Shown here: piece by piece, positions 1 to 64,000 of the stretch
How positions within the stretch are numbered: the first letter of the stretch is position 1
How the letters are laid out: the number at the start of each line of letters is the position of its first letter
Assembly: GCF_026283965.1 (NCBI RefSeq)
Contig: NZ_JAPDPD010000016.1
Coordinates: 62,001 to 126,000, forward strand
DNA: 64,000 nt
Reading direction: 5' to 3'
Origin: Dyella subtropica
GTDB taxonomy: Bacteria > Pseudomonadota > Gammaproteobacteria > Xanthomonadales > Rhodanobacteraceae
Notes under the pieces: generated by a model
What the model saw: the letters and a program-made list of their open reading frames with translations, nothing else
The model's database searches: none
What the model was told of the DNA's origin: nothing
Made by a program: the position numbers and the translations under genes

Positions 1-1375
1 CAATCACGCCAGCCAGTGCCGACGCGGCAGCAGTGGCCGGACTGGCTAGCACCGTGCGCGCCCCTTTGCCCTGACGGCCTTCGAAGTTGCGATTGGAAGT
101 GCTCACCACCAACTGCCCCGGCTGCGCCAGGTCGCCGTTCATGGCGATACACATCGAGCAGCCCGGCACACGCCACTCGGCGCCGGCTTCGGTGAACACC
201 TGGTGCAGGCCTTCGCGTTCCGCATCGCGGCGTACCGCTTCGGAGCCCGGCACCACCAGCATGCGCACGCCGCTGGCGACGCGGCGTCCACGCAGGATGT
301 TGGCGGCCTCGCGCAGATCGGACAGGCGCGAGTTGGTGCAGCTGCCGACGAACACCACGTCCACCGGCGTGCCCTGCATCGGCTTGCCCGGTTCGCTGCG
401 CATGTAGTCGAGCGCACGGGTTTCCTGTGCGGAGCGCGCGGCGGGCACGGGCTTGTCCATCGCGATGGCCATGCCCGGATGGGTGCCGTAGGTGACGGTG
501 GGTTTGACCTTGCTGGCGTCGATGCGCACTTCGCTGTCGTACTGCGCACCCGCATCGGTACGCAGCGCGCGCCACTTCGCCACCGCAGCATCCCAGGCGG
601 CGCCCTGCGGTGTGTGCGGGCGGCCCTTCAGCCAGTTGAAGGTGGTGTCGTCCGGTGCGATCAAGCCCGCACGTGCGCCGGCTTCGATCGACATGTTGCA
701 GACGGTCATGCGCTCGTCCATCGACAGCGCTTCGATAGCGTCGCCGCGGTACTCGATGACGTAGCCGGTGCCACCGTCCACGCCGATCTCGCCGATGATG
801 TGCAGGATCAGATCCTTGGCGCCAACACCCTTGGGCAGATGGCCGTCCACATGGATCGCCAGGGTCTTCGGCTTGCGCTGCAGCAGGCACTGCGTCGCCA
901 TCACATGACCGACTTCGGTGGTGCCGATGCCGAAGGCCAGCGCGCCGAATGCACCATGGGTGGAGGTGTGGCTATCACCGCAAACGATGGTCATGCCTGG
1001 CTGCGTCGCGCCCAGCTCGGGGCCGATCACGTGCACGATGCCGCGGTCGTTGCTGTCCCAACCGTGCAGCGCCACGCCGAACTCACGGCAATTCGCTTCC
1101 AGCTGCGCGACCTGTGCTTTCGCCTCGGCATTTGCGTACGGGCGCTCGCCGTTGGCGGCGGCGGGCAGGGTGGGTGTGGAGTGATCCAGCGTGGCCAGCA
1201 TGCGATCCGGGCGACGCAGTTTCAGGCCGCGCTCGCGCAATTCGGTGAAGGCCTGCGGCGAGGTGACTTCATGCACCAGGTGCAGGTCGACGTAGAGGAT
1301 CGCTGGTGTATCGGTGGTTTCGGGTGCGACGACATGCGCGTCCCATACCTTCTCGAACAAGGTCCGCGGACTCAT
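1..1375 (-). CDS. leuC: 3-isopropylmalate dehydratase large subunit LeuC (3' end outside window)
   Basis: This is the isomerase of leucine biosynthesis, converting 2-isopropylmalate to 3-isopropylmalate with LeuD. The frame reads [16 protein letters not shown] from an ATG at 1375 and is open to the left edge, so about 458 residues are visible and only a short C-terminus is missing. The aconitase-fold [4Fe-4S] ligands are visible as VGSCTNSR (about residue 340) and PGCSMC (about residue 404). An early [12 protein letters not shown] motif is typical of LeuC. The ATG overlaps the ilvE stop as ATGA, so translation is probably coupled. leuD and leuB are expected beyond the left edge (inference). 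No frameshift is seen. Confidence 0.96.
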
Positions 1376-2313
1376 GCGGCCTCCTTCGCGGTGGCGTCGG
1401 CATGTACGGGCGTCAACCAGTTCCAGCGGTCTTCGGTGCTGCCATCGAACAGGCCGAAGAACGCCTGCTGCAATGCGCGTGTCACCGGCCCGGGACGGCC
1501 GGCGCCGACGGGTTTGCGATCGACCGAGCGCACCGGCGTGATCTCAGCAGCGGTGCCGGTCATGAACACTTCGTCGGCGCTGTACAGCGCTTCGCGCGGC
1601 AGGTCGCGTTCTTCGACCTTGATGCCCAAGTCTTCGGCCAGCGTCATCACCGTGTCGCGGGTGATGCCGGCGAGGATGCCGGCGCTGGTCGGCGGGGTGA
1701 GCAGCTTGCCATTCTTCACCACGAACACATTCTCGCCCGCGCCTTCGCTGAGCAGGCCGTTGTGGCCTAGCGCGATGCCTTCGGCGTAGCCGCCGCGGCG
1801 CGCTTCCAGTCCGATCAGCTGGCTGCTCAGGTAATTGCCGCCGGCCTTGGCCCAGCTCGGCACGGTGTTCGGTGCGGGACGTTGCCAAGAGGACACGCAC
1901 ACATCCGCGCCGTGTTCGCGCGCATCGCCGAGATAGGCACCCCATTCCAGCGCCATGATCGCCACGTCCACCGGTGCGCCGTCCTTCGGCAGTACGCCCA
2001 GGCCGCCGGCGCCGCGGAAGACGATCGGGCGCACATAGGCCGAGCCCATGCGGTTCGCGCGGATCACTTCCATGCAGGCGGCGTTGATCTGTTCTTCGGT
2101 GTAGCCGATCTCGATCTCGTACACGCGGGCCGATTCGAACAGACGGCGCGTGTGATCGGCCAGGCGGAAGTAGGCGGGGCCTTGCGGCGTGGCGTACACG
2201 CGCTCGCCCTCGAACACCGAGGAGCCGTAGTGCAGCGCGTGGGTGCTGACGTGGACGGTGGCTTCCGTCCACGGCTTGATGTGGCCGTTGTGCCAGAGAA
2301 AAGGCGTGGTCAT
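1372..2313 (-). CDS. ilvE: branched-chain amino acid aminotransferase
   Basis: A fold-type IV PLP aminotransferase of 313 residues that moves the amino group between glutamate and the keto acids of Leu, Ile and Val. Family marks include WHNGHIKPW near the start, HYGSSVFEG, the PLP lysine in [13 protein letters not shown] (about residue 158), and the [13 protein letters not shown] block about residue 200. The length fits IlvE (about 305-310). The ATG at 2313 overlaps the leuA stop by four bases (ATGA) and the stop overlaps the leuC start the same way. It therefore sits in the middle of a coupled leuA-ilvE-leuC operon, which makes a BCAA role far more likely than D-alanine aminotransferase or ADC lyase. 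Confidence 0.95.
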
Positions 2314-3956
2314 GCGAGGTTCTCCTTTTGCGCGCGTCCATTCGCGCGAAGGTCAGAAAGCGGCCTTCCATGGCCGCACTCATTAAGTCCGGTCTGTCGT
2401 TCGATGCGGTTGACGATGGCGAGCGCGGCGAGGGCGGTCGCTTCGACGATGTCGGTGCTGACGCCGTTGCCGCGCCAGTCGCGCGCGGCGTGGCGGGCGG
2501 TGAGCTGGGCCTGGCCCTGGGCGTCGCCGCCTTCGCTCACGGCGCGTACCTGGAACTGGGTCAGTTCGAGCGCAGTGTCGGTGGCGCGCTGGAATGCGCG
2601 CAGCACGGCATCGACCGGGCCGTCGCCGATGGCGGCCTCACCGATCTCGCGGCCGTCGTCGTGGGACAGCTTCACCGAGGCCGACGCGCTGCCGCCGAGA
2701 TGCGAGGCGGTGTTGAGATGCACCAGATGCCATGGACCGGCAGCGTCCGGGTCCTGGCCCAGGGCCAGCGCTTCCAGATCTTCGTCGTGGATCTCTTGCT
2801 TCTTGTCGGCCAGCGTCTTGAAGCGCGCGAACACGCCGTCCATCAAGCCGTCGTCCAGCTCATGACCCAGTGCCTGCAGGCGCTGGCGCAGTGCATGACG
2901 GCCGGAGTGCTTGCCCAGCACCAGCTTGGTCTCGGCGATGCCGACGTCCTGCGGGCGCATGATTTCGTAAGTGCCGCGATGCTTGAGCATGCCGTGCTGG
3001 TGGATGCCGGACTCATGCGCGAACGCGTTCTCGCCCACGATGGCTTTGTTGCGCGGCACGGCCTGGCCGGTCAGCTGGGTCAGGAGGCGCGAGGTGGGAT
3101 ACAGCTTGCGGCTATCGATACGCGTGCCCACGCCGAAGTGTGGCGCACGCACGCGCAGTGCCATCACGATTTCCTCCAGCGAGGCATTGCCGGCGCGTTC
3201 GCCGATGCCATTGATGGTGCATTCCACCTGGCGCGCACCGGCGCTCACCGCAGCCAGGCTGTTGGCGACCGCCATGCCCAGGTCGTCGTGGCAATGGGTG
3301 GAGAACACCACGCGTTCGGCCCCCTTTACGTGCTGGCGCAGGTAAGCGAACAGCTCGGCCATTTCGGCCGGCGTGGTGTAGCCGACGGTGTCGGGTGCGT
3401 TGAGGGTGGTAGCTCCAGCGGCGATGGCGGCGCTGAAGACTTCGGCCAGGTACTCAGGTTCGGTGCGCAGTGCGTCTTCGGCGGAGAATTCGACTTCGTG
3501 ACACAGGCCATGTGCGCGTTCGATGGCGGCGACGGCGGTATCGATCACCTGCGCCTTGCTCATGCCCAGCTTGTGTTCGCGATGCAGCGGGCTGGTGGAG
3601 AGGAACACGTGGATGCGCGAGTGCTGCGCTGATTCCAGTGCGCGTCCGGTGGTATCGATATCGCCAGGCTGACATCGCGCGAGGCCGCAGATGGTGGAGT
3701 TCCGCACGACTCTGGCGATCTCAGCGACAGCAGCGAAATCGTCGGGCGACGCCTGCGGAAAGCCTGCTTCGATGATGTCGACGCCAAGCGCTTCGAGCGC
3801 GTGCGCCATGCGCAGCTTGGCGCGTCGATCCATGGCAAAGCCGGGCGCCTGCTCGCCATCACGCAAGGTGGTATCGAAGATGCGCACGCGGTCGGCAGCT
3901 ACGTCACTCACGTCGCTGCTCTCGCCGCTGTTGGGTTGATCCTGGGGTTTCATCAT
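2310..3956 (-). CDS. leuA: 2-isopropylmalate synthase LeuA
   Basis: The first committed step of leucine synthesis, condensing acetyl-CoA with 2-ketoisovalerate. The 548 residues carry the DRE-TIM barrel signatures DTTLRDGEQAPG (about residue 29), HCHDDLG and NGIGERAGN. A C-terminal LeuA allosteric domain (about residues 400-548) usually mediates leucine feedback. Two tandem ATG codons (3956 and 3953) follow a GGAG ribosome site, and either may be used. The last 30 residues after the regulatory domain (GLNECGHGRPLSDL onward) are polar and not obviously conserved. It is the first structural gene after the attenuator terminator at 3984-4020, so its expression should respond to charged leucine tRNA. 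Confidence 0.96.
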   Translation of the reverse strand: MMKPQDQPNSGESSDVSDVAADRVRIFDTTLRDGEQAPGFAMDRRAKLRMAHALEALGVDIIEAGFPQASPDDFAAVAEIARVVRNSTICGLARCQPGDIDTTGRALESAQHSRIHVFLSTSPLHREHKLGMSKAQVIDTAVAAIERAHGLCHEVEFSAEDALRTEPEYLAEVFSAAIAAGATTLNAPDTVGYTTPAEMAELFAYLRQHVKGAERVVFSTHCHDDLGMAVANSLAAVSAGARQVECTINGIGERAGNASLEEIVMALRVRAPHFGVGTRIDSRKLYPTSRLLTQLTGQAVPRNKAIVGENAFAHESGIHQHGMLKHRGTYEIMRPQDVGIAETKLVLGKHSGRHALRQRLQALGHELDDGLMDGVFARFKTLADKKQEIHDEDLEALALGQDPDAAGPWHLVHLNTASHLGGSASASVKLSHDDGREIGEAAIGDGPVDAVLRAFQRATDTALELTQFQVRAVSEGGDAQGQAQLTARHAARDWRGNGVSTDIVEATALAALAIVNRIERQTGLNECGHGRPLSDLRANGRAQKENLA

Positions 3957-3983
3957 CAGCTCCGCTGAGGCGTCGCCGAGGGC

Positions 3984-4020
3984 AATAAAAAACCCCGCAT
4001 CCGTTTCCGGGTGCGGGGTT
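3984..4020 (-). terminator. intrinsic terminator of the leu attenuator
   Basis: On the minus strand a 13-bp stem (AACCCCGCACCCG pairing with CGGATGCGGGGTT, one G-U pair, loop GAAA) is followed directly by six U and then AUU. It lies between the leader peptide and leuA, about 28 nt before the leuA ATG, so it can only act as a regulated terminator of the leu operon. Confidence 0.93.
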
Positions 4021-4183
4021 CTTTGGGGTATCTAGGTTAGTTTTGCTTTACCTGGACACAAGCCCTCAGCCCGCACCTCCGTTGGTAATAAGGAGTACGA
4101 GTACGAGGGTAAGAAGGAGGTTGCCGCGCAGTCGCAGCAGGCCGTAGAGCGTCGGGGGACGGCTCTTTTCGGCGGTGCTGAGG
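4010..4183 (-). promoter_or_regulatory. alternative RNA pairings of the leu attenuator
   Basis: Three mutually exclusive pairings can be drawn by hand on the minus-strand RNA. Segment 1 (4183 to 4174, CCUCAGCACC) can pair with segment 2 (around 4077 to 4064, containing GGU...GCUGAGG, with a four-base bulge). Segment 2 (4077 to 4070, GGUGCGGG) is an exact 8-bp complement of segment 3 (4017 to 4010, CCCGCACC), which is the 5' arm of the terminator. This is the classic pause/antiterminator/terminator logic. A ribosome stalled on the Leu/Val codons would cover segment 1 and free segment 2 to block termination. Confidence 0.8.
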
Positions 4184-4203
4184 TGGTTGTTGCGTTGCGA
4201 CAT
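4066..4203 (-). CDS. branched-chain amino acid attenuation leader peptide (45 aa)
   Basis: A short frame from ATG (4203) to TGA (4066-4068). Residues 29-40 read LLLTLVLVLLIT: seven Leu, two Val, one Ile and two Thr. This regulatory codon run is the hallmark of leu/ilv leader peptides. The stop codon lies within segment 2 of the RNA fold, as expected for a ribosome that finishes translation. No Shine-Dalgarno can be placed because the predicted -10 box ends only 7 nt before the ATG, so translation is probably from a leaderless 5' end. The peptide itself is unlikely to have another function. Confidence 0.9.
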   Translation of the reverse strand: MSQRNNHLSTAEKSRPPTLYGLLRLRGNLLLTLVLVLLITNGGAG

Positions 4204-4210
4204 GTGATCG

Positions 4211-4240
4211 AACGTAACGGCGGTCGCTAGGGCTTGTCAA
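4211..4240 (-). promoter_or_regulatory. sigma70-type promoter of the leu operon
   Basis: On the minus strand, TTGACA (4240-4235) and TACGTT (4216-4211) are separated by 18 bp. Seven nucleotides follow the -10 before the leader ATG, which places the transcription start at or within 1-2 nt of that ATG. Confidence 0.8.
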
Positions 4241-4459
4241 CAGTTTCTTGTGGAATGATCTGAAAAAGTTTGATCGATCACATTTGGACGTCCAGATGTC
4301 TGGATGGAAATGCTCTTCGCGCGTGATGCGTACCCCCGCGTACTGAAGGCACGACTCCGTTGCGACTGAAACTTTGTCTGTCCACTGAGCGGGGCCGCTT
4401 CGACGTTGGGGGTAGTGAAGGCGGATAATCAAAGGCTTTCCACCACCTCTGGAGTCCCG

Positions 4460-5035
4460 ATGGACAAGCTCGACTCTCGCAGCACCGCCCTGGTTTTGAT
4501 CGACCTTCAAATGGGCATCGCCGGTTTTGCCGGTGGTCCGCATTCGGCGGACCAGGTGTACGAGCGTGCCGGCGCCCTGGCCGCCCGATTCCGCGCGCTG
4601 AAAGCCCCGGTGATCCTGGTGCGCGTGGGCTATGCCCCTGATTTTGCTGATGCGCCGCGGCAAATGGTCGACCGCCAGCCGCCGATTCCGCCGGGCGGTC
4701 TGCCGGCACATTGGTGGGACTTTCCGGAGCAGCTGGCCGTAGCCGACAGCGACATTCGTATCGTGAAGCGGCAATGGGGTGCCTTCTACGGCACCGATCT
4801 TGACCTGCAGCTGCGACGCCGCGGCATCCAACGCATCGTGCTGGCCGGCATCACCACCAACAACGGCGTGGAATCCACGGCGCGTGCGGGTTGGGAGATG
4901 GGGTATTCGCAGGTGTTGGTCGAAGACGCCATGAGTGCGGCGAACGCCGAGTTTCATCGCTTCTCGATCGACAACATCATGCCGAGACTGGGACTGGTGC
5001 GTAGCACGGCGCAGATATTGGAGGCATTGAGATAA
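4460..5035 (+). CDS. isochorismatase-family protein, YecD-like, without the usual catalytic Cys
   Basis: A 191-residue cysteine-hydrolase-fold protein. The ATG at 4460 is chosen over an in-frame TTG at 4406 because GGAG lies 5 nt upstream and the family starts just before the first strand, [10 protein letters not shown] (catalytic-Asp region). The later motif reads [20 protein letters not shown]. In amidohydrolase members the residue before VE/VxxT is the nucleophilic Cys, but here it is Gly, as I recall for E. coli YecD. It may therefore have another or no hydrolase activity. It is divergent from the leu leader, with about 220 bp between the two promoter regions. Substrate unknown. Confidence 0.8.
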
Positions 5036-5040
5036 CGCAT

Positions 5041-5213
5041 CTTGCTCCTCCCCTTGCTCGCAGGGGGAGGTTGGGAGGGGGTGAGCCCTTGCGAAAACCT
5101 TTCCCGAAGCGCTTTCTCAAGTGCTCACCCCTCCCCAATCCTCCCCTGTCCCACGGGACTAGCTTTGCGTCGCAAACAAGGGAGGGAGCCGCGTTTAGCC
5201 CCTGGGAAAGGGG
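5041..5213. repeat. intergenic inverted repeat, copy 1
   Basis: C-rich and G-rich arms face each other: CTCCTCCCCTTGCTCGCAGG near 5046 and a right part with CCCACGGGACTAGCTTTGCG near 5152. The same words recur at 24612, 26590, 28922 and 46714. It lies between the convergent isochorismatase-family gene and thrC and can fold into a long hairpin, so it may also end transcription. Confidence 0.75.
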
Positions 5214-5217
5214 AATT

Positions 5218-6552
5218 TCAGCTCGCACGCCTTGCTTCAATGCTTTCACCCGAATCGAGCAGCCACCGCTTCAACGCTTCGTCACTCGCCTCCAGCGGCT
5301 CCGCCTGCGCGGATCGATTAAGCATCGCTGCCAACGCGGACGGCACCGGCACGGGCCGGCCGAGCAGTGGCTCGATCACGCTTTCGAACTTGGCTGGATG
5401 AGCTGTGGCGACCACGGTCCAAGCATCTTGCGCACCTTTCAACTGATCGAGTCGATGCATGGCGGTAGCGGTGTGCGGGCAGAACACCTCGTGATGATCG
5501 GCGGCGTGGAACAACACGGTGTCGCGAATGGTGGCGTCGTCCACGCTATGCGCGTGTACCTGGCGGCGTAAATCGGCGTCGTGAGGAAAGGTCCAGCGCA
5601 GGCGTTCGAAGTTGCTCGGTGCCCCCACATCCATCGCGTTGGCGAGTGTGGCGACAGCGGCACGTGGCGTGTATGGCGCACCGGCGAAGTAGTCGCTCAA
5701 GGTCTCGTTGGCATTGCAGGTCAGCTCCACCTGGCCGACTGGCAGGCCCATCTCGCGCACCCACAAGCAGGCAAGTGCGTTGCCGAGATTGCCGGTGGGC
5801 ACGATGAAGTTCAGCGGACGGTGATGCTCATGGTGCCAGCGCAGCGCGGCGTGGGCGTAATAGGCCATCTGCGGCAGCAGGCGGCCGAGGCTGATGCTGT
5901 TGGCGGAAGAGAGTGGTCGCTGCGCCTGCAGTGCGGCGTCATTGAGCGCGGCTTTCACCATGCGCTGGCAATCGTCGAAGCGGCCCGACACGCGCAGCGC
6001 CTGCACGTTCTCGCCGAAGCAACCGAGCTGATGCGCCTGGCGCGGTGAGACCAGGCCGTCGGGATAGAGGATGACGACTTGCACGCCGGGTTGGCGATGG
6101 AAGGCCGCGGCCACGGCGGCGCCGGTGTCGCCGGAGGTGGCGACGAGGATGGTCAGTGGTCGAGGATCCTTGCGATGCAGGCGGCGGAAACAGCTCGCCA
6201 GAAAGCGCGCGCCGAAATCCTTGAACGCCGCGCTGGGGCCATGGAACAGCTCAAGCATCGACGCGCCCGGATGGTGCGGCAGCGGGCGCAGCGGCGCGTT
6301 GAAGGTGAACGCCTCCGCGCATATCGCCGGCAATTCGTCGGCCAAGGCATGGCCGGCGAAGAACGGCATCAGCAGGCACGAGGCGGTATCGGCCAGGCTG
6401 CCGTGCGGATCGAACGCGGCCAGATCGAGTCGAGGCAAGGCTTCCGGCACGTAGAGACCACCGTCCGGCGCGAGTCCGGCGGCGATTACTTCGTCGATGC
6501 GTGCGCCGGACGTTACGCCACGGGTGCTGTGATAAAGCAGCGGTTCGCTCAT
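5218..6552 (-). CDS. thrC: threonine synthase
   Basis: The final step of threonine synthesis, O-phosphohomoserine to threonine, PLP-dependent. The 444-residue protein begins [33 protein letters not shown], the typical ThrC N-terminus. It carries the PLP lysine in [13 protein letters not shown] (about residue 113), [15 protein letters not shown], and a late [13 protein letters not shown] block. Its ATG overlaps the thrB stop as ATGA. It is the last gene of hom-thrB-thrC and is followed by an intergenic hairpin repeat. The length fits the group-1 (about 430 residue) enzymes. Confidence 0.96.
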
Positions 6553-7529
6553 GCCTTCCTCTCGGCGTCGACCAGCGCGGCGGCCGGGCCATTGATCGGC
6601 GACACCAGCACATCGCTGGCCAGGCCGGCTTCGGCGAAGGCGGCGGACATGGCGGCCGAAGCCTTCAGTGCTTCGTCGCGCTGCTCGAACCAGCCGAACA
6701 CGCTAGGACCGGCGCCGGAAATGCTGGCTCCCAAGGCATGGTGATCCATCGCGGCTTGTTTCACGCGGCCGAAGTTCGGGATCAGCGGCGCGCGGCGCGG
6801 TTCCACCAGCACATCCTTCAGACCGTCGCGCACCAGCGCGGCTTCACCGCGATAGCAGCCCGCCAGTACCAGCGCCAGGTTGGCGCTTTGCGCAACGAAC
6901 TCGCCGAGTGGGTAGTCGCCAGCCAGGGCCGCGCGTGCCTTGCGTGTCTCGAGCACCATGTGCGGATGGACCAGCGCGCAATGCCAATGTCCCGGCACCG
7001 GTACACGCACCAGGCGATCGCGCGTGGCGAGCACCAGGCCGCCGAGCAGCATGGGGCCGACATTGTCGCCATGGCGTCCGCCGCTGGCGACGGCTTCGCC
7101 TTCCAGCGCAAAGCCGTACAGCGATTCGGCGGGCAGGGGCCGTTCCAACAGCGCATTGGCCGCCACCAGCGCGGCCACGCAGGACGCGGCCGAGCCGCCC
7201 ATGCCTGAACCCAACGCGATGCCTTTGTGCAGCACTAGCTCGAAACCATGCCGCAGGCCGAGCGCCTTGCGCAGCGCCATCAGCGCGACGCCAGCGGTGT
7301 TCTGGCCGGCGTCCATCGGCAGCGCATCCACGCAACCGTCGATGGCCGCGATGCGCACGACAGGCTCTTCGATGCGGCGCACTTCGGCGCGATCGCCGGC
7401 ACCGGCGACGCTATGGCCAAGAATGTCGAAGCCGATACCGACGTTGCCGACACTGGCAGGTGATAGAGCGTGAGCTGAGAGAGCGCGTTGCGGTACGACA
7501 GACATCGGTTCCACCCATTGAGCATTCAT
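6549..7529 (-). CDS. thrB: homoserine kinase
   Basis: A GHMP-superfamily kinase that phosphorylates L-homoserine. The 326 residues include [16 protein letters not shown] near the N-terminus and the ATP-loop [15 protein letters not shown] (about residue 109). The late [12 protein letters not shown] block is the GHMP motif 3. The start at 7529 overlaps the hom stop (ATGA). A second in-frame ATG lies nine codons in ([10 protein letters not shown]) and cannot be excluded. The context between hom and thrC settles the substrate. Confidence 0.95.
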
Positions 7530-8689
7530 GCGCGCGCCTCCAGCGATTCGGCAATGCGCAGTAGATCGCCGAATACACCGGCTGCCGTTACCTCCGGCCC
7601 GGCGCCCGGCCCCTGCACCAGCAGCGGATTATCGTGGTAACGGCGCGTGGTGAATTGGACCACGTTGTCGGTCAACCGCGTATGGGCGAACGGATGAGAT
7701 GCGGGCAGTACGGCCAATTTCACGCTAGCGCGGCCCTGGCGGTCGAGGCTGGCGACATGGCGCAGCACACCGTTTTGTGCGCGGGCCGTGGCCAGTTGCG
7801 CAGCCATCGGTGTGTCGAGCTGAGCGAGTTGGGTCATGAAATCGTCGATGGACAGCGCGGCGAGTTCGGCCGGGACCAGGCTCTGCACCTCGACATCGTC
7901 CAGCGACAAGGCCCAGCCCGCTTCGCGCGCGAGGATCACCAGCTTGCGCGCCACATCCATGCCGGAGAGGTCGTCGCGCGGGTCCGGTTCGGTATAGCTC
8001 AGCGCGTGCGCCTCGCGCACCAGGGTAGAGAACGGCTGGCTGCCGTCATGGCGATTGCACAGCCAGGCCAGCGTGCCGGAGAACATGCCATCGACGGCGA
8101 GCAGTTCGTCGCCGGTATCGAGCAGGTCGCGCAATGTCTGCACCACCGGCAAGCCCGCGCATACCGTGGCTTCGTAGCGGAAGCGCATGCCGGCGCGACA
8201 GGCTGCGCGAATGGCTTCCCAGCGCTGCAATGGGCCGCTGCCAGCGAGTTTGTTGGGTGTCACCACGTGCACACCTTCGGCGAGCCAGTCGGCGTAGTGC
8301 GAGGCGACGAAGTCATTGGCACTGCAATCGATCAGCAAAGCATGGCGGTGGTCATCGCCGCGAACATGCGCGGCGAATTGCTGCAGGTCGGTAGGGCGCC
8401 AGGTCTGGGCGCGATCACAACGGTAGTTGAGTTCCGGATCGTCGCAGTCCAGCCACATGCGCTTGCTGGCGGCCACGCCGCACAGCTTCAGTTCGAGTCC
8501 CCCCGCCGCCAGGCGTCCTTGCGCCGCACGCAGTTGAGTGAGCAGGGCGCTGCCGACACGACCGGGGCCGATCAGACCCACGGCCAGCGTACGGCGTCGT
8601 GGAGTGGTCGTCGGCAGCGCCCGTTCAAGCAGCGGATGTTTGGGCGGCTCCTGCTGAGCCTGTTCGAGTTGCGGGGCAAGAGCGTTCAC
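7526..8689 (-). CDS. homoserine dehydrogenase (monofunctional, ThrA C-terminal type)
   Basis: Reduces aspartate semialdehyde to homoserine. The 387 residues start at a GTG (8689) with AGGAG six nt upstream. A Pro-rich 30-residue lead is followed by the NAD(P) motif [16 protein letters not shown] and then the catalytic domain ([25 protein letters not shown]). The C-terminus ends [23 protein letters not shown] as in the dehydrogenase half of ThrA/MetL. There is no aspartokinase domain, and the leader peptide and promoter lie directly upstream, so it is a genuine single-domain enzyme. It heads the thr operon and overlaps thrB by four bases. Confidence 0.93.
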
Positions 8690-8738
8690 GGTGGTCTCCT
8701 GGGTGGAGCCCCGTCTCGCTGGCGGTTCGGTGTGTGCC

Positions 8739-8763
8739 GGCCCGCCTCATCGAGGGCGGGGCC
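8739..8763 (-). promoter_or_regulatory. GC hairpin between thr leader peptide and hom
   Basis: GGCCCCGCC pairs with GGCGGGCC (8 bp, one bulged G) on the minus strand after the leader stop. The position is right for an attenuator terminator, but no U run follows. Termination might need Rho, or the hairpin may act otherwise. Its regulatory role is inferred from position only. Confidence 0.45.
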
Positions 8764-8776
8764 GTTGCGTGTGATG

Positions 8777-8935
8777 TTACTCGCGCGCGGACACCCACCC
8801 GTAGCCGGTGGTACCGGTACCGGTGGTAATCGTCGTGGCGGACATGGTTGCGGACATGACGCCGGCGCTCAGCGGCATGCGCCCGGTGCAAACCGGGGCG
8901 TGGTGCATGCGTGCTGGCTGGGATAGCGGCGACAT
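8777..8935 (-). CDS. thrL: threonine operon attenuation leader peptide (52 aa)
   Basis: A short frame from ATG (8935) to TAA (8777-8779) ahead of hom-thrB-thrC. Residues 34-43 read TTITTGTGTT, seven Thr and one Ile in ten codons, very like the regulatory run of E. coli ThrL. The peptide is longer than ThrL (21 aa), and the first 30 residues carry no codon bias for Thr/Ile. Internal Met codons at 20, 27 and 31 are possible later starts but lack a clear ribosome site. The ATG lies 7 nt after the predicted -10 box, so a leaderless mRNA is expected. The regulatory run also contains a self-complementary ACCGGTACCGGT. Confidence 0.87.
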   Translation of the reverse strand: MSPLSQPARMHHAPVCTGRMPLSAGVMSATMSATTITTGTGTTGYGWVSARE

Positions 8936-8942
8936 GTGGCCG

Positions 8943-8972
8943 ACCATACGAGCCATGCTGCGCTGCAGTCAA
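8943..8972 (-). promoter_or_regulatory. sigma70-type promoter of the thr operon
   Basis: On the minus strand, TTGACT (8972-8967) and TATGGT (8948-8943) have an 18-bp spacer, followed by 7 nt to the leader ATG. Spacing and flanks (CTGTTGAC on the left, CACATGTCGC on the right) match the leu promoter exactly. Confidence 0.8.
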
Positions 8973-9137
8973 CAGGTTTATTTGAAACTTTGTCGGGCAT
9001 GGCGCCTGCCCGCCGGGAGTCATTCAAGGGGTGAAATTAATCAGGGCGAATGGCGCCCTATATGGCATTTACCTTGGCTGGCACGGCGTGGAGGGGGCTC
9101 TCCGCCGCATCCACAACACCTCCATCAAGGTACTGCC

Positions 9138-9719
9138 ATGACGATCAGACCGCTCTTTCTCGCCGCTGCCGTTTTCGTGGTTCCGTTGGCGTTGCCCACG
9201 CCTTTGCGTGCCTCCTCGCCCCTGGTGAAAGAGATGGCCGGCAGCGTCGCGCACGACGGTTCCAAGGATTTGGACTTTCTCCATGGTGGCCCATGGCACG
9301 TGCACAACCGCCAGCTGGCCAAGCGCCTGGTTGGCTCGAAGGAGTGGGTGGAGTTCGACGCCACCGACGAGTTCGCTGCCCTGCCGGGCAACATCGGCAA
9401 CGAGGAGCACTACCGCACCGATCACTGGAAGGACTTCGTCGGCATTTCGTTCCAGCTCTACAACGCGCAGACGCACCAGTGGAACGAGTACTGGGCGGAC
9501 AACCACGGCGCTCCCGGCGTCCTGCAACCGCCCGTCACGGGCGGGTTCACCGGTGACATCGGTCTGTTCGAAGGCTCCGATACCTATGAGGGCAAGCCGA
9601 TCACCGTGCGCACCCGCTGGAAGCGGCTTGGCGCGAATCACGTGACCTGGGAGCAGGCCTTCTCGCCGGATGGCGGCAAGTCCTGGGAAACCAACTGGTT
9701 CATGGACTTTACGCGCTGA
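9138..9719 (+). CDS. secreted DUF1579-like protein of unknown function
   Basis: 193 residues. A signal peptide (about 1-25, MTIRPLFLAAAVFVVPLAL...LRAS) precedes a small beta-rich domain. Landmarks are DLDFLHGGPWHVHNRQLAKRL, a central IGLFEGSDTYEGKPI, and the ending WEQAFSPDGGKSWETNWFMD. These match a widespread uncharacterised lipocalin-like family related to DUF1579. The ATG at 9138 is chosen because it begins the signal peptide, with AAGG seven nt upstream. The NIPSNAP gene follows 37 bp later on the same strand and both products are exported, so they may form a two-gene unit. No catalytic residues are recognised. Confidence 0.75.
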   Translation: MTIRPLFLAAAVFVVPLALPTPLRASSPLVKEMAGSVAHDGSKDLDFLHGGPWHVHNRQLAKRLVGSKEWVEFDATDEFAALPGNIGNEEHYRTDHWKDFVGISFQLYNAQTHQWNEYWADNHGAPGVLQPPVTGGFTGDIGLFEGSDTYEGKPITVRTRWKRLGANHVTWEQAFSPDGGKSWETNWFMDFTR

Positions 9720-9756
9720 TGCACCGCTGTCTTCATCTTCAAATCAAAGGCTATTC

Positions 9757-10614
9757 ATGAATCACTTCGAACGTTTGCTGGTGGGTGCTCTCGCATCGGC
9801 CATTACTTGCACAACCGCTATGGCGCATGAAGCACAACCCAGCGCGCCCGCTCCCATGGCCGAGAGCGTGAAGCACTTGCAGGAATTCCAGGTCATCGAG
9901 CTACGCCGCTACACCACCTCGGACGGCGCACGCGCACGCTTCGCCAAGTACTTCGATACCTATTTCCCGGAGGCCTTCGAGCAACTCGGCGCGATGGTGT
10001 TCGGGCAGTTCCTCGAGCGCGACAACCCGAACCACTTCACGTGGCTGCGCGGATACAAGGATCTGAGCGCGCGCCCCATCGTCAACGCCGCGTTCTATTA
10101 CGGGCCGCTGTGGAAAGAGCACCGCAGCAAGGTCAACGCGATCCTGCCCGACAGCGACAATGTGATGCTGATGCGCCCGTTGCATGCCGAGCAGGGCATC
10201 ACCGTGCTGCCTGCCATCGATCCGGTCGATGAAGACAAAGGTGCACAGGGCGTGGTGGTGATGCAGATCTTCGCGGTGAAGAAAGGCAGCGAAGAAGCGT
10301 TTGCGAAACAGGCGGAAACCGCGTTCTCCCGCTATCACATCGACGGCGTGCATGAGGCCGGCGTGTTGGTGACGCTGGATGTGCCCAACAATTTCCCGCA
10401 GCTGCCCATTCGCACGGATGGGCCATGGCTGGTCTGGGTGGGTGTGGTGAGGGACAACGCGACGCTGGATGCGAAAATCGCACCCGTCATGAAAGCTGTC
10501 GAACAGTCGCTCGCCGGCACGGATTTGCTGCGTGGCGAGACCGAGCGTGTGGTGATGAACCCCACGCCGCGCTCGCGCCTGCGCTGGCGGGAGGCAAGTC
10601 CACCGGCACCGTGA
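9757..10614 (+). CDS. secreted NIPSNAP-domain protein
   Basis: 285 residues with a signal peptide ending near CTTAMAHEA (about residue 24). A ferredoxin-like NIPSNAP domain follows: FQVIELRRYTTSDGARARFAKYF, then MVFGQFLERDNPNHFTWLRGYKDL and NAAFYYGPLWKEHRSKVNA. A second, less clear copy occupies about residues 160-245. NIPSNAP folds resemble dimeric alpha/beta-barrel proteins, and no enzymatic role is established for most bacterial members. The ATG at 9757 has AAAGG seven nt upstream. It follows the DUF1579-like gene by 37 bp and ends at a perfect hairpin. Confidence 0.8.
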   Translation: MNHFERLLVGALASAITCTTAMAHEAQPSAPAPMAESVKHLQEFQVIELRRYTTSDGARARFAKYFDTYFPEAFEQLGAMVFGQFLERDNPNHFTWLRGYKDLSARPIVNAAFYYGPLWKEHRSKVNAILPDSDNVMLMRPLHAEQGITVLPAIDPVDEDKGAQGVVVMQIFAVKKGSEEAFAKQAETAFSRYHIDGVHEAGVLVTLDVPNNFPQLPIRTDGPWLVWVGVVRDNATLDAKIAPVMKAVEQSLAGTDLLRGETERVVMNPTPRSRLRWREASPPAP

Positions 10615-10626
10615 GAGATCGATCTT

Positions 10627-10655
10627 GCACGGGCGGGGTGGTTCCCCGCCCGTGC
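10627..10655. terminator. hairpin between convergent genes
   Basis: A perfect 12-bp GC-rich stem (GCACGGGCGGGG / CCCCGCCCGTGC, loop TGGTT) sits in the 47 bp between the convergent NIPSNAP and cytochrome-like genes. There is no T run on either strand, so its role as a terminator comes from position. Confidence 0.55.
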
Positions 10656-10661
10656 GTTCGA

Positions 10662-12011
10662 TCAATGCAGTTCTTCCAGCACCGGGTCGCGCAGAATCTT
10701 GTAGACCTTCTCCGGTGGTGTGTTGGACTTCATGAGCTTCAGTCTCAGCCCCTTTGCCTGCTGGCAGGCATTGGCGCTATCGAGGAACACGCCGCCCTGT
10801 TCGCACTTCCACTCGTAGAAGTTGGCGATGCCGCCAGCGAGCTGCAGACTGAAGTCCGTGCTTTGCGCAAGCGGGCTGAACGGCACGCCAGCTTCCTCGT
10901 TCTGGAACCAGCGCATCCACTCCTTCGAGCCCATCGGCGGCACTTTGTCGGGAGCCTGGAAGGTGGGGTTCATCGGCGCGAGCTGCGGGCTCTCCGCCGT
11001 CATGTGACAGCTCAGGCAGGCGCTGATGGGGTTGTCCACGGGGCCGTCCAGGCGCCCGTTCCATCCAAGATGCGTGGGCGGCAATTCCTTGGTGTTGGCG
11101 TTGATGGCCGTCTGCTTGAGATTGGGGTTGATCTTGGTAACGGTCGGCTGCTTGTTGGTGTAGCTGTCGCCGTTGTCTTCCGGATCATTGCCAAACTGCA
11201 CACCCACCGGCACCAGGTTGTCCCAGCTCGGTTTGCCGGTCATCGCGCCGTTGTACTGGAACGTACCGAAGATCCAGCCGGTGCCGGGAACGCGCGAGTC
11301 GCGCACGGCGAAATCCATCTGGATCAGCGCCACATTCTTGATGCTGCGATTGGCCGAACTGAAGGTGTCGGTGATGTACGCCTGCCACAGCACCGGGTTC
11401 ACCAGGAACGGCACCTGCTGGAGGTCCACGTCCGCAAACAATGGTTTGCAGACCACCGTGCCGTCATGAAAGCTGTTGGGCTTGGAGGTGAAGGACGGGT
11501 TCGGGTCCTGCGGATTCTTCCAGACCTCGCCAAAGGTAAAGCCGCCGATATCGTTGTAGACGCCAACCGCATAGGTTTGACCCGTGCTGGTCTGCGTCGG
11601 CGCCAGCTGCTTGATCTGGATCTGCGCTTCTTTGGTCAGGCCGTGAATGCCTTCGCGACCCAGCGGTCCGTAGTGTTGCCACGGTGCGTGATACCAATGG
11701 CGAACAGGGTTCTTTTGCACGACCCAGTCGTTGTCCACATTGCCTTCAAGGCAGTATTTCTTTGCGGCCTCGGCGTAAGGGCGCCATTTCTCGAAGTCGT
11801 TGCTGAGCGGGCTTGGCAGCAGCTTGAAGAAAGCCGGCAGCGGGGCCTGGGGCAGCTGCTTCGGATAATCCTGGCTAAGGCGGAATGGCGCGCCCTTGTA
11901 GGTCGACGGCGGTGCATAGCCGAAATCCGGAAACGTACCCGCGCTGACCGCTCCTGTGAACAACATGAGCACCGCGACGGCGCCCATGGTTTTGCCTCGT
12001 ACGAAACGCAT
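10662..12011 (-). CDS. periplasmic c-type haem protein of unknown function
   Basis: 449 residues. An N-terminal signal peptide (about 1-24, ...AVAVLMLFTGAVSA) is followed by a long globular region without a fold I recognise. One CXXCH haem motif, ACLSCHMTAESPQLAPM, lies about residue 331. Two other Cys pairs (CLEG; CEQGG/ACQQA) could form disulfides. The Met in CHMT and those just after it could supply the sixth haem ligand. ATG 12011 has AGGGG six nt upstream. It resembles the 'cytochrome c family protein' class found alone in proteobacterial genomes. The substrate and electron partner are unknown, and no respiratory genes are nearby. Confidence 0.72.
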   Translation of the reverse strand: MRFVRGKTMGAVAVLMLFTGAVSAGTFPDFGYAPPSTYKGAPFRLSQDYPKQLPQAPLPAFFKLLPSPLSNDFEKWRPYAEAAKKYCLEGNVDNDWVVQKNPVRHWYHAPWQHYGPLGREGIHGLTKEAQIQIKQLAPTQTSTGQTYAVGVYNDIGGFTFGEVWKNPQDPNPSFTSKPNSFHDGTVVCKPLFADVDLQQVPFLVNPVLWQAYITDTFSSANRSIKNVALIQMDFAVRDSRVPGTGWIFGTFQYNGAMTGKPSWDNLVPVGVQFGNDPEDNGDSYTNKQPTVTKINPNLKQTAINANTKELPPTHLGWNGRLDGPVDNPISACLSCHMTAESPQLAPMNPTFQAPDKVPPMGSKEWMRWFQNEEAGVPFSPLAQSTDFSLQLAGGIANFYEWKCEQGGVFLDSANACQQAKGLRLKLMKSNTPPEKVYKILRDPVLEELH

Positions 12012-12336
12012 GATCTACCCCTATGTAATGCGTTGATCCCCTCACGCTGGCATAGCGCCAACGTGTAACGTGTGTCCGGCTAACTAAAGAGAGCCCCGGA
12101 CCGGCTTCGTGCCGATCGACCAGCGATGTGCATCGCCGGAATTTGTGGGCAGAATGACTGACTTGTCACTCTAAGGCGCCCGTCCTTGCGCGGCCGCGGT
12201 AAAGTCTCGCGGGGTCCGCGCATGAAGTGTGACGGAAAAGGGGCGACGACATGTTTTCACACGCAACGACAAGCCCGCATTCCACGCGAGTGCGATCCCA
12301 TACCTGCAAGGCAGATACAGCAAAGGCGGCAACGTA
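12012..12336. other. intergenic region, 325 bp
   Basis: Divergent spacer between the haem-protein gene and the DUF6916 gene, so it should contain both promoters. I see only a short dyad TGGCATAGCGCCA near 12049 and no convincing -35/-10 pair, RNA gene or small ORF with a ribosome site. Confidence 0.5.
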
Positions 12337-12639
12337 ATGAAGTTATTCACCCTGGAGCAGTTTGCCGCACATCTCAACGAGACCTTCATGGTGTCCATCG
12401 AAGGCGACGGTCGAACACCGTTCGTGCTGGTCGAGGCCAGGCCGATGTCGAAGGACGAACGCATGATTCCAGGCATGATGCGCGCTCCGTTTTCGCTGCT
12501 GTTTCGCAATGAATCGGCGATCGTGTTTCCGCAGAAGATCTATCCGATGACGCATGATGCGCTGGGTGAGTTCGGGATTTTTCTAGTGCCCATCGCACGC
12601 GACAAGCAGGGTTTCATCTACCAGGCCCTGTTCAACTGA
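12337..12639 (+). CDS. DUF6916-family small protein
   Basis: A 100-residue protein without a signal peptide. The opening FTLEQFAAHLNETFMV, the central RAPFSLLFRNESAIVFPQKIYPMTHDALGEFGIFLVPI and the ending YQALFN match the DUF6916 family (recognised from memory). Genes of this family are commonly found beside tail-collar genes of the microcystin-dependent-protein type, as here. The ATG at 12337 has AAAGG about 11 nt upstream, which is long but workable. It is convergent with the GNAT gene, ending 22 bp away. Function unknown; it is probably part of the 12337-15219 locus. Confidence 0.75.
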   Translation: MKLFTLEQFAAHLNETFMVSIEGDGRTPFVLVEARPMSKDERMIPGMMRAPFSLLFRNESAIVFPQKIYPMTHDALGEFGIFLVPIARDKQGFIYQALFN

Positions 12640-12661
12640 GTATTTCTCAATTGAGTACTTC

Positions 12662-13243
12662 TCAACCGAGCCCTTCGATGCTCTCCGCACAGCACGGCCA
12701 AACCATTTCGAAGCGTTGGCCGTCGCTTTCGCCGGTGAGGGTGAAGCCCATTCGCTCATAGAGTCGGCGCGCTGCGATATTGCGTTGCTCGACTTGCAGG
12801 ATGAGGCCGCGCGCCGATGCTTGTTGTGCGGTGTCTTGCGCGGCACGGATCAATGCCGTGCCAATGCCCTTGCCACGCCATGGGGGCATCAAGGCGATGT
12901 CGACCAGCACGAAGTCCGGTTTCCCGTGGTGCACATAGAGACGGCCGATGGGCGTCTCCCTGTGTTCGATCAGCAGGAAGTCGCCGGGTGCGTAGTAACT
13001 GACGTAATGCCGGTGCTGCAGGGCGAACTGATAATCCAGAAACGCCCACTTGGCCGACTTCGGCCAGAGAAGCGCTTCCAGTTCTCCCGCACGCAGCTCG
13101 CCATACAGCTCGCGCATGAAGGGAATATCCGCATCGCATGCCGCCCTTGCCGAAAAACCGCCTGCCTGCAGATGCGGGGGCAGGCGGATTGCCGATGTCT
13201 GGCTCGGCGGAAGCGTCAACGTCGCCAACATGGCAGCCTTCAA
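12662..13243 (-). CDS. GNAT-family N-acetyltransferase
   Basis: 193 residues. After a leader of about 30 residues comes the GNAT fold: RAACDADIPFMRELYGELRAGEL, then IGRLYVHHG, VDIALMPPWRGKGIGTALIRAAQD (acetyl-CoA pyrophosphate loop, R/Q-x-x-G-x-G/A as RGKGIG, about residue 124) and VEQRNIAARRLYERMGF. It overlaps the stop of the first tail-collar gene by four bases (ATGA). It is therefore cotranslated with that gene and is likely to modify a protein of this locus. The substrate cannot be read from sequence. Confidence 0.88.
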   Translation of the reverse strand: MKAAMLATLTLPPSQTSAIRLPPHLQAGGFSARAACDADIPFMRELYGELRAGELEALLWPKSAKWAFLDYQFALQHRHYVSYYAPGDFLLIEHRETPIGRLYVHHGKPDFVLVDIALMPPWRGKGIGTALIRAAQDTAQQASARGLILQVEQRNIAARRLYERMGFTLTGESDGQRFEMVWPCCAESIEGLG

Positions 13244-13776
13244 GACCGTGCTGGGAATATTCCGGCAAGCGCAATGCAGAAGTTGACGGCAAGATACGGC
13301 TGCTGATTTTCATGCGGTAGGCCGCTGCCGCCGCCGGGCCCCGTCATCGCGGCCGGAAAAGTGGTGTTCGACGTGGCGCTCGTGGTGAACGGGCCGTCGT
13401 GGCCGGGTATCAGTACGGCATCGCCACTGAGCGGAATACCATGGCGTTTGGTCGCATCAGGTTGACCGAAGATGTGCATATTGTGGTTGTGCGCGGCCAT
13501 CTCTTGGCTATTCAACGAGACCGTGGTCGTGCCAAATATCTCGCCCACATCGCGAGGGCTCAATCCGGGAGCCTGTCCCTGTGAACAGGGCACGTTGCCC
13601 TGGAAATTCGGCAGGGCGAAGTTGGACTGGCCGTTGCCGCCAAAATTTGTGCCGAGCAGCGAAAACAAGGCCGTGTTCTGTGAGATGGGCATCAGCTGTC
13701 CACTGCACTGCGCCCATCTAAAGGGGGCAAAGTTGAAACCGAACAGCTGGATTTCGCCTAGGAACGGTGTAGTCAT
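13240..13776 (-). CDS. tail-collar (microcystin-dependent-protein-like) protein A
   Basis: 178 residues with the tail-collar layout: FLGEIQLFGFNFAPFRWAQCSGQLMPISQNTALFSLLGTNFGGNG, then FALPNFQGNVPCSQGQ, a variable Gly/Thr-rich middle, and QPYLAVNFCIALAGIFPAR at the end. There is no signal peptide. It is one of three tandem paralogues (13240-14884) transcribed towards the GNAT gene, with 52 bp to the next. Known families with this domain include phage short-tail fibres and the cyanobacterial MdpB proteins. Without other phage genes here, a chromosomal non-prophage role is more likely. Confidence 0.85.
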   Translation of the reverse strand: MTTPFLGEIQLFGFNFAPFRWAQCSGQLMPISQNTALFSLLGTNFGGNGQSNFALPNFQGNVPCSQGQAPGLSPRDVGEIFGTTTVSLNSQEMAAHNHNMHIFGQPDATKRHGIPLSGDAVLIPGHDGPFTTSATSNTTFPAAMTGPGGGSGLPHENQQPYLAVNFCIALAGIFPARS

Positions 13777-13828
13777 GATGTGATCCCCTGTTGCTACGGA
13801 ACGCTCCGCGAAGCGTTGCGGCGCATCG

Positions 13829-14359
13829 TCAAGCCTGTGACGGAAAGATGCCCTGAGTTGCTATGCAAAAGCGCACCGTCAGAGTCGGCATCGTGTTGTC
13901 GTGCGGTTGGCTGCCGCCAGTCGGCGAGATCATGGTCGACGCGGGAGATTCGCTGGCGCGGCCGCTGATGTCGCTGGTGTACATGTAGTCGCCGGACAAG
14001 CCGCCCAGCTGCACGCTGCTGCCTGGCGTGACGCTGCTAGCTGTGTCGCTGGTAGCGGAGAACGAATGCAAATGCGCTGGCAACTGGCCGGCGGTCAATG
14101 ACACCGCTTCGACGCCACTCCTTTCACCCAGTAAGCGGTTGGTAAGACCTTGGCCCTGGCCCTGATGCAGTGGCAGGCGGCCACGTAAATCAGGCAGGCA
14201 GAACGTGGTCACGCCATCCCCGCCAAACGTGGTGCCGAGCAGCTGAAAAAGCGCGTCGTTATCCGCAATGCTGAGATACGAGCCGTCGCAGTCGGCCCAG
14301 CCGACTGGCGCAAATGTGTACGACAAAAGCCGGATTTCTCCGAGATACGGTTGGCTCAT
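13829..14359 (-). CDS. tail-collar protein B
   Basis: 176 residues and paralogous to its two neighbours. It opens YLGEIRLLSYTFAPVGWADCDGSYLSIADNDALFQLLGTTFGGDG and continues FCLPDLRGRLPLHQGQGQGL. The shared end is TLTVRFCIATQGIFPSQ. The variable segment (about residues 95-150) is Ser/Thr/Gly-rich and contains PAHLHSFSATS, where collar proteins often have a His-rich receptor-binding turn. 18 bp separate it from the upstream copy, so the three form one transcription unit. Confidence 0.85.
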   Translation of the reverse strand: MSQPYLGEIRLLSYTFAPVGWADCDGSYLSIADNDALFQLLGTTFGGDGVTTFCLPDLRGRLPLHQGQGQGLTNRLLGERSGVEAVSLTAGQLPAHLHSFSATSDTASSVTPGSSVQLGGLSGDYMYTSDISGRASESPASTMISPTGGSQPHDNTMPTLTVRFCIATQGIFPSQA

Positions 14360-14377
14360 GGGAATGCTCCGGTGGCG

Positions 14378-14884
14378 TCAGTTGCGCGACGGATAGATGC
14401 CGTTCAGCGCGATGCAGAAATTGAGTACCAGATAGGGCTGCATGTTTGTGTGCGGCTGATTCTGGCCGCCCCCATCCAGCGTGGCCGGGTTGAGCACGAC
14501 CTGGGCGCCGCCGGAGGAGCCGTAGATGGATTCGGTGCCCGATTTGCCATACAAACCGCTGGTTGGATTACGCGCACTGCCTGCGTCGGTACTCGCATTG
14601 GCCTGATGCGTGTGCAGCGGTATCTCGCTCGAAATCAGCGTGACGGACTCTACGCCGGCCACTTCGCCAAGGACATTGGCGTCGCCGAATCCGAGCGGAG
14701 TGCGTCCTCGCAGGTCGGGCAGCACGAAGTTGGTTGTGCCGTTGCCACCGTAGGTCGTCCCAAGCAACGAGAACAACGCCTGGTTCTGGCTGATAGCAAG
14801 AGTCGCGCCGTCACATCGGGCCATGCCTTTTGGCGCGAAACCGAATGGCGTGAGCATGATCTGCCCGAGAAATATCGATGCCAT
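14378..14884 (-). CDS. tail-collar protein C
   Basis: 168 residues and first of the three paralogues. The ATG at 14884 is chosen because a strong AGGGGG site lies 4-9 nt upstream and the family motif FLGQIMLTPFGFAPKGMARCDGATLAISQNQALFSLLGTTYGGNG begins at once. In-frame starts further up to 15112 would add unrelated sequence. It contains FVLPDLRGRTPLGFG, a variable middle with PLHTHQANAS, and QPYLVLNFCIALNGIYPSRN. It is divergent from the giant Ig-repeat gene, and the 335 bp between them hold a promoter for the latter. Confidence 0.86.
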   Translation of the reverse strand: MASIFLGQIMLTPFGFAPKGMARCDGATLAISQNQALFSLLGTTYGGNGTTNFVLPDLRGRTPLGFGDANVLGEVAGVESVTLISSEIPLHTHQANASTDAGSARNPTSGLYGKSGTESIYGSSGGAQVVLNPATLDGGGQNQPHTNMQPYLVLNFCIALNGIYPSRN

Positions 14885-14955
14885 GTTTCCCCCTGGAAGA
14901 TGTCGCGCCCCCCTGGCCGACATGCGAGGCGCACTCTCGCCCAAGTCACCCTGGC

Positions 14956-14986
14956 TTGACAAGTGCAATTTGTGACGAGCTACTAT
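14956..14986 (+). promoter_or_regulatory. possible promoter of the giant adhesin gene
   Basis: TTGACA (14956-14961) and TACTAT (14981-14986) with a 19-bp spacer. Both boxes are close to consensus, but the spacer is 2 bp long. A start near 14993 would give a 5' leader of about 227 nt. Confidence 0.5.
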
Positions 14987-15219
14987 GTTTGATCGCTGAT
15001 CGCGATGTAAAGCACGTTGTAACGACGATTCCGTCGATGCCGAGGGGGGAAGATCTCTTCGGCCGCTTACGAAAACTATCCGTTTTTCGTTCATGGCCGT
15101 TCGGACGGCCAAGCTAAGGGTTACGTAGCAGGGGTTCCATGTTCCAAACCGTCGCCAGGTGGCGGCGTTTGTTCGTGAGCGATTGACTTTGAAGTCGATG
15201 CGGGGCCAAGGGGACGGAC
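14987..15219 (+). other. long potential 5' untranslated leader of the adhesin gene
   Basis: 233 bp with no good ORF. Visible hairpins are a GGCCGT-TCGG-ACGGCC stem (15093-15108 region) and CGAAAA...TTTTCG (near 15070-15090). A GTCGCC...GGCGGC dyad lies near 15152. I could not match it to a riboswitch consensus I know. The gene's ribosome site AAGGGGA ends six nt before its ATG. Confidence 0.4.
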
Positions 15220-18200
15220 ATGCAGTTTCGACAGGGGAAGGATCGCGCTTCGGTGCGGCTTGGGCGTCATTCGGGCTGGATGCACCGACTCGGTGCCTTC
15301 GCCTTGCTTTGTCTCATGATGCTATGGACATCGTCCGCATACGCGGCGGCGCTCTGTCCAAATTTCAGCGTCCCCGACTCGCATACCACACCGTCGACGT
15401 CGCCCATGGCATCGGGTGGAACGATCACGATTAACGCGGTCAGTTGCGATTCGTCTCCGGGTACGGGTCTTGGCGGTATCGGTCTTGTCTCGACGACACC
15501 GTTGCACGGCAGTGCTTCTACGGATAGCAGTACCGACATCGTCACCTATGTAAACAATGGCGACGGCGTAACCAGCGACAGCTTTGCTTTCCTCGACAGC
15601 AACGGTGTTCCGATTACCGTCACCGTTGCCATCGGGCCCGTCTCGCCGATCACCGTCAGCCCAGCGACCTTGCCGACGCCCAACGTGGGAACGTTCTACA
15701 CCGCGTCGCTCAGCGCTTCCGGCGGTACATCGCCGTACACGTTTACGCTGACCAGCGGCAACGCGAGCTTGCCGTCCGGCCTGACCATGACCGGCAACGT
15801 GATCTCCGGCACTCCAAAGACGGCGGGCACCTCCACGATTTCCGTGCATGTCGTCGATGCGGCGAGCGCAGCGGCGGACAAGAGCTACTCAATCACCGTA
15901 CCTGTTCCCACCATCACGCCGAGCGCTTTGCCCAATCCAGTGCAAGGCGCACCGTACAACCAGACATTGAGTGCCAGCGGAGGTACGGCTCCGTATAGCT
16001 ATAGCTTGGAACCGGGACTGGGATCGCTTCCGCCAGGGCTGAGCATGAATGCCAGCGGTGTGTTCTCGGGTACGCCCACCACGCAGGGTACGTACAACTT
16101 CACCATTAAAGCCACCGATAGCAGTTTGGATCCTGCCCACGGGGGGACTGGCCCCTATTTCAACGATCGCGCTTACTCCCTCACCGTGCTGGCGCCACCG
16201 CCCCTGACGTTATCGCCGACCAGCTTGAGCAATGGCCAGGTTGGCGTGGCGTACAGCACGACAGTTACCGCCAGTGGTGGCACCGCGCCGTATACGTACA
16301 GCGTCTCTGCAGGCAGCCTGCCACCCGGCCTTACCTTCAACACATCCACCGGAGCGCTGACCGGTACACCCACCGGCGGCGGTCCGTTCAACTTCACGAT
16401 CAGCGCGCATGATGCAGGCGCCAGCACGGGTTCGCAGGCGTATGCCTTGACGATGACGGCGCCGACTATCGTTCTGGCACCGGCGACGTTGCCGGCGGCG
16501 ACGCAAAACAGCGCTTATTCGCAGGCGGTGACCGCCAGCGGCGGCACATCAACGTATACGTATGCCGTGACCTCCGGTGCCTTGCCGGCGGGCTTGTCGT
16601 TGTCCAGCGCCGGTGTGCTCAGCGGCACATCTACGGTGTATGGCACGTTTACCTTCCAGGTCACCGCAACGGACAGCAGTGCCAGCGCCGGTCCCTACAC
16701 GGGCACTCGCAGCTACTCGCTGACCGTTCATGCTTCTCCGCCGGTCATCACGACGAGCTCGCTGCCAGCAGGCACGGTCGGCACGGCCTACAGCCAGACC
16801 ATTGCTGTCAGTGGAGGCGTTGGTCCCTATACCTTTGCCGTGACGGCGGGCAGCTTGCCTGCCGGGTTGAGTTTGAGCAGCGCCGGCGTGGTATCCGGCA
16901 CGCCGACGGCGGGCGGCACGTTTCCTGTCACGGTCACCGTGACGGACTCACAGAGCGGCACAGGCACACAATCGTATTCGCTGATCATCAGTGCGCCGAC
17001 CGTAGCGGTAGCGCCGGGCACGCTGCCCGCGGCCACGTTGCATGCCGCCTATAGCCAGACGGTGAGCGGCTCCGGCGGCACGACGCCTTACATCTTCAGC
17101 GTGACCAGCGGCGCGCTGCCGCCCGGCGTGTCGCTGAGCAGTGGAGGTGTTTTAAGCGGCCATCCGACGACCAACGGCACCTACAACTTCGACATCACAG
17201 CGACGGATTCGAGTACCGGCAGCGGTCCGTATGCGGGCGTGCAGTCGTATTCGGTGACGGTGAGCGCGCCGACTATCACGCTCAGCCCGAGCGGCAGCCT
17301 GCCGGCAGGGCAGGTGGCTGCGGCCTACGGTCAGAGCATCACGGCCAGTGGCGGTAGCGGTCCCTACACCTATGCCGTGACGTCAGGAGCGTTGCCTGCC
17401 GGTCTGGCGTTGAGCAGTGGCGGTATCGTGTCCGGCACGCCGACGGCGGGCGGCCCGTTCTCTTTCACCGTGACCGCTACCGATGCAAACACCAATACCG
17501 GCAGCCAGAGCTACACGTTGACCACAGCCGCACCGACCATCACGGTCGCTCCGGCGACGCTGCCTGCGGCCACATTGCACGTCGCCTATAACCAGGTAGT
17601 GAGCAGCTCCGGCGGCACGACGCCCTACACCTTCAGCGTGACCAGCGGTGCGCTGCCACCCGGCGTGTCGCTGAGCAGCGGTGGTGCGCTGAGCGGGCAC
17701 CCGACAACCAGCGGCACCTACACCTTCGACATCACGGCGACCGATTCGAGTACCGGCAGCGGGCCGTATGCGGGCGTGCGGTCGTACTCGGTGACGGTGA
17801 GCGCGCCGACCATCACGCTCAGCCCGAGTGGCAGCCTGCCGGCCGGGCAGGTGGCTGCGGCTTACAGCCAGAGCATCACGGCCAGCGGCGGTAGCGGTCC
17901 CTACACTTATGCCGTGACGTCGGGGGCGCTGCCTGCCGGTCTGGCGTTGAGCAGTGGCGGTGTGGTGTCCGGCACGCCGACAGCGGGTGGCAATTTCTCC
18001 TTCACCGTGACCGCCACCGATGTAAATACCAATACTGGTAGCCAAAGCTACACGTTGACGACGACCGCACCGACCATCACGGTCGGTCCGGCGACGCTGC
18101 CTGTCGGCACCGACGGCGTGGCGTATTCGCAAAGCCTCAACGCCAGCGGCGGTACGTCGACTTACAAGTTCACCATCGCCTCCGGTGCGCTACCACCTGG

Positions 18201-21200
18201 CCTCAACCTAGCGACCGACGGCACGCTTTCAGGTACGCCGACGGGTGCGGGCCTCTACAGTTTTACAGTGCAGGCGCAGGACAGCAGCACCGGCACGGGA
18301 CCGTATACGGGGAGTCGCAGCTACAACAACTTCAATGTGGCCAACCCCACCCTGACGCTTGCGCCGGGAGGATCGACGCTCAGCGGCACCTACATACAGG
18401 CGTATACGCAGACGTTCACCGCGAGCGGCGGCACAGGCCCCTACACGTACGCCGAGAGCGGCACCTTGCCGACCGGCGTGACGTGGAACGCGTTGACGGC
18501 CACGCTTTCCGGCACGCCGATCCAGTCTGGCAATTTCCCGATCACGATCACGGCGACGGACAGCAGCACAGGTTCCAGTGCGCCATTCAGTGTGCCTGGG
18601 AGCTACACGCTGAGCATTGCGGCGCCCACGATCGCCATCGCGCCCGGTAGCGTGCCGGCCGCAACCGTGGGTACGGCCTATAGCCAAACCCTCACCGCGA
18701 GTGGTGGCGCTTCGCCGTACACGTATACGGTTTCTGCAGGTGCGGTGCCGGCAGGGTTGAGCCTGAGCAGCGCCGGTGTGATCAGCGGCACGCCCACCGC
18801 GGCTGGCCCCTTCAGCATCACGGTGCAAGCTACCGATGCGCACGGCGCAAGCGGCTCGCAGACATACAGCGCGACCGTCAACGCAGCGACGGTAGTGTTG
18901 AGTCCTGCCACCTTGCCGGCCGCGACCGCCGAAAGTGCTTACAGTCAAACCGTCACCGCCAGCGGCGGGACGGCGCCTTACACCTATGCGATCAGCGCTG
19001 GCGCGTTGCCCGCAGGTGTGACGTTGAACACCAGCAACGGCGCTCTGTCGGGCACACCCACCGTATCGGGACCTTTCAACGTCACCATCCGCGCAACCGA
19101 CAGCAGCAGCGGCACTGGCGCGCCCTTCCACGCCACTCAAAGCTACGCGCTGACCGTCAACGCGCCCAGCATCACGGTGAGCCCGGGCACGTTGGGCACG
19201 GTCCAGGTGGCCGCTGCCTTCAGCCAGCCGTTGAGTGCCAGCGGCGGCAATGGCAGTTACACCTATGCGGTGAGCGCGGGCAGCTTGCCGCCGGGGACCA
19301 GTCTGAGTTCAGCCGGTCTGCTGACTGGTACGCCGACCACGGCTGGTAGTTACAGCTTTAGTGTCACGGCAACGGATGGTTTGAGCTTCACCGGCACGCA
19401 GGCGTACAGCGGGACCGTCATTGCGCCATCGATCGTCGTGAATCCATCGACGTTGCCGGCGGGAACGGCGGAGAGTGCGTATACGCAAACGGTGACTGCC
19501 AGCGGCGGAACTGCGCCGTATACCTACGCGATCAGTGCAGGCGCATTGCCAGCAGGCTTGTCATTCAACACCAGCAGCGGTGCACTGTCGGGCACGCCCA
19601 CGGTATCGGGAACCTTCAACGTCACCATTCGCGCAACCGACAGCAGCAGCGGCGCGGGTGCGCCCTTTAGCGCCACACGCAGCTACTCGCTGAGCGTGAA
19701 TGCCCCGGGTATCACGGTGAGTCCGGGCACGTTGAGCACGGTCCAGGTGGCCGCTGCCTTCAGCCAGCCGTTCAGTGCCAGCGGCGGCAATGGCAGTTAC
19801 ACCTATGCGGTGAGCGCGGGTAGCTTGCCGCCGGGGCTCACTCTCAGCGCAGCCGGTCTGTTGGCGGGTACGCCGACCGCAGCCGGTAGTTACAGCTTCA
19901 GTGTTACGGCAACGGATGGTTTGAGCTTCACCGGCACGAAGGCGTACAGCGTGACGGTCAATGCACCATCGGTGGTGGTGAATACAGCGAGCTTGCCGGC
20001 TGGTACGGCGGAAAGTGCGTATGCGCAAACCGTGACCGCGAGTGGCGGCACTGCGCCGTACACCTACGCGGTCAGCGCGGGCGCATTGCCGGCCGGCTTG
20101 ACGTTGAACGCCGGCAGCGGTGCGCTATCGGGCACGCCCACGGTATCGGGAACCTTCAACGTCACCATCCGTGCAACCGACAGCAGTGGCGGCGCGGGTG
20201 CGCCGTTCAGTGCGACGCGAAGCTACACGCTGAGCATCAATGCGCCGGGTATCACGGTGAGTCCGGGTGCGTTGAGCGCGACCCAGGTGGCCGTTGCCTT
20301 CAGCCAGCAGTTCAGTGCCAGCGGTGGCAATGGCAGTTACACCTATACGGTGAGCGCGGGCAGCTTGCCGTCGGGACTCACTCTCAGCGCAGGTGGTCTG
20401 TTGGCGGGTACGCCGACAGCGGCCGGTAGCTACAGCTTCAGTGTCACGGCAACGGATGGCCTGAACTTCACCGGCGCACGCGCTTTTACCGTCAATGTAG
20501 GCCAACCCGTGCCTGTGGCGGTCAACGACAACGCGAGTACGCTGGCCAATAGCGCCGCGACCTTGGCGGTGACGACCAACGACACCGGCCCGATCACCAG
20601 CATCGCCATCGCCCAGGCACCCACGCATGGCACAGCCAGCGTCAGCGGCCTCAATGTGATCTATACGCCGACCGCCAACTACTACGGCAGCGACACGCTC
20701 ACCTATACGGCGACTGGTCCCGGTGGCACGTCGGCACCGGCGACGGTGAGCATCACGGTGACGCCGCTGGCCGTACCGGTGGCGAGTGCGCAGACGGTGA
20801 CGATACTTGCGGGCAAACCCGTAACGATCCACGCCACGGCCGGTGCCACCGGTGCGCCGTTCACCGTGGTAGCGATGGCCGCGCAGCCGGCTACGGGCAC
20901 GGCTACCGTCAGCGGCACGGACATCGTCTACACGCCGCCTGCGAACGCCTCCGGCAAGGTGAGCTTCACCTACACCATCGCGAACGCGTTCGGTGTGTCG
21001 GCGCCGGCCACCGTCACCGTCACGGTGAACCCGATGCCGGTCGCGCCTTCGCTCACCGTCAATGCCGTTGCTGGTACTTCGGTGCAGGTTGACCTCACCC
21101 GCGGTGCGCAGGGCGGCCCGTTCACCGACGGAAACGTGTTGTCGATTACGCCTGCGCAGGCTGGCACGGCGACGCTGCATGACACCGGTTCCGGCTACAT

Positions 21201-22455
21201 GCTGAGCTTTGCGGCAGCGCCCACCTTCAGCGGTGCGGCGCAGATCAGTTTCACGCTCAACAATGCCTACGCCACGTCACTGCCCGGCACGATCACGGTC
21301 GACGTCGCTGCGCGCAGCGATCCGTCGCACGATACGGAAGTCCTGGGCATTCTCGCGGCTCAGGCCGATGCTACGCGGCGCATGGCCACCGGGCAGATCG
21401 GCAACTTCCAGCGGCGTCTGGAAAGCTTGCACAGCGGCGGAGTGCAGAGCGGCTTCAGCAACGGTCTCAGCTTCAGCTCCGGCAGTAACCGTCAACATCG
21501 CGATCCGTTGCTCGGCATGCGCGCGGACGATGAGTGGAGCCGGCGCTATTTGGTGCAGCCGAATGCACCGGCGGCTGACCGCTCCGGCGGCACGGCTGGC
21601 GGTGGCGGTCTACCCGGTGACATCGCCGTCTGGACCGGCGGCGCGGTGAACTTCGGCTCCCGCGAAATCGGCGGCAGTTCCAACGGCATCGACTTCACCA
21701 CCTCGGGCATCAGCGTCGGTGCGGACAAGCAGATCACATCCACACTCGCGCTGGGTGCCGGCCTTGGTTACGGCCACGATGCCTCCGACATCGGCCATCA
21801 CGGCAGCCGAAGCACGGTGGACAGCTACAACTTCGCTTTCTACGGCAGTTATCGTCCGAGCGAGGCTACGTACATCGACGCGCTGGCGGGCTATCAATGG
21901 CTTTCGTTCGACGCGCGCCGCTACGTCACCGACAACGGCAGCACGGTGCAGGGCAGCCGCGACGGCAACCAGGTGTTCGGCTCGCTGTCGGTGGGCTACG
22001 AACGGCGCAGGGATACCTGGGTTCTCTCGCCGTATGCGCGACTGGACCTGGCCCACGCCACGCTCGATGGTTACACCGAACACGGCGGCGGGATCTACGC
22101 ACTGAGCTATCAGCACCAGACCGTGGACAGCAGCACCGGTAGCCTGGGCCTGCGTGGGGACTGGGTGATCAAGCGCGATTACGGTGTGTGGATGCCGCGC
22201 TTCCGTATCGAGTACCAGCGCGACTTCGAAGGAGCAGGCCAGGCGACGATGCGCTATGCCGATCTGCTCACCGGACCGGTCTATCACGCCACCCTCAATC
22301 AGCAGGTGCGCAACCACACCCTGTTGGGTTTGGGTCTGCAGCTGCAGACGTTACGTGGGCTGATGCTGCGGGTGGAGTACCAGAACCTGCTGGACAACAG
22401 CAGCCACGACAACCAGTCGATCCTGTTGGGTGTGGAGCAGAAGTTCAAGCCCTAA
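15220..22455 (+). CDS. giant Ig-like-repeat autotransporter-type surface protein (2411 aa)
   Basis: A predicted surface protein. An extended signal peptide (residues 1 to about 43, hydrophobic LGAFALLCLMMLWTSSAYAA) is followed by an N-terminal beta domain. About 18 Ig-like repeats of roughly 80-95 residues follow (residues about 145-1760). They are of the He_PIG/putative-Ig type, with LPAGLSLSSAGVLSGTPT and ASGGTAPYTY signatures. Three tandem-95/cadherin-like units (about 1765-2030; YTPTANYYGSDTLTYTATGP) come next, then a linker. The last 270 residues form an autotransporter beta-barrel (GYGHDASD, SVGYERRRDTWVLSPYARLDLAH). It ends KFKP instead of the usual terminal aromatic. Start 15220 has a good ribosome site. 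An adhesive role is likely but the ligand is unknown. Confidence 0.88.
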   Translation: MQFRQGKDRASVRLGRHSGWMHRLGAFALLCLMMLWTSSAYAAALCPNFSVPDSHTTPSTSPMASGGTITINAVSCDSSPGTGLGGIGLVSTTPLHGSASTDSSTDIVTYVNNGDGVTSDSFAFLDSNGVPITVTVAIGPVSPITVSPATLPTPNVGTFYTASLSASGGTSPYTFTLTSGNASLPSGLTMTGNVISGTPKTAGTSTISVHVVDAASAAADKSYSITVPVPTITPSALPNPVQGAPYNQTLSASGGTAPYSYSLEPGLGSLPPGLSMNASGVFSGTPTTQGTYNFTIKATDSSLDPAHGGTGPYFNDRAYSLTVLAPPPLTLSPTSLSNGQVGVAYSTTVTASGGTAPYTYSVSAGSLPPGLTFNTSTGALTGTPTGGGPFNFTISAHDAGASTGSQAYALTMTAPTIVLAPATLPAATQNSAYSQAVTASGGTSTYTYAVTSGALPAGLSLSSAGVLSGTSTVYGTFTFQVTATDSSASAGPYTGTRSYSLTVHASPPVITTSSLPAGTVGTAYSQTIAVSGGVGPYTFAVTAGSLPAGLSLSSAGVVSGTPTAGGTFPVTVTVTDSQSGTGTQSYSLIISAPTVAVAPGTLPAATLHAAYSQTVSGSGGTTPYIFSVTSGALPPGVSLSSGGVLSGHPTTNGTYNFDITATDSSTGSGPYAGVQSYSVTVSAPTITLSPSGSLPAGQVAAAYGQSITASGGSGPYTYAVTSGALPAGLALSSGGIVSGTPTAGGPFSFTVTATDANTNTGSQSYTLTTAAPTITVAPATLPAATLHVAYNQVVSSSGGTTPYTFSVTSGALPPGVSLSSGGALSGHPTTSGTYTFDITATDSSTGSGPYAGVRSYSVTVSAPTITLSPSGSLPAGQVAAAYSQSITASGGSGPYTYAVTSGALPAGLALSSGGVVSGTPTAGGNFSFTVTATDVNTNTGSQSYTLTTTAPTITVGPATLPVGTDGVAYSQSLNASGGTSTYKFTIASGALPPGLNLATDGTLSGTPTGAGLYSFTVQAQDSSTGTGPYTGSRSYNNFNVANPTLTLAPGGSTLSGTYIQAYTQTFTASGGTGPYTYAESGTLPTGVTWNALTATLSGTPIQSGNFPITITATDSSTGSSAPFSVPGSYTLSIAAPTIAIAPGSVPAATVGTAYSQTLTASGGASPYTYTVSAGAVPAGLSLSSAGVISGTPTAAGPFSITVQATDAHGASGSQTYSATVNAATVVLSPATLPAATAESAYSQTVTASGGTAPYTYAISAGALPAGVTLNTSNGALSGTPTVSGPFNVTIRATDSSSGTGAPFHATQSYALTVNAPSITVSPGTLGTVQVAAAFSQPLSASGGNGSYTYAVSAGSLPPGTSLSSAGLLTGTPTTAGSYSFSVTATDGLSFTGTQAYSGTVIAPSIVVNPSTLPAGTAESAYTQTVTASGGTAPYTYAISAGALPAGLSFNTSSGALSGTPTVSGTFNVTIRATDSSSGAGAPFSATRSYSLSVNAPGITVSPGTLSTVQVAAAFSQPFSASGGNGSYTYAVSAGSLPPGLTLSAAGLLAGTPTAAGSYSFSVTATDGLSFTGTKAYSVTVNAPSVVVNTASLPAGTAESAYAQTVTASGGTAPYTYAVSAGALPAGLTLNAGSGALSGTPTVSGTFNVTIRATDSSGGAGAPFSATRSYTLSINAPGITVSPGALSATQVAVAFSQQFSASGGNGSYTYTVSAGSLPSGLTLSAGGLLAGTPTAAGSYSFSVTATDGLNFTGARAFTVNVGQPVPVAVNDNASTLANSAATLAVTTNDTGPITSIAIAQAPTHGTASVSGLNVIYTPTANYYGSDTLTYTATGPGGTSAPATVSITVTPLAVPVASAQTVTILAGKPVTIHATAGATGAPFTVVAMAAQPATGTATVSGTDIVYTPPANASGKVSFTYTIANAFGVSAPATVTVTVNPMPVAPSLTVNAVAGTSVQVDLTRGAQGGPFTDGNVLSITPAQAGTATLHDTGSGYMLSFAAAPTFSGAAQISFTLNNAYATSLPGTITVDVAARSDPSHDTEVLGILAAQADATRRMATGQIGNFQRRLESLHSGGVQSGFSNGLSFSSGSNRQHRDPLLGMRADDEWSRRYLVQPNAPAADRSGGTAGGGGLPGDIAVWTGGAVNFGSREIGGSSNGIDFTTSGISVGADKQITSTLALGAGLGYGHDASDIGHHGSRSTVDSYNFAFYGSYRPSEATYIDALAGYQWLSFDARRYVTDNGSTVQGSRDGNQVFGSLSVGYERRRDTWVLSPYARLDLAHATLDGYTEHGGGIYALSYQHQTVDSSTGSLGLRGDWVIKRDYGVWMPRFRIEYQRDFEGAGQATMRYADLLTGPVYHATLNQQVRNHTLLGLGLQLQTLRGLMLRVEYQNLLDNSSHDNQSILLGVEQKFKP
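16993..18066 (+). repeat. two tandem 537-bp coding repeats
   Basis: The segments starting at 16993 and 17530 are near-identical pairs of Ig units (179 codons). Both contain LPAATLH.AY followed by SGSLPAGQVAAAY. Long DNA stretches are the same, which points to recent duplication. Confidence 0.85.
18883..20502 (+). repeat. three tandem 540-bp coding repeats
   Basis: Copies begin at 18883, 19423 and 19963, each a two-domain unit of 180 codons (AESAY type then TVQVAAAF/ATQVAVAF type). The exact 540-bp spacing and high DNA identity suggest unequal crossing-over. Confidence 0.87.
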
Positions 22456-22556
22456 GAGCCAGTGAGGAGTTAGGAGTTAGGAGTGAGAGAAGAGTGTGGC
22501 GTTGCTGCCTTTGCCTTTGCTTCTCTCTCTTCTCACTCCTCTCTACTCACTTCTAG
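22456..22556. repeat. imperfect inverted repeat between convergent genes
   Basis: GAGGAGTTAGGAGTTAGGAG on the left and CTCTCTTCTCACTCCTCTCT on the right can form a purine/pyrimidine hairpin between the adhesin and cpdB stops. It probably stops transcription from both sides. Confidence 0.6.
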
Positions 22557-24542
22557 TCAGTGCGATAGATCGATCGCGTAAGTCGCCGTGCCGTCGCCGT
22601 GATCCTTCACCTGGTGCACGTTCTTCACGCCAGCCCCATGCGCTACGGCCTGCTTGCCTGCGGCGCCGTTGAACACCACCGGGCCATGCACCTTCAACGG
22701 GGCGAAGTGCCATGACGTCGCCGGCAAGTCTTTCGCGCCGATGATGCGATGGCGCTCGATCCACTTGGCCAGAATCTCGCGTGTGCCGTCCGGCGCGCTA
22801 AGCACGATGTTGCTGCCGTCCAGGCCGGGGAAGTTGCCGCCGCCGCTGGCGCGGTAATTGTTGGTGACCACGATGAAAGCCTGCTTCGCGTCCACCGGCG
22901 TGCCTTTCCAGCGCAACGCGGTGACGCGCTCGCCGACGGGTTTGGACACGTCGATGGTGTAGGCGATGTCACCCTGGATCTGGTCGAAGTTGAAGCCGGG
23001 CATGCGATCGTTGATCAGTGCTTGCTCGGTGGTCAGTGCCGGGTCGATGCGGTTGAAGCGCTCGGCGGATTTCTCCAGCCAGGTCTTGAGGCCGGCGCCA
23101 TCGATCTTCACGGCGGCCAGGGTGTTCGGATAGAAGTACAGGTCGGCGGCGCTGCGTAGGCTCAGCGGGCCGGCGGCGACGTCGGTGTAGTCGTCCGGGC
23201 CGCCGAAGCCGGTGCGGAAGGCGGCGGCGGCGGATAGCACTGGCACGTTCGCCAACTCCGGGTGCGTCTTGGGCAATTCGCTGATGACGTAGTCGCGCTG
23301 CGCGGCGTTGACCGCGGCGAGCGCTGTCATGTTGCCCTCGTCGGCGAAGTAGCTGCTCATGTGCACGCGGCTTTCGCCGATGGGCGTATTCACGTGGATC
23401 AGCGCGGCCTGGTGCGCCTTCGCCACCAGCGGCGCGATGGCCGGATCGGCAGGCACGCAATCGTTCTTCTGTGCACAGATCGGGCGCACTTCGCTATGCG
23501 TCTGCTGCTTGTCGATCACCCACTGGCCGTTCTTGCGGGCGAGTGCCAGCTTGATTACGCCGAGATCCTTGCCGAAAAAGCCGCCCATCACCGCGGGTGT
23601 GCCGCGCACGAAACCGCGTTCGGCATCGACGTCCTTCATGCCCTTGTAGTGCGGGCCGGGGAACTCCGTATGCGAGTGACCGAGCAGCAGCACATCGACA
23701 CCAGGGATGGCGGCGAGGTACCAGCCGCCGTTCTCCATCTCGGAGGTGTAGGTGTCAGTGCTGAGGCCGCCGTGCAGCACAGCCACGATCAGATCCGGGT
23801 GCTGCGCCTGCAGTTCGGGCAGGTATTTCTTCGCGGCTTCCACCACGCCGGTCACCGTGACCTTGCCTGCCAGGTTGCGCCTGTCCCACTCCATGATCGG
23901 CGGCGGGGTGAAGCCGATGATGCCGATCTTGAGCGGCACACTCAGCTTGCTGCCGTCCGGGGTGTAGGCGTCGATAGGCTTTTCCACCACCGCCCACGGC
24001 TTGAAGATCGGCGCGCCGTCGCGCGCGCTGAACACATTGGCTAACACCAACGGGAAGTGCGGACCGGCGCAGCGATCGCTGCGGCCGCCGTCGACGTTCA
24101 TCGGCGTGCCGGTGACCTGCGACAGGAACGGCAAGCCGTAGTTGAACTCATGGTTGCCGGCAGTACCGCCGTCATAGCCGAGGGCGTCCATGGCGGTGTA
24201 GATCGCCAGCTCCTCGTCGCAGCCCACCGGCTTCGCCAGGGCCTGATAGTCGGCCAGCACGCTGCCCTGGATGGTGTCGCCGCTGTCGAACAGGAAGCTG
24301 TTGGGGAATTCCTGGCGGGCGCGGCGGATCAGGGTGGCGGTGCGCTCGTAACCCAGCGAGTTATCCGGCTTGAGCTTGTAATAGTCGTAGCTCAGCACAT
24401 TGGCATGGATGTCGGTGGTTTCCAGAATCGCCACGTCGGCGCGGGCGCCCTCGGGCAGCTGGCCAGGCTTGAAGGCCTGGCTGGCGCAGCCGGCCAGAAG
24501 GGCAGAGATGAGGGCAGCGAGAGAGAGCAGGCGAGGCGTCAT
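22557..24542 (-). CDS. cpdB: 2',3'-cyclic-nucleotide 2'-phosphodiesterase/3'-nucleotidase lipoprotein
   Basis: 661 residues, compared with about 650 in CpdB. It releases phosphate from cyclic and 3'-nucleotides outside the cytoplasm. The N-terminus carries a lipobox LLAGC (Cys 19), so unlike soluble E. coli CpdB it is probably a lipoprotein. Metallophosphatase motifs run in order: LETTDIHANV (about 42), FDSGDTIQGS, GNHEFNYG, VLHGGLSTDT and LLGHSHTEFPG. The 5'-nucleotidase C-terminal domain covers about 400-600 (NNYRASGGGNFPG). A C-terminal tail ends YAIDLSH. It is separated from the LtaS-like gene by a repeat, and phosphatase genes are frequent nearby. Its own operator was not seen. Confidence 0.92.
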   Translation of the reverse strand: MTPRLLSLAALISALLAGCASQAFKPGQLPEGARADVAILETTDIHANVLSYDYYKLKPDNSLGYERTATLIRRARQEFPNSFLFDSGDTIQGSVLADYQALAKPVGCDEELAIYTAMDALGYDGGTAGNHEFNYGLPFLSQVTGTPMNVDGGRSDRCAGPHFPLVLANVFSARDGAPIFKPWAVVEKPIDAYTPDGSKLSVPLKIGIIGFTPPPIMEWDRRNLAGKVTVTGVVEAAKKYLPELQAQHPDLIVAVLHGGLSTDTYTSEMENGGWYLAAIPGVDVLLLGHSHTEFPGPHYKGMKDVDAERGFVRGTPAVMGGFFGKDLGVIKLALARKNGQWVIDKQQTHSEVRPICAQKNDCVPADPAIAPLVAKAHQAALIHVNTPIGESRVHMSSYFADEGNMTALAAVNAAQRDYVISELPKTHPELANVPVLSAAAAFRTGFGGPDDYTDVAAGPLSLRSAADLYFYPNTLAAVKIDGAGLKTWLEKSAERFNRIDPALTTEQALINDRMPGFNFDQIQGDIAYTIDVSKPVGERVTALRWKGTPVDAKQAFIVVTNNYRASGGGNFPGLDGSNIVLSAPDGTREILAKWIERHRIIGAKDLPATSWHFAPLKVHGPVVFNGAAGKQAVAHGAGVKNVHQVKDHGDGTATYAIDLSH

Positions 24543-24844
24543 GGGGATTCCCTTCGAACGAGCGGACCGCTCACGCTAGCAGATCGATATGGCGGTTCGC
24601 CGACGCTCTGGCTCCTCCCCCCCTGCTTGCGGCCTGATTAGCGTCGACTCTCAGCTGGTGCGGTTTTGCTCCTCCCCTTGCTTGCAGGGGGAGGGAGCAG
24701 GTCGTCAGGTCCTGGCAGACTCTCTGCTGGCAACGCCGGCTGAACCCTTTTCCACGGCCATCTGGCCGTTACCTCCAGTTCTGTCTGTGACCATGGCAAG
24801 ACCGTAAGATGGCGCCTCGATGACAGATCGGCCGACAGGGGGCC
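24543..24844. repeat. intergenic inverted repeat, copy 2 (core 24612-24712)
   Basis: The divergent spacer between cpdB and the LtaS-like gene holds a short copy of the family (GCTCCTCCCCTTGCTTGCAG near 24668, with G-rich partner). The rest carries a CTGTCTGTGACC stretch near 24781 and nothing else I can name. Confidence 0.6.
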
Positions 24845-26572
24845 ATGCGCAACATGCAAGCAAAATCGTTTCGCTTTACGCGGAACAGCGCGGCGTGGTT
24901 GTGCGCAACGCTCTTCTTCGCAGGCTGCATCCGGGCCACCGCCGGGCAGGAACCGGTACTGCAGCAGCAAGGGTTCGTGCTGGCGCTGATGCTGTGTACC
25001 TTCGGCGTGCTGTTCTTCACCTTCGCGCGCGTCGCCACCGCTTTGGTGGTCAGCGGCGGCTTGTTCCTGGCGCTCAATTTCCTGTCCGTGCTCAAGCTGC
25101 GCTATCTCGACTCGCCGCTGATGCCGTCGGATTTCGTTTATTACATGCGCTCCAGCTTGTTGGAAACGCTGGGGCATTACCCGCACTTGTTCGCGCTGAG
25201 CATGGGCGTGATCGTGCTGGTGCCGCTGGGCTTGTGGCTGGTGTGGCGCGGGGATCGCCGCCTCCTCACCGGGCTCTCTCCGCGCAAGGCTTTCGCGGTG
25301 CGCGTCGGCGGTGCGGTGCTGTGCGGGCTGGCGTTCTGGGTGTGCCTGCAGCCGGCAGGGCCATTCGCCAAGGTGCACGCCAAGGATGTGTGGCAGAAGC
25401 TTTCTGACGACGCCCAGCTCACCAACTTCTTCATCAACTTCCACGACTCCGACGTCACCTTGCCGGCGATGACCGGCGACGCGATGGCGGAACAGGAATG
25501 GAGCGCCACCGCGCATGGTGAGCCTGCCGCCGTGCAGCCGCCCTATCCGGACATTGTGCAGGTGCTGGAGGAAAGCACCTTCGATCCGTCCAACTACACC
25601 GCCTGCAACATCCCCGAATGTCGCGTGCGGTTGTTCAAGCCGGACGAGCACACGCTCTCGCACGGGCCGCTGCGTGTGCATACCTTCGGCGGTGGTACCT
25701 GGGTCAGCGAGTTCGCCGCGCTCACGGGCATGCCGCAGGACATCTTCGGCCCCGGTGGCATGTATGCACCCTATGTGTTGTCGCCGCACGTGCGCGATTC
25801 GCTGCCGCAGCAACTGCAGCGGCTGGGTTATCTCACGGTCGCGATCTATCCGACCAACGGCGCCTTCCTCAACGGTCGCAATGCCTACAAAGCCTACGGC
25901 TTCGACCAGTTCTATGACGCCAAGGAACTGGGGCTGACCGAGTGGGACGAGACCGACACGCAGATGTTCGACGCCGCCAAGCGCGTCTACGACAAGGTAA
26001 GGAAGCCAGGGCAGCCGGTCTTCATGATGATCCTGACGCTGGCGCAGCACGGCCCGCACGACATGGATCCGCTGTCCACGCTGCCGGCGCCGTTCAATCG
26101 CGGCCTGCTCAAGGGCTTGCCGGGAAAGCAGGCGCTGAACCTCAACACTTACCTCTCCAACCTGCATAACTCCGACGTGGCCATGAGCGGACTGGAGAAG
26201 AATTTCCTGGATCGCCCGGACCCGACAGTGATCGTGCACTTCGGCGATCACCAGCCGTCCTTCGGCGGCCTGATCCGCGATATGCCGCGCACCTGGCCAA
26301 CCGCGCTGCAGCCGTACAAGCACTACCTGACCTACTACATGATCAAGAGCAACGTGGCCGGCCGCCACATGCCGAGCTACCCGATGCTCGACATCGCGCA
26401 CCTGCCCAACATGGTGCTGCAGGCGGCTGGCGTGCCGATGGACCCGTACTTCTCCGCCGCCACCGTGCTGCGCACGCGTTGCAACGGCTTATATAGCGAC
26501 TGCATCGACCAGGACTTGGTGAAGTCCTATCACGCGTGGACGTTCAACCATTTGCACGTTTACGAGGAGTGA
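24845..26572 (+). CDS. LtaS/MdoB-type phosphoglycerol transferase-like membrane sulfatase-fold protein
   Basis: 575 residues. About five N-terminal membrane segments (within residues 10-180) precede a periplasmic alkaline-phosphatase/sulfatase-fold domain. Metal and nucleophile sites are visible: VLEESTFDP (Glu about 239), GGGTWVSEFAALTG (catalytic Thr about 285), and HFGDHQPSFGG (about 465). These match the family that moves phosphoglycerol or phosphoethanolamine head groups from phospholipid to an envelope glycan. In Gram-negatives that could be osmoregulated periplasmic glucans or lipid A sugars. The exact acceptor is unknown. The ATG at 24845 or one three codons later are both possible. 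Confidence 0.85.
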   Translation: MRNMQAKSFRFTRNSAAWLCATLFFAGCIRATAGQEPVLQQQGFVLALMLCTFGVLFFTFARVATALVVSGGLFLALNFLSVLKLRYLDSPLMPSDFVYYMRSSLLETLGHYPHLFALSMGVIVLVPLGLWLVWRGDRRLLTGLSPRKAFAVRVGGAVLCGLAFWVCLQPAGPFAKVHAKDVWQKLSDDAQLTNFFINFHDSDVTLPAMTGDAMAEQEWSATAHGEPAAVQPPYPDIVQVLEESTFDPSNYTACNIPECRVRLFKPDEHTLSHGPLRVHTFGGGTWVSEFAALTGMPQDIFGPGGMYAPYVLSPHVRDSLPQQLQRLGYLTVAIYPTNGAFLNGRNAYKAYGFDQFYDAKELGLTEWDETDTQMFDAAKRVYDKVRKPGQPVFMMILTLAQHGPHDMDPLSTLPAPFNRGLLKGLPGKQALNLNTYLSNLHNSDVAMSGLEKNFLDRPDPTVIVHFGDHQPSFGGLIRDMPRTWPTALQPYKHYLTYYMIKSNVAGRHMPSYPMLDIAHLPNMVLQAAGVPMDPYFSAATVLRTRCNGLYSDCIDQDLVKSYHAWTFNHLHVYEE

Positions 26573-26589
26573 GTGGGCGCTCTGGGTTG

Positions 26590-26770
26590 GGGAGGGTGTC
26601 GCAAGGGTTCACCCCCTCCCAACCTCCCCCTGTCCCACGGGACTAGCTTCGCGTCGCAAGCAAGGGAGGGAGCAGGTTGTCGCGAGCTTTAGCTCCTCCC
26701 CTTGCTTGCGACGCGAAGCTAGTCCCGTGGGACAGGGGAGGGCTGGGGAGGGGTAAGCCCTTGCGATAGC
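26590..26770. repeat. intergenic inverted repeat, copy 3 (most complete)
   Basis: Nearly perfect arms of about 80 bp face each other: GCAAGGGTTCACCCCCTCCC on the left and AGCCCTTGCG on the right. Inside, CCCACGGGACTAGCTTCGCG and its reverse complement lie around a short centre near 26680. It sits between the convergent LtaS-like and phosphodiesterase genes. Confidence 0.88.
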
Positions 26771-26784
26771 GCACCCCGAACGCG

Positions 26785-28815
26785 CTACTTCCTTTCCGGC
26801 TTCGCCAGATCGAAATACGTCCAGCGCTTGCCATCCGCACTCTCCAGCTGCTTGAGCTGCACCACAAAGTTGAAGCTGCTCGCTGCCACGGTGCTGCCAT
26901 CAATGCGTTGCGTGGCAAGGCCAGTGGCAGCCTCCTGCGGTCGCAGTTCGGACGGTGTCAGGCGATAGCTGTCAGCCGCTTGTCCCAGCGCGCCGCCCAG
27001 GGCCTCGTGCAGTACGCGTCCTTGCGCTTGCGGCAGCTTCAAGCCAAGTAGCGCTGCGATGGTCGGTGCCACATCCACATTGCCGCTGGGCAGCGCGTCG
27101 CGGAAGCCGCCGCGGAAACTCGGGCCGGCTGCAAGCAAGGTGTTGTGCACATCGATCGGGCTGAAGCTGCCGTGCTCGCCGCGTTCGCTGGGCAGGTCGG
27201 GGAATACGGTGGCGTACTCGGTGCCGCGGAAGCCTTGGATCATCGCGTCGGCATCCCAGGCATAGCTCACGATGATGTCCGGGCCGCGCGCGGCGTTCTC
27301 CAGATGCACGTTCTCGGCCGGCAGCGTGCCGGGGATCTGGCCGTAGCGCTTGGCCACGAACACCGCCGCCACGTAGTCGCGCGACTGCAGGAAACGCACG
27401 GTGCGCTTCACGACGTCCGCGTTGTGCTCGGGCTGATAGAAGTATTCCGTGCCGCCATTCGGCGCCAGCACCAGCGCGCCCTTGGGCAGCTCGTCGGGTA
27501 AGACATAACTGGGCGTGGTGTACGGGCCGGGCTTGCCACAGAGATGGCCGTCATCGTCGTAACGCGTGGGCATCAGCTGGGAGCCGTCGGCGCGGATGCC
27601 GGTCATCACGGGCGCATAAACACAGCCCAGACCGTCGAAGGCGGGAATGTTGGCGCGGGTCGTCAGCTCGTGCGCCATACGGATGCCGCCGGAGACCGAG
27701 TAACCCCAATCCTTGTCGACACCGGTGACGCGACCGTCGTTGATCTGGCGCAGCGGAAACAGGCTGCTGGGGCCGGCGATATTGCTGTGGCCGTGGTCGG
27801 ACACCACGATGATGTCGGTGTCCTGCGCCATGCCCAGCGCCTGCAGCTTCGCTTCCAGTTGGCCGAGCAAGGCGTCCTGCGCCTGCAGCGCGAGATGGAA
27901 TTCCGGCGAGCCGACACCGTACATGTGCTGGGTGGTATCCGGGTTGCGCAGCCACACCACGCTGAGGTCGGGTCGATGCTTGGGCAGCACTTCCTCGAGA
28001 TAGGCCTTCATCATCCACGCGTTCGCAGCGGTCGGCGGCGTATCGCTGGCCACCGTGGCATCGCTGGTGGCGCCGTCCTTGAGCTTCGCTGCCTTGCCGC
28101 GTTCGGTGGGATCGCCGTTGTCTTCATGCAACGCCAGCTCACCATCGGCGTACGTATTGAGCGTGGTCTTGGGCAGCGGATAGCCGGCCTGCTGCAGCTC
28201 CTGCGCGAAGGCTAAAGGCAGGGCGGTCTTCTCATCCAGCAGCAGGCCGACGTGATCCGGGTCGCCGTGGTTGGGCAGGCGATGGTTCTGCAGGAAGGCC
28301 GCGCCCGACTTGCCGATCGCCGCGGTCTTCAAACCCGCCTTCTGCGCGGCGGCGAACAAGGTCGGCAGTTCAAGCAGATCGTCGCCGCTGGCCTTGTTGA
28401 GTGCGCGCAGCACGAGGTCGTCCTCGACATAAACCGGGCTGCGGAAATCCACGTCTTCTCCGCTCGTGCTGCGTGCGGTAGGCGTGGTCTTCAAGCCGGT
28501 CTGGCGCGTCGCCCAAAAGCGATTGCCATAGAAACCAAGCGGCCCCGGAAACGCGCCAGTGGCGAAGCTCGACGCATTGGCCATGGTGAAGGTGGGGTAG
28601 GTCGAGTGGTTGTCGTCGAACCAGGTGCCACGCTGGGCGAGCGCGAGCAGGTTCGGTGTGTCTTCCGCGCTCACCGCATCCGGGCGCATGCCGTCCCATA
28701 CGAACAGGATCACTCGATGCGTCGAGGGTGCGGCGAAGGCCGAGGGGATCGACAGGCTGGCGAGCAGGGCGATGCGAGAGAGCTGGCGCAGCGAGCGGCG
28801 GAAAGAAAGGGACAT
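26785..28815 (-). CDS. secreted type I phosphodiesterase / nucleotide pyrophosphatase (alkaline-phosphatase superfamily)
   Basis: 676 residues. A signal peptide (about 1-28, ...ALLASLSIPSAFA) leads into the two-metal phosphodiesterase domain. First metal Asp lies in LFVWDGMRPDAV (about 39), the Thr nucleophile region is STYPTFTMANASSFATG (about 75), and IIVVSDHGHSN is the later metal site. The C-terminal part has HGSFSPIDVHNTLLAAGP (metal His) and PTIAALLGLKLP, both typical of this superfamily. At 676 residues it is longer than simple NPP enzymes, through insertions. It is one of three alkaline-phosphatase-superfamily hydrolases in the window. Substrate not determined. Confidence 0.87.
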   Translation of the reverse strand: MSLSFRRSLRQLSRIALLASLSIPSAFAAPSTHRVILFVWDGMRPDAVSAEDTPNLLALAQRGTWFDDNHSTYPTFTMANASSFATGAFPGPLGFYGNRFWATRQTGLKTTPTARSTSGEDVDFRSPVYVEDDLVLRALNKASGDDLLELPTLFAAAQKAGLKTAAIGKSGAAFLQNHRLPNHGDPDHVGLLLDEKTALPLAFAQELQQAGYPLPKTTLNTYADGELALHEDNGDPTERGKAAKLKDGATSDATVASDTPPTAANAWMMKAYLEEVLPKHRPDLSVVWLRNPDTTQHMYGVGSPEFHLALQAQDALLGQLEAKLQALGMAQDTDIIVVSDHGHSNIAGPSSLFPLRQINDGRVTGVDKDWGYSVSGGIRMAHELTTRANIPAFDGLGCVYAPVMTGIRADGSQLMPTRYDDDGHLCGKPGPYTTPSYVLPDELPKGALVLAPNGGTEYFYQPEHNADVVKRTVRFLQSRDYVAAVFVAKRYGQIPGTLPAENVHLENAARGPDIIVSYAWDADAMIQGFRGTEYATVFPDLPSERGEHGSFSPIDVHNTLLAAGPSFRGGFRDALPSGNVDVAPTIAALLGLKLPQAQGRVLHEALGGALGQAADSYRLTPSELRPQEAATGLATQRIDGSTVAASSFNFVVQLKQLESADGKRWTYFDLAKPERK

Positions 28816-29128
28816 GCACAGGCCTTCAAGATGGTGCGGGGCAAGCCGACCATGCTGGGTGAGGCCTGTTGCAGTTTTGTGTCGGAGGGCTTCTTAGGAG
28901 ATGCGCGAGCGTGAGGCTTGGCGCAAGGGTTCACCCCCTCTCAGCCTCCCCCTGTCCACGGGGCTAGCTTCGCGTCGCAAGCAAGGGGAGGAGCTAAAAG
29001 CTTGCGACTACCTGCCCCCTCCCTTGCTTGCGACGCGAAGCTAGTCCCGTGGGGCAGGGGAGGGTTGGGGAGGGGTAAGCCCTTGCGATAACGCTGCTAC
29101 TTACTGCGGTGAACCCAGCTATCAGCCA
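28816..29128. repeat. intergenic inverted repeat, copy 4 (core 28922-29090)
   Basis: The 313-bp spacer between the phosphodiesterase and nagA holds a second long copy with facing arms (AAGGGTTCACCCCCTCTCAG left, GGGTAAGCCCTTGCG right; AGCTTCGCGTCGCAAGCAAG inside). The remaining bases at the left edge should contain the phosphodiesterase promoter, which I could not define. Confidence 0.85.
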
Positions 29129-30292
29129 TCACGCAACATCGTAAGCAACCCCACCCACCCACGTCTGCCGCACCACCAGCCCATCATCAAGCACGGCAAA
29201 GTCCGCACGCTGTCCAGCCACAAGGCGGCCCTGCACACGATCCAACCCCAGCCACGCGGCCGGGTAGTTGCTCGCCATCCGCGAAGCTTCGGCCAGCGGC
29301 AGGCCAACCATATTGACGAGGTTACGCACGCCGGTCGCCATGTCCAGCGCCGAGCCGGCGAGCACGCCTTCGTCGCTCTGGCAGACGCCGTCGCGCGCGA
29401 CGATGGTCTGGCCGTTGAGTACGTACATGGGGTTGTCGGAGCCCACGGGCGGCATGGCGTCGGTGACGAGCACGCTCTTGCCGCGTGCCTTGGCGGCGAT
29501 CGCCACGCGCAGGGTGATGGGGTTGACGTGGTGGCCGTCGACGATCAAGCCGCACCAGCTGTGCGGATCGTCGAGGGCGGCACCGACCACGCCGGGTTCG
29601 CGGCTGCCCAGCGGGGTCATTGCGTTGAATAGATGGGTGAAGCCGCGTATGCCGGCGTCGAGCGCGGCGCGTGTGGTGTCGTAGTCGGCGGCGGTGTGGC
29701 CGGCGGCGGCGATCACGCCGGCTGCGGCGAGCTGGCTGATGGTTTCGAGCGGTACCCGGTCGGGTGCGAGGGTCATCATCACCACGCCGCGATGTTTGGC
29801 GGTGAGCGCAGCGATGTCGCTGGCGTCGGGTGCGCGGAACAGGTTGACGTCGTGGATGCCCTTGCGCGCAGGTGCCAGGAAGGGGCCTTCGACGTGGATG
29901 CCGAGCACACCCGGGACACCTTCGTCGATGGCGGCGTCCACCGCGGCGAGCGCGGCGCGCATCACCTCGGCGGTGTCGGTAATCAGCGTGGGCAGGAAGC
30001 CGGTGGTGCCGAACTTGCGGTGCGCGGCGGCGATGCCGCGCAAGGTTTCCACGCTAGGGTTGTCGTTGAAGAGCAAGCCGCCGCCGCCGTTGACCTGCAC
30101 ATCGATGAAGCCGGGCAGCAACAGCTTGCCCTGCAGGTCGTGTTGTTCTGCAGTGGCGACGCGCTTGTCGCCGGGCAGCACCAGCGCCTCGATGCGGTCG
30201 TCACGAACCAGCACGACGACGTCGTCTTGCAAACCGTGATCGGTTAGGACACGGCCGTTGACCAGGGCCAGTAGGGGCTGTTCGACGTTCAT
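29129..30292 (-). CDS. nagA: N-acetylglucosamine-6-phosphate deacetylase
   Basis: Removes acetate from GlcNAc-6-P in the cytoplasm. About 387 residues of amidohydrolase fold: GFIDVQVNGGGG near residue 60, HVEGPFLAPARKGIHD (metal Glu about 135), AAGHTAADYDTTRAALDAGIRGFTHLFNAM (metal His residues) and LVTDAMPPVG (catalytic Asp). The ATG at 30292 overlaps the stop of the SIS-domain gene (ATGTGATG). A GTG one codon earlier (30295) is the alternative start. The overlap with the deaminase gene means coupled production of the two consecutive enzymes. Confidence 0.96.
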   Translation of the reverse strand: MNVEQPLLALVNGRVLTDHGLQDDVVVLVRDDRIEALVLPGDKRVATAEQHDLQGKLLLPGFIDVQVNGGGGLLFNDNPSVETLRGIAAAHRKFGTTGFLPTLITDTAEVMRAALAAVDAAIDEGVPGVLGIHVEGPFLAPARKGIHDVNLFRAPDASDIAALTAKHRGVVMMTLAPDRVPLETISQLAAAGVIAAAGHTAADYDTTRAALDAGIRGFTHLFNAMTPLGSREPGVVGAALDDPHSWCGLIVDGHHVNPITLRVAIAAKARGKSVLVTDAMPPVGSDNPMYVLNGQTIVARDGVCQSDEGVLAGSALDMATGVRNLVNMVGLPLAEASRMASNYPAAWLGLDRVQGRLVAGQRADFAVLDDGLVVRQTWVGGVAYDVA

Positions 30293-31326
30293 CACATGGT
30301 CTCCGTGACCTTGCGTAGATGCGGCGGTACATCGGGATCGTAGCCGCGCGCGAGCGCGAGCGCACTGGCGGCACGGTAGAAACTTTGCACGGTGAGCAGC
30401 GGCGTGACGATGGAGTCGATGCCTGCCGGCAGCGGCAGGACGTCCGGCTGGTCGACGCCAGGCGCCGCCACGAATACACGGGCACCACGTGCGCGGAATT
30501 CGTTGGCGACGGCGAGCGTGTTATCCAGCGTGCCGTCGTCCTGCGCGAAGAACAGCACCGGGAAACCTTCGCCGACCAGCGCCATCGGGCCGTGCTTCAC
30601 TTCGGCGGCGCTGAACGCCTCGGCGTGCAAGCCGCAGGTTTCCTTGAGCTTGAGCGCGGCTTCCAGAGCCGCGCCAAAACCGAAGCCGCGGCCCACCACG
30701 AACAGGTTCTGGGTATTGCGCAGGCCCTGGCTCAGCGCGCTCCAGTCGCTGGTCCAGCCGCGGCGCAGATCGTCGGGCAGGCGCTGGATGATGGCGTGCA
30801 GAGAGTCGTCGTTGCTCCAGTGCGCGGTGAGCTGCAGGATCGCCGCAAGCGTGGCGAGGTAGCTCTTGGTGGCGGCCACGCTCACTTCGGGGCCGGCCTT
30901 CAGCGGGATCACGGTGTCGGCCAGCGCGGCGAGCGGCGAGTCCTCCACGTTGACCATCGCCAGCACCAAGGCGCCCGCATCTTTCGCGGCCTGCGCGCTG
31001 CGCAGCAGGTCGGGGCTCTTGCCGGATTGGGAGATGGCGATGAACAGCGCGCCGTCGAGTTTGACGTTGGCATCGTAGATCGAGGCGATCGACGGCGATG
31101 CGGACGCGGTGATCAGGCTCAGCCGGGTTTCGAACACGTACTTGGCATACGCCGCGGCGTGATCGGAGCTGCCGCGCGCGCAAGTGACGATGAAACGCGG
31201 AGGATTCGCGCGCAGCCGTTCGCCCAGCGTTTTCAGCACGGCGGCGTTGTCGCGGAGCTGGCGCTCGACAACGTCAGCGGCCTCGTGGGCTTCGCGGAAC
31301 ATCAGGGTGTCACTGGCTTGCTTCAT
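30292..31326 (-). CDS. nagB-II: SIS-domain glucosamine-6-phosphate deaminase (NagB-II type)
   Basis: 344 residues with two sugar-isomerase (SIS) domains like the isomerase half of GlmS but no glutaminase domain. It probably converts glucosamine-6-P to fructose-6-P plus ammonia. Motifs are TCARGSSDHAAAYAKY (about 51), ISQSGKSPDLL (about 100), VGRGFGFGAALEAALKLKETCGLHAEAFSAAEVKHGP (about 215) and a final RKVTETM. The ATG at 31326 is chosen because MKQASDTLMFREAHEAADVV is the usual family start, although longer frames run to 31485. It overlaps nagA and follows the regulator by 43 bp. Confidence 0.92.
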   Translation of the reverse strand: MKQASDTLMFREAHEAADVVERQLRDNAAVLKTLGERLRANPPRFIVTCARGSSDHAAAYAKYVFETRLSLITASASPSIASIYDANVKLDGALFIAISQSGKSPDLLRSAQAAKDAGALVLAMVNVEDSPLAALADTVIPLKAGPEVSVAATKSYLATLAAILQLTAHWSNDDSLHAIIQRLPDDLRRGWTSDWSALSQGLRNTQNLFVVGRGFGFGAALEAALKLKETCGLHAEAFSAAEVKHGPMALVGEGFPVLFFAQDDGTLDNTLAVANEFRARGARVFVAAPGVDQPDVLPLPAGIDSIVTPLLTVQSFYRAASALALARGYDPDVPPHLRKVTETM

Positions 31327-31369
31327 GGATGGCAATCTCGATCTTGATAGCTGCGCTTGCTTCCCGCCG

Positions 31370-32437
31370 TCAGGTCTTGCGCGGCGGGCTATTGCGAGGC
31401 GTGTTGTTTCGCGGTGGCGCGGTGGAGCCGCGAACCACCAGCTCGGGGATGAAGCATTCATTGGGCGGCGCGCCGGTCGGCTCACTGCCTTCGCGTTGCA
31501 GGTCGGCCATCAAATGCAGCGCGGCATGGCGGCCGATCTCACTGGTGGACTGACGCGCCGTGGTGAGCGCCGGCCACGCCTGCTTGGAGAACGGGCTGTC
31601 CTCGAAACCGGCGATGGATAGATCCCACGGCACATCCAGCCCGCTGGAACGCGCCGCCGCCAACACACCGGCCGCGATTTCGTCATTGCTGCCGAAGATC
31701 GCCGTGGGCGGATCCTTCAGCGCGAGCAGTTTGCGGGCGCCGCGGAAACCGTCGTCGAAGGCATAGCGGCCCGGCAAGACCAGCTTCTTGTCGAGCGGAA
31801 GGCCGTACTCCTTCAGCGCGTTGGCGTAACCCTGGTAACGCTCCGGACTGGAGCGGTGGTGCGGTTCGCCCCACAGGAAACCGATGCGGGTGTGGCCGAG
31901 CTGGATCAGGTGTTCGGTGATCGCATAGGCCGCGCTGCGGTCATCGACATAGACGCAGGGCGAGCCGTCGTGCGGATCTTCGCGCGACGAAATGATGCGC
32001 ACGAAGCTGATCCCTTGCTCCATCAGCGTGGCGACCAGATCGGTCTGCTCCGACATCGGTGGCGCCAGCACCAGGCCGGCCAGCCGGTTGCGTTCCACCA
32101 GCGCGCATAGCTCGTCAGCCAGGCCGGGCGAGGTGGAGTCGCAAGGATGAATTTGCAGACCGAAGCCGCGTTCGCGGCAGGCCGAGAGCACGCCGTCCTG
32201 CATGCTGATGACGTAGTGCGCGTTCGGGTTGTCGTAGACCAGGCCGATGGCATACGCATGCGTGCTGCGCAGGCCACGGGCGGAAGGGTTGGGTTGATAG
32301 CCCAGCGCCTCGATCGCTCGCTCCACCTTTTCGCGCGTGTCCGTGCGTACCGACGCTTCCCGGTTGATCACGCGGGAGACCGTTTTCAGCGAGACGCCAG
32401 ACCACTTGGCGACGTCCTTGATGGTGGGGTTGCGCAA
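31370..32437 (-). CDS. LacI-family regulator of the nag genes (NagR-like)
   Basis: A repressor with an N-terminal helix-turn-helix, NPTIKDVAKWSGVSLKTVSRVIN, the hinge PNPSARGLRS, and a periplasmic-binding-like sensor domain. A TTG start at 32437 (MRNPTIKDV, 355 residues) is preferred. It fits the family length and has GGAG nine nt upstream. An ATG at 32524 would add 29 residues with no ribosome site. The ligand is probably GlcNAc-6-P or a related sugar (inference from context). Its operators are most likely the palindromes at 33926 and 34172. It lies between the deaminase and transporter genes. Confidence 0.88.
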   Translation of the reverse strand: MRNPTIKDVAKWSGVSLKTVSRVINREASVRTDTREKVERAIEALGYQPNPSARGLRSTHAYAIGLVYDNPNAHYVISMQDGVLSACRERGFGLQIHPCDSTSPGLADELCALVERNRLAGLVLAPPMSEQTDLVATLMEQGISFVRIISSREDPHDGSPCVYVDDRSAAYAITEHLIQLGHTRIGFLWGEPHHRSSPERYQGYANALKEYGLPLDKKLVLPGRYAFDDGFRGARKLLALKDPPTAIFGSNDEIAAGVLAAARSSGLDVPWDLSIAGFEDSPFSKQAWPALTTARQSTSEIGRHAALHLMADLQREGSEPTGAPPNECFIPELVVRGSTAPPRNNTPRNSPPRKT

Positions 32438-32558
32438 CGCGGGAAACTCCGGAAAAACGGTAGGGCATCGTAGCCCAGCGGATTGTGATGAGGATGGCGT
32501 GAGGGGGATGAGTTGCGGGGCCATGACGGTCAGGCCCCGCCAAGCGCAATGAGCGGGT

Positions 32559-33845
32559 TCAGTGGGCGTGCTGGCCGACCCGATGACCGCGCATCCCGTA
32601 GTAAAGGATGTACAGGTAGCAGGGCACCATCAGCAGCATGAAAACCAGCTGGAAGTCGAAGTACTGCTTGAGATGCACGAACGCCTGCGGAATCAGCGCG
32701 CCACCGGCGATACCCATGATCAGCAAGGCCGAGCCGGCCTCGGTATGCCGGCCCAGGCCCTTGATCGCCAGCGGGAAAATCGCCGGCCACATCATCGCGT
32801 TGGCAAAACCGAGCGCGGCCACGAAAGCCACCGAGGCATAGCCGTGGGTGAGATAGGCGCCGAGTGTGAACAGCACGCCAAGCAGCGCCGACACCGCCAG
32901 GTAGGCCTGCTGTGAAATCACCTTCGGGATCAGCACCAGGCCAGCCACATAACCGGCGAGCATGGCGACCAGGGTGTAAGAGGTGAAGTGCTTGGTCGCG
33001 TCCAGCGGCAGGTCGAAGCCGCGGCCGTAGGTTCCGATCGCGTCGCCCGCCATCACCTCGACGCCGACATAGACAAACAGGCACACCACGCCCAGCCACA
33101 GGTGCGGGAAGCTGAAGATGCTGCCCTCGGCATGACCGATCTCGGCCTCGGCATTCGCGCCGGACGGCTTCACTTCCGGCAGCGCTGAGCGCACCACCCA
33201 CACCGCCAACAGCACCAGCAGGCCGGCCATCACCATGTACGGCATGTGCACTTTGGCGGCGAAGGTATCCAGCAGCGCCTCGCGCGCTTCATTGGTCGGC
33301 GCCGCCTTCACCTGCTGGTCGAACGTGTCGATGCCGTTCAACACCAGCCAGCCGAACACCAGCGGCGCCAACGCACCGGCCACCTTGTTGCAGATGCCCA
33401 TGAAGGCAATGCGCTGCGCCGCGCTGTCGATCGGGCCGAGGATGCTGATGTACGGGTTGGAGGCCGTCTGCAACAGCGACAGGCCGGCGCCGATCACGAA
33501 CAGCCCGGTGAGTGCGCCCGGATACACCCGCATGGTCACGAACTGGCCGAACATCACCGCGCCAATCGCCATCACGAACAGGCCAAGCCCCATGCCCTTC
33601 TTCATGCCGGTGCGGCGTAGCACCCACGAAGAGGGCAGCGCCAGGAAGAAGTACGACAGGTAGAACGCCATCGGCACCAGGAAGGCGTTCACGTCGTCCA
33701 GGTTGAAAGCCAGCTTGACGAAGGTGATCAGCGGCCCGTTGAGCCAGGTGACGAAACCGAAAATGAAAAACAGCACGCCGATGATCATCATCGGCAGCAC
33801 GCTGGATGTGCGGGACTCGCCGGCGGCAAGCGTTGTGGACGACAT
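32559..33845 (-). CDS. nagP: N-acetylglucosamine MFS transporter (NagP/FucP type)
   Basis: 428 residues and 12 predicted membrane segments. The N-terminal signature VLFFIFGFVTWLNGPLITFVKLAF and LLQTASNPYISILGP are typical of the FHS (fucose/glucose/galactose:H+ symporter) family that includes NagP. It should bring GlcNAc across the inner membrane, after outer-membrane passage through the neighbouring TonB receptor. The assignment to GlcNAc rests on its place in the nag locus. It starts just beyond the divergent operator region. Confidence 0.9.
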   Translation of the reverse strand: MSSTTLAAGESRTSSVLPMMIIGVLFFIFGFVTWLNGPLITFVKLAFNLDDVNAFLVPMAFYLSYFFLALPSSWVLRRTGMKKGMGLGLFVMAIGAVMFGQFVTMRVYPGALTGLFVIGAGLSLLQTASNPYISILGPIDSAAQRIAFMGICNKVAGALAPLVFGWLVLNGIDTFDQQVKAAPTNEAREALLDTFAAKVHMPYMVMAGLLVLLAVWVVRSALPEVKPSGANAEAEIGHAEGSIFSFPHLWLGVVCLFVYVGVEVMAGDAIGTYGRGFDLPLDATKHFTSYTLVAMLAGYVAGLVLIPKVISQQAYLAVSALLGVLFTLGAYLTHGYASVAFVAALGFANAMMWPAIFPLAIKGLGRHTEAGSALLIMGIAGGALIPQAFVHLKQYFDFQLVFMLLMVPCYLYILYYGMRGHRVGQHAH

Positions 33846-33925
33846 GAAGTAACTCCCCGAGTGTTCTGATGCCGACGGCCGGCCGGTTGGCCGCGTCGCC
33901 CCCGGTTCGATTTATCCGCGCTAAC

Positions 33926-33939
33926 TAGCAACGTTGTCA
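33926..33939. promoter_or_regulatory. second nag operator (imperfect)
   Basis: TAGCAACGTTGTCA matches the perfect site at 34172 in 12 of 14 positions. It lies 80 bp upstream of the nagP ATG, where a LacI-type repressor would act. Confidence 0.7.
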
Positions 33940-34171
33940 ATTGCCCTGACGCGAAGGACATTCCTGTCTCGCTCCCTGGGGATGACTTGAGACACCCCCT
34001 TTCCGCAGCTGTGGCGCAGTGCGGCAAACCCGCCATCCGCTTGGCAAAAAGCATGCAAACCGGCCGCGGGTCGGGCTTTGACACGTTGTTCACAAGCGCA
34101 GGTTCTTGCCCTCCCAAAGCGGATTGCTGCGCTGCGAAAGCGGGCGAGCAGCGACTAGGAACTTGACCGGT

Positions 34172-34185
34172 TGACAACGTTGTCA
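34172..34185. promoter_or_regulatory. nag operator, perfect 14-bp palindrome
   Basis: TGACAACGTTGTCA is its own reverse complement, with the central CG typical of LacI-family sites, 86 bp upstream of the kinase start. It resembles NagR boxes described for xanthomonads. Confidence 0.85.
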
Positions 34186-34271
34186 TTCGTTATCCAGACT
34201 CCGGCGAAATGGGGCTGTTTGACAACAGCGTGACGTCCGCATGACGGCGTCCACAAATGAGGGGAGGGGTT

Positions 34272-35348
34272 GTGGCGAAACTGGCCAACCACGGCAGCGT
34301 GCTGAAGAGCGCCTCGCAAGGCATGCCTTTCCTGGCGGCCGATGTCGGCGGCACGCATGCGCGCATCGGACTGGTGAGCCAGCATCCGGACGGCATGCAT
34401 CCCGTCACGGTGCTGCAGTACCACCGCTACGCCTGCGCGGAATGGCCCAGCCTGACCGCCGTTCTCAAGGATTTCGTCAGCCATCTCGGCAGTACCGTGC
34501 ACGTGGATCAGTGCGCCGTGGCCAGTGCCGGCTACGTGCTGGGCGACGCCATCGTCAACGACAACCTGCCCTGGCCGGTGTCGATCCGCGACATCCGCGA
34601 CAGCCTCGGCATCGAACGGCTGGCCGTCATCAACGACTTCGAAGCGGTGGCCTATGCCACCCAGTTCCTGGCGCAGGCCGACACCACGCCGGTGATCGAG
34701 GCCGAGTTGCCGCTCAGTCCCGGCCCCGTGCTGGTGATGGGGCCAGGCACGGGTCTGGGTTCGGCCGTGCTGCTGCCGGGCCATCCCCACGCCACCGTGT
34801 TGGCCACCGAGGCTGGGCAGATCGCGCTGTCGCCGGGCAATGAACGCGAGATCGAGATCCTGCGCCTGCTGTCGAAAGACCGCACCTATGTCTCGTTCGA
34901 ACATGCGTTGTCGGGCCCAGGCCTGCTCAACCTGTATCGCGCGCTCTGCACGTTGCGCGACATCCCCACGACGCTGACCAAGCCGAGCGAAGTGACGTGT
35001 GCTGCGCTGGACCACAGTAACGAAGCGGCCGTTGAAGCGCTCGATGTGTTTTGCGGCTTGCTCGGCAGTTTCGTCGGCGACCTGACGCTGCTGTACGGCG
35101 CTCGTGGGGGCGTATTCCTCGCAGGCGGCATCCTGCCGCAGATCCGCGAAGTGCTGCTCGCCAGCCGTTTTTCCCAACGTTTCTTCAACAAGGGGGTGAT
35201 GCGCGCCTTCTTGCAGCAAGTACCCGTTCGACTGATGGAGCACGGCCAGCTCGGTGTGATCGGCGCGGCCGGCATGTATCTCGACGGCATGCGTCTGGAC
35301 AGCTGGACGTCCAAATCGCCGGGGAGCGATGTACCAAAGATTTCGTAG
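34272..35348 (+). CDS. Glk-family sugar kinase, probable N-acetylglucosamine kinase
   Basis: 358 residues of the ASKHA sugar-kinase fold, closest to bacterial glucokinase: FLAADVGGTHARIGLV (phosphate-1 loop, about 22), AVINDFEAVAYA (catalytic Asp about 125), MGPGTGLGSAVLL and ATEAGQIALSPGN. The GTG at 34272 is preferred to the ATG at 34257 because GGGGAGGGG lies between them and serves as the ribosome site for the GTG. The nag context suggests GlcNAc is the substrate instead of glucose (inference). It is divergent from nagP across the operators and 95 bp upstream of the TonB receptor gene. Confidence 0.87.
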   Translation: MAKLANHGSVLKSASQGMPFLAADVGGTHARIGLVSQHPDGMHPVTVLQYHRYACAEWPSLTAVLKDFVSHLGSTVHVDQCAVASAGYVLGDAIVNDNLPWPVSIRDIRDSLGIERLAVINDFEAVAYATQFLAQADTTPVIEAELPLSPGPVLVMGPGTGLGSAVLLPGHPHATVLATEAGQIALSPGNEREIEILRLLSKDRTYVSFEHALSGPGLLNLYRALCTLRDIPTTLTKPSEVTCAALDHSNEAAVEALDVFCGLLGSFVGDLTLLYGARGGVFLAGGILPQIREVLLASRFSQRFFNKGVMRAFLQQVPVRLMEHGQLGVIGAAGMYLDGMRLDSWTSKSPGSDVPKIS

Positions 35349-35443
35349 CCCATGTTGCAACCAACCGGGCGCAAGCCCAGCCACCAATCAGCGGATGTCG
35401 CCACGCTATCCGCCAGTGATTCGCCTTTGAGGGGAGGACCACC

Positions 35444-38215
35444 ATGTCACACCGCAAGACGCTACTAGCCGCAAGCATCATCGCCAGCCTCTGTCTGGCC
35501 GGTTCCGTGTACGCACAAGACGCCGGTACCACGACCAATGCGTCCCAGACCAAGGCCGATCGGGCCAAGGCCAAGGAACTCGGTCAGGTGACCGTCGTCG
35601 GTATCCGCGACAGTGAAGCCGAGTCGCTGAACCTGAAGAAAGAAGCCAACTCGCATGTCGAGGTGATCACCGCCGAAGACATCGGCAAGCTGCCGGCCAA
35701 GAACGTGGCCGACACGCTGCAGCGCCTGCCCGGCGTCAACATCAGCTCGTCCAGCGCCACTGAAGGCGGCTTTGACGAAAGCGATCGCGTGAGCCTGCGC
35801 GGCACCAATCCCAGCATGACGCAGACATTGGTCAATGGTCACACCGTCGGCACCGGCGACTGGTTCGTGCTGAGCCAGGTGCAGACCGTGGGCCGCAGCG
35901 TGAGCTACAGCCTGCTGCCGTCGGAAATCGTCAGCGAAGTGGTCGTGCACAAATCGTCCGAAGCCAAGCTGCAGGAGGGCGGCAGCGCGGGCACGGTCGA
36001 CATCATCACGCGCAAGCCGCTGGAGTTCGCCAAGCCGATCACCGCGGAAGCCTCGATCGGCGGCGTGTACGCCGACCTGCCGGGCAACACCAAGCCGCAG
36101 TTCAGCGGCCTGTTCAACTGGAAGAACAACGACAACACCTTCGGCGCGATGGCGCAGGCCTTCTACGAGAAGCGTAGCCTGCAGCGCAACGGTCAGGAGA
36201 TTGTCGGTGGCTACAACCAGATCGGCGCCAAGGATCCGATCGCCGTCGCCCACCCGGATCTCGCCGGGGTGTACTACCCGAACGAAACCGGCCAGACGCT
36301 GTTCACCCAGACGCGCGAGCGCAAGGGCGGCACCATCGATCTCGAGTGGAAGCCGCTCGACAACGTGACCCTGAACCTCAGCAGCTTCTATTCCAAGCTC
36401 AAGGCCGACAACTACAACCGCAACTACATGATGTGGGCGAGCCAGTTCGTGCCGAGCGGCGCGGGCTTGCAGCCGGGCTACACGGTGCAGAACAACGTGC
36501 TGAAGAACGCAACGTTCGCGCCGCCTTCGGCGACCGATATGTGCGGCACGACCCTGTGCAGCGCCACGGCCTATGGCGTGTATGACCAGATTTCACGTCC
36601 GCGCGCCTCTTCGTCATCCGCCTACACCACCCTGGACGGCGAATGGCGCGCCACTGACCACCTGACCTTCACCGGCCAGGCCGGTACCACCAAGGGCAAG
36701 GGCGACAGCCCGACCCAGGACGTGAGCGAACTCGGCTTCGGCGCTGGTGCCGGCGCCAACTGGGCCATGCGCGGCACCGGCCAGCCGATCAACTGGGGCA
36801 TGGGCGGCGACAACAGCTCCCCGTCCGGCATCATTCCTTCCGCGGGCTGGATCTTCGGTGGCCAGGACATCCACGTGAAGGACAAGGAGAACTTCTACCA
36901 GGCCGACGGCGAGCTGGCCTTCGACGACTCCAAGTTCTTCCTGTCGTCGCTGGATTTCGGCGTGCGTTATTCCGACCACACGCGCGAGAACAAGAGCGAA
37001 ATCGCCCAAGGCCCGACCGGCGACTGGCAGAACCCGGCCAACTATCCGCAGTCGTTCCAGCACTATCCCAGCGGCTTCAACGGCGATCTTGGCGTCAACG
37101 CTCCGGGTCCGGTGTGGTACTACAGCCAGGGTGCGCTGGCCGCATTCGATGCCAAGTACGCCAACCGCAATCCGGTGACGCGTTTCTACTGGCAGGATCT
37201 CTACAAGGTCAACGAGAAGGACACGGCGCTGTATCTGCAGGCCAACTTCAGCGGTGATCGCTGGAGCGGCAACTTCGGTGTCCGCTATGTCGATACCAAG
37301 GAAGACATCACCTACAACACCCCGACGGTGTCGCAGTACACGACATCGGGTCCGATCACGGGCTCGGCGTTCGGTGACTACTACAAGAACACGTACAAGC
37401 ACAGCTATGGCCGGTTCCTGCCCAGCCTCAACTTCAAGTTCAACCTGACCGACGATCTGCTGGCTCGTTTCGCCGCCTCGCAGACGATGACGCGTCCGGA
37501 CTACTCCGCGCTGGCCGGCTCGTTCTCGCTGGATGACCTGACCCACACCGGCACCGGCGGCAACCCGCAGCTGAAGCCGCTGATCGCGACCAACTTCGAT
37601 GCCGGCCTGGAGTGGTACTTCGCACCGCGCGGCCTGGTGTCGGCTGGCGTATACAACATGCAGCTGAGCGACTATGTGACCTTCGGCAACAAGAACATCC
37701 TGTTCAAGGACCAGCAGGCCAGTAGCCAGCAGGGTCACGACGTCTTCTCCAACTACATGGTCAGCGTCCCGACCAATACCAACGGCAACGTCAAGGGCGT
37801 GGAGCTGAACTACATCCAGCCGATCGGCGACAACTTCGGCGTGCAGGCGAACTACACCTATGCCAGCGGCCACGCCGACGGCAACAAGCCTCTGCAGGGC
37901 ACCTCGAAGCACACCTACAACGTGTCGGGCTACTTCGAGAACCAGCAGTTCAATGCGCGCTTGAGCTACACCTACCGTTCCTCGTTCTTCGACGGTGTGA
38001 GCCGTTCCGATACCTTCTATCAGGCGGGCATCGGCAATCTCGCACTGTCGCTGGGCTACAACATCAACCAGTGGATGGCGCTGTCGTTCGACGCGATGAA
38101 CCTCAACAACCCGAAGTTGAAGTACTACACGATCAATCCGGGTTACGGCAGGCAGCCATCCGACTTCTATGTGAACGGTCGTCAGTACTACCTCAACCTG
38201 CGTTTCAAGTATTGA
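35444..38215 (+). CDS. TonB-dependent receptor, probable amino-sugar/chitooligosaccharide importer
   Basis: 923 residues. A signal peptide (about 1-26) is followed by the TonB-box region LGQVTVVGIRD. The plug begins HVEVITAEDIGKLPAKNVADTLQRLPGVNISSS, and KLQEGGSAGTVDIITRKPL closes it. A 22-strand barrel fills the rest and ends YYLNLRFKY. AGGGGAGG precedes the ATG by six nt. It sits between the kinase and the hexosaminidase, so it probably imports chitin- or glycan-derived oligosaccharides for the nag pathway. A strong terminator follows, so it ends the kinase-receptor unit. Confidence 0.92.
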   Translation: MSHRKTLLAASIIASLCLAGSVYAQDAGTTTNASQTKADRAKAKELGQVTVVGIRDSEAESLNLKKEANSHVEVITAEDIGKLPAKNVADTLQRLPGVNISSSSATEGGFDESDRVSLRGTNPSMTQTLVNGHTVGTGDWFVLSQVQTVGRSVSYSLLPSEIVSEVVVHKSSEAKLQEGGSAGTVDIITRKPLEFAKPITAEASIGGVYADLPGNTKPQFSGLFNWKNNDNTFGAMAQAFYEKRSLQRNGQEIVGGYNQIGAKDPIAVAHPDLAGVYYPNETGQTLFTQTRERKGGTIDLEWKPLDNVTLNLSSFYSKLKADNYNRNYMMWASQFVPSGAGLQPGYTVQNNVLKNATFAPPSATDMCGTTLCSATAYGVYDQISRPRASSSSAYTTLDGEWRATDHLTFTGQAGTTKGKGDSPTQDVSELGFGAGAGANWAMRGTGQPINWGMGGDNSSPSGIIPSAGWIFGGQDIHVKDKENFYQADGELAFDDSKFFLSSLDFGVRYSDHTRENKSEIAQGPTGDWQNPANYPQSFQHYPSGFNGDLGVNAPGPVWYYSQGALAAFDAKYANRNPVTRFYWQDLYKVNEKDTALYLQANFSGDRWSGNFGVRYVDTKEDITYNTPTVSQYTTSGPITGSAFGDYYKNTYKHSYGRFLPSLNFKFNLTDDLLARFAASQTMTRPDYSALAGSFSLDDLTHTGTGGNPQLKPLIATNFDAGLEWYFAPRGLVSAGVYNMQLSDYVTFGNKNILFKDQQASSQQGHDVFSNYMVSVPTNTNGNVKGVELNYIQPIGDNFGVQANYTYASGHADGNKPLQGTSKHTYNVSGYFENQQFNARLSYTYRSSFFDGVSRSDTFYQAGIGNLALSLGYNINQWMALSFDAMNLNNPKLKYYTINPGYGRQPSDFYVNGRQYYLNLRFKY

Positions 38216-38327
38216 GCGCAGCCACCGCGCGAGCCGCCTGTTGGCTGACCTTGTCCGGGTCAGTCAACAGGCGCTTGTCGCCTTGCATGGCACGCATCAC
38301 CTTTTGAAGCCACCGGCTTCACTCCCC

Positions 38328-38362
38328 ACAGACCTGGCCCCCCATTGCCAGGTCTGTTTTTT
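38328..38362 (+). terminator. intrinsic terminator after the TonB receptor
   Basis: An 11-bp stem (ACAGACCTGGC / GCCAGGTCTGT) with six T following, 113 bp after the receptor stop and before the GH20 gene. Confidence 0.9.
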
Positions 38363-38429
38363 GCCCGGGAGAATGGGCCGGGTTCGACCCCGGCACGTTC
38401 GCTCCCACCCGTTATCGCCGAGACATGCC

Positions 38430-40760
38430 ATGAGCAAGTTGCGCCTACTGTTCCGCCTGGCCCCGTTCTGCCTGGTTTTGTCTGGCTTCGCATCGCTGGG
38501 TCATGCCACGGATGTGATTCCGCCCACGGTGGCGCTGATTCCCAGGCCCGTACAGATGGTGGCAGGGAGCGGCAGTTTCCTGGTGCAGTCCGGGGCGGTG
38601 GTCGCGGTTCCGGACGAGGATGCGGCGACCTTGCGCACCGCCAATTATTTTGCAGGCTTGCTGCAGCGTACGCGCGGTCTGGCGCTTTCCGTGCGCAGCG
38701 GCACGCCCCGCGGCACAGCGATTGAGCTGCGACGAGACCCTCACGCAACCGTGGCCAACCCGGAGGGCTATGTGCTGGACGTAACGCCACAGGGCGTCAG
38801 CGTTACCGCGCGCACGGAAGCTGGCCTGTTCTACGGCGCAATGACCCTGTGGCAGCTGCTCACGCCGGACGACGAACGAGGCGAAATGCGCCTGCCCGCG
38901 TTGCACATCGAGGATGAACCGCGCTTCGTTTGGCGCGGCGTCATGCTCGACGTTGCAAGGCACTTCACGCCGCCGGCCGAGATCGAGCGATTGCTCGACC
39001 AGATGGCCCAGCACAAGCTCAACACCTTCCACTGGCACCTCACCGACGACCAGGGCTGGCGCATCGAGATCAAACGCTATCCCGAACTGACCCGCATCGG
39101 TGCGTGGCGCACGCCGCCGGGTGCGGGCAAAGAGGGTGAGCCCAAGCGCTACGGCGGCTTCTATACGCAGGATGAGATCCGCCACATCGTTGCCTACGCC
39201 GCCGAACGGCAAATCACCGTGGTACCGGAGATCGACCTGCCAGGCCATGCGCAGGCGGCGATAGCGGCCTATCCACAGCTCGGCGTCACCGGTAAGCGGC
39301 CGACGGTGTCCACCGATTGGGGCGTCAATCCGTATCTCTACAACGCCAACGAGCCGACCCTGCGCTTTGTCGAGAACGTGCTGGACGAAGTGATGGCGCT
39401 GTTTCCCTCGCGCTATATCCATCTCGGCGGCGACGAGGCGATCAAGGACCAGTGGAAGGCCTCCCCGGCGATCCAGGCGCGCATGCGCGCGCTGGGCGTC
39501 AAGGACGAGAACGCTTTGCAAAGCTGGTTCATCAATCAGCTCGGGCAATATCTCGCGGAGCACGATCGACGCCTGGTCGGCTGGGACGAGATCCTCGAAG
39601 GCGGGCTGCCGGCAAGTGCGACGGTGATGTCCTGGCGCGGTACCAAGGGCGCCATCGAGGCCGCAAAACAAGGCCATGACGTAGTGTTGTCGCCATCGCC
39701 GGAGCTTTATTTCGACCACGTGCAGAGCGACCGCGACGATGACCTCACCGGCCGCCTGCCGCCGATCACCCTGGCCAGCGTGTACGGCTTCGAAGCCGTA
39801 CCGGCGGAGCTGGACCCGAGCCAGGCGAAGCACGTGCTTGGCCTGCAGGCCAACGTGTGGACCGAACACCTGCCCACGTTCGTACATGTGCAGCACGCAC
39901 TGATGCCGCGCCTGGATGCCCTGGCCGAGGCAGCATGGTCGCCGGTGGCGATGCGTAACTGGGATGGTTTTCTCACGCGCCTGCCGGCACAGCTGGCCAG
40001 GTACCGCTTGCAAGACGTGCACTATGCAGACAGCGCCTTCGCTCCGGCCATCGAACTGGATCGCAACGCAGCGCTCGCCAACGGCACCGCGCACGTCACC
40101 ATGGCTAGCCAGGCGCGCGTCGGCAGCATCCATTACACGCTCGACGGCAGTGCCCCTGGGTTGAACTCGCCGCACTACAGCCAGCCCTTCGATATCAAGC
40201 TGCCGGTCACGATAAAAGCGGCCAATTTCTACGCTCACGGCGGCCCACTCCCGATGTCCGCGCCACGCGAACGCGTGCTCGACCGCGCACACCTGCTCAG
40301 CCGCAACAGCGGTGAACTGCCGAATTGCCCCGGCAGCGATTTCACCTTGCGTGTGCAGCCGATGCCGGACGCGACATCGCTCGCGCCCGCCTACAACCTC
40401 AACGTGTTCGACAGCTGCCGCATGTTCCGCGCGGCACCGTTGGACGACATCGCCTCCATTCGCGTGGACGTGGCCCGCCTGGCGAACAATTACGCGCTGG
40501 CCGATGATGCGAAGCTGGTGGTCTCGCGCAAGGCCCGCACGGCGCATGGCGAACTGGTGGTGTACCGGGATCGCTGTGATGGCCCGAAGCTCGCCGACTT
40601 GCCGTTGCCGGCGGGCGGCACGAGCAGCTTCACTCTCAGCGGCCCCTTGGCAAAAGCGCAAGGCGCGCACGACCTCTGCCTGGTCTTCACAGCACCGGCT
40701 CATGGTCCGTTGTACGCGATAGGACAGGTTTCACTGGTGCCGGAGGAACGGGCGCCGTGA
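38430..40760 (+). CDS. exported beta-N-acetylhexosaminidase, GH20
   Basis: 776 residues. The ATG at 38430 begins a signal peptide (LLFRLAPFCLVLSGFASLGHA, about 25). A GH20 beta domain (about 30-165) precedes the TIM barrel with TFHWHLTDDQGWRIEIKRYP and the catalytic pair in RYIHLGGDEAIKDQW (Asp-Glu about 333-334). WDEILEGGLP and WTEHLPTFVHVQHALMPRLDALAEAAWS close the barrel. A C-terminal extension of about 250 residues has a chitobiase-like IHYTLDGSAPG repeat and a CBM6-like end (DLCLVFTAPAHGPLYAIGQ). It should release GlcNAc from oligosaccharides in the periplasm. GTGA overlap with the next gene. Confidence 0.94.
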   Translation: MSKLRLLFRLAPFCLVLSGFASLGHATDVIPPTVALIPRPVQMVAGSGSFLVQSGAVVAVPDEDAATLRTANYFAGLLQRTRGLALSVRSGTPRGTAIELRRDPHATVANPEGYVLDVTPQGVSVTARTEAGLFYGAMTLWQLLTPDDERGEMRLPALHIEDEPRFVWRGVMLDVARHFTPPAEIERLLDQMAQHKLNTFHWHLTDDQGWRIEIKRYPELTRIGAWRTPPGAGKEGEPKRYGGFYTQDEIRHIVAYAAERQITVVPEIDLPGHAQAAIAAYPQLGVTGKRPTVSTDWGVNPYLYNANEPTLRFVENVLDEVMALFPSRYIHLGGDEAIKDQWKASPAIQARMRALGVKDENALQSWFINQLGQYLAEHDRRLVGWDEILEGGLPASATVMSWRGTKGAIEAAKQGHDVVLSPSPELYFDHVQSDRDDDLTGRLPPITLASVYGFEAVPAELDPSQAKHVLGLQANVWTEHLPTFVHVQHALMPRLDALAEAAWSPVAMRNWDGFLTRLPAQLARYRLQDVHYADSAFAPAIELDRNAALANGTAHVTMASQARVGSIHYTLDGSAPGLNSPHYSQPFDIKLPVTIKAANFYAHGGPLPMSAPRERVLDRAHLLSRNSGELPNCPGSDFTLRVQPMPDATSLAPAYNLNVFDSCRMFRAAPLDDIASIRVDVARLANNYALADDAKLVVSRKARTAHGELVVYRDRCDGPKLADLPLPAGGTSSFTLSGPLAKAQGAHDLCLVFTAPAHGPLYAIGQVSLVPEERAP

Positions 40761-41830
40761 CCTCGCGTGCTGCGCGTCTAGGCTCCGTCGATGCGCTGCG
40801 CGGCTGTACCGTGGCGGCGATGTTGCTGGTGAACGATCCGGGCGACTGGGATCACGTCTTCGCACCGCTCGAACATTCAGCGTGGAACGGCTGCACGCCG
40901 ACCGACCTGGTGTTTCCATTTTTCCTGTTCGTGGTGGGCGTGTCGGTGGCGCTGGCCATCGGGCCGCGCCTGGAGCAGGGAGCCGACCGCGGCGTGCTGA
41001 TGCGTGCCGCAGGGGGGCGCGCGTTGCGCATCGTGGCACTTGGCGTGCTGATCAACGTGCTGGCCTGGCTGATCATGCCAGGCGCGCATCTGCGCTTTCC
41101 GGGTGTGCTGCAGCGGATCGGCGTTTGCTTCGCCGCGGTTGCGGCGTTCGAGATCTATGCCAGTCCGCGCACGCAGTGGGCATCCCTGGCGGCGATCCTG
41201 CTCGGCTATTGGGGATTGCTGACGTTGGGCGGTTCGCTGGAACCGTGGACCAATCTGGTCAGTCGCGTGGATAGCGCGGTGTTCGGGCCCTTCGTTTATC
41301 AGATCGATGCGGTGAGTGGGCGCGGGCATGATCCGGAGGGATTGCTGGGTGTTCTTCCTTCCATCGCGACCTGCTTGCTCGGCCTGCGGGCCGGGTATTG
41401 GTTACGACAGGAGCGGCTCAAGGTGCTCTTGCTGGGCGCTGTTGTCGCACTGGCGCTCGGTGCTGTCTGGTCGTTGGTGTTTCCGTTCAACAAGAATCTT
41501 TGGACGTCCTCGTTTGTGTTGTGGACGGGTGGGTGGGCGATGCTCGCGCTGGCGTTGTTTCATGTGCTGGTGGACAAACGCGGTTGGCCTGCATGGGGGC
41601 GGCGGTTTGGCGTGAATGCGGTGGCGGCGTATGCCGGCTCGGAGTTGATGCAGATTCTGTTGCCTGGGCTGCGTATCCAGGAGCCGCTTTATCGCGGTGC
41701 GTTCGCTGGGTGGATCACGCCGATGGCGGGGCCTTATGTGGCTTCGCTCGCGTTTGCTATCGCGTTTGTTGCAGTGTGGTGGGTGATTGTGTGGGCGATG
41801 GATCGCAAGCGCCTGTACATCAAGCTCTGA
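40757..41830 (+). CDS. nagX: NagX-like polytopic membrane protein (heparan-alpha-glucosaminide acetyltransferase-like, DUF5009)
   Basis: 357 residues and about ten membrane segments. The start LGSVDALRGCTVAAMLLVNDPGDWDHVFAPLEHSAWNGCTPTDLVFPFFLF is the family signature. The conserved His in EHSAW corresponds to the acetyl-accepting His region of lysosomal HGSNAT. FNKNLWTSSFVLWTGG and the end region ITPMAGPYVASLAFA are also typical. In nag loci this gene is called nagX, and its activity is not settled (acetyl transfer or sugar transport). The GTG start overlaps the hexosaminidase stop. Codon use becomes somewhat less GC-rich towards its end. Confidence 0.85.
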   Translation: MTSRAARLGSVDALRGCTVAAMLLVNDPGDWDHVFAPLEHSAWNGCTPTDLVFPFFLFVVGVSVALAIGPRLEQGADRGVLMRAAGGRALRIVALGVLINVLAWLIMPGAHLRFPGVLQRIGVCFAAVAAFEIYASPRTQWASLAAILLGYWGLLTLGGSLEPWTNLVSRVDSAVFGPFVYQIDAVSGRGHDPEGLLGVLPSIATCLLGLRAGYWLRQERLKVLLLGAVVALALGAVWSLVFPFNKNLWTSSFVLWTGGWAMLALALFHVLVDKRGWPAWGRRFGVNAVAAYAGSELMQILLPGLRIQEPLYRGAFAGWITPMAGPYVASLAFAIAFVAVWWVIVWAMDRKRLYIKL

Positions 41831-41837
41831 TGGAGTA

Positions 41838-42313
41838 ACTCCCTCTCCCCTCCGGGGAGAGGGTTGAGGTGAGGGGCGGGTGCTCGAGACTACGTTCCCT
41901 ACTTCGTCATTCCGGCGAAAGCCGGAATCCAGTGCCTCTACGCTTCGATATTCGCCTTATCGCGACCTGGCTCGCCTGCGGCGGGCTTTCGAACCGCTGC
42001 CGCGGTCCGAGTCACTTTCTCTTGCTTGCCCAAGAGAAAGTAACCAAAGAGAAGGGCACCCCGGTTTCGCGCTCTACGGGCTTCGCCCTTCGAGTCCGTG
42101 AGGTCTGGCCGGGCTTTTCGACACGACGTCCCTGTCGTGTCGAAAAGGCATCGACGTCCTGTCGATGCCCCCTTCGGGGCCTGATCGTCCAGCCCTCACC
42201 GCTGCACAGGGGACCCGTGTACGGCTCGCTTGCGCATCGCCTTGCTTTGCTCCCTCTCCCCCGTTCACCGATTTGTGCAGGGGGGAGAGGGTTGGGGTGA
42301 GGGGTGGGTGCTT
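41838..42313. repeat. cluster of intergenic palindromic repeats
   Basis: The 587-bp gap before phoA holds several elements. There are two facing CCCTCTCCCC/GGGGAGAGGG blocks (41841 and 42243) and a REP-like dyad GTCATTCCGGCGAAAGCCGG (41905). The AGAGAAAGTAACCAAAGAGA block (42036) is a word I associate with xanthomonad genomes. Three hairpins then follow one another: TTTTCGACACGACG/CGTGTCGAAAA (42115), GCATCGACG/CGTCGATGC-like (42149), and GCCCCC-TTC-GGGGC (42165). No convincing gene is present. Confidence 0.8.
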
Positions 42314-42353
42314 GAGATGGCGTTGCTATCTGCCTATGGCGCGAAAACTCGAC

Positions 42354-42404
42354 CTGACATTTGCCTCGGCTATCATCGGCTGCTCACTGACATGAAGCTG
42401 ACGA
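42354..42404 (+). promoter_or_regulatory. Pho-box-like operator upstream of the alkaline phosphatase
   Basis: CTGACAT (42387-42393), GAAG, CTGACGA (42398-42404): two half-sites 11 bp apart close to the PhoB consensus CTGTCAT-N4-CTGTCAC. A further CTGACAT lies at 42354, exactly 33 bp (three 11-bp steps) upstream. They end 13 bp before the phoA ATG, which is closer than usual. Confidence 0.55.
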
Positions 42405-42417
42405 AAGGGGTCTGTTG

Positions 42418-44160
42418 ATGAAGCACACACTACCGCTCGCGCGTCGCGGGTTGATGCTAGCCATGGCTGCGTTGTTGAGTGCTTGCGCGAGTCAGTCAGT
42501 GACGCTGCCACAGACCACGCGCACCGCATCGATCGACGTGCCGTCGATCAAACGGCCAGATGGCGAGACGGCGCAGTGGTGGTTTCGCAGTGGGGCCGCT
42601 CAGGCTGCACTGGCTTCTGCGCAGGCGAATTCGCAAGGGCAGAAGGCGAAGAATGTCATTGTGTTTCTTGGCGACGGCATGAGTATTCCGACGATTGCGG
42701 CGGCTCATGTGTTGGCGGGGCAGCGCAAGGGATTGGATGGCGAGAGCTATCGGCTGAGTTTCGAGCAGTTTCCATTCAGTGCGCTTAGCCGCACGTATGA
42801 AACCGATCAGCAGACGGCGGATTCGGCGGGGACCATGACCGCGATCATGAGCGGCGTGAAGACGCGCGCGGGTTTCATCGGTGTCTCGCAGGTGCCGCGC
42901 CGCCAGGACTGTGCCGCCAGCAAGGGGCAGGAGCTGGTCACTACCTTGGAGTTGGCCGCCACCGCCGGCATGAGCACGGGTGCGATCACCACCACGCGCA
43001 TTACCCACGCGACGCCAGCGGCAACTTATGGCCATCTGCCCGAGCGCAATTGGGAAGTGGATGCGGAGTTGACGCCGGAAGCGAAAGCGCAGGGCTGCAA
43101 GGATTTCGCCGCGCAGCTGATCGACTTTCCCAGCATCAACGGACTCACCGTGGCGATGGGCGGTGGCCGCACGGAATTCATGCCAGCCGGTAAAACCGAT
43201 CCGGAGTATGCGAACAAGGTGGGCCAGCGCCTGGACGGGCGTGACCTGCTCGGCGAATGGAAGGCCAAGCATCCCGATGGCGCTTACGTGTGGAACGAGC
43301 AGCAGCTGAAGGCGCTGGACCTCTCTCGCACCCCGCGCCTGCTTGGCCTGTTCGAACCCTCGCACATGAACTTCGAGCACGAGCGCGCGAAGGACAAGGC
43401 GGGCGAACCCAGTCTCGCCGAGATGACTTCCAGTGCGATCGAAGTGCTCAAGCAGAATCCGAACGGCTTCTTCCTGATGGTGGAAGGTGGCCGTATCGAT
43501 CACGGGCTGCATGCCGGCAACGCCTTTCGCGCGCTGGACGAAACCATTGCGTTCGCCGATGCGGTGAGCGCCGCGCTGGCGCATACCGATCCGGCCAACA
43601 CGCTGATTGTGGTGACCGCCGATCACTCGCACACGATGACTTTCGCCGGCTATCCCAAGCGCGGCAACGACATCCTCGGCCTGGTCAAAGGGCACACCGA
43701 TAGCTACGACGAGGAAGGCGGTACAGGCGTGGCCCACGACGCGGGTGGCAAGCCTTACACCACGCTGGGCTTCGCCAACGGTCCCGGCTACACCGGCGCC
43801 AGCAATCGCCAGCCGGAAGGTTCCAAGCGCTATCCGCACAACCCCAGTGAGTTCAAGCCCGTTACCAAGGGCCGTCCGGACTTGAGCAAGGTCGACCCCA
43901 CCGATCCGGACTATATGCAGGAATCCATCGTGCCGATGAAGGCGGAAACGCATGGCGGCGAGGATGTCGCCATCTTCGCTAACGGTCCTGGCGCAGCGGC
44001 CTTCCATGGCGAAATCGAACAGAACGCCATCTTCCACATCATCGTGCAGCACAGCCCGCTCATCCGCGCCGAACTGTGCAAGCTCGGCAGTTGCAACGCC
44101 GATGGTGTGCCGGTGGATCGGCCGACTTACGAGGCATGGTTGAAGCAGGTGGGTAAGTAA
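42418..44160 (+). CDS. alkaline phosphatase lipoprotein (PhoA superfamily)
   Basis: 580 residues. The leader MLAMAALLSACASQ has a lipobox (LSAC), so it is probably anchored in a membrane facing the periplasm or outside. Active-site elements appear in order: IVFLGDGMSIPT (metal Asp, about 85), QTADSAGTMTAIMSG (Ser nucleophile, about 135), VEGGRIDHGLHAGN (metal His/Asp), VVTADHSHTM, and ETHGGEDVAIFANGP (late His). This matches the PhoA-type monoesterases, with an insertion between about 350 and 480. ATG 42418 follows AAAGGGG. A Pho-box-like site precedes it, suggesting induction by phosphate starvation. Confidence 0.9.
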   Translation: MKHTLPLARRGLMLAMAALLSACASQSVTLPQTTRTASIDVPSIKRPDGETAQWWFRSGAAQAALASAQANSQGQKAKNVIVFLGDGMSIPTIAAAHVLAGQRKGLDGESYRLSFEQFPFSALSRTYETDQQTADSAGTMTAIMSGVKTRAGFIGVSQVPRRQDCAASKGQELVTTLELAATAGMSTGAITTTRITHATPAATYGHLPERNWEVDAELTPEAKAQGCKDFAAQLIDFPSINGLTVAMGGGRTEFMPAGKTDPEYANKVGQRLDGRDLLGEWKAKHPDGAYVWNEQQLKALDLSRTPRLLGLFEPSHMNFEHERAKDKAGEPSLAEMTSSAIEVLKQNPNGFFLMVEGGRIDHGLHAGNAFRALDETIAFADAVSAALAHTDPANTLIVVTADHSHTMTFAGYPKRGNDILGLVKGHTDSYDEEGGTGVAHDAGGKPYTTLGFANGPGYTGASNRQPEGSKRYPHNPSEFKPVTKGRPDLSKVDPTDPDYMQESIVPMKAETHGGEDVAIFANGPGAAAFHGEIEQNAIFHIIVQHSPLIRAELCKLGSCNADGVPVDRPTYEAWLKQVGK

Positions 44161-44380
44161 CCGCTTGAGCTGGGCTTGCGATGTCCAGCTCAGCCCGCCC
44201 TGGCAAGTAATGACGATAGCGTTGCATCCACACGCAACCTCAGTGTCAACGAAGCGACATGTGATGGCGCCACGATAGCTGGCTGTTTGCTTAGAGCCTG
44301 TCCCTTATCTCTGCACGGACCACGCAGCGATAGGGAACAGGCGCTTAGGCAAGCGCCCCATTCCCCTGGAGCTTCACATC
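44161..44380. promoter_or_regulatory. promoter region of TonB receptor 1 with weak Pho-box-like site
   Basis: GTGTCAA (44243-44249) and GCGACAT (44254-44260) lie 11 bp apart, as PhoB half-sites do, but each matches only 4-5 of 7 positions. A GAGCTGG...CCAGCTC hairpin at about 44166-44191 may end phoA transcription. A CGCTTAGGCAAGCG dyad lies nearer the gene. Confidence 0.35.
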
Positions 44381-46705
44381 ATGAAGAAAAACATCCTGGC
44401 GATGGCGACAGCCATCGCGCTGGCCGCCCTATCTCAAAACGCCTTGGCGGCTGACGTCGACCAGCCTGCCGCCGATGCTGCGGCCGCCAAGCCGGATGCC
44501 GCCAAGAACCTGGAAGTGGTCTCGGTGATCGGCCAGGGCGAGACGCGTCAGGTGCAGCGCGTGAAGCCGGCGGATACCACCGTGCTGCCGGCCGGCACCA
44601 GCATCCAGAAGGTGCTGAACCGCATGCCGGGCGTGAATGTGCAGTCCAACGATGCGTTCGGCGCGAACGAGGAATCACAGACCATCAGCCTGCGCGGCTT
44701 CAACGGCCAGCGCCTGGGCTATACGTTGGATGGCGTGCCGCTCGGCGACAACGCCTACGGCAACTACAACGGCCTCAACATCAGCCGCGCGCTGATCTCC
44801 GAAAACGCGGTGGGCGCGGAGCTGGCCGAAGGCATCGGCAGCCTCGGTATCGCCTCCACCAGCAACCTGGGCGGCGCCATCCAGTATTTCTCGGCCGATC
44901 CGCAGGCCAAGTTCGGTGGCCGTTTCGCGCAGACCTTCGGCACGGACCAGAATCGCCGCACCTATCTGCGACTGGATACCGGCGACTACCACGGCTTCTC
45001 GATGTACTTGTCGGGCATTCGTGCGACTGCCGACATGTGGGCGCGGCCGAATTCGCCGACCACCACCAAGCAGTTCAATGCCAAGGCGGTGTATCAATTC
45101 GACGGTGGTCGCATCACCGCGTTCGCCGATACCTCGCGCACCTCGCAGGCGGACTACGCGTACCTCTCCAAGAGCGGCATGGGGCGCGGTCTCGGCTGGG
45201 ACTGGAACCTGTATGCACCGGATTGGAATCGCGCCCTGGCGGCGGCGTATTGCGCACCGGCCTACACCGTCAAGGGCGTGAAGGATGCGCGCTGCGGGTT
45301 CTCCGGCGGCGTCGACAATATCGACGATGCTTACTACCAGAGCCGCGCATTGCGCCGCGACGATCTCTATTACCTCGCCGGCGATTTCTATCCGAGCGAC
45401 AGCGTGACCTTGCATGGGCAGGTCTATCACCACGAGAACGCCGGCCAGGGCCACTGGTGGTCGCCGGGGCAGAAGTCGAATCCGGGCACGCCACAGGAAC
45501 TGCCGATCTCGATCCGCAGCACCAACTACAAGATCAACCGCACCGGTGCCATCGCGTCGCTGGCCTGGGATGTCGGCGGCCATCATCTTGAAGGCGGCGT
45601 GTGGTACGAGCAGAACCACCACAACGTCGAGCGCAACTTCTACTACATAAGCAGCCCGATCAATGACGATACCTATCTCAGCGATCCCAACCGCCGCCTG
45701 TTTAGCCAGGCCTATGTGATCACCACGCGCCAGGCCTATGTGCAGGACAGCTTCAAGCTGCTGGACGATCGCCTCAGCGTGGACGTGGGCGTAAAGAGCC
45801 CGCACACCACGATGACCGCCAAGGAGGCCACGGGCATGTTCGAAGCGCCGGTCGCCAATGGCACGCTGAAGGCCGACAAGAACCTGCTGCCGCAGATCGG
45901 CGTGGGCTACAAGCTGGACGCCGGCCAGGAGCTGTTCCTGTCTTACGCGAAGAACATCGCCGCGTTCCAGGGCGGCGGTGCCAGCGGTCCGCTGCTGGTG
46001 ACGCAGGCCTCGTTCAATGCGACACAGGGCAACCTCAAGCCGGAGCAATCGCGCACCATCGAAGGCGGCTACCGCATCGTGCAGCGCGAGTTTGAAGCCT
46101 CCGCCGCGTTGTATGACGTGAAGTTCGACAACCGCCTGCTCTCGCTCAACCCATGCCCGAGCATCCAGCAGGGCACCACCCCGGCCTGCACCACGCGCTT
46201 CTATAACGTGGGTTCGGTGAGCAGCAAGGGTGCCGAGTTCACCTTCATCTGGAAGCCGTTGGAGCATTTCCAGTGGTACAACTCGGCATCGTTCAACCGC
46301 TCCACCTACGACAACAATTACGTACAGAACGGCGTGACCGTGCCGACCCAGGGCAAGATCACGGTCGATACGCCCAAGCGTATGTTCGCCAGCGAAATCA
46401 GCTGGGTGTACGGTCCATGGAACGTGAGTCTGCGCGGCAAGTACACCGGCACGCGCTACTACACCTATACCAATGACCAGGGCTTCGGCGGCTACACCTC
46501 GTTCGATTTCGGTGCCGGTTACGACTTCGGCGCGGCGTGGTTCGCGCAGGACGTTCGCTTGTCGCTCAACGTCACCAACCTCACCGACAAGCGCTACGCC
46601 TCCAACCTCACCGCGTTCGCCAATCTCGATCCGAACGGGCGCCAGTTGGCGTTCCATGCGAGTGCGCCGCGGCAGAGTTTCCTGACGTTGGATGTGAAGT
46701 TCTGA
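44381..46705 (+). CDS. TonB-dependent receptor 1, probably for a phosphate-containing ligand
   Basis: 774 residues. The signal peptide (about 1-23, ...AALSQNALA) is followed by the TonB-box region LEVVSVIGQG. The plug includes LPAGTSIQKVLNRMPGVNVQSNDAFGANEESQTISLRGF and ends with LGGAIQYFSADPQAKFGG. The barrel ends FLTLDVKF. Over its whole length it resembles the receptor at 49777 (shared VIGQGETRQVQR, GQGHWW.P, PGTPQ..PISIR), so the two are paralogues. GGAG precedes the ATG. With alkaline phosphatase upstream and GlpQ downstream, uptake of a phosphorylated organic molecule or glycerophosphodiester is a reasonable guess. Confidence 0.88.
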   Translation: MKKNILAMATAIALAALSQNALAADVDQPAADAAAAKPDAAKNLEVVSVIGQGETRQVQRVKPADTTVLPAGTSIQKVLNRMPGVNVQSNDAFGANEESQTISLRGFNGQRLGYTLDGVPLGDNAYGNYNGLNISRALISENAVGAELAEGIGSLGIASTSNLGGAIQYFSADPQAKFGGRFAQTFGTDQNRRTYLRLDTGDYHGFSMYLSGIRATADMWARPNSPTTTKQFNAKAVYQFDGGRITAFADTSRTSQADYAYLSKSGMGRGLGWDWNLYAPDWNRALAAAYCAPAYTVKGVKDARCGFSGGVDNIDDAYYQSRALRRDDLYYLAGDFYPSDSVTLHGQVYHHENAGQGHWWSPGQKSNPGTPQELPISIRSTNYKINRTGAIASLAWDVGGHHLEGGVWYEQNHHNVERNFYYISSPINDDTYLSDPNRRLFSQAYVITTRQAYVQDSFKLLDDRLSVDVGVKSPHTTMTAKEATGMFEAPVANGTLKADKNLLPQIGVGYKLDAGQELFLSYAKNIAAFQGGGASGPLLVTQASFNATQGNLKPEQSRTIEGGYRIVQREFEASAALYDVKFDNRLLSLNPCPSIQQGTTPACTTRFYNVGSVSSKGAEFTFIWKPLEHFQWYNSASFNRSTYDNNYVQNGVTVPTQGKITVDTPKRMFASEISWVYGPWNVSLRGKYTGTRYYTYTNDQGFGGYTSFDFGAGYDFGAAWFAQDVRLSLNVTNLTDKRYASNLTAFANLDPNGRQLAFHASAPRQSFLTLDVKF

Positions 46706-46713
46706 TAGGTAGT

Positions 46714-46832
46714 CGCAAGGGTTCACCCCTCCCCAGCCCTCCCCTGCAAGCAGGGGAGGGGGCACGGAGTCGTGAGCTCTTGCTCCTCCCCTTGCTTGCA
46801 GGGGGAGGCTGGGAGGGGGTAAGCCCTTGCGA
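46714..46832. repeat. intergenic inverted repeat, copy 5
   Basis: GCAAGGGTTCACCCCTCCCC on the left and GGGGGTAAGCCCTTGCG on the right, with CCTGCAAGCAGGGGAGGG inside. A shorter form of the family without the CCCACGGGACTAG core. It lies between receptor 1 and glpQ. Confidence 0.85.
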
Positions 46833-46876
46833 CATCGCCACATTCCTCGCTCTAACAAATCACCTCGGACCCACCC

Positions 46877-47971
46877 ATGAAACCGCTATCCTGGCTCGCT
46901 ATCGCTACCTTGGGCTTGGCCTTGCCTTACGCCGCTCACGCGCTTGAAAAACCCATTGCCGCCAAGGTTCTGGTGATCGGCCATCGCGGCGCCAGCGCGC
47001 TGCGCCCGGAGCACACGCTCGCCTCCTACGGCAAGGCGATCGCTGACGGCGCCGATTTCATCGAGCCGGATCTGGTGATGACCAAGGACGGCGTGCCGGT
47101 GGCACGTCACGAGAACGAGATCAGCGGTACCACCGACGTTGCCAGTCACGCCGAATTCGCCGGCCGCAAAACCACCAAGACCATCGACGGCCACGCCGTC
47201 ACCGGCTGGTTCACCGAAGACTTCACCCTGGCCGAGCTCAAAACCCTACGCGCCCGCGAGCGCCTGCCGGAGCTGCGCAGCACGAAGTACGACGGCCAGT
47301 TCCAGATCCCCACGCTGGACGAGATCATCGATTTCGTCGCCACGGAATCCGCCACGCACGAACGGGTGATCGGCATCATTCCCGAAATCAAGCACGGCAC
47401 CTATTTCCAGAAGACCGGACTGCCGATGGAAGATCGCGTGCTGGCGATCCTCGCCGCGCATGCGTACACGCGCACCGCGCCGGTGGAGATCCAGTCCTTC
47501 GAAATCGCCAACCTGCGTTACCTGCACGGCAAGCTGGGCAAGGATCATCCGAACATCCGCCTGCTGCAGTTGCTCGACGATGCCAAGGAGCAGCCTTATG
47601 ACGTGGTCGCGGCGGGTGGCAAGCTGACCTACGGCGAGATGATGAAGCCGGCCGGCCTGCGTGAGATCGCCGGTTATGCCGACGCCATCGGCCCGAACAT
47701 CCGCGCCATCATCCCGCTCACCAAGGACGGCAAGCTGGGCCAGCCGACGCCGCTGGCGCACGATGCGCACGCGGTGAAGCTGGAGCTGCACCCTTACACG
47801 TTCCGTCCGGAAAACCACTTCCAGGCGAAGAACTTCTGGCAGGGCAGCGATCCGAAGACGTTCAACGAAGCCGGCTCCATCGCTGAGATTCGCGCTTATC
47901 TCGATGCCGGCGTCGATGCGTTCTTCACCGACGATCCGGCCCTTGGCCGCAAGGCCCTCGACGGGCGTTGA
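46877..47971 (+). CDS. glpQ: periplasmic glycerophosphodiester phosphodiesterase
   Basis: 364 residues with a signal peptide (about 1-22, ...LPYAAHA). The GDPD TIM barrel starts VIGHRGASALRPEHTLASYGKAIADGADFIEPDLVMTKDGVPVARHE, giving both catalytic His residues (HR about 35, and H about 78) and the metal Glu/Asp. IIPEIKHGTYFQ adds the other metal ligand. It hydrolyses glycerophosphodiesters to glycerol-3-phosphate and an alcohol. The length and N-terminus match exported GlpQ instead of cytoplasmic UgpQ. It sits between receptor 1 and a second phosphodiesterase, consistent with a phosphate-scavenging cluster. Confidence 0.93.
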   Translation: MKPLSWLAIATLGLALPYAAHALEKPIAAKVLVIGHRGASALRPEHTLASYGKAIADGADFIEPDLVMTKDGVPVARHENEISGTTDVASHAEFAGRKTTKTIDGHAVTGWFTEDFTLAELKTLRARERLPELRSTKYDGQFQIPTLDEIIDFVATESATHERVIGIIPEIKHGTYFQKTGLPMEDRVLAILAAHAYTRTAPVEIQSFEIANLRYLHGKLGKDHPNIRLLQLLDDAKEQPYDVVAAGGKLTYGEMMKPAGLREIAGYADAIGPNIRAIIPLTKDGKLGQPTPLAHDAHAVKLELHPYTFRPENHFQAKNFWQGSDPKTFNEAGSIAEIRAYLDAGVDAFFTDDPALGRKALDGR

Positions 47972-48039
47972 GCCTGCCATCAGATTGTCACCGGGATAGC
48001 GTTCACTCGAAGGCTTCCGTCCGCTATTCCGGTTTCCTC

Positions 48040-49371
48040 ATGCGCTCTATTGCCCGCTGTTTCGCTGTCGGCCTGCTTGGTCTTGCCACCATCACCTCGG
48101 CGCACGCCGCACCGGTGTTGCTGATTTCCATCGACGGCTTGCGGCCGGCCGACGTGATCGAGGCGCAGCAGCGCGGATTGAAGCTGCCCAACCTGCAACG
48201 CTTCATGACGCAGGGCAGCTACGCCAGCGAGGTGCGCGGCGTACTGCCCACGCTCACGTATCCCAGCCACACCACCTTGCTGACGGGTGTGTCGCCGGAT
48301 CGCCATGGCATCGCCGGCAACCTCACCTTCGATCCCACCAACAAGAACCAACAGGGCTGGGCCTGGTATGCCAGCGACATCCGCGTGCCCACCTTGTGGG
48401 ATGCCGCCCATGCGGCGGGCCTAAGTACCGCCAACGTGCATTGGCCGGTGAGTGTCGGTGCCATGGTGGATTGGAACCTGCCGCAGATCTGGCGCACCGG
48501 TTTACCCGACGATCGCAAGCTGCTCGCGGCGCTGGCCACGCCGGGTTTGCTGCCCGCACTGGAAAAACAGTTGGGGCCTTACGCCGATGGCATCGACGAA
48601 AGCCTCGCCGGGGATGTCACGCGCTCGCGCTTCGCGGTGGAGCTGATGGAAGAACACAAGCCCGCTTTCATGACCGCCTACCTCACTTCGCTCGATCATG
48701 AGCAGCATGCGAGCGGTCCGGACACGCCGGAATCGAAACACACGCTGGAGCGCATCGACGGTCTCGTCGGCGATCTGGTGAGTGCGGCGATGAAGGTGCA
48801 CCCGGACGGCGTGGTCGCCGTGGTGTCCGATCACGGGTTCCTGCCGGTGCAGCAGGACGTGAACCTCTATGCGCCCTTCATCCAGGCCGGCCTGATCACG
48901 CTGAAGGATGGTGCAGTGACGGACTGGCAGGCGATGCCGTGGAACGATGGCGGCAGCGCGGCCATCGTGTTGCGCGAGCCAGGCAATGCAGCGACCTTGG
49001 CGAAAGTATCGGCCTTGTTGGCGCAGTTGCAGGGGAATCCGGCTTACGGCATCGAGCGCGTACTCGATCACGCTCAGTTGGTGGAGCAGGGCGGCACATC
49101 GCAGGCGACGTGGTTCGTGCTGTTCAAGCCAGGCTTTGAAATGGCGGTGAAGCCGGATACGCCGCTGCCCGCGCCCAGCCATTACCGCGGCATGCATGGT
49201 TACGATCCGGCGATGCCGGCGATGCGTTCCACCTTTCTGGTGGTAGGCAAGGGTGTGCCGGCGGCGAAGAATCTGGGCGCCGTGGATATGCGCGATATCG
49301 CGCCGACGCTCGCGCGTTTGCTTGGTGTCAGTCTTGCGCAGGCTCAAGGTAAGACGCTGCTTTCGCCTTGA
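48040..49371 (+). CDS. exported type I phosphodiesterase / nucleotide pyrophosphatase
   Basis: 443 residues. ATG 48040 opens a signal peptide (MRSIARCFAVGLLGLATITSAHA). Metal and nucleophile sites are LISIDGLRPADV (Asp about 30), VLPTLTYPSHTTLLTGVSPDRHGI (Thr about 74), LTSLDHEQHASGP (Asp/His about 216) and VVAVVSDHGFLPV. The C-terminus has HYRGMHGYDPAMPAMRSTFLV and RDIAPTLARLLGV, which close the alkaline-phosphatase superfamily fold. It resembles ectonucleotide pyrophosphatases more than PhoA. It begins 69 bp after glpQ and is probably co-transcribed with it. Confidence 0.9.
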   Translation: MRSIARCFAVGLLGLATITSAHAAPVLLISIDGLRPADVIEAQQRGLKLPNLQRFMTQGSYASEVRGVLPTLTYPSHTTLLTGVSPDRHGIAGNLTFDPTNKNQQGWAWYASDIRVPTLWDAAHAAGLSTANVHWPVSVGAMVDWNLPQIWRTGLPDDRKLLAALATPGLLPALEKQLGPYADGIDESLAGDVTRSRFAVELMEEHKPAFMTAYLTSLDHEQHASGPDTPESKHTLERIDGLVGDLVSAAMKVHPDGVVAVVSDHGFLPVQQDVNLYAPFIQAGLITLKDGAVTDWQAMPWNDGGSAAIVLREPGNAATLAKVSALLAQLQGNPAYGIERVLDHAQLVEQGGTSQATWFVLFKPGFEMAVKPDTPLPAPSHYRGMHGYDPAMPAMRSTFLVVGKGVPAAKNLGAVDMRDIAPTLARLLGVSLAQAQGKTLLSP

Positions 49372-49776
49372 GCTCCTAATCTCCCTTTCCCCTTCAGGGT
49401 GAGGGGCAGGTGCTCAAGACACCCCTCCTACTTCGTCACCCCGGCGTAGGCCGGGGTCCTGAGTGGTGCGCTTCGATGTTCGCGGCTGCGTGCCCGCTGC
49501 ACAGGGGACCCGGAGATCAAGAGCAACACCAAGAGCGTTTGTGACGCTGTGTTGTCATTTTGCGAACCACTGCTGCTCTGACATGCGTATGTAAACTCAG
49601 TTTCACAAATTGCGTACATGCTTGTACGTACGGCTGTGGGAGACGCGCTTCAGTTCGGCCTCGCCGGATTGACTCAGGTGAGAGCGCGTTTTTAAGGGGC
49701 AGCCTTCGATTCCATCCAATCAATCAACGACGTGGCCTCCCGCCAAGGGGGACGGCTGCGCAAAGGAAACGTACGC
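49372..49776. promoter_or_regulatory. intergenic region before TonB receptor 2, with REP-like dyad and Pho-box-like site
   Basis: The left part has a TCACCCCGGCGTAGGCCGGG dyad (49435), a diverged version of the element at 41905. Further right, CTGACAT (49578), ATGTAAA (49589) and GTTTCAC (49600) fall at exact 11-bp steps, as in tandem PhoB half-sites. Only the first is a strong match. A TGCGTACATGCTTGTACGTACGG palindromic stretch (49611-49633 region) follows and may be another operator. Confidence 0.45.
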
Positions 49777-52050
49777 ATGTCAGTTCGCAGGGGTTCTATC
49801 CGCATGACGGGTCTCGCGCTCGCGTTGTTCGCGGCGTTGCATGGTGTGGCTGCAGCGGCCGATAACGATGTGACGCCGGCCGTGGCGGATGCCGCCGCCG
49901 ACAAGGCGAAGACGCTTGATTCGATCTCGGTGATCGGCCAGGGCGAGACGCGCCAGGTGCAGCGCATCACCATCGAGGACGTGAAGATCCTGCCGCCGGG
50001 CAGCAGCGCGCTGAAGGTGCTGGCCAGCAAGCCGGGCGTGCATTTCGAATCGGCTGATCCGTTTGGCAACTACGAGTGGTCGACCCGCTTCAGCCTGCGC
50101 GGCTTCAACCAGAACCGCCTGGGCTTCACGCTGGACGGCATCCCGCTCGGCGATATGAGCTACGGCAACAACAACGGCTTGCACATCAGCCGCGCGCTGA
50201 TCGCCGAGAACCTCGGCACGGCCGAACTGGCCGAAGGCATTGGCGCGCTGGGCACCGCCTCCACCGGCGACCTGGGCGGTACCGTGCAGTTCTTCTCCGC
50301 CGACCCGCTGTCGAAGTTCGGCGTGACCGCCTCGCAGGGTTTCGGCACGGATGCGGCGCGTCGCACTTTTGTGCGCCTGGATACCGGCAACTACAACGGC
50401 TTCTCCGCTTACCTGTCAGGTGCCTACTCCACCGCGGACAAATGGAAGGGCGACGGTTCGCAGACGCAGAAGCAGTTCAACGGCAAGGCGGTGTACGACT
50501 TCGGCGACAGCCGCGTCGGCGCGCTGCTGACCACCTCCAGCCGCGACGAGACCGACTATCAGGATCTCTCGCTGGACATGCTGCATCGCCTGGGCTGGAA
50601 CTGGGATAACTACGCGCCGAACTGGAATCGCGCGGTGAACGCGGCCAACGGCGTCTACACCGGCGGCGTAACCAACGCGGACGACGCCTACTACGCGGGC
50701 CGTGGTCTGCGTGACGACACCGTCGGCAGCCTGTTCGGCGATTTCGCGCTGGCTGAGGGCCTGCGTTTCAAGGCGACGGGCTACTACCACACCGATCGCG
50801 GCCAGGGTCACTGGTGGACGCCGTACCAGGCTTCCTACCCGGGCACGCCGCAGCAGGTGCCGATCTCGATCCGCACCACCGAATACGGCATCGACCGCAC
50901 CGGCGTGGTGTCCTCGTTGAACTGGGACATCGGCATGCACCATATCGAAGCCGGCGTGTGGTACGAGGACAGCAACCACAACGTGCACCGCAACTACTAC
51001 TTCATCTCTGGCCCGGTGGATGATCGTCGCTTCCTGCGCAATCCGGACATCCGGGTGTTCGCGCAGCACTACGAGACCACCACCACGCAGTATTACCTGC
51101 AGGACAGCATGCATTTGCTGGACGACCGCCTGTCGGTGGACGTCGGCTTCAAGGCGCCGGACAGCAAGATCAAGGCGCAGGCCACACCGGGTCTATTGAA
51201 GACCTACGCCTCGGGCGATCTGGAGGCGAAGAAGAACTTCCTGCCGCAGGTCGGTGCCAGCTACAAGCTGGGTGACGGCTATGAGGTGTTCGGTTCGTAC
51301 GCCAAGAACATCGCCGCTTTCCAGGCCGGCGTGAACGGCCCGCTGGCGACCACGCAGGTGGCGTTCAACGCTTTCGGCAAGCAGCTGCGTCCGGAAGAGT
51401 CGCGCACCATCGAGGGCGGCGTGCGTAGCGTCACCGACTTCTACGAGGCTTCGCTGGCCTTGTACGACGTGAAGTTCAAGAACCGCCTGCTGGTGATCTC
51501 CCAGTGCAGCGGCATCATGGGCTGCCCCAGCGCGTACGCCAACGTGGGCTCGGTCACCAGTCGCGGCGCCGAGCTGGCCGTCAACTTCAAGCTGACGCCG
51601 GAACTGCGCTGGAACAACTCGCTCTCCTATAACAAGTCCACGTACGACAACAACTACGTCGACGGCGGCGTGGTCGTGCCGACCAAGGACAAGACCACCG
51701 TCGACAGCCCCAAGCAGCTGTTCGCCAGCGAATTGGTCTGGTTGCATGGTCCGTGGGATATGCGCGTGTCGGCCAACTACACCGGCAAGCGCTACTACAC
51801 CTACCTCAACGACGCGTCGGTGCCGTCCTACTGGATCTTCAACGCCGAGGCCGGCTACGACTTCGGCAAGTTGGGCGAGACGGTGCAGGATCTCAAGCTG
51901 GCACTCAACGTGACCAACCTTGCCGACAAGAAGTACTTCTCGTCGATCGGCACCAACGGCTTCGTGCCGAGCGACCCGCAGGGCCAGTTCGCCACCTTGC
52001 AGGTAGGTGCCCCGCGCGCCGCCATGCTTACGGCGACGGTGCGCTTCTGA
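49777..52050 (+). CDS. TonB-dependent receptor 2, paralogue of receptor 1
   Basis: 757 residues. ATG 49777 has AAAGGA nine nt upstream and opens a signal peptide (RMTGLALALFAALHGVAAA). A TonB-box region LDSISVIGQGETRQVQRITIEDV follows. The plug has LPPGSSALKVLASKPGVHFESADPFG and LGGTVQFFSADPLSKFG. The barrel ends AAMLTATVRF with the usual terminal Phe. It is clearly homologous along its length with the receptor at 44381. Receptor 1, glpQ, phosphodiesterase and receptor 2 form a same-strand block, so both receptors probably supply related substrates. Confidence 0.88.
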   Translation: MSVRRGSIRMTGLALALFAALHGVAAAADNDVTPAVADAAADKAKTLDSISVIGQGETRQVQRITIEDVKILPPGSSALKVLASKPGVHFESADPFGNYEWSTRFSLRGFNQNRLGFTLDGIPLGDMSYGNNNGLHISRALIAENLGTAELAEGIGALGTASTGDLGGTVQFFSADPLSKFGVTASQGFGTDAARRTFVRLDTGNYNGFSAYLSGAYSTADKWKGDGSQTQKQFNGKAVYDFGDSRVGALLTTSSRDETDYQDLSLDMLHRLGWNWDNYAPNWNRAVNAANGVYTGGVTNADDAYYAGRGLRDDTVGSLFGDFALAEGLRFKATGYYHTDRGQGHWWTPYQASYPGTPQQVPISIRTTEYGIDRTGVVSSLNWDIGMHHIEAGVWYEDSNHNVHRNYYFISGPVDDRRFLRNPDIRVFAQHYETTTTQYYLQDSMHLLDDRLSVDVGFKAPDSKIKAQATPGLLKTYASGDLEAKKNFLPQVGASYKLGDGYEVFGSYAKNIAAFQAGVNGPLATTQVAFNAFGKQLRPEESRTIEGGVRSVTDFYEASLALYDVKFKNRLLVISQCSGIMGCPSAYANVGSVTSRGAELAVNFKLTPELRWNNSLSYNKSTYDNNYVDGGVVVPTKDKTTVDSPKQLFASELVWLHGPWDMRVSANYTGKRYYTYLNDASVPSYWIFNAEAGYDFGKLGETVQDLKLALNVTNLADKKYFSSIGTNGFVPSDPQGQFATLQVGAPRAAMLTATVRF

Positions 52051-52051
52051 T

Positions 52052-52165
52052 GCCCTTCTCCCTCCCCTGCGTGAAGCAGGGGAGGGTTGGGGTGTAGCCC
52101 CGCAAGTCCCAATGTGGTTCCAGGGGCTTCCCCCCTCCCACTCCCTGCTGCCTGCAGGGGTGCTT
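52052..52165. repeat. intergenic C/G-rich inverted repeat, diverged copy
   Basis: CTCCCCTGCGTGAAGCAGGG followed by CCCCCCTCCCACTCCCTGCT and TGCAGGGG. It shares the layout of the repeats at 5041 and 46714 but lacks their CTTGCGACGCGAAGCTAG core. It may end transcription of receptor 2. Confidence 0.6.
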
Positions 52166-52232
52166 GTTACGACAGCTCGAAGACGGCGAATCGGTTCTAT
52201 GATCGCCACCGGACTATCCGCCGGTTGCATGC

Positions 52233-52970
52233 ATGGCCGCCCTACCTACCGCCACTCCTTCCTACACAACACCCCGCTGGCTCAGCTTCGCTACGTGCTG
52301 CCTGGCTCTGGGCGCCATCGCTGGCGGACTGCTGGCGGAGGACACAGCGGACTGGCTCTGGCTGCATTGGCTGTGCAAGCCCCTGGCCACTGCCGTGGTG
52401 TTCTGGATCGCCTGGCGTACGCCCGCCCCCCTCTCGTCGCGCTATCGTCAGTGGATTCTCGGCGGCATCGGCTTGTCGCTGGTGGGTGATATTTTCCTGA
52501 TGCTGCCGCAGGACCTGTTCGTCGAGGGCCTGGTGGCTTTCCTATTTGCGCACCTGTGTTTCCTGGTGGCGCTGAGCATGGACGTGCGTTTCGGCACGCG
52601 TCCGCTCGCCTTGCTGGGCTGCCTTGCCTATGGCGCGCTCACGCTTTGGTCGCTCTGGCCCACGGTGCCGGAGGAATTGCATCTGCCGGTGGTCGTCTAC
52701 ACGGTGGTGTTGGCCATCATGGGTGGGCAGGCGATGGGACGTGCGTGGCAGCACGCCGTGCAACGCGACACGCTGGCGAACCCAGCCTGGCTGGCTGCGT
52801 GTGGCGCGGTGCTCTTCATGATGAGCGACACTTTGCTGGCCTGGAACCGCTTTCGCATCAACTTGCCCTGGGCCGTGCTTTGGGTGCTGGCGACCTACTA
52901 TGGGGCGTTGTGGCTGCTGGCGCGCTCGGTGGCCAGCGCTGACCCGGAAGAAGAGGGGGGGCGGATTTGA
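52233..52970 (+). CDS. YhhN/TMEM86-family membrane protein (lysoplasmalogenase-like)
   Basis: 245 residues and about eight membrane segments. The family motif cluster is visible as KPLATAVVFWIAWR (about 50), GIGLSLVGDIFLMLP (conserved Asp, about 85) and FLFAHLCFLVAL, then VLFMMSDTLLAWNRF (conserved Asp, about 198). Animal TMEM86 members and a characterised bacterial homologue cleave the vinyl-ether bond of lysoplasmalogens. The two intramembrane Asp are thought catalytic. Its stop overlaps the TTG start of the sterol-desaturase-like gene, indicating coupled translation. Confidence 0.88.
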   Translation: MAALPTATPSYTTPRWLSFATCCLALGAIAGGLLAEDTADWLWLHWLCKPLATAVVFWIAWRTPAPLSSRYRQWILGGIGLSLVGDIFLMLPQDLFVEGLVAFLFAHLCFLVALSMDVRFGTRPLALLGCLAYGALTLWSLWPTVPEELHLPVVVYTVVLAIMGGQAMGRAWQHAVQRDTLANPAWLAACGAVLFMMSDTLLAWNRFRINLPWAVLWVLATYYGALWLLARSVASADPEEEGGRI

Positions 52971-54244
52971 ACATCCCTCATTCAAGCGCGCAGGAAATCA
53001 TCATCACCTGGGCGACACCGGTTTTCTTCGTCTTGATCGCACTCGAGTTGCTGGTGGCGAAGTGGCGCGGACGCAGCGTGTATCACACCAGCGACGCCAT
53101 CAACAGCCTCGGACTCGGCGTGATCTCACAGATCGTGGCGGTGTTTTCCAAGCTGCTGACCTTGGGCATCTATGCGTGGTGTGTAGAACACCTGGCGTTG
53201 TTCGCGCTGCCGGCCGACCGGCTATGGGTGTGGGCAAGTGCGCTGTTGCTGTACGACTTCCTCTATTACTGGCTGCACCGCGCCGGGCACGAGGTGAACA
53301 TCTTGTGGGCCGCGCACGTGGTGCATCACCAGAGCGAGGACTACAACCTCAGCACCGCCTTGCGCCAGACCGGCAGCGGCGTGCTGCTGGGCTGGCTGTT
53401 CTATCTGCCGATGGCGTTGCTGGGTTATCCGCTGCAAGTGTTCGTGGTGGTGGCGCTGATCGACTTGCTCTATCAGTTCTGGGTGCACACCGAGATGGTG
53501 GGGCGGTTGGGCTGGTTCGACCGCGTGTTCTGCTCGCCCTCCAACCATCGCGCGCACCATGCGGTGAACGATCGTTACCTGGATAAGAATTACGGCGGCA
53601 TCTTGATCCTGTGGGATCGGCTGTTCGGCAGCTTTGTCGAAGAGAACGACGAGGACCCGCCGGTGTACGGCACACGCGCGCCACTGCGCAGCTGGAATCC
53701 GTTGTGGGCGAATGCCGAGGTGTATTGGGCGACGTGGAAAGACGCGTGGCACGCGGAACGCTGGCGCGACAAGCTGCTGGTGTGGATCAAGCCGCCAGGC
53801 TGGCGCCCGGTGGATGTGGCGGCGCGCTTCCCCAAGCCGGCTTTCGACATTCTGCGTGAGCGCTATGAGCCTCGGTTGTCGCCGGCACTTGCCATCTACG
53901 GTGTGGTCCAGTTCGCGTTGCTGCTGGTGATGGGCGTGCACTTCCTCGATCTGGCCAAGCACCTGCCGGCCACGGCCCTGCTGACCTACGCGGGCTTTTT
54001 GTTGCTGAGCCTCAGTGCGCTGGGCGTGTGGATGGAAGGGCGGCGCATAGGGTTCTGGCTGGAGCTGGCGCGCGTGTCGGCAACGGCCGTGCTGGCCCTG
54101 GCGATGGGCGGCTGGTTTGCCGTGGCGCAGCCGGTGATCGGTTTTGCTATCGCGGCGGTCTACCTGGTGAGCGCGGCTGCACTCGCGGGCATGGACCGGT
54201 GGCCGGTGTTGCGCAGGGCAGGTGGGGCGCCGCAGGCGCTCTAG
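52967..54244 (+). CDS. sterol desaturase/fatty acid hydroxylase-superfamily membrane protein (AGMO-like)
   Basis: 425 residues starting at a TTG (52967) behind a GAGGGGGGG site. The three di-iron His boxes are complete: HRAGHE (about 103), HVVHHQSEDYN (about 117) and HRAHHAVN (about 194). Membrane segments flank the boxes and a membrane-rich C-terminal third follows (about 300-425), as in TMEM195/alkylglycerol monooxygenase-type members. The pairing with a lysoplasmalogenase-like gene points to ether-lipid turnover, but sterol or fatty-acyl substrates are also possible. No Fe-S or reductase partner gene is adjacent. Confidence 0.85.
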   Translation: MNIPHSSAQEIIITWATPVFFVLIALELLVAKWRGRSVYHTSDAINSLGLGVISQIVAVFSKLLTLGIYAWCVEHLALFALPADRLWVWASALLLYDFLYYWLHRAGHEVNILWAAHVVHHQSEDYNLSTALRQTGSGVLLGWLFYLPMALLGYPLQVFVVVALIDLLYQFWVHTEMVGRLGWFDRVFCSPSNHRAHHAVNDRYLDKNYGGILILWDRLFGSFVEENDEDPPVYGTRAPLRSWNPLWANAEVYWATWKDAWHAERWRDKLLVWIKPPGWRPVDVAARFPKPAFDILRERYEPRLSPALAIYGVVQFALLLVMGVHFLDLAKHLPATALLTYAGFLLLSLSALGVWMEGRRIGFWLELARVSATAVLALAMGGWFAVAQPVIGFAIAAVYLVSAAALAGMDRWPVLRRAGGAPQAL

Positions 54245-54329
54245 CTCGCCAGGGGAGGCCGCGCAATCGCAGCATGGCGCCAGCTGGCGCATTCGCTATG
54301 ATCGCCGCTCCTTGTGCGGGATCCATGCG

Positions 54330-55766
54330 ATGAGCGTTGTAAGCAAGCTGTTGCGTCATAAGTCGGTCGAACAACTCCAGGCGGATGTCGGCAAGCGCGG
54401 GGATTTCCGCCGCGTGCTCGGCTTGTGGCAACTCACCGCGATCGGTATCGGCGGCATCATCGGTGTCGGCGTGTTCGTACTCGCCGGCCAGCAGGCCGCG
54501 TTGAACGCCGGCCCGGCGGTGGCCCTTTCGTTCCTGATCGCAGGCATCGCCAGCGCGGCTGCGGCGCTTTGCTATGCCGAGTTCGCCGGGTTGATCCCGG
54601 TGACCGGCAGCGCCTACACCTACGGTTACGCGGTGCTGGGTGAGCTGGCAGCCTGGCTGATCGGGTGGGATCTGTTGCTGGAATACGCGCTGATCGTGGC
54701 GGTGGTGGCGATCGGCTGGTCGGGCTATGTGCAATCGGCGCTGGCCAGCATGGGCATGGATCTGCCGGTATGGGCCAAAGGGGCCATCGGCACCGGCGAG
54801 GGCCATGTCTTCAATGTGATCGCCGCACTGGTGACGCTGGGGGTATCGGCGCTGCTGATCTTCCGCACTGAATGGGGCGCGCGCTTCAATACACTGGTGG
54901 TGGCGATCAAGGTCGCGGCCGTGGCGCTGGTGATCGGCGTCGGCGCTTTCTACGTCAATCCATCCAACTGGGTGCCGTTCATCCCCGAGCGCGTCATCGG
55001 TGCCGACGGGATCGGCCATTTCGGCTTTCAAGGCGTGGCCTCTGCCGCGGCGGTCGTGTTCTTCGCAGTCTTTGGCTACGACACGCTCACCACGGCCGCT
55101 GAGGAGTCCAAGAATCCCCAGCGCGATTTGCCGCGGGCGGTGCTGTTGTCGCTGGGCATCTCCATGGCGATGTACCTGGCCGTGTCGCTGGTGCTCACCG
55201 GCATCGCCCACTACACCACCCTGAAGACCGATGCACCGGTGGCTGACGCCTTCAAGGGACTGGGTCTGCGCTGGGTAGCGCTGACCGTTTCAGTCTCGGC
55301 CGTATTCGGACTGATCAGCGTACTGTTCGCCTTCATGCTCGGCGCGACACGCATCTGGTTCGCGCTTGCGCGCGACGGCCTGTTGCCGGGCTGGTTCGCC
55401 AAGGTGCACCCGCGCTATGGCACGCCACACCGGCCCACCGTCGTGCTGGGCGTGTTCACCTCATTGGTGGCCGGCCTGCTGCCCATCGAGGAAGTGGCTA
55501 AGTTGGTGAATATCGGCGTGCTCTCGGCCTTCATCGTGATCTGTTCGTCGGTGATGCTTTTGCGCAAGCGCAAGCCGGACTTGCACCGGTCGTTCCGGAC
55601 GCCGTTAGTGCCGTTGATACCGCTGGTCGGTATTGGGTTTTCGATCTGGTTGTTGGCGGAGTTGCCGTGGATTACCTGGAAGGTGTTTTTGATCTGGGTG
55701 AGCTTGGGTTTGGTGGTTTACTTTGCGTATGGCATGCGCCATAGCAAGTTGGAGAAGAGCTTGTAG
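54330..55766 (+). CDS. APC-superfamily amino acid permease (CAT-like)
   Basis: 478 residues and 12 predicted membrane segments. The cytosolic N-terminus (LLRHKSVEQLQADVGKRGDFRRVLGLWQL) leads into TAIGIGGIIGVGVFVLAGQQAA, the unwound helix-1 substrate site. FFAVFGYDTLTTAAEESKNPQRDLPRAV matches helix 6 of cationic-amino-acid-type carriers. The ATG at 54330 is chosen because the family begins near this point. An overlapping out-of-frame ATG lies five nt upstream. The substrate cannot be told from sequence. It ends before a REP-like element and a bidirectional terminator. Confidence 0.92.
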   Translation: MSVVSKLLRHKSVEQLQADVGKRGDFRRVLGLWQLTAIGIGGIIGVGVFVLAGQQAALNAGPAVALSFLIAGIASAAAALCYAEFAGLIPVTGSAYTYGYAVLGELAAWLIGWDLLLEYALIVAVVAIGWSGYVQSALASMGMDLPVWAKGAIGTGEGHVFNVIAALVTLGVSALLIFRTEWGARFNTLVVAIKVAAVALVIGVGAFYVNPSNWVPFIPERVIGADGIGHFGFQGVASAAAVVFFAVFGYDTLTTAAEESKNPQRDLPRAVLLSLGISMAMYLAVSLVLTGIAHYTTLKTDAPVADAFKGLGLRWVALTVSVSAVFGLISVLFAFMLGATRIWFALARDGLLPGWFAKVHPRYGTPHRPTVVLGVFTSLVAGLLPIEEVAKLVNIGVLSAFIVICSSVMLLRKRKPDLHRSFRTPLVPLIPLVGIGFSIWLLAELPWITWKVFLIWVSLGLVVYFAYGMRHSKLEKSL

Positions 55767-55876
55767 GAGCCCACCCTGTGGGCGACCACGCTGGCGACGG
55801 CGCTTCGTAGGCTTTTCATTCGGCCCGTGCAAACCGGCAGTCCTGCCGATTTGTCGCGCACAGGGTGCGCTCCTAC
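55767..55876. repeat. REP-like inverted element
   Basis: TGTAGGAGCCCACCCTGTGG and, about 85 bp on, CGCACAGGGTGCGCTCCTACG face each other. This is the common xanthomonad/pseudomonad type of palindromic spacer between convergent genes. Confidence 0.75.
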
Positions 55877-55883
55877 GGGCAAC

Positions 55884-55911
55884 AAAAAGGGCGCCTTGCG
55901 GCGCCCTTTTT
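55884..55911. terminator. bidirectional intrinsic terminator
   Basis: AAAAAGGGCGCC / GGCGCCCTTTTT, a 12-bp perfect stem with TTGC loop and T runs on both strands. It serves the permease (plus) and the outer-membrane gene (minus). Confidence 0.92.
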
Positions 55912-55949
55912 GTTCTGCAACGTCATAGCTCGCGTAGCGAGCGAACGTC

Positions 55950-56534
55950 TTAGAAGCGGTACTCGACCGAAGCGGAGTACGCAGCCACGTTCGCGTTGGT
56001 CTGCGGCTGGTTGCTGCCGCCGCGGCCGTACTTGACGTGGTAGTTGTCGTAGTTGATGGCGAGCGCGACGTTCTCGGTCACGTTGTAGCCCACGCCCACG
56101 CCGCCGTACCAGCCGTTGTTCCAGCTCTTCTCGGTCATGCGGCTGTCGCCGTAGGTGACGCTGCCGGTGGTGCGCGAACGCAGGTAGCCAGCGTGGCCGC
56201 TGACGAACCAGGGGCCGTAGAAGTCGTACTTGGCGTTCACGCCCAGGATGACGGCCTTCGGCTGGACGCCGACGGTGACGTTGTTGGCGGAATACTTGCC
56301 CTGGCCCAGGGAGGTGAAGCCGGCTTCGGCGCCGACGATGTTGTTCCAGCGCCAGCCGAAGCGAACGCTCTGGAACACGTCGGACTTGTCGGTGAGGCCG
56401 CCGACGCGGTAGTTGCTCTGACCGAGGTTGCCGGTCACGAAGAAGTTGTTGAGCTGGTTGGCCTCATCGGCCTTGGCAGCAAACGGGGACAGCGCAGCGA
56501 CGGCCAGCACGGCCGAAAGCAGAGTCTTGTTCAT
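55950..56534 (-). CDS. outer-membrane beta-barrel protein (OmpA/OmpW-like small porin fold)
   Basis: 194 residues. ATG 56534 is preferred (GGAG six nt upstream, start of the signal peptide MNKTLLSAVLAVAALSPFAAKA) over longer frames. The mature part has alternating beta strands (FFVTGNLGQSNYRVGGL, FGWRWNNIVGAEAGFTSLG, YGGVGVGYNVTENVALAINYDNYHV) and ends SASVEYRF with the outer-membrane terminal Phe. About eight strands are expected. Ligand and role are unknown. It shares its terminator with the permease and its upstream region with the M61 peptidase gene. Confidence 0.85.
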   Translation of the reverse strand: MNKTLLSAVLAVAALSPFAAKADEANQLNNFFVTGNLGQSNYRVGGLTDKSDVFQSVRFGWRWNNIVGAEAGFTSLGQGKYSANNVTVGVQPKAVILGVNAKYDFYGPWFVSGHAGYLRSRTTGSVTYGDSRMTEKSWNNGWYGGVGVGYNVTENVALAINYDNYHVKYGRGGSNQPQTNANVAAYSASVEYRF

Positions 56535-56814
56535 GGAGAACTCCATCTTCTTTTTTGTGGTTGCCCGGCGCGACGCATGGGGGGGAGTCGTCACGGCGGC
56601 CCGCGCGGGGTTCGCGGGGACCGGAAGGATAAGGGCTTTTTTACAATTCAAAACCCCTGGCGCGAAATTTTTTCCGGGTGGGGTTAAGTCAGCTTCATGT
56701 CAGTCACATGACCTCTGGCATGGGGTGTGGCACGCCGTCGCGGCTTAGCATCGGCCAGTCACATTCCGTTCAACGTCCGCTGCGGGCGTGCGGGTTTTGC
56801 CACAGGAGACCGTT

Positions 56815-58713
56815 TTGAAAGCTTCGCGCCTTGCTTCCGCCATCCTCGCTACGGGCCTCGGCCTGGGCAGTTTCGCCGCCCTTGCCGACGTGCCCGCCCC
56901 GCAGGACGTTCCGCTCAACGGCACTTTGAAGATCGACGTCGACGCCACCGACCTTGCCCGCCGGGTGTTCCGCGTGCACGAAGTGGTGCCGGCGCAGGCG
57001 GGCCCGCTGACCCTGCTGTATCCGCAGTGGCTGCCGGGCAACCATGCGCCGAACGGCCCGATCGACAAGATGGCCGGCCTCAAGGTAACGGCCAATGGCA
57101 AGACGCTGAAGTGGACGCGCGATCCGCTGAATGTGTACGCCTTCCATGTCGATGTGCCGGAAGGCGCGAGCAGTGTGGAGGTGGAGTTCCAGTATTTGTC
57201 GCCGCAGGACACCCGCCAGGGCCGCGTGGTGATGACGCAGGAAATGCTCAACCTGCAGTGGAATGCGGTGACCATATATCCGGCCGGTTACTTCGCCAGC
57301 CGCATCCAGGCCGAGGCGAGCGTCAAGTTCCCCGCCGGCTGGCAGTACGGCAGCGCGTTGGAGCTGGCCTCGCGCGACGGCAACACCGTGCACTTCAAGC
57401 CGATCAAGTACGACGACCTGGTCGATTCGCCGATCTACGCTGGCAAGTACTTCAAGCGTGTGGATCTCGATCCGGGCGCGAAGACGCCCGTGTTCCTCAA
57501 CATCGTGGCCGACGATCCGAAGTATTTGGAGATCAAGCCCGAGCAGCTGAAGGTGCATCAGAACCTGGTGCAGCAGATGTACAAGATGTATGGCGCGCAC
57601 CACTACGACCACTACGATTTCCTGTTCTCGCTCAGCGACAAGATGAGTGGCAACGGCCTGGAGCATCACCGCTCCAGCGAAAACGGTATGTCGCCGAGCT
57701 ATTTCACCGAGTGGGACAAGGGCGTGCTGGGCCGCGACCTGCTGCCGCATGAATTCAACCACTCGTGGGACGGCAAGTACCGCCGTGGCGCGGATCTCGC
57801 CACGCCGAACTTCAACGTGCCCATGCAGGACAGCCTGCTGTGGGTATACGAAGGTCAGACCCAGTTCTGGGGCAATGTGATGGCCGCCCGCTCGGGCTTG
57901 TGGAAGGAAGACGAAGCACGCGACATGCTCGCGATGGTCGCCGCCAACTACGACAAGGGCCGTCCGGGCCTGCAGCAGTGGCGCAACATCCAGGACACCA
58001 CCAACGACCCGATCATCGCCCAGCGTCGCCCGTTGCCGTACCGCAACTACCAGATGAGCGAGGACTATTACTCCGGCGGCCAGATGATCTGGCTCGAAGT
58101 GGACGGCAAGCTGCGCGAGCTGTCCGGCAACAAGCGCTCCATCGACGATTTCGGCAAGGCCTTCTTCGGCATGGAGAACGGCAAGTGGGAGGTCAACACC
58201 TACACCTTCGAGGATGTGGTGAAGACGCTCAACACCATCCAGCCGTACGACTGGGCGCCTTATCTGCGTGAGCGTCTGGACGGCCACGGTCCGATCACCG
58301 GCGGCATCGAAGCCAGCGGCTGGAAGCTCGTTTACAACGACAAGCCGTCGGCCGCGGCCAAGTCAGCGGAAGCGCGCTTCGGCGGCGCCAACCTCACCTA
58401 CTCGCTGGGCGTGTCCATGGCCAAGGGCGGCGATATCAGCGACGTGCTGTGGGACGGCCCCGCCTTCAAGGCCGGTCTGTCGCCGGGCATGAAGATCATC
58501 GCGGTGAACGGCAAAGAGTTCTCCAACGACGCCATGAAGGATGCGGTCACTGCTTCCGCGAAGGACAAGAACCAGCCGATCGAATTGCTGGTGAAGAACT
58601 TCGACCAATACCAGACCCTGCGCATCGACTACCACGATGGCCTGAAGTACCCGCACCTGGAGCGCATCACCGGCAAGCCGGACCGCCTGGCGGATCTGCT
58701 CAAGGCACGTTGA
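56815..58713 (+). CDS. exported M61-family metallopeptidase with PDZ domain
   Basis: 632 residues. The TTG at 56815 is chosen because AGGAG lies six nt upstream and the signal peptide starts there (KASRLASAILATGLGLGSFAALA). An upstream GTG at 56788 would add nine residues. An N-terminal beta domain (about 30-190; LLYPQWLPGNHAPNGPI) precedes the gluzincin core with LPHEFNHSWDGKYRR (zinc site about 311) and WVYEGQTQFWG (third zinc ligand Glu). A C-terminal PDZ domain lies about 520-610 (DVLWDGPAFKAGLSPGMKIIAVNG). M61 enzymes cleave N-terminal Gly/Ala, and this one should act in the periplasm. Confidence 0.93.
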   Translation: MKASRLASAILATGLGLGSFAALADVPAPQDVPLNGTLKIDVDATDLARRVFRVHEVVPAQAGPLTLLYPQWLPGNHAPNGPIDKMAGLKVTANGKTLKWTRDPLNVYAFHVDVPEGASSVEVEFQYLSPQDTRQGRVVMTQEMLNLQWNAVTIYPAGYFASRIQAEASVKFPAGWQYGSALELASRDGNTVHFKPIKYDDLVDSPIYAGKYFKRVDLDPGAKTPVFLNIVADDPKYLEIKPEQLKVHQNLVQQMYKMYGAHHYDHYDFLFSLSDKMSGNGLEHHRSSENGMSPSYFTEWDKGVLGRDLLPHEFNHSWDGKYRRGADLATPNFNVPMQDSLLWVYEGQTQFWGNVMAARSGLWKEDEARDMLAMVAANYDKGRPGLQQWRNIQDTTNDPIIAQRRPLPYRNYQMSEDYYSGGQMIWLEVDGKLRELSGNKRSIDDFGKAFFGMENGKWEVNTYTFEDVVKTLNTIQPYDWAPYLRERLDGHGPITGGIEASGWKLVYNDKPSAAAKSAEARFGGANLTYSLGVSMAKGGDISDVLWDGPAFKAGLSPGMKIIAVNGKEFSNDAMKDAVTASAKDKNQPIELLVKNFDQYQTLRIDYHDGLKYPHLERITGKPDRLADLLKAR

Positions 58714-58759
58714 GTGTCCAAGGCGTTCTCCGCACATCGGTAGAACGCCTTCAGCGAGA

Positions 58760-58788
58760 GCCCGCCGCACCTTCGCGGCGGGCTTTTT
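58760..58788 (+). terminator. intrinsic terminator after the M61 gene
   Basis: GCCCGCCGC / GCGGCGGGC, a 9-bp stem with five T, 46 bp after the M61 stop. Confidence 0.92.
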
Positions 58789-58907
58789 CTTTGGTGACAG
58801 GCACTTGACGCAGCGGGATCGCTCGTCGCCCAGGTCTGCCCAAGTCCGCTATACTGCGCGTCCGCCGCGCAACCGCCTTACCCGTTGCGACGGTCCTGCC
58901 GCATCAC

Positions 58908-58984
58908 GCGCCCGTAGCTCAGCCGGATAGAGTAGTGGCTTCCGAAGCCATTGGTCGGGGGTTCGAATCCCTCCGGGCGCGCCA
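58908..58984 (+). tRNA. tRNA-Arg (anticodon CCG)
   Basis: The acceptor arms GCGCCCG / CGGGCGC pair fully. The anticodon stem-loop GTGGC-TTCCGAA-GCCAT places CCG at 34-36, reading CGG. The T arm GGGGGTTCGAATCCCTC and an encoded CCA at 58982-58984 complete the gene. A TATACT -10 element at 58850-58855 is 53 nt upstream, but no clear -35 pairs with it. Confidence 0.97.
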
Positions 58985-59100
58985 ATTCTTTAGTTCCGAC
59001 AGCTCCTTGAATGTATGTCTGCTATCGATGGCGGACATTCGATACCATCGGAAAGGCCCAGGCGGCTACACGAACCACACGTGATCAAGGAAGGTTACCG

Positions 59101-60333
59101 ATGCTTTTGGAGCGAATCGGAAGGCGGGGTTGTGTGCGCTTTGTTCTATGCGCAGCTTGTTTTGGATGGATCGCCTGGCCCGCGCTAGCCGGGGATGTCG
59201 GTGTGCCGCCACCTTCTCCAGCCGCGCAGGCCTGGACTCAAACCCTCAACTGGACGTGGGTCGCGGAGCGAGCTCTGTATCTTCTCCTACCCTTGGGGCT
59301 GCTGCTATCGGGATGGAGTGCCCGACTGGGCGCGACCTTTGAGCGCTGTGCGGGAGGAAGGCGCTATGTCGCTCTCATCCTGTTTGCCAGCACCTTGCTG
59401 CTCATAAGCGCGGTTCTACGCCTTCCGCTCAATGCCGTCCGGCATCTCGCCTATCCCGGAAAATTTCCCGACAGTCTGGGCCAGTGGTGGGCCGGACAAG
59501 CTGAGGCCCTCGTCTTGCCGCTGGCCTGCATCGCGTTGTTGCTCTGGATTCCTTACTGGTTGATGCGGCGCAGCCCCAGGCGGTGGTGGTTGTGGCTTGC
59601 CATCGTGGCGGCTCCGTTGAGCTTTGCCGCCCTGGTTTTACAGCCGGCATGGATGGCGTTCTCGACCAACGGCTACGAGCCTCTCAAGGATGAGGCGTTA
59701 TCCGCGGAAATACGGGGTATGGCGGGACAATGCGGAGTTCCTGATATACACGTGGTCGTGGGAGGAGGCGATACCACGGTCGTCGGGCTCGGACCCACGA
59801 ACCGGGTCATATTGGCGAGCGATCTCCTCAAAACTGAAACGCCTGCCCAGATTCGCTTTACCGTCGCACATGAGCTCAAGCACTACGTCATGGGAGACAA
59901 CTGGAAGGCGTGGGCAATCATCGTTCTGTTTGTATTGAGCGCCTTCTGCTTTGCGCATATGGCAGGTCGATTCGCCATCGCAAGATGGGGTGTGTGGATG
60001 GGTTTCAGTCGCCTCGACGATGTACGTTCCTTGCCGCTACTGATTTTGTGCGTGACGCTGTTCTGGATCGCCATCACTCCTGTTTTCCTGACTTACGACC
60101 GCCATATCGAACGCGAGGCCGATCGGTTTGGTTTGGAGCTGAGTCGAGAGAACGATGCAGCTGCCCAACTCTTCGCCAGTTGGGTGGGACCCACGGAGTT
60201 GGCTGAGCCGGGTTGGTTCGCCCGTACTACTCGAGGTAGCCACCCTTCGACCGCGGAGCGCATTCGTATGGCGCAGTCGTATCGGCCGTGGGCGACCGGT
60301 GAGTCGCTTCAGTACGCGACGATTTGCCGGTAA
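59101..60333 (+). CDS. M48-family integral membrane metalloprotease
   Basis: 410 residues, starting at ATG 59101 (AAGG seven nt upstream). A signal sequence or first membrane helix is followed by several membrane segments (within about 45-180). The catalytic block is RFTVAHELKHYVMGDN (HEXXH about 256), two further helices, then HIEREADRFGLELS (third zinc ligand Glu). This is the Ste24/HtpX-like arrangement. PSTAERIRMAQSYRPW is the family C-terminal motif. Typical roles are membrane-protein quality control, but no substrate can be named. It stands directly after tRNA-Arg and has slightly lower GC than the genes to the left. Confidence 0.88.
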   Translation: MLLERIGRRGCVRFVLCAACFGWIAWPALAGDVGVPPPSPAAQAWTQTLNWTWVAERALYLLLPLGLLLSGWSARLGATFERCAGGRRYVALILFASTLLLISAVLRLPLNAVRHLAYPGKFPDSLGQWWAGQAEALVLPLACIALLLWIPYWLMRRSPRRWWLWLAIVAAPLSFAALVLQPAWMAFSTNGYEPLKDEALSAEIRGMAGQCGVPDIHVVVGGGDTTVVGLGPTNRVILASDLLKTETPAQIRFTVAHELKHYVMGDNWKAWAIIVLFVLSAFCFAHMAGRFAIARWGVWMGFSRLDDVRSLPLLILCVTLFWIAITPVFLTYDRHIEREADRFGLELSRENDAAAQLFASWVGPTELAEPGWFARTTRGSHPSTAERIRMAQSYRPWATGESLQYATICR

Positions 60334-60479
60334 CGGCTAGTGGGACGGCAAAGAAGTTAAAAGTGATCAAGCCATTGAGACGTCCCCCAGTTGGATACCC
60401 TCGATCAACTTGGCTTATTGGATTGCTGCTGGCCTTCGTTGCCGTTGCATGTGATCAGAAAAAAGGAAACTGGCTATCC

Positions 60480-61526
60480 ATGTGGAAAGGACTCGCCTCT
60501 TGCAGCTTGGTCTTGCTGGCTACGTTCCATGTTGGACCCGCGTTCGCCACGGAACGACTTATCCCGCCACTGCCTATCAGCGATCCTGTTTACACCCATG
60601 TCGACCGCTTGGTCGAGATCGAACGGGGACGCCGCCTCCATCTGCATTGCACGGGTAACGGCGAACCCACGGTCATCCTGGAAGCGGGGCACGGCGACAT
60701 GTTCTCGACGTGGGCGCGAATCCAGCCGGTGGTCTCTGGCTACACACGAGTGTGCTCGTACGATCGGGCAGGGCTTGGTTTCAGCGATCCGCCCAGGCGC
60801 CCCGGGGCGGTCCAGCAAGTCGTAAACGACCTGCATGCCCTATTGAAGCGGGCGCAGATTCGTCCGCCCTATCTGCTCGTAGGCCATTCGATGGGTGGCA
60901 TGGCCGTTCGGCTCTTTGCCGCGGAACATTCCAGCGAAGTCGTGGGGATGGTGCTGGTCGATCCGACCAACGAGCATCAGGCCGAAGGCTACAACCGAGT
61001 CGACCACCGGCCTTACGATGTTTGGCATGCCGCGAATCAGCGCCAATACAAGGAAGACGAAGAGTGCGTTACAGCGGCGACCGCCGGCGAGCTCGCCGTT
61101 GGCATTCCTCTCTATGAGAGATGTGTTGCGGAGTACGACTCCCATTTCGACGCAGCCATCAATAAGGTCATGATTGACCTGTCAGTCAGCCCCGGCGCGC
61201 TCAGGGCCATGGTGTGGGAGGAGGAGAGCAGCTTCTACGAAAGCGCCCGCCAGCTCGCGGCGAAGCCGGGAAACTACGGATCTATGCCGTTGATGGTGCT
61301 TGTCGCCAGCCCTGCTCCGAAAAGAAAGAGCCAAACGCAGGATCAGGCGGATGCCGAGTACCAAATGCTTCTCGGGCTACACCGCGATGTCGCATCGCGC
61401 TCCACGCGAGGCACCGTCGTCCAAGTGCCGCACACGGGGCACTACATCCAAATGGACGCGCCGGAAGCAGTGCTCGATGCGATAGCCCATACCTTTCGAC
61501 AGGCATCCTTGGACTCAAGGAAGTAG
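60480..61526 (+). CDS. exported alpha/beta hydrolase
   Basis: 348 residues. The ATG at 60480 opens a signal peptide (WKGLASCSLVLLATFHVGPAFA). The fold then shows LHLHCTGNGEPTVILEAGHGD, the oxyanion region YDRAGLGFSDPP, the nucleophile elbow VGHSMGGMAVRLFA (Ser about 138) and the late His in PHTGHYIQMDAPEAVLDAI. The ribosome site is weak (AAAAGGA 12 nt upstream). The frame stays open to 60324, and that upstream stretch contains WLIGLLLAFVAVACDQ, a lipobox-like signal, so a longer lipoprotein starting at GTG 60363 is possible. Substrate unknown. Confidence 0.84.
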   Translation: MWKGLASCSLVLLATFHVGPAFATERLIPPLPISDPVYTHVDRLVEIERGRRLHLHCTGNGEPTVILEAGHGDMFSTWARIQPVVSGYTRVCSYDRAGLGFSDPPRRPGAVQQVVNDLHALLKRAQIRPPYLLVGHSMGGMAVRLFAAEHSSEVVGMVLVDPTNEHQAEGYNRVDHRPYDVWHAANQRQYKEDEECVTAATAGELAVGIPLYERCVAEYDSHFDAAINKVMIDLSVSPGALRAMVWEEESSFYESARQLAAKPGNYGSMPLMVLVASPAPKRKSQTQDQADAEYQMLLGLHRDVASRSTRGTVVQVPHTGHYIQMDAPEAVLDAIAHTFRQASLDSRK

Positions 61527-61637
61527 GGCAGTCGGCCCTCTCCTGGAAAAAGGGGGGAGAGTGGTTAAATCATCGGAGCCTAGCGCTAGTGGTTTTCAAC
61601 GACAGAGCACGCATCGTTCGACGGAGCGCACCCGTGC

Positions 61638-62051
61638 TCAGCGCCGATCAATGTTCTCGCTGAGTGCCGGCTTCATGTCGATGATCGGTGTGCCATCCAG
61701 CGCTTCGAGATGCCGCACCCGTACACGTGTACCGTCAATCGCGATCACCATGGTTGGGTGCAGGCCGATGGGGTTGGGGCGGTGAGGGGCGCGGGTGCTG
61801 AAGACGCCTTCGCATGATCGGCTAGTGTCGCCTCGCGGATGCAGTTTCAGCACGTCGCGGCGGGCGCGGTCGAGCCAGGTGATGACGATCATCTCGTCGC
61901 CGGGTCGAATGCTCTGTAATCCTTCGAGCATCTCCGGCTCGAAAACCAGCCAGGCTTCGGGTGCGCCTTCGTCGGCCTGCCGGGGAGCCGATGCAAGGTC
62001 GGTCAGGGGAGACTCGACCCTGCCGATGGTCCTCACTTCAAAGAGCGTCAT
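61638..62051 (-). CDS. TsaA/TrmO-domain protein (tRNA m6t6A37 methyltransferase-like), short form
   Basis: 137 residues. The fold is recognised by IGRVESPL near the start, a MIVITWLDRARRDVLKLHPRG strand-helix and the SAM-site motif GVFSTRAPHRPNPIGLHPTMVIAIDG. TrmO of E. coli is about 235 residues with a C-terminal domain that is absent here. The protein ends soon after DGTPIIDMKP. It could methylate t6A37 in threonine tRNAs or have another SAM-dependent role. It is transcribed towards the hydrolase and separated from the GGDEF gene by 69 bp. Confidence 0.83.
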   Translation of the reverse strand: MTLFEVRTIGRVESPLTDLASAPRQADEGAPEAWLVFEPEMLEGLQSIRPGDEMIVITWLDRARRDVLKLHPRGDTSRSCEGVFSTRAPHRPNPIGLHPTMVIAIDGTRVRVRHLEALDGTPIIDMKPALSENIDRR

Positions 62052-62120
62052 GTATTTCTCCGAATAGCAGCCGCACGCGTTTGCTAAAAGATGTCCGCCA
62101 TGGGCGCTAAGGCAAGCGCT

Positions 62121-63971
62121 TCAGCGGGAACTGGTTTGCCCTTCGGCGCACGGAGGAACGTCCTGGGTATCACCGCCGGATGTCTGGCAGTTGCTCTTTT
62201 TCCAGGATGGCGAGACGAGGCTGTCTTCCGCCTTGCTCGTTGCGACACGATTTCGCCCATCCCGTTTAGCACGATAAAGCGCGTGATCGGCGTCGGTCAG
62301 AAGCTGGCGGATTTCCCAGCCGGAGCGCTCGGTCGAAGCCACGCCGATGCTGGCGGTGATCGCGATGTCGCCAGTCACTGGCTCGGCGGCGATCTCCAGT
62401 CGGATCTGTTCGGCGCAAACCCATGCCTGGTCGGGACTCTTGCCGGGCAGCAGGATGGCGAACTCTTCGCCGCCCAGGCGGCCCAAAATATCGCGCGAGT
62501 GCAGATGCCGCTGGCATGCCGCCACCGCATGCTTGAGAACCTGGTCGCCTACGGCGTGACCATAGGTGTCGTTGACCAGCTTGAAGTGATCCATATCGAT
62601 GATGACGAGGGCGGCGCTTTGCCCGGCTTTCTCCGCGTGGCGCAGCGAACGCTCGGTCTCTTCGATGAAGTACTTCCGGTTGCAGATCCCGGTCAGGCCG
62701 TCCAGGCGCGACAGCCACATAAAACGCAGCTGCGAGCGTTTGAGGCGGTAGAGCCACATGCCGATGAAGACCATCACCGTTAGCAAGAGAATGATGTACA
62801 GACGGCTGTTTTCCATCGCCTTGCGGTCGAGTGCCTGTTCAAGATGCAGAATCCGGTTCTGCTTGTTCAGCGCATCGACCTGCACTTTGTTTGCCTGCGC
62901 TTGCTGCTTGACGACCTGGTAGGCCAGCGCTGCGGCACTGACGCTGTTCAAATAGCCTTTGTCGGCCGCCAGGTACTTCTCGTGGTAGGCGAGGGCTTCG
63001 CGGTAATTGCCCTGGCGATTCTCGATCCGGTAGAGCAGGTCATAAGCCTGACTCAACGGTTCGGTGTACTCGTCCTTGATCGAACTGTCGATCGCGGCAA
63101 GCGCGAAACTCTTCGACAACGCAGGCTCGTCCACCTGCCAGTAGGCCTGTGCCAACAAGGCCTCGAACTGAGAGGTCAGACTTGGATACTGGTAGCGTTT
63201 GACGGCGGCGTAATGGTCTCGCAGCAGCGCGATGGCCTGGGCCGTCTGCCCATGCTGGATGTCGAAGCTGGCGATATCCGCCTGTATCGAATCGGCAGCC
63301 AGGGTTTCATTGGTGCGGGTGCACAGGTCGACACCTTGCTGGAATGACCGGTCCAGTGCCTGCATCCCGCCGCGATGGAATTGCGCGTGAAGCTTGTAGA
63401 ACATGGCCTTGCATGCGCTGTCGCCGGGCGGAATGTTCTCCAGCATCTGGTCGGCATAGGTGGCGGCCTGATCGTACTGCCCCGCGGAAATCAGAAGCTC
63501 GGTAGCTTCGGCGAGCCCCTGGAAGCGCGCCGTCTTGTCGGTGATCTGCGGCAACTGATCGATCAGCTGGTTCAGCCGTGTGAATGCTTCCTCGTAGCGA
63601 TGCCCGATGCCGAGGATGTTGATCAACGTGGCGGTCGCACGAAAACGCAAGGTGGGATCGGGGGACTGTTTGATGATGGCGTTCAACTGCAGGCCGGCGC
63701 CTTCGTAGCTGCCCTCGTAGGCCACCTGCCACGCATCGAGGTAGCGCAGATACCACTGCTGTTCGGGCGGCAGGATCGCCATATGGCCGTCCAACTGTTT
63801 CAGCAGTTCGACGAATTGGGGATGGTCGGCTGTCTTGATGCTGTCTGCCCGCCGAAGCAGCTGTAATGATTCGCCGTGTTCGGGCACGGCGGCAGCGGCC
63901 GTGCCCGAGAGCGAGCCCAGGAACAGCAAGCCCAGGAACAGAAGGATTCCTGTGAAAGGCGCTCGACGCAT
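62121..63971 (-). CDS. periplasmic-TPR, membrane-anchored GGDEF diguanylate cyclase
   Basis: 616 residues from the ATG at 63971 (AAGG eight nt upstream, opening the signal peptide RAPFTGILLFLGLLFLGSLSGTAAA). An ATG six codons earlier is less likely. A TPR-like helical sensor (about 35-345) and coiled coil (about 350-385) precede a membrane helix (LYIILLLTVMVFIGMWLY, about 387-405) and a GGDEF domain (DGLTGICNRKYFIEE ... RLGGEEFAILLPG about 497). The active-site GGEEF is intact. The residues where an RxxD inhibitory site would lie read HSRD, so product inhibition is doubtful. It makes c-di-GMP in response to an unknown periplasmic cue. Confidence 0.91.
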   Translation of the reverse strand: MRRAPFTGILLFLGLLFLGSLSGTAAAAVPEHGESLQLLRRADSIKTADHPQFVELLKQLDGHMAILPPEQQWYLRYLDAWQVAYEGSYEGAGLQLNAIIKQSPDPTLRFRATATLINILGIGHRYEEAFTRLNQLIDQLPQITDKTARFQGLAEATELLISAGQYDQAATYADQMLENIPPGDSACKAMFYKLHAQFHRGGMQALDRSFQQGVDLCTRTNETLAADSIQADIASFDIQHGQTAQAIALLRDHYAAVKRYQYPSLTSQFEALLAQAYWQVDEPALSKSFALAAIDSSIKDEYTEPLSQAYDLLYRIENRQGNYREALAYHEKYLAADKGYLNSVSAAALAYQVVKQQAQANKVQVDALNKQNRILHLEQALDRKAMENSRLYIILLLTVMVFIGMWLYRLKRSQLRFMWLSRLDGLTGICNRKYFIEETERSLRHAEKAGQSAALVIIDMDHFKLVNDTYGHAVGDQVLKHAVAACQRHLHSRDILGRLGGEEFAILLPGKSPDQAWVCAEQIRLEIAAEPVTGDIAITASIGVASTERSGWEIRQLLTDADHALYRAKRDGRNRVATSKAEDSLVSPSWKKSNCQTSGGDTQDVPPCAEGQTSSR

Positions 63972-64000
63972 GCTGCCTGCCTTGGACATCGATGGGCGGC

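What the first reader, a model, noticed from the sequence alone, without database searches (positions are those of the whole stretch)
3984..4240. Complete leucine-operon attenuator with a 45-codon Leu/Val/Ile leader peptide
Directly seen: a promoter, a short ORF with LLLTLVLVLLIT at codons 29-40, an exact 8-bp antiterminator (4077-4070 with 4017-4010), and a 13-bp terminator with a U run before leuA. A segment-1/segment-2 pairing is also present. The logic follows established ribosome-mediated attenuation of ilv/leu operons. The inference is that leuA-ilvE-leuC responds to Leu (and perhaps Val/Ile) tRNA charging.
Basis: partly seen in the sequence, partly recalled or inferred. Interest (0 to 1): 0.72.

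Follow-up and report, generated by a model that had tools for sequence, protein, structure and literature searches.

The report
Leaderless attenuator of the branched-chain operon
A short gene in front of the leucine/valine/isoleucine pathway acts as a ribosome-read sensor that aborts transcription when these amino acids are plentiful; this is a classic device, but here, and across the bacterial order around it, the message appears to begin exactly at the sensor's own start codon, a form I could not find described for this class of bacteria.

Summary
On the minus strand a 45-codon leader ORF (4203-4066) carries LLLTLVLVLLIT at codons 29-40. It is followed by an exact 8-bp antiterminator and a strong terminator with a U run, directly before leuA. 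Ribosome-mediated attenuation is very well supported. The leader occurs before leuA in 87 of 90 family genomes examined. Antiterminator and terminator are conserved, with compensatory changes. Folding predicts the antiterminator only when a ribosome stalls at codons 29-39. The control codons use rare synonyms (Leu CUU/CUC 98%, Val GUA 88%, Ile AUU 95%).

The new element is the start. A TTGACA...TANNNT promoter sits at fixed distance from the AUG, so transcription should begin at the A of AUG and leave no Shine-Dalgarno site. That geometry occurs four times in the whole genome, twice at attenuator leaders (leu, thr). In 80 related loci all 125 hits are leu or thr leaders. The first seven codons are constrained at nucleotide level. 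The layout recurs in the Xanthomonadaceae ilvC leader. Attenuation is old news; a leaderless version kept across a gammaproteobacterial order is a new variant. No start site has been measured.

The parts
4235..4240 (-). -35 element TTGACA
   Evidence: Conserved at fixed distance from the leader ATG in 134 distinct relatives; nothing conserved further upstream from -150 to -60
4211..4216 (-). -10 element TACGTT (family consensus TANGGT), 18 nt from the -35 element, 7 nt before the ATG
   Evidence: Family alignment anchored at the ATG; weak match to TATAAT, not listed by the consensus scanner
4203..4203 (-). Inferred transcription start at the A of the leader AUG (leaderless mRNA)
   Evidence: Spacing from the -10 element; pyrimidine at -1 (C in 128/134, T in 6) before an invariant A; no measured start site
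4183..4203 (-). Start module AUG UCG CAA CGC AAC AAC CAC (family AUG NCG CAR CGC ANC ANC CAC), CA-rich
   Evidence: Third base G at codon 2 in all 131 NCG cases while the residue changes Ser/Thr/Pro; CGC at codon 4 in 130 of 134 and the only Arg codon there; pS 0.175 against 0.380 in codons 8-27
4066..4203 (-). Leader peptide ORF, 45 codons, MSQRNNHLSTAEKSRPPTLYGLLRLRGNLLLTLVLVLLITNGGAG, stop UGA
   Evidence: Sequence; conserved in 87 of 90 family genomes examined
4084..4119 (-). Control codons 29-40: CUC CUU CUU ACC CUC GUA CUC GUA CUC CUU AUU ACC
   Evidence: Rare synonyms family-wide: Leu CUU/CUC 98%, Val GUA 88%, Ile AUU 95%, against 26%, 7% and 10% in the operon and thr genes
4092..4101 (-). 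Segment 1 (protector; pairs with 4080-4070), alternative register near 4121-4116
   Evidence: Predicted in unoccupied full-length RNA; weakest part of the model
4070..4080 (-). Segment 2 (GGAGGUGCGGG), inside the last leader codons, just before the stop codon
   Evidence: Nearly invariant; pairs with segment 1 or segment 3
4028..4059 (-). Small hairpin GUGUCCAGGU...ACCUAGAUAC nested inside the antiterminator loop
   Evidence: Both-side changes at all nine pairs, but only 48-65% of cells paired across 28 diverse relatives: genus-level feature
4010..4017 (-). Segment 3 (CCCGCACC), 5' arm of the terminator, exact complement of 4077-4070
   Evidence: Antiterminator cells paired 96.8% over 28 relatives
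3985..4024 (-). Intrinsic terminator hairpin with U run
   Evidence: Family median -22.7 kcal/mol; 7 of 12 pairs change on both sides, 0 of 500 shuffles reach this
2310..3956 (-). leuA (2-isopropylmalate synthase), first structural gene
   Evidence: ORF and relatives
1372..2313 (-). ilvE (branched-chain aminotransferase)
   Evidence: ORF; same order in relatives
1..1375 (-). leuC; cluster continues off the window: leuD-leuB-ilvD-ilvC-ilvG-ilvM/H-ilvA
   Evidence: Own contig C7 46000-65000 (L202) and three other genera

Best explanation
This is a ribosome-mediated transcription attenuator controlling a ten-gene branched-chain amino acid cluster, and it is leaderless. RNA polymerase starts at the A of the leader AUG. 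A ribosome loads on the 5'-terminal AUG without a Shine-Dalgarno site (probably as a 70S particle, helped by the CA-rich first codons) and follows the polymerase. If charged tRNA-Leu(GAG), tRNA-Val(UAC) or tRNA-Ile is scarce, it stalls at codons 29-39, leaving segment 2 free and segment 1 covered; segment 2 then pairs with segment 3 and transcription continues into leuA. If charged tRNAs are ample, the ribosome reaches the stop codon, covers segment 2, the terminator forms and transcription ends near 3987. Shown by computation: the ORF, codon bias, alternative pairings, their conservation, the ribosome-position switch, and the promoter/AUG geometry. Inferred: start at the AUG, leaderless initiation, the termination response, cotranscription of all ten genes.
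For: Leader before leuA in 87/90 family genomes and 80/80 named relatives. Switch in own RNA: P(antiterminator) 0.96-0.99 with A site at codons 29-39, 0 from codon 41; same window in 28 diverse relatives, and in Xanthomonadaceae the window moves together with the codons. Terminator: 93.9% of cells paired, 7 pairs with both-side changes, covariation 0/500 shuffles; antiterminator 96.8% of cells, and different sequences with preserved complementarity in other families (CGAGGUGUG/CGCACCUCG, CGGGGGCG/CGCCCCCG, GGGGCUUUU/AAAAGCCCC). Rare-codon bias only in the control run; matching tRNAs present. Leu-only leaders in several genomes where the neighbourhood holds only leuACDB; Leu/Val/Ile leaders where ilv genes are linked. 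Leaderless: promoter at fixed spacing from ATG in 134 sequences with pyrimidine at -1; pattern 4 times in 4.95 Mb, 2 of them attenuators, 0 for the reversed control; 125/125 hits in 80 related loci are leu or thr leaders.
Against: No RNA data: neither a 5' end nor a terminated transcript has been measured. At equilibrium the full-length RNA always favours the terminator, so the switch depends on kinetics, as in known attenuators. The -10 element is a poor sigma-70 match. The 8-bp antiterminator in this sequence alone is not beyond chance. One leuACDB-type leader (L206) still carries Ile codons, so the match of codons to operon content is not perfect.
Confidence: 0.88

Rival explanations
1. A conventional attenuator with an ordinary 5' UTR: a further promoter upstream makes the real leader mRNA, and the TTGACA/TANNNT match is secondary or unused.
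For: The -10 element is weak and the consensus scanner finds no promoter in the region.
Against: Nothing is conserved from -150 to -60 (mean information about 0.1 bit) while -37 to -1 is strongly conserved; no conserved Shine-Dalgarno-like run precedes the ATG; the geometry recurs at thr leaders and at Xanthomonadaceae ilvC leaders.
Confidence: 0.1
2. The ORF encodes a functional small membrane or trans-acting peptide, and the terminator is incidental or secondary.
For: The hydrophobic run and the N-terminal M(S/T/P)QRN are conserved; a leaderless leader peptide with a trans role is known in S. meliloti (PMC7298713).
Against: Codons 8-27 show pN/pS 1.06, that is no selection on the protein; the N-terminal constraint is on nucleotides, with residue changes tolerated; the conserved C-terminus is the RNA segment 2; other families replace the run (LLALRLLAR) while keeping the RNA switch.
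Confidence: 0.06
3. Read-through is set by a protein or a riboswitch ligand rather than by the ribosome; the ORF is a bystander.
For: The small nested hairpin (4059-4028) is an extra conserved structure in core genera.
Against: No Rfam family at gathering or meaningful E-value; control-codon bias and its exact alignment with the switch window have no role in such a model.
Confidence: 0.03

Closest known systems
Ribosome-mediated leu attenuator of E. coli/Salmonella (Rfam Leu_leader RF00512)
   Different: No Rfam match; senses Val and Ile as well; no Shine-Dalgarno site; uses CUU/CUC rather than CUA (CUA from PMC1183508); controls ilv genes too
ilvGMEDA attenuator of enterobacteria (ilvL; own knowledge)
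   Same: One leader with Leu, Val and Ile codons controlling branched-chain genes
   Different: Unrelated leader sequence; here the leu genes lead the cluster; leaderless start
Xanthomonadaceae leader before ilvC-ilvG-ilvM-ilvA-leuA-leuCDB (found here; I recall ilv attenuators listed for Xanthomonadales by Vitreschak et al. 2004, a paper not held and not checked)
   Same: Similar run L(L)VLVLIT, GAG motif, GGUGCGGG antiterminator segment, same promoter/ATG spacing and AUG NNG CAN start
   Different: Gene order differs, and the leader sits before ilvC instead of leuA; antiterminator segment lies further from the stop codon
Leaderless trp attenuator trpL of Sinorhizobium meliloti (PMC7298713)
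   Same: Attenuator RNA starts at the ATG of the leader ORF
   Different: Alphaproteobacterium, 14-codon Trp leader, the peptide acts in trans; unrelated sequence
Leaderless poly-Cys uORFs of mycobacteria (Canestrari et al. 2020, as summarised in PMC9031893)
   Same: Small leaderless ORF whose ribosome senses an amino acid and controls downstream genes
   Different: Actinobacteria, cysteine; described in the review as regulating translation of downstream genes

Membership tests
Ribosome-mediated transcription attenuator (leader-peptide type) | Short ORF with codons for the amino acids made by the operon | tested here: met
   Codons 29-40 LLLTLVLVLLIT; conserved in 87/90 family genomes
Ribosome-mediated transcription attenuator (leader-peptide type) | Intrinsic terminator with U run before the first structural gene | tested here: met
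   Conserved with covariation
Ribosome-mediated transcription attenuator (leader-peptide type) | Mutually exclusive antiterminator using the terminator's 5' arm | tested here: met
Ribosome-mediated transcription attenuator (leader-peptide type) | Stalling at control codons frees the antiterminator segment; a ribosome at the stop codon hides it | tested here: met
   Computed switch at codons 29-39; prediction only
Ribosome-mediated transcription attenuator (leader-peptide type) | Read-through rises on starvation for the amino acid | not testable with these tools
   Needs an experiment
Rfam Leu_leader RF00512 | Covariance-model match | tested here: not met
   No match at gathering or with E up to 10
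Leaderless mRNA | Transcription start at, or within a few bases of, the AUG | tested here: inconclusive
   Promoter geometry and its conservation; no measured 5' end
Leaderless mRNA | No Shine-Dalgarno site upstream of the AUG | tested here: met
   Only 7 nt lie between the -10 element and the ATG; no conserved purine run in the family alignment
Functional small protein | Purifying selection on the peptide (pN/pS well below 1) | tested here: not met
   pN/pS 1.06 in codons 8-27

The most novel reading that the evidence does not exclude
The leaderless start is itself part of the regulation: an order-wide start module, shared by leu/ilv and thr attenuators, puts loading of the pioneer ribosome on the 5'-terminal AUG by 70S particles, so that attenuation reads the state of the ribosome pool as well as tRNA charging and is locked in step with the polymerase from the first nucleotide.
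Probability: 0.25. Interest if true: 0.7.

Novelty: new variant of a known kind. Interest (0 to 1): 0.5.

Why it matters
Attenuation is textbook, but its examples in Gammaproteobacteria are taught with a Shine-Dalgarno-led leader peptide. If this whole order uses leaderless leader peptides, it gives a natural, conserved setting in which to ask how the first ribosome is loaded in step with RNA polymerase without a 5' UTR. The strict, family-wide choice of rare isoacceptor codons is a direct test, in high-GC bacteria, of the selective-charging theory of control codons (PMC1183508). Leaders that broadly follow operon content (Leu only versus Leu/Val/Ile) offer a natural series for studying how a multi-amino-acid sensor evolves.

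Tried and rejected
Rfam at gathering and relaxed thresholds: no family. Simple promoter/terminator scanner: misses both elements for reasons given in the report. A swap test of duplex energies between species was muddled by variable cutting of the arms and was replaced by helix length with shuffles. A histidine leader upstream of hisG was looked for in the own genome and not found with a simple His-run filter. A second attenuator in the 447-nt gap between ilvC and ilvG: the gap holds an apparent VOC-like ORF (by eye) and, just after the ilvC stop, a strong GC hairpin with a broken T tract, which might be an internal terminator; not pursued. Functional small protein: rejected on pN/pS. Literature: no paper found in the held library on leaderless leader peptides in Gammaproteobacteria; Vitreschak et al. 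2004, the key catalogue of proteobacterial attenuators, is not held, so prior prediction of the Xanthomonadales attenuators could not be checked.

Full report
CHECK OF THE OBSERVATION. The RNA folds 5.7 standard deviations better than shuffles. The 8-bp match alone is not significant in this sequence (p about 0.06), and a simple scanner misses the promoter (weak -10) and the terminator (mismatch in the stem, long loop by its rules). So the case rests on comparison.

WHERE IT COMES FROM. The window is part of a 4.95-Mb genome. The nearest named relative by leuA is Dyella sp. OK004 (95% identity over the first 185 residues), then other Dyella, Rhodanobacter, Frateuria and Luteibacter, that is Rhodanobacteraceae.

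CONSERVATION. LeuA was found in 101 of 117 family genomes sampled. I read the upstream region in 90 of them and in 80 named loci, partly the same strains. A leader with the Leu/Val/Ile run lies before leuA in 87 of the 90 and in all 80. 134 distinct leader regions were used for what follows. Codons 8-27 drift freely (pN/pS 1.06), whereas the control run and segment 2 are held. This is the pattern of a cis-acting leader, not of a protein.

SWITCH. In 28 diverse family members the terminator has 93.9% of cells paired, with both-side changes at 7 of 12 pairs (0 of 500 shuffles). The antiterminator has 96.8% paired, but it is nearly invariant, so covariation inside the family is small. Across families the complementarity is kept with different letters: CGAGGUGUG/CGCACCUCG and CGGGGGCG/CGCCCCCG in one family, GGGGCUUUU/AAAAGCCCC in another, and a shifted register (CGGAGGUG/CACCUCCG) in L082. 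With a ribosome placed codon by codon and the RNA ended in the terminator loop, the antiterminator has probability 0.96-0.99 for A-site codons 29-39, 0.60 at codon 40 and 0 from codon 41; upstream positions give 0.3-0.6. The 28 relatives show the same window (0.82-0.89 at codons -17 to -7 from the stop). In nine Xanthomonadaceae the window ends earlier (about -11), where their control codons also end. Full-length RNA at equilibrium always prefers the terminator, so the decision must be kinetic.

CODONS. In the control run Leu is CUU or CUC in 98% of cases (26% in the operon and thr genes), Val is GUA in 88% (7%), Ile is AUU in 95% (10%); the rest of the same leaders does not show this. The genome has tRNA-Leu(GAG) and tRNA-Val(UAC). 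This fits the selective-charging account of control codons (PMC1183508). Which isoacceptor loses its charge first here is not known.

OPERON. The cluster is leuA-ilvE-leuC-leuD-leuB-ilvD-ilvC-ilvG-ilvM/H-ilvA, all on one strand, and nearly the same in three other genomes. Cotranscription is not shown; a 447-nt gap with its own ORF and a hairpin lies between ilvC and ilvG. In Xanthomonadaceae the order is ilvC-ilvG-...-ilvA-leuA-leuCDB, and a similar leader (L(L)VLVLIT...GAG) stands before ilvC. In genomes of two other families where the neighbourhood holds only leuACDB, the leaders carry Leu codons only (LLALRLLAR; SALLLGELLLL), with one exception that keeps Ile codons (L206).

LEADERLESS START. 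Anchored at the ATG, the family shows TTGACA at about -37 to -32, TANGGT at -13 to -8, and a pyrimidine at -1 in all 134 sequences (C in 128, T in 6). Nothing is conserved from -150 to -60. With usual sigma-70 spacing, transcription begins at the A of AUG. The pattern TTGAC-N17..19-TANNNT-N6..7-ATG occurs four times in the whole genome; two are the leu and thr leaders, and the reversed control gives none. With NCGC after the ATG only those two remain. In 80 related loci (1.9 Mb, both strands) there are 125 hits, all of them leu or thr leaders; two that my filter called 'other' are leu leaders by inspection. Similar spacing is seen before the ilvC leaders of Xanthomonadaceae and the leuA leaders of a third family. 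The first seven codons read AUG NCG CAR CGC ANC ANC CAC. Codon 2 is Ser, Thr or Pro, but its last two bases are CG in 131 of 134, where G is the third base of about half of such codons in the middle of the leader; codon 4 is CGC in 130 of 134. CA-rich sequence after the start codon raises translation of leaderless mRNA in E. coli (review PMC9031893, citing Martin-Farmer and Janssen 1999), a plausible but untested reason for this constraint.

WHAT IS KNOWN. Leaderless attenuator ORFs are known in S. meliloti (trpL, PMC7298713) and mycobacteria (Canestrari et al. 2020, via PMC9031893). I found none reported for Gammaproteobacteria in the held library, which lacks most subscription papers. Attenuation of ilv/leu operons in proteobacteria is long established; the 2004 catalogue by Vitreschak et al. 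is not held, and I recall but could not check that it lists Xanthomonadales.

VERDICT. The leaderless architecture, kept across genera and shared with the thr leader, is the part worth following: a new variant of a known kind, resting on sequence alone until a 5' end is mapped.

Noticed in passing
window 8971-8777, minus strand: Threonine leader MSPLSQPARMHHAPVCTGRMPLSAGVMSATMSATTITTGTGTTGYGWVSARE with the same leaderless promoter, before hom-thrB-thrC. A strong conserved GC hairpin follows the stop but has no U run in any of ten relatives, so it may act on translation of hom or with Rho rather than as an intrinsic terminator.
   Followed up: partly
L202 10700-11190 (own contig C7, about 56700-57190): The gap between ilvC and ilvG holds a short ORF (VOC-like by eye) and a strong hairpin just after the ilvC stop with a broken T tract: a possible internal terminator within the branched-chain cluster.
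   Followed up: no
L330 43-189 (own contig C46, about 193102-193248): Two abutting odd tRNA-like genes: one with a four-base anticodon reading (tcga) and one called tRNA-Ile(AAU), unusual for bacteria; perhaps part of a mobile element or degenerate.
   Followed up: no
L083, L088 (two genomes of one genus): Diverged leaders starting MFTRTAP instead of MSQRN, with a changed segment 2 (GGAGCAGCGGG) and terminator arm (CCCGCUCC) that still complement each other over 6 bp.
   Followed up: partly
L074, L080, L081, L083 and other distant family members: The small hairpin nested in the antiterminator loop of core genera (window 4059-4028) is absent or changed in distant genera; its role is unknown.
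   Followed up: partly
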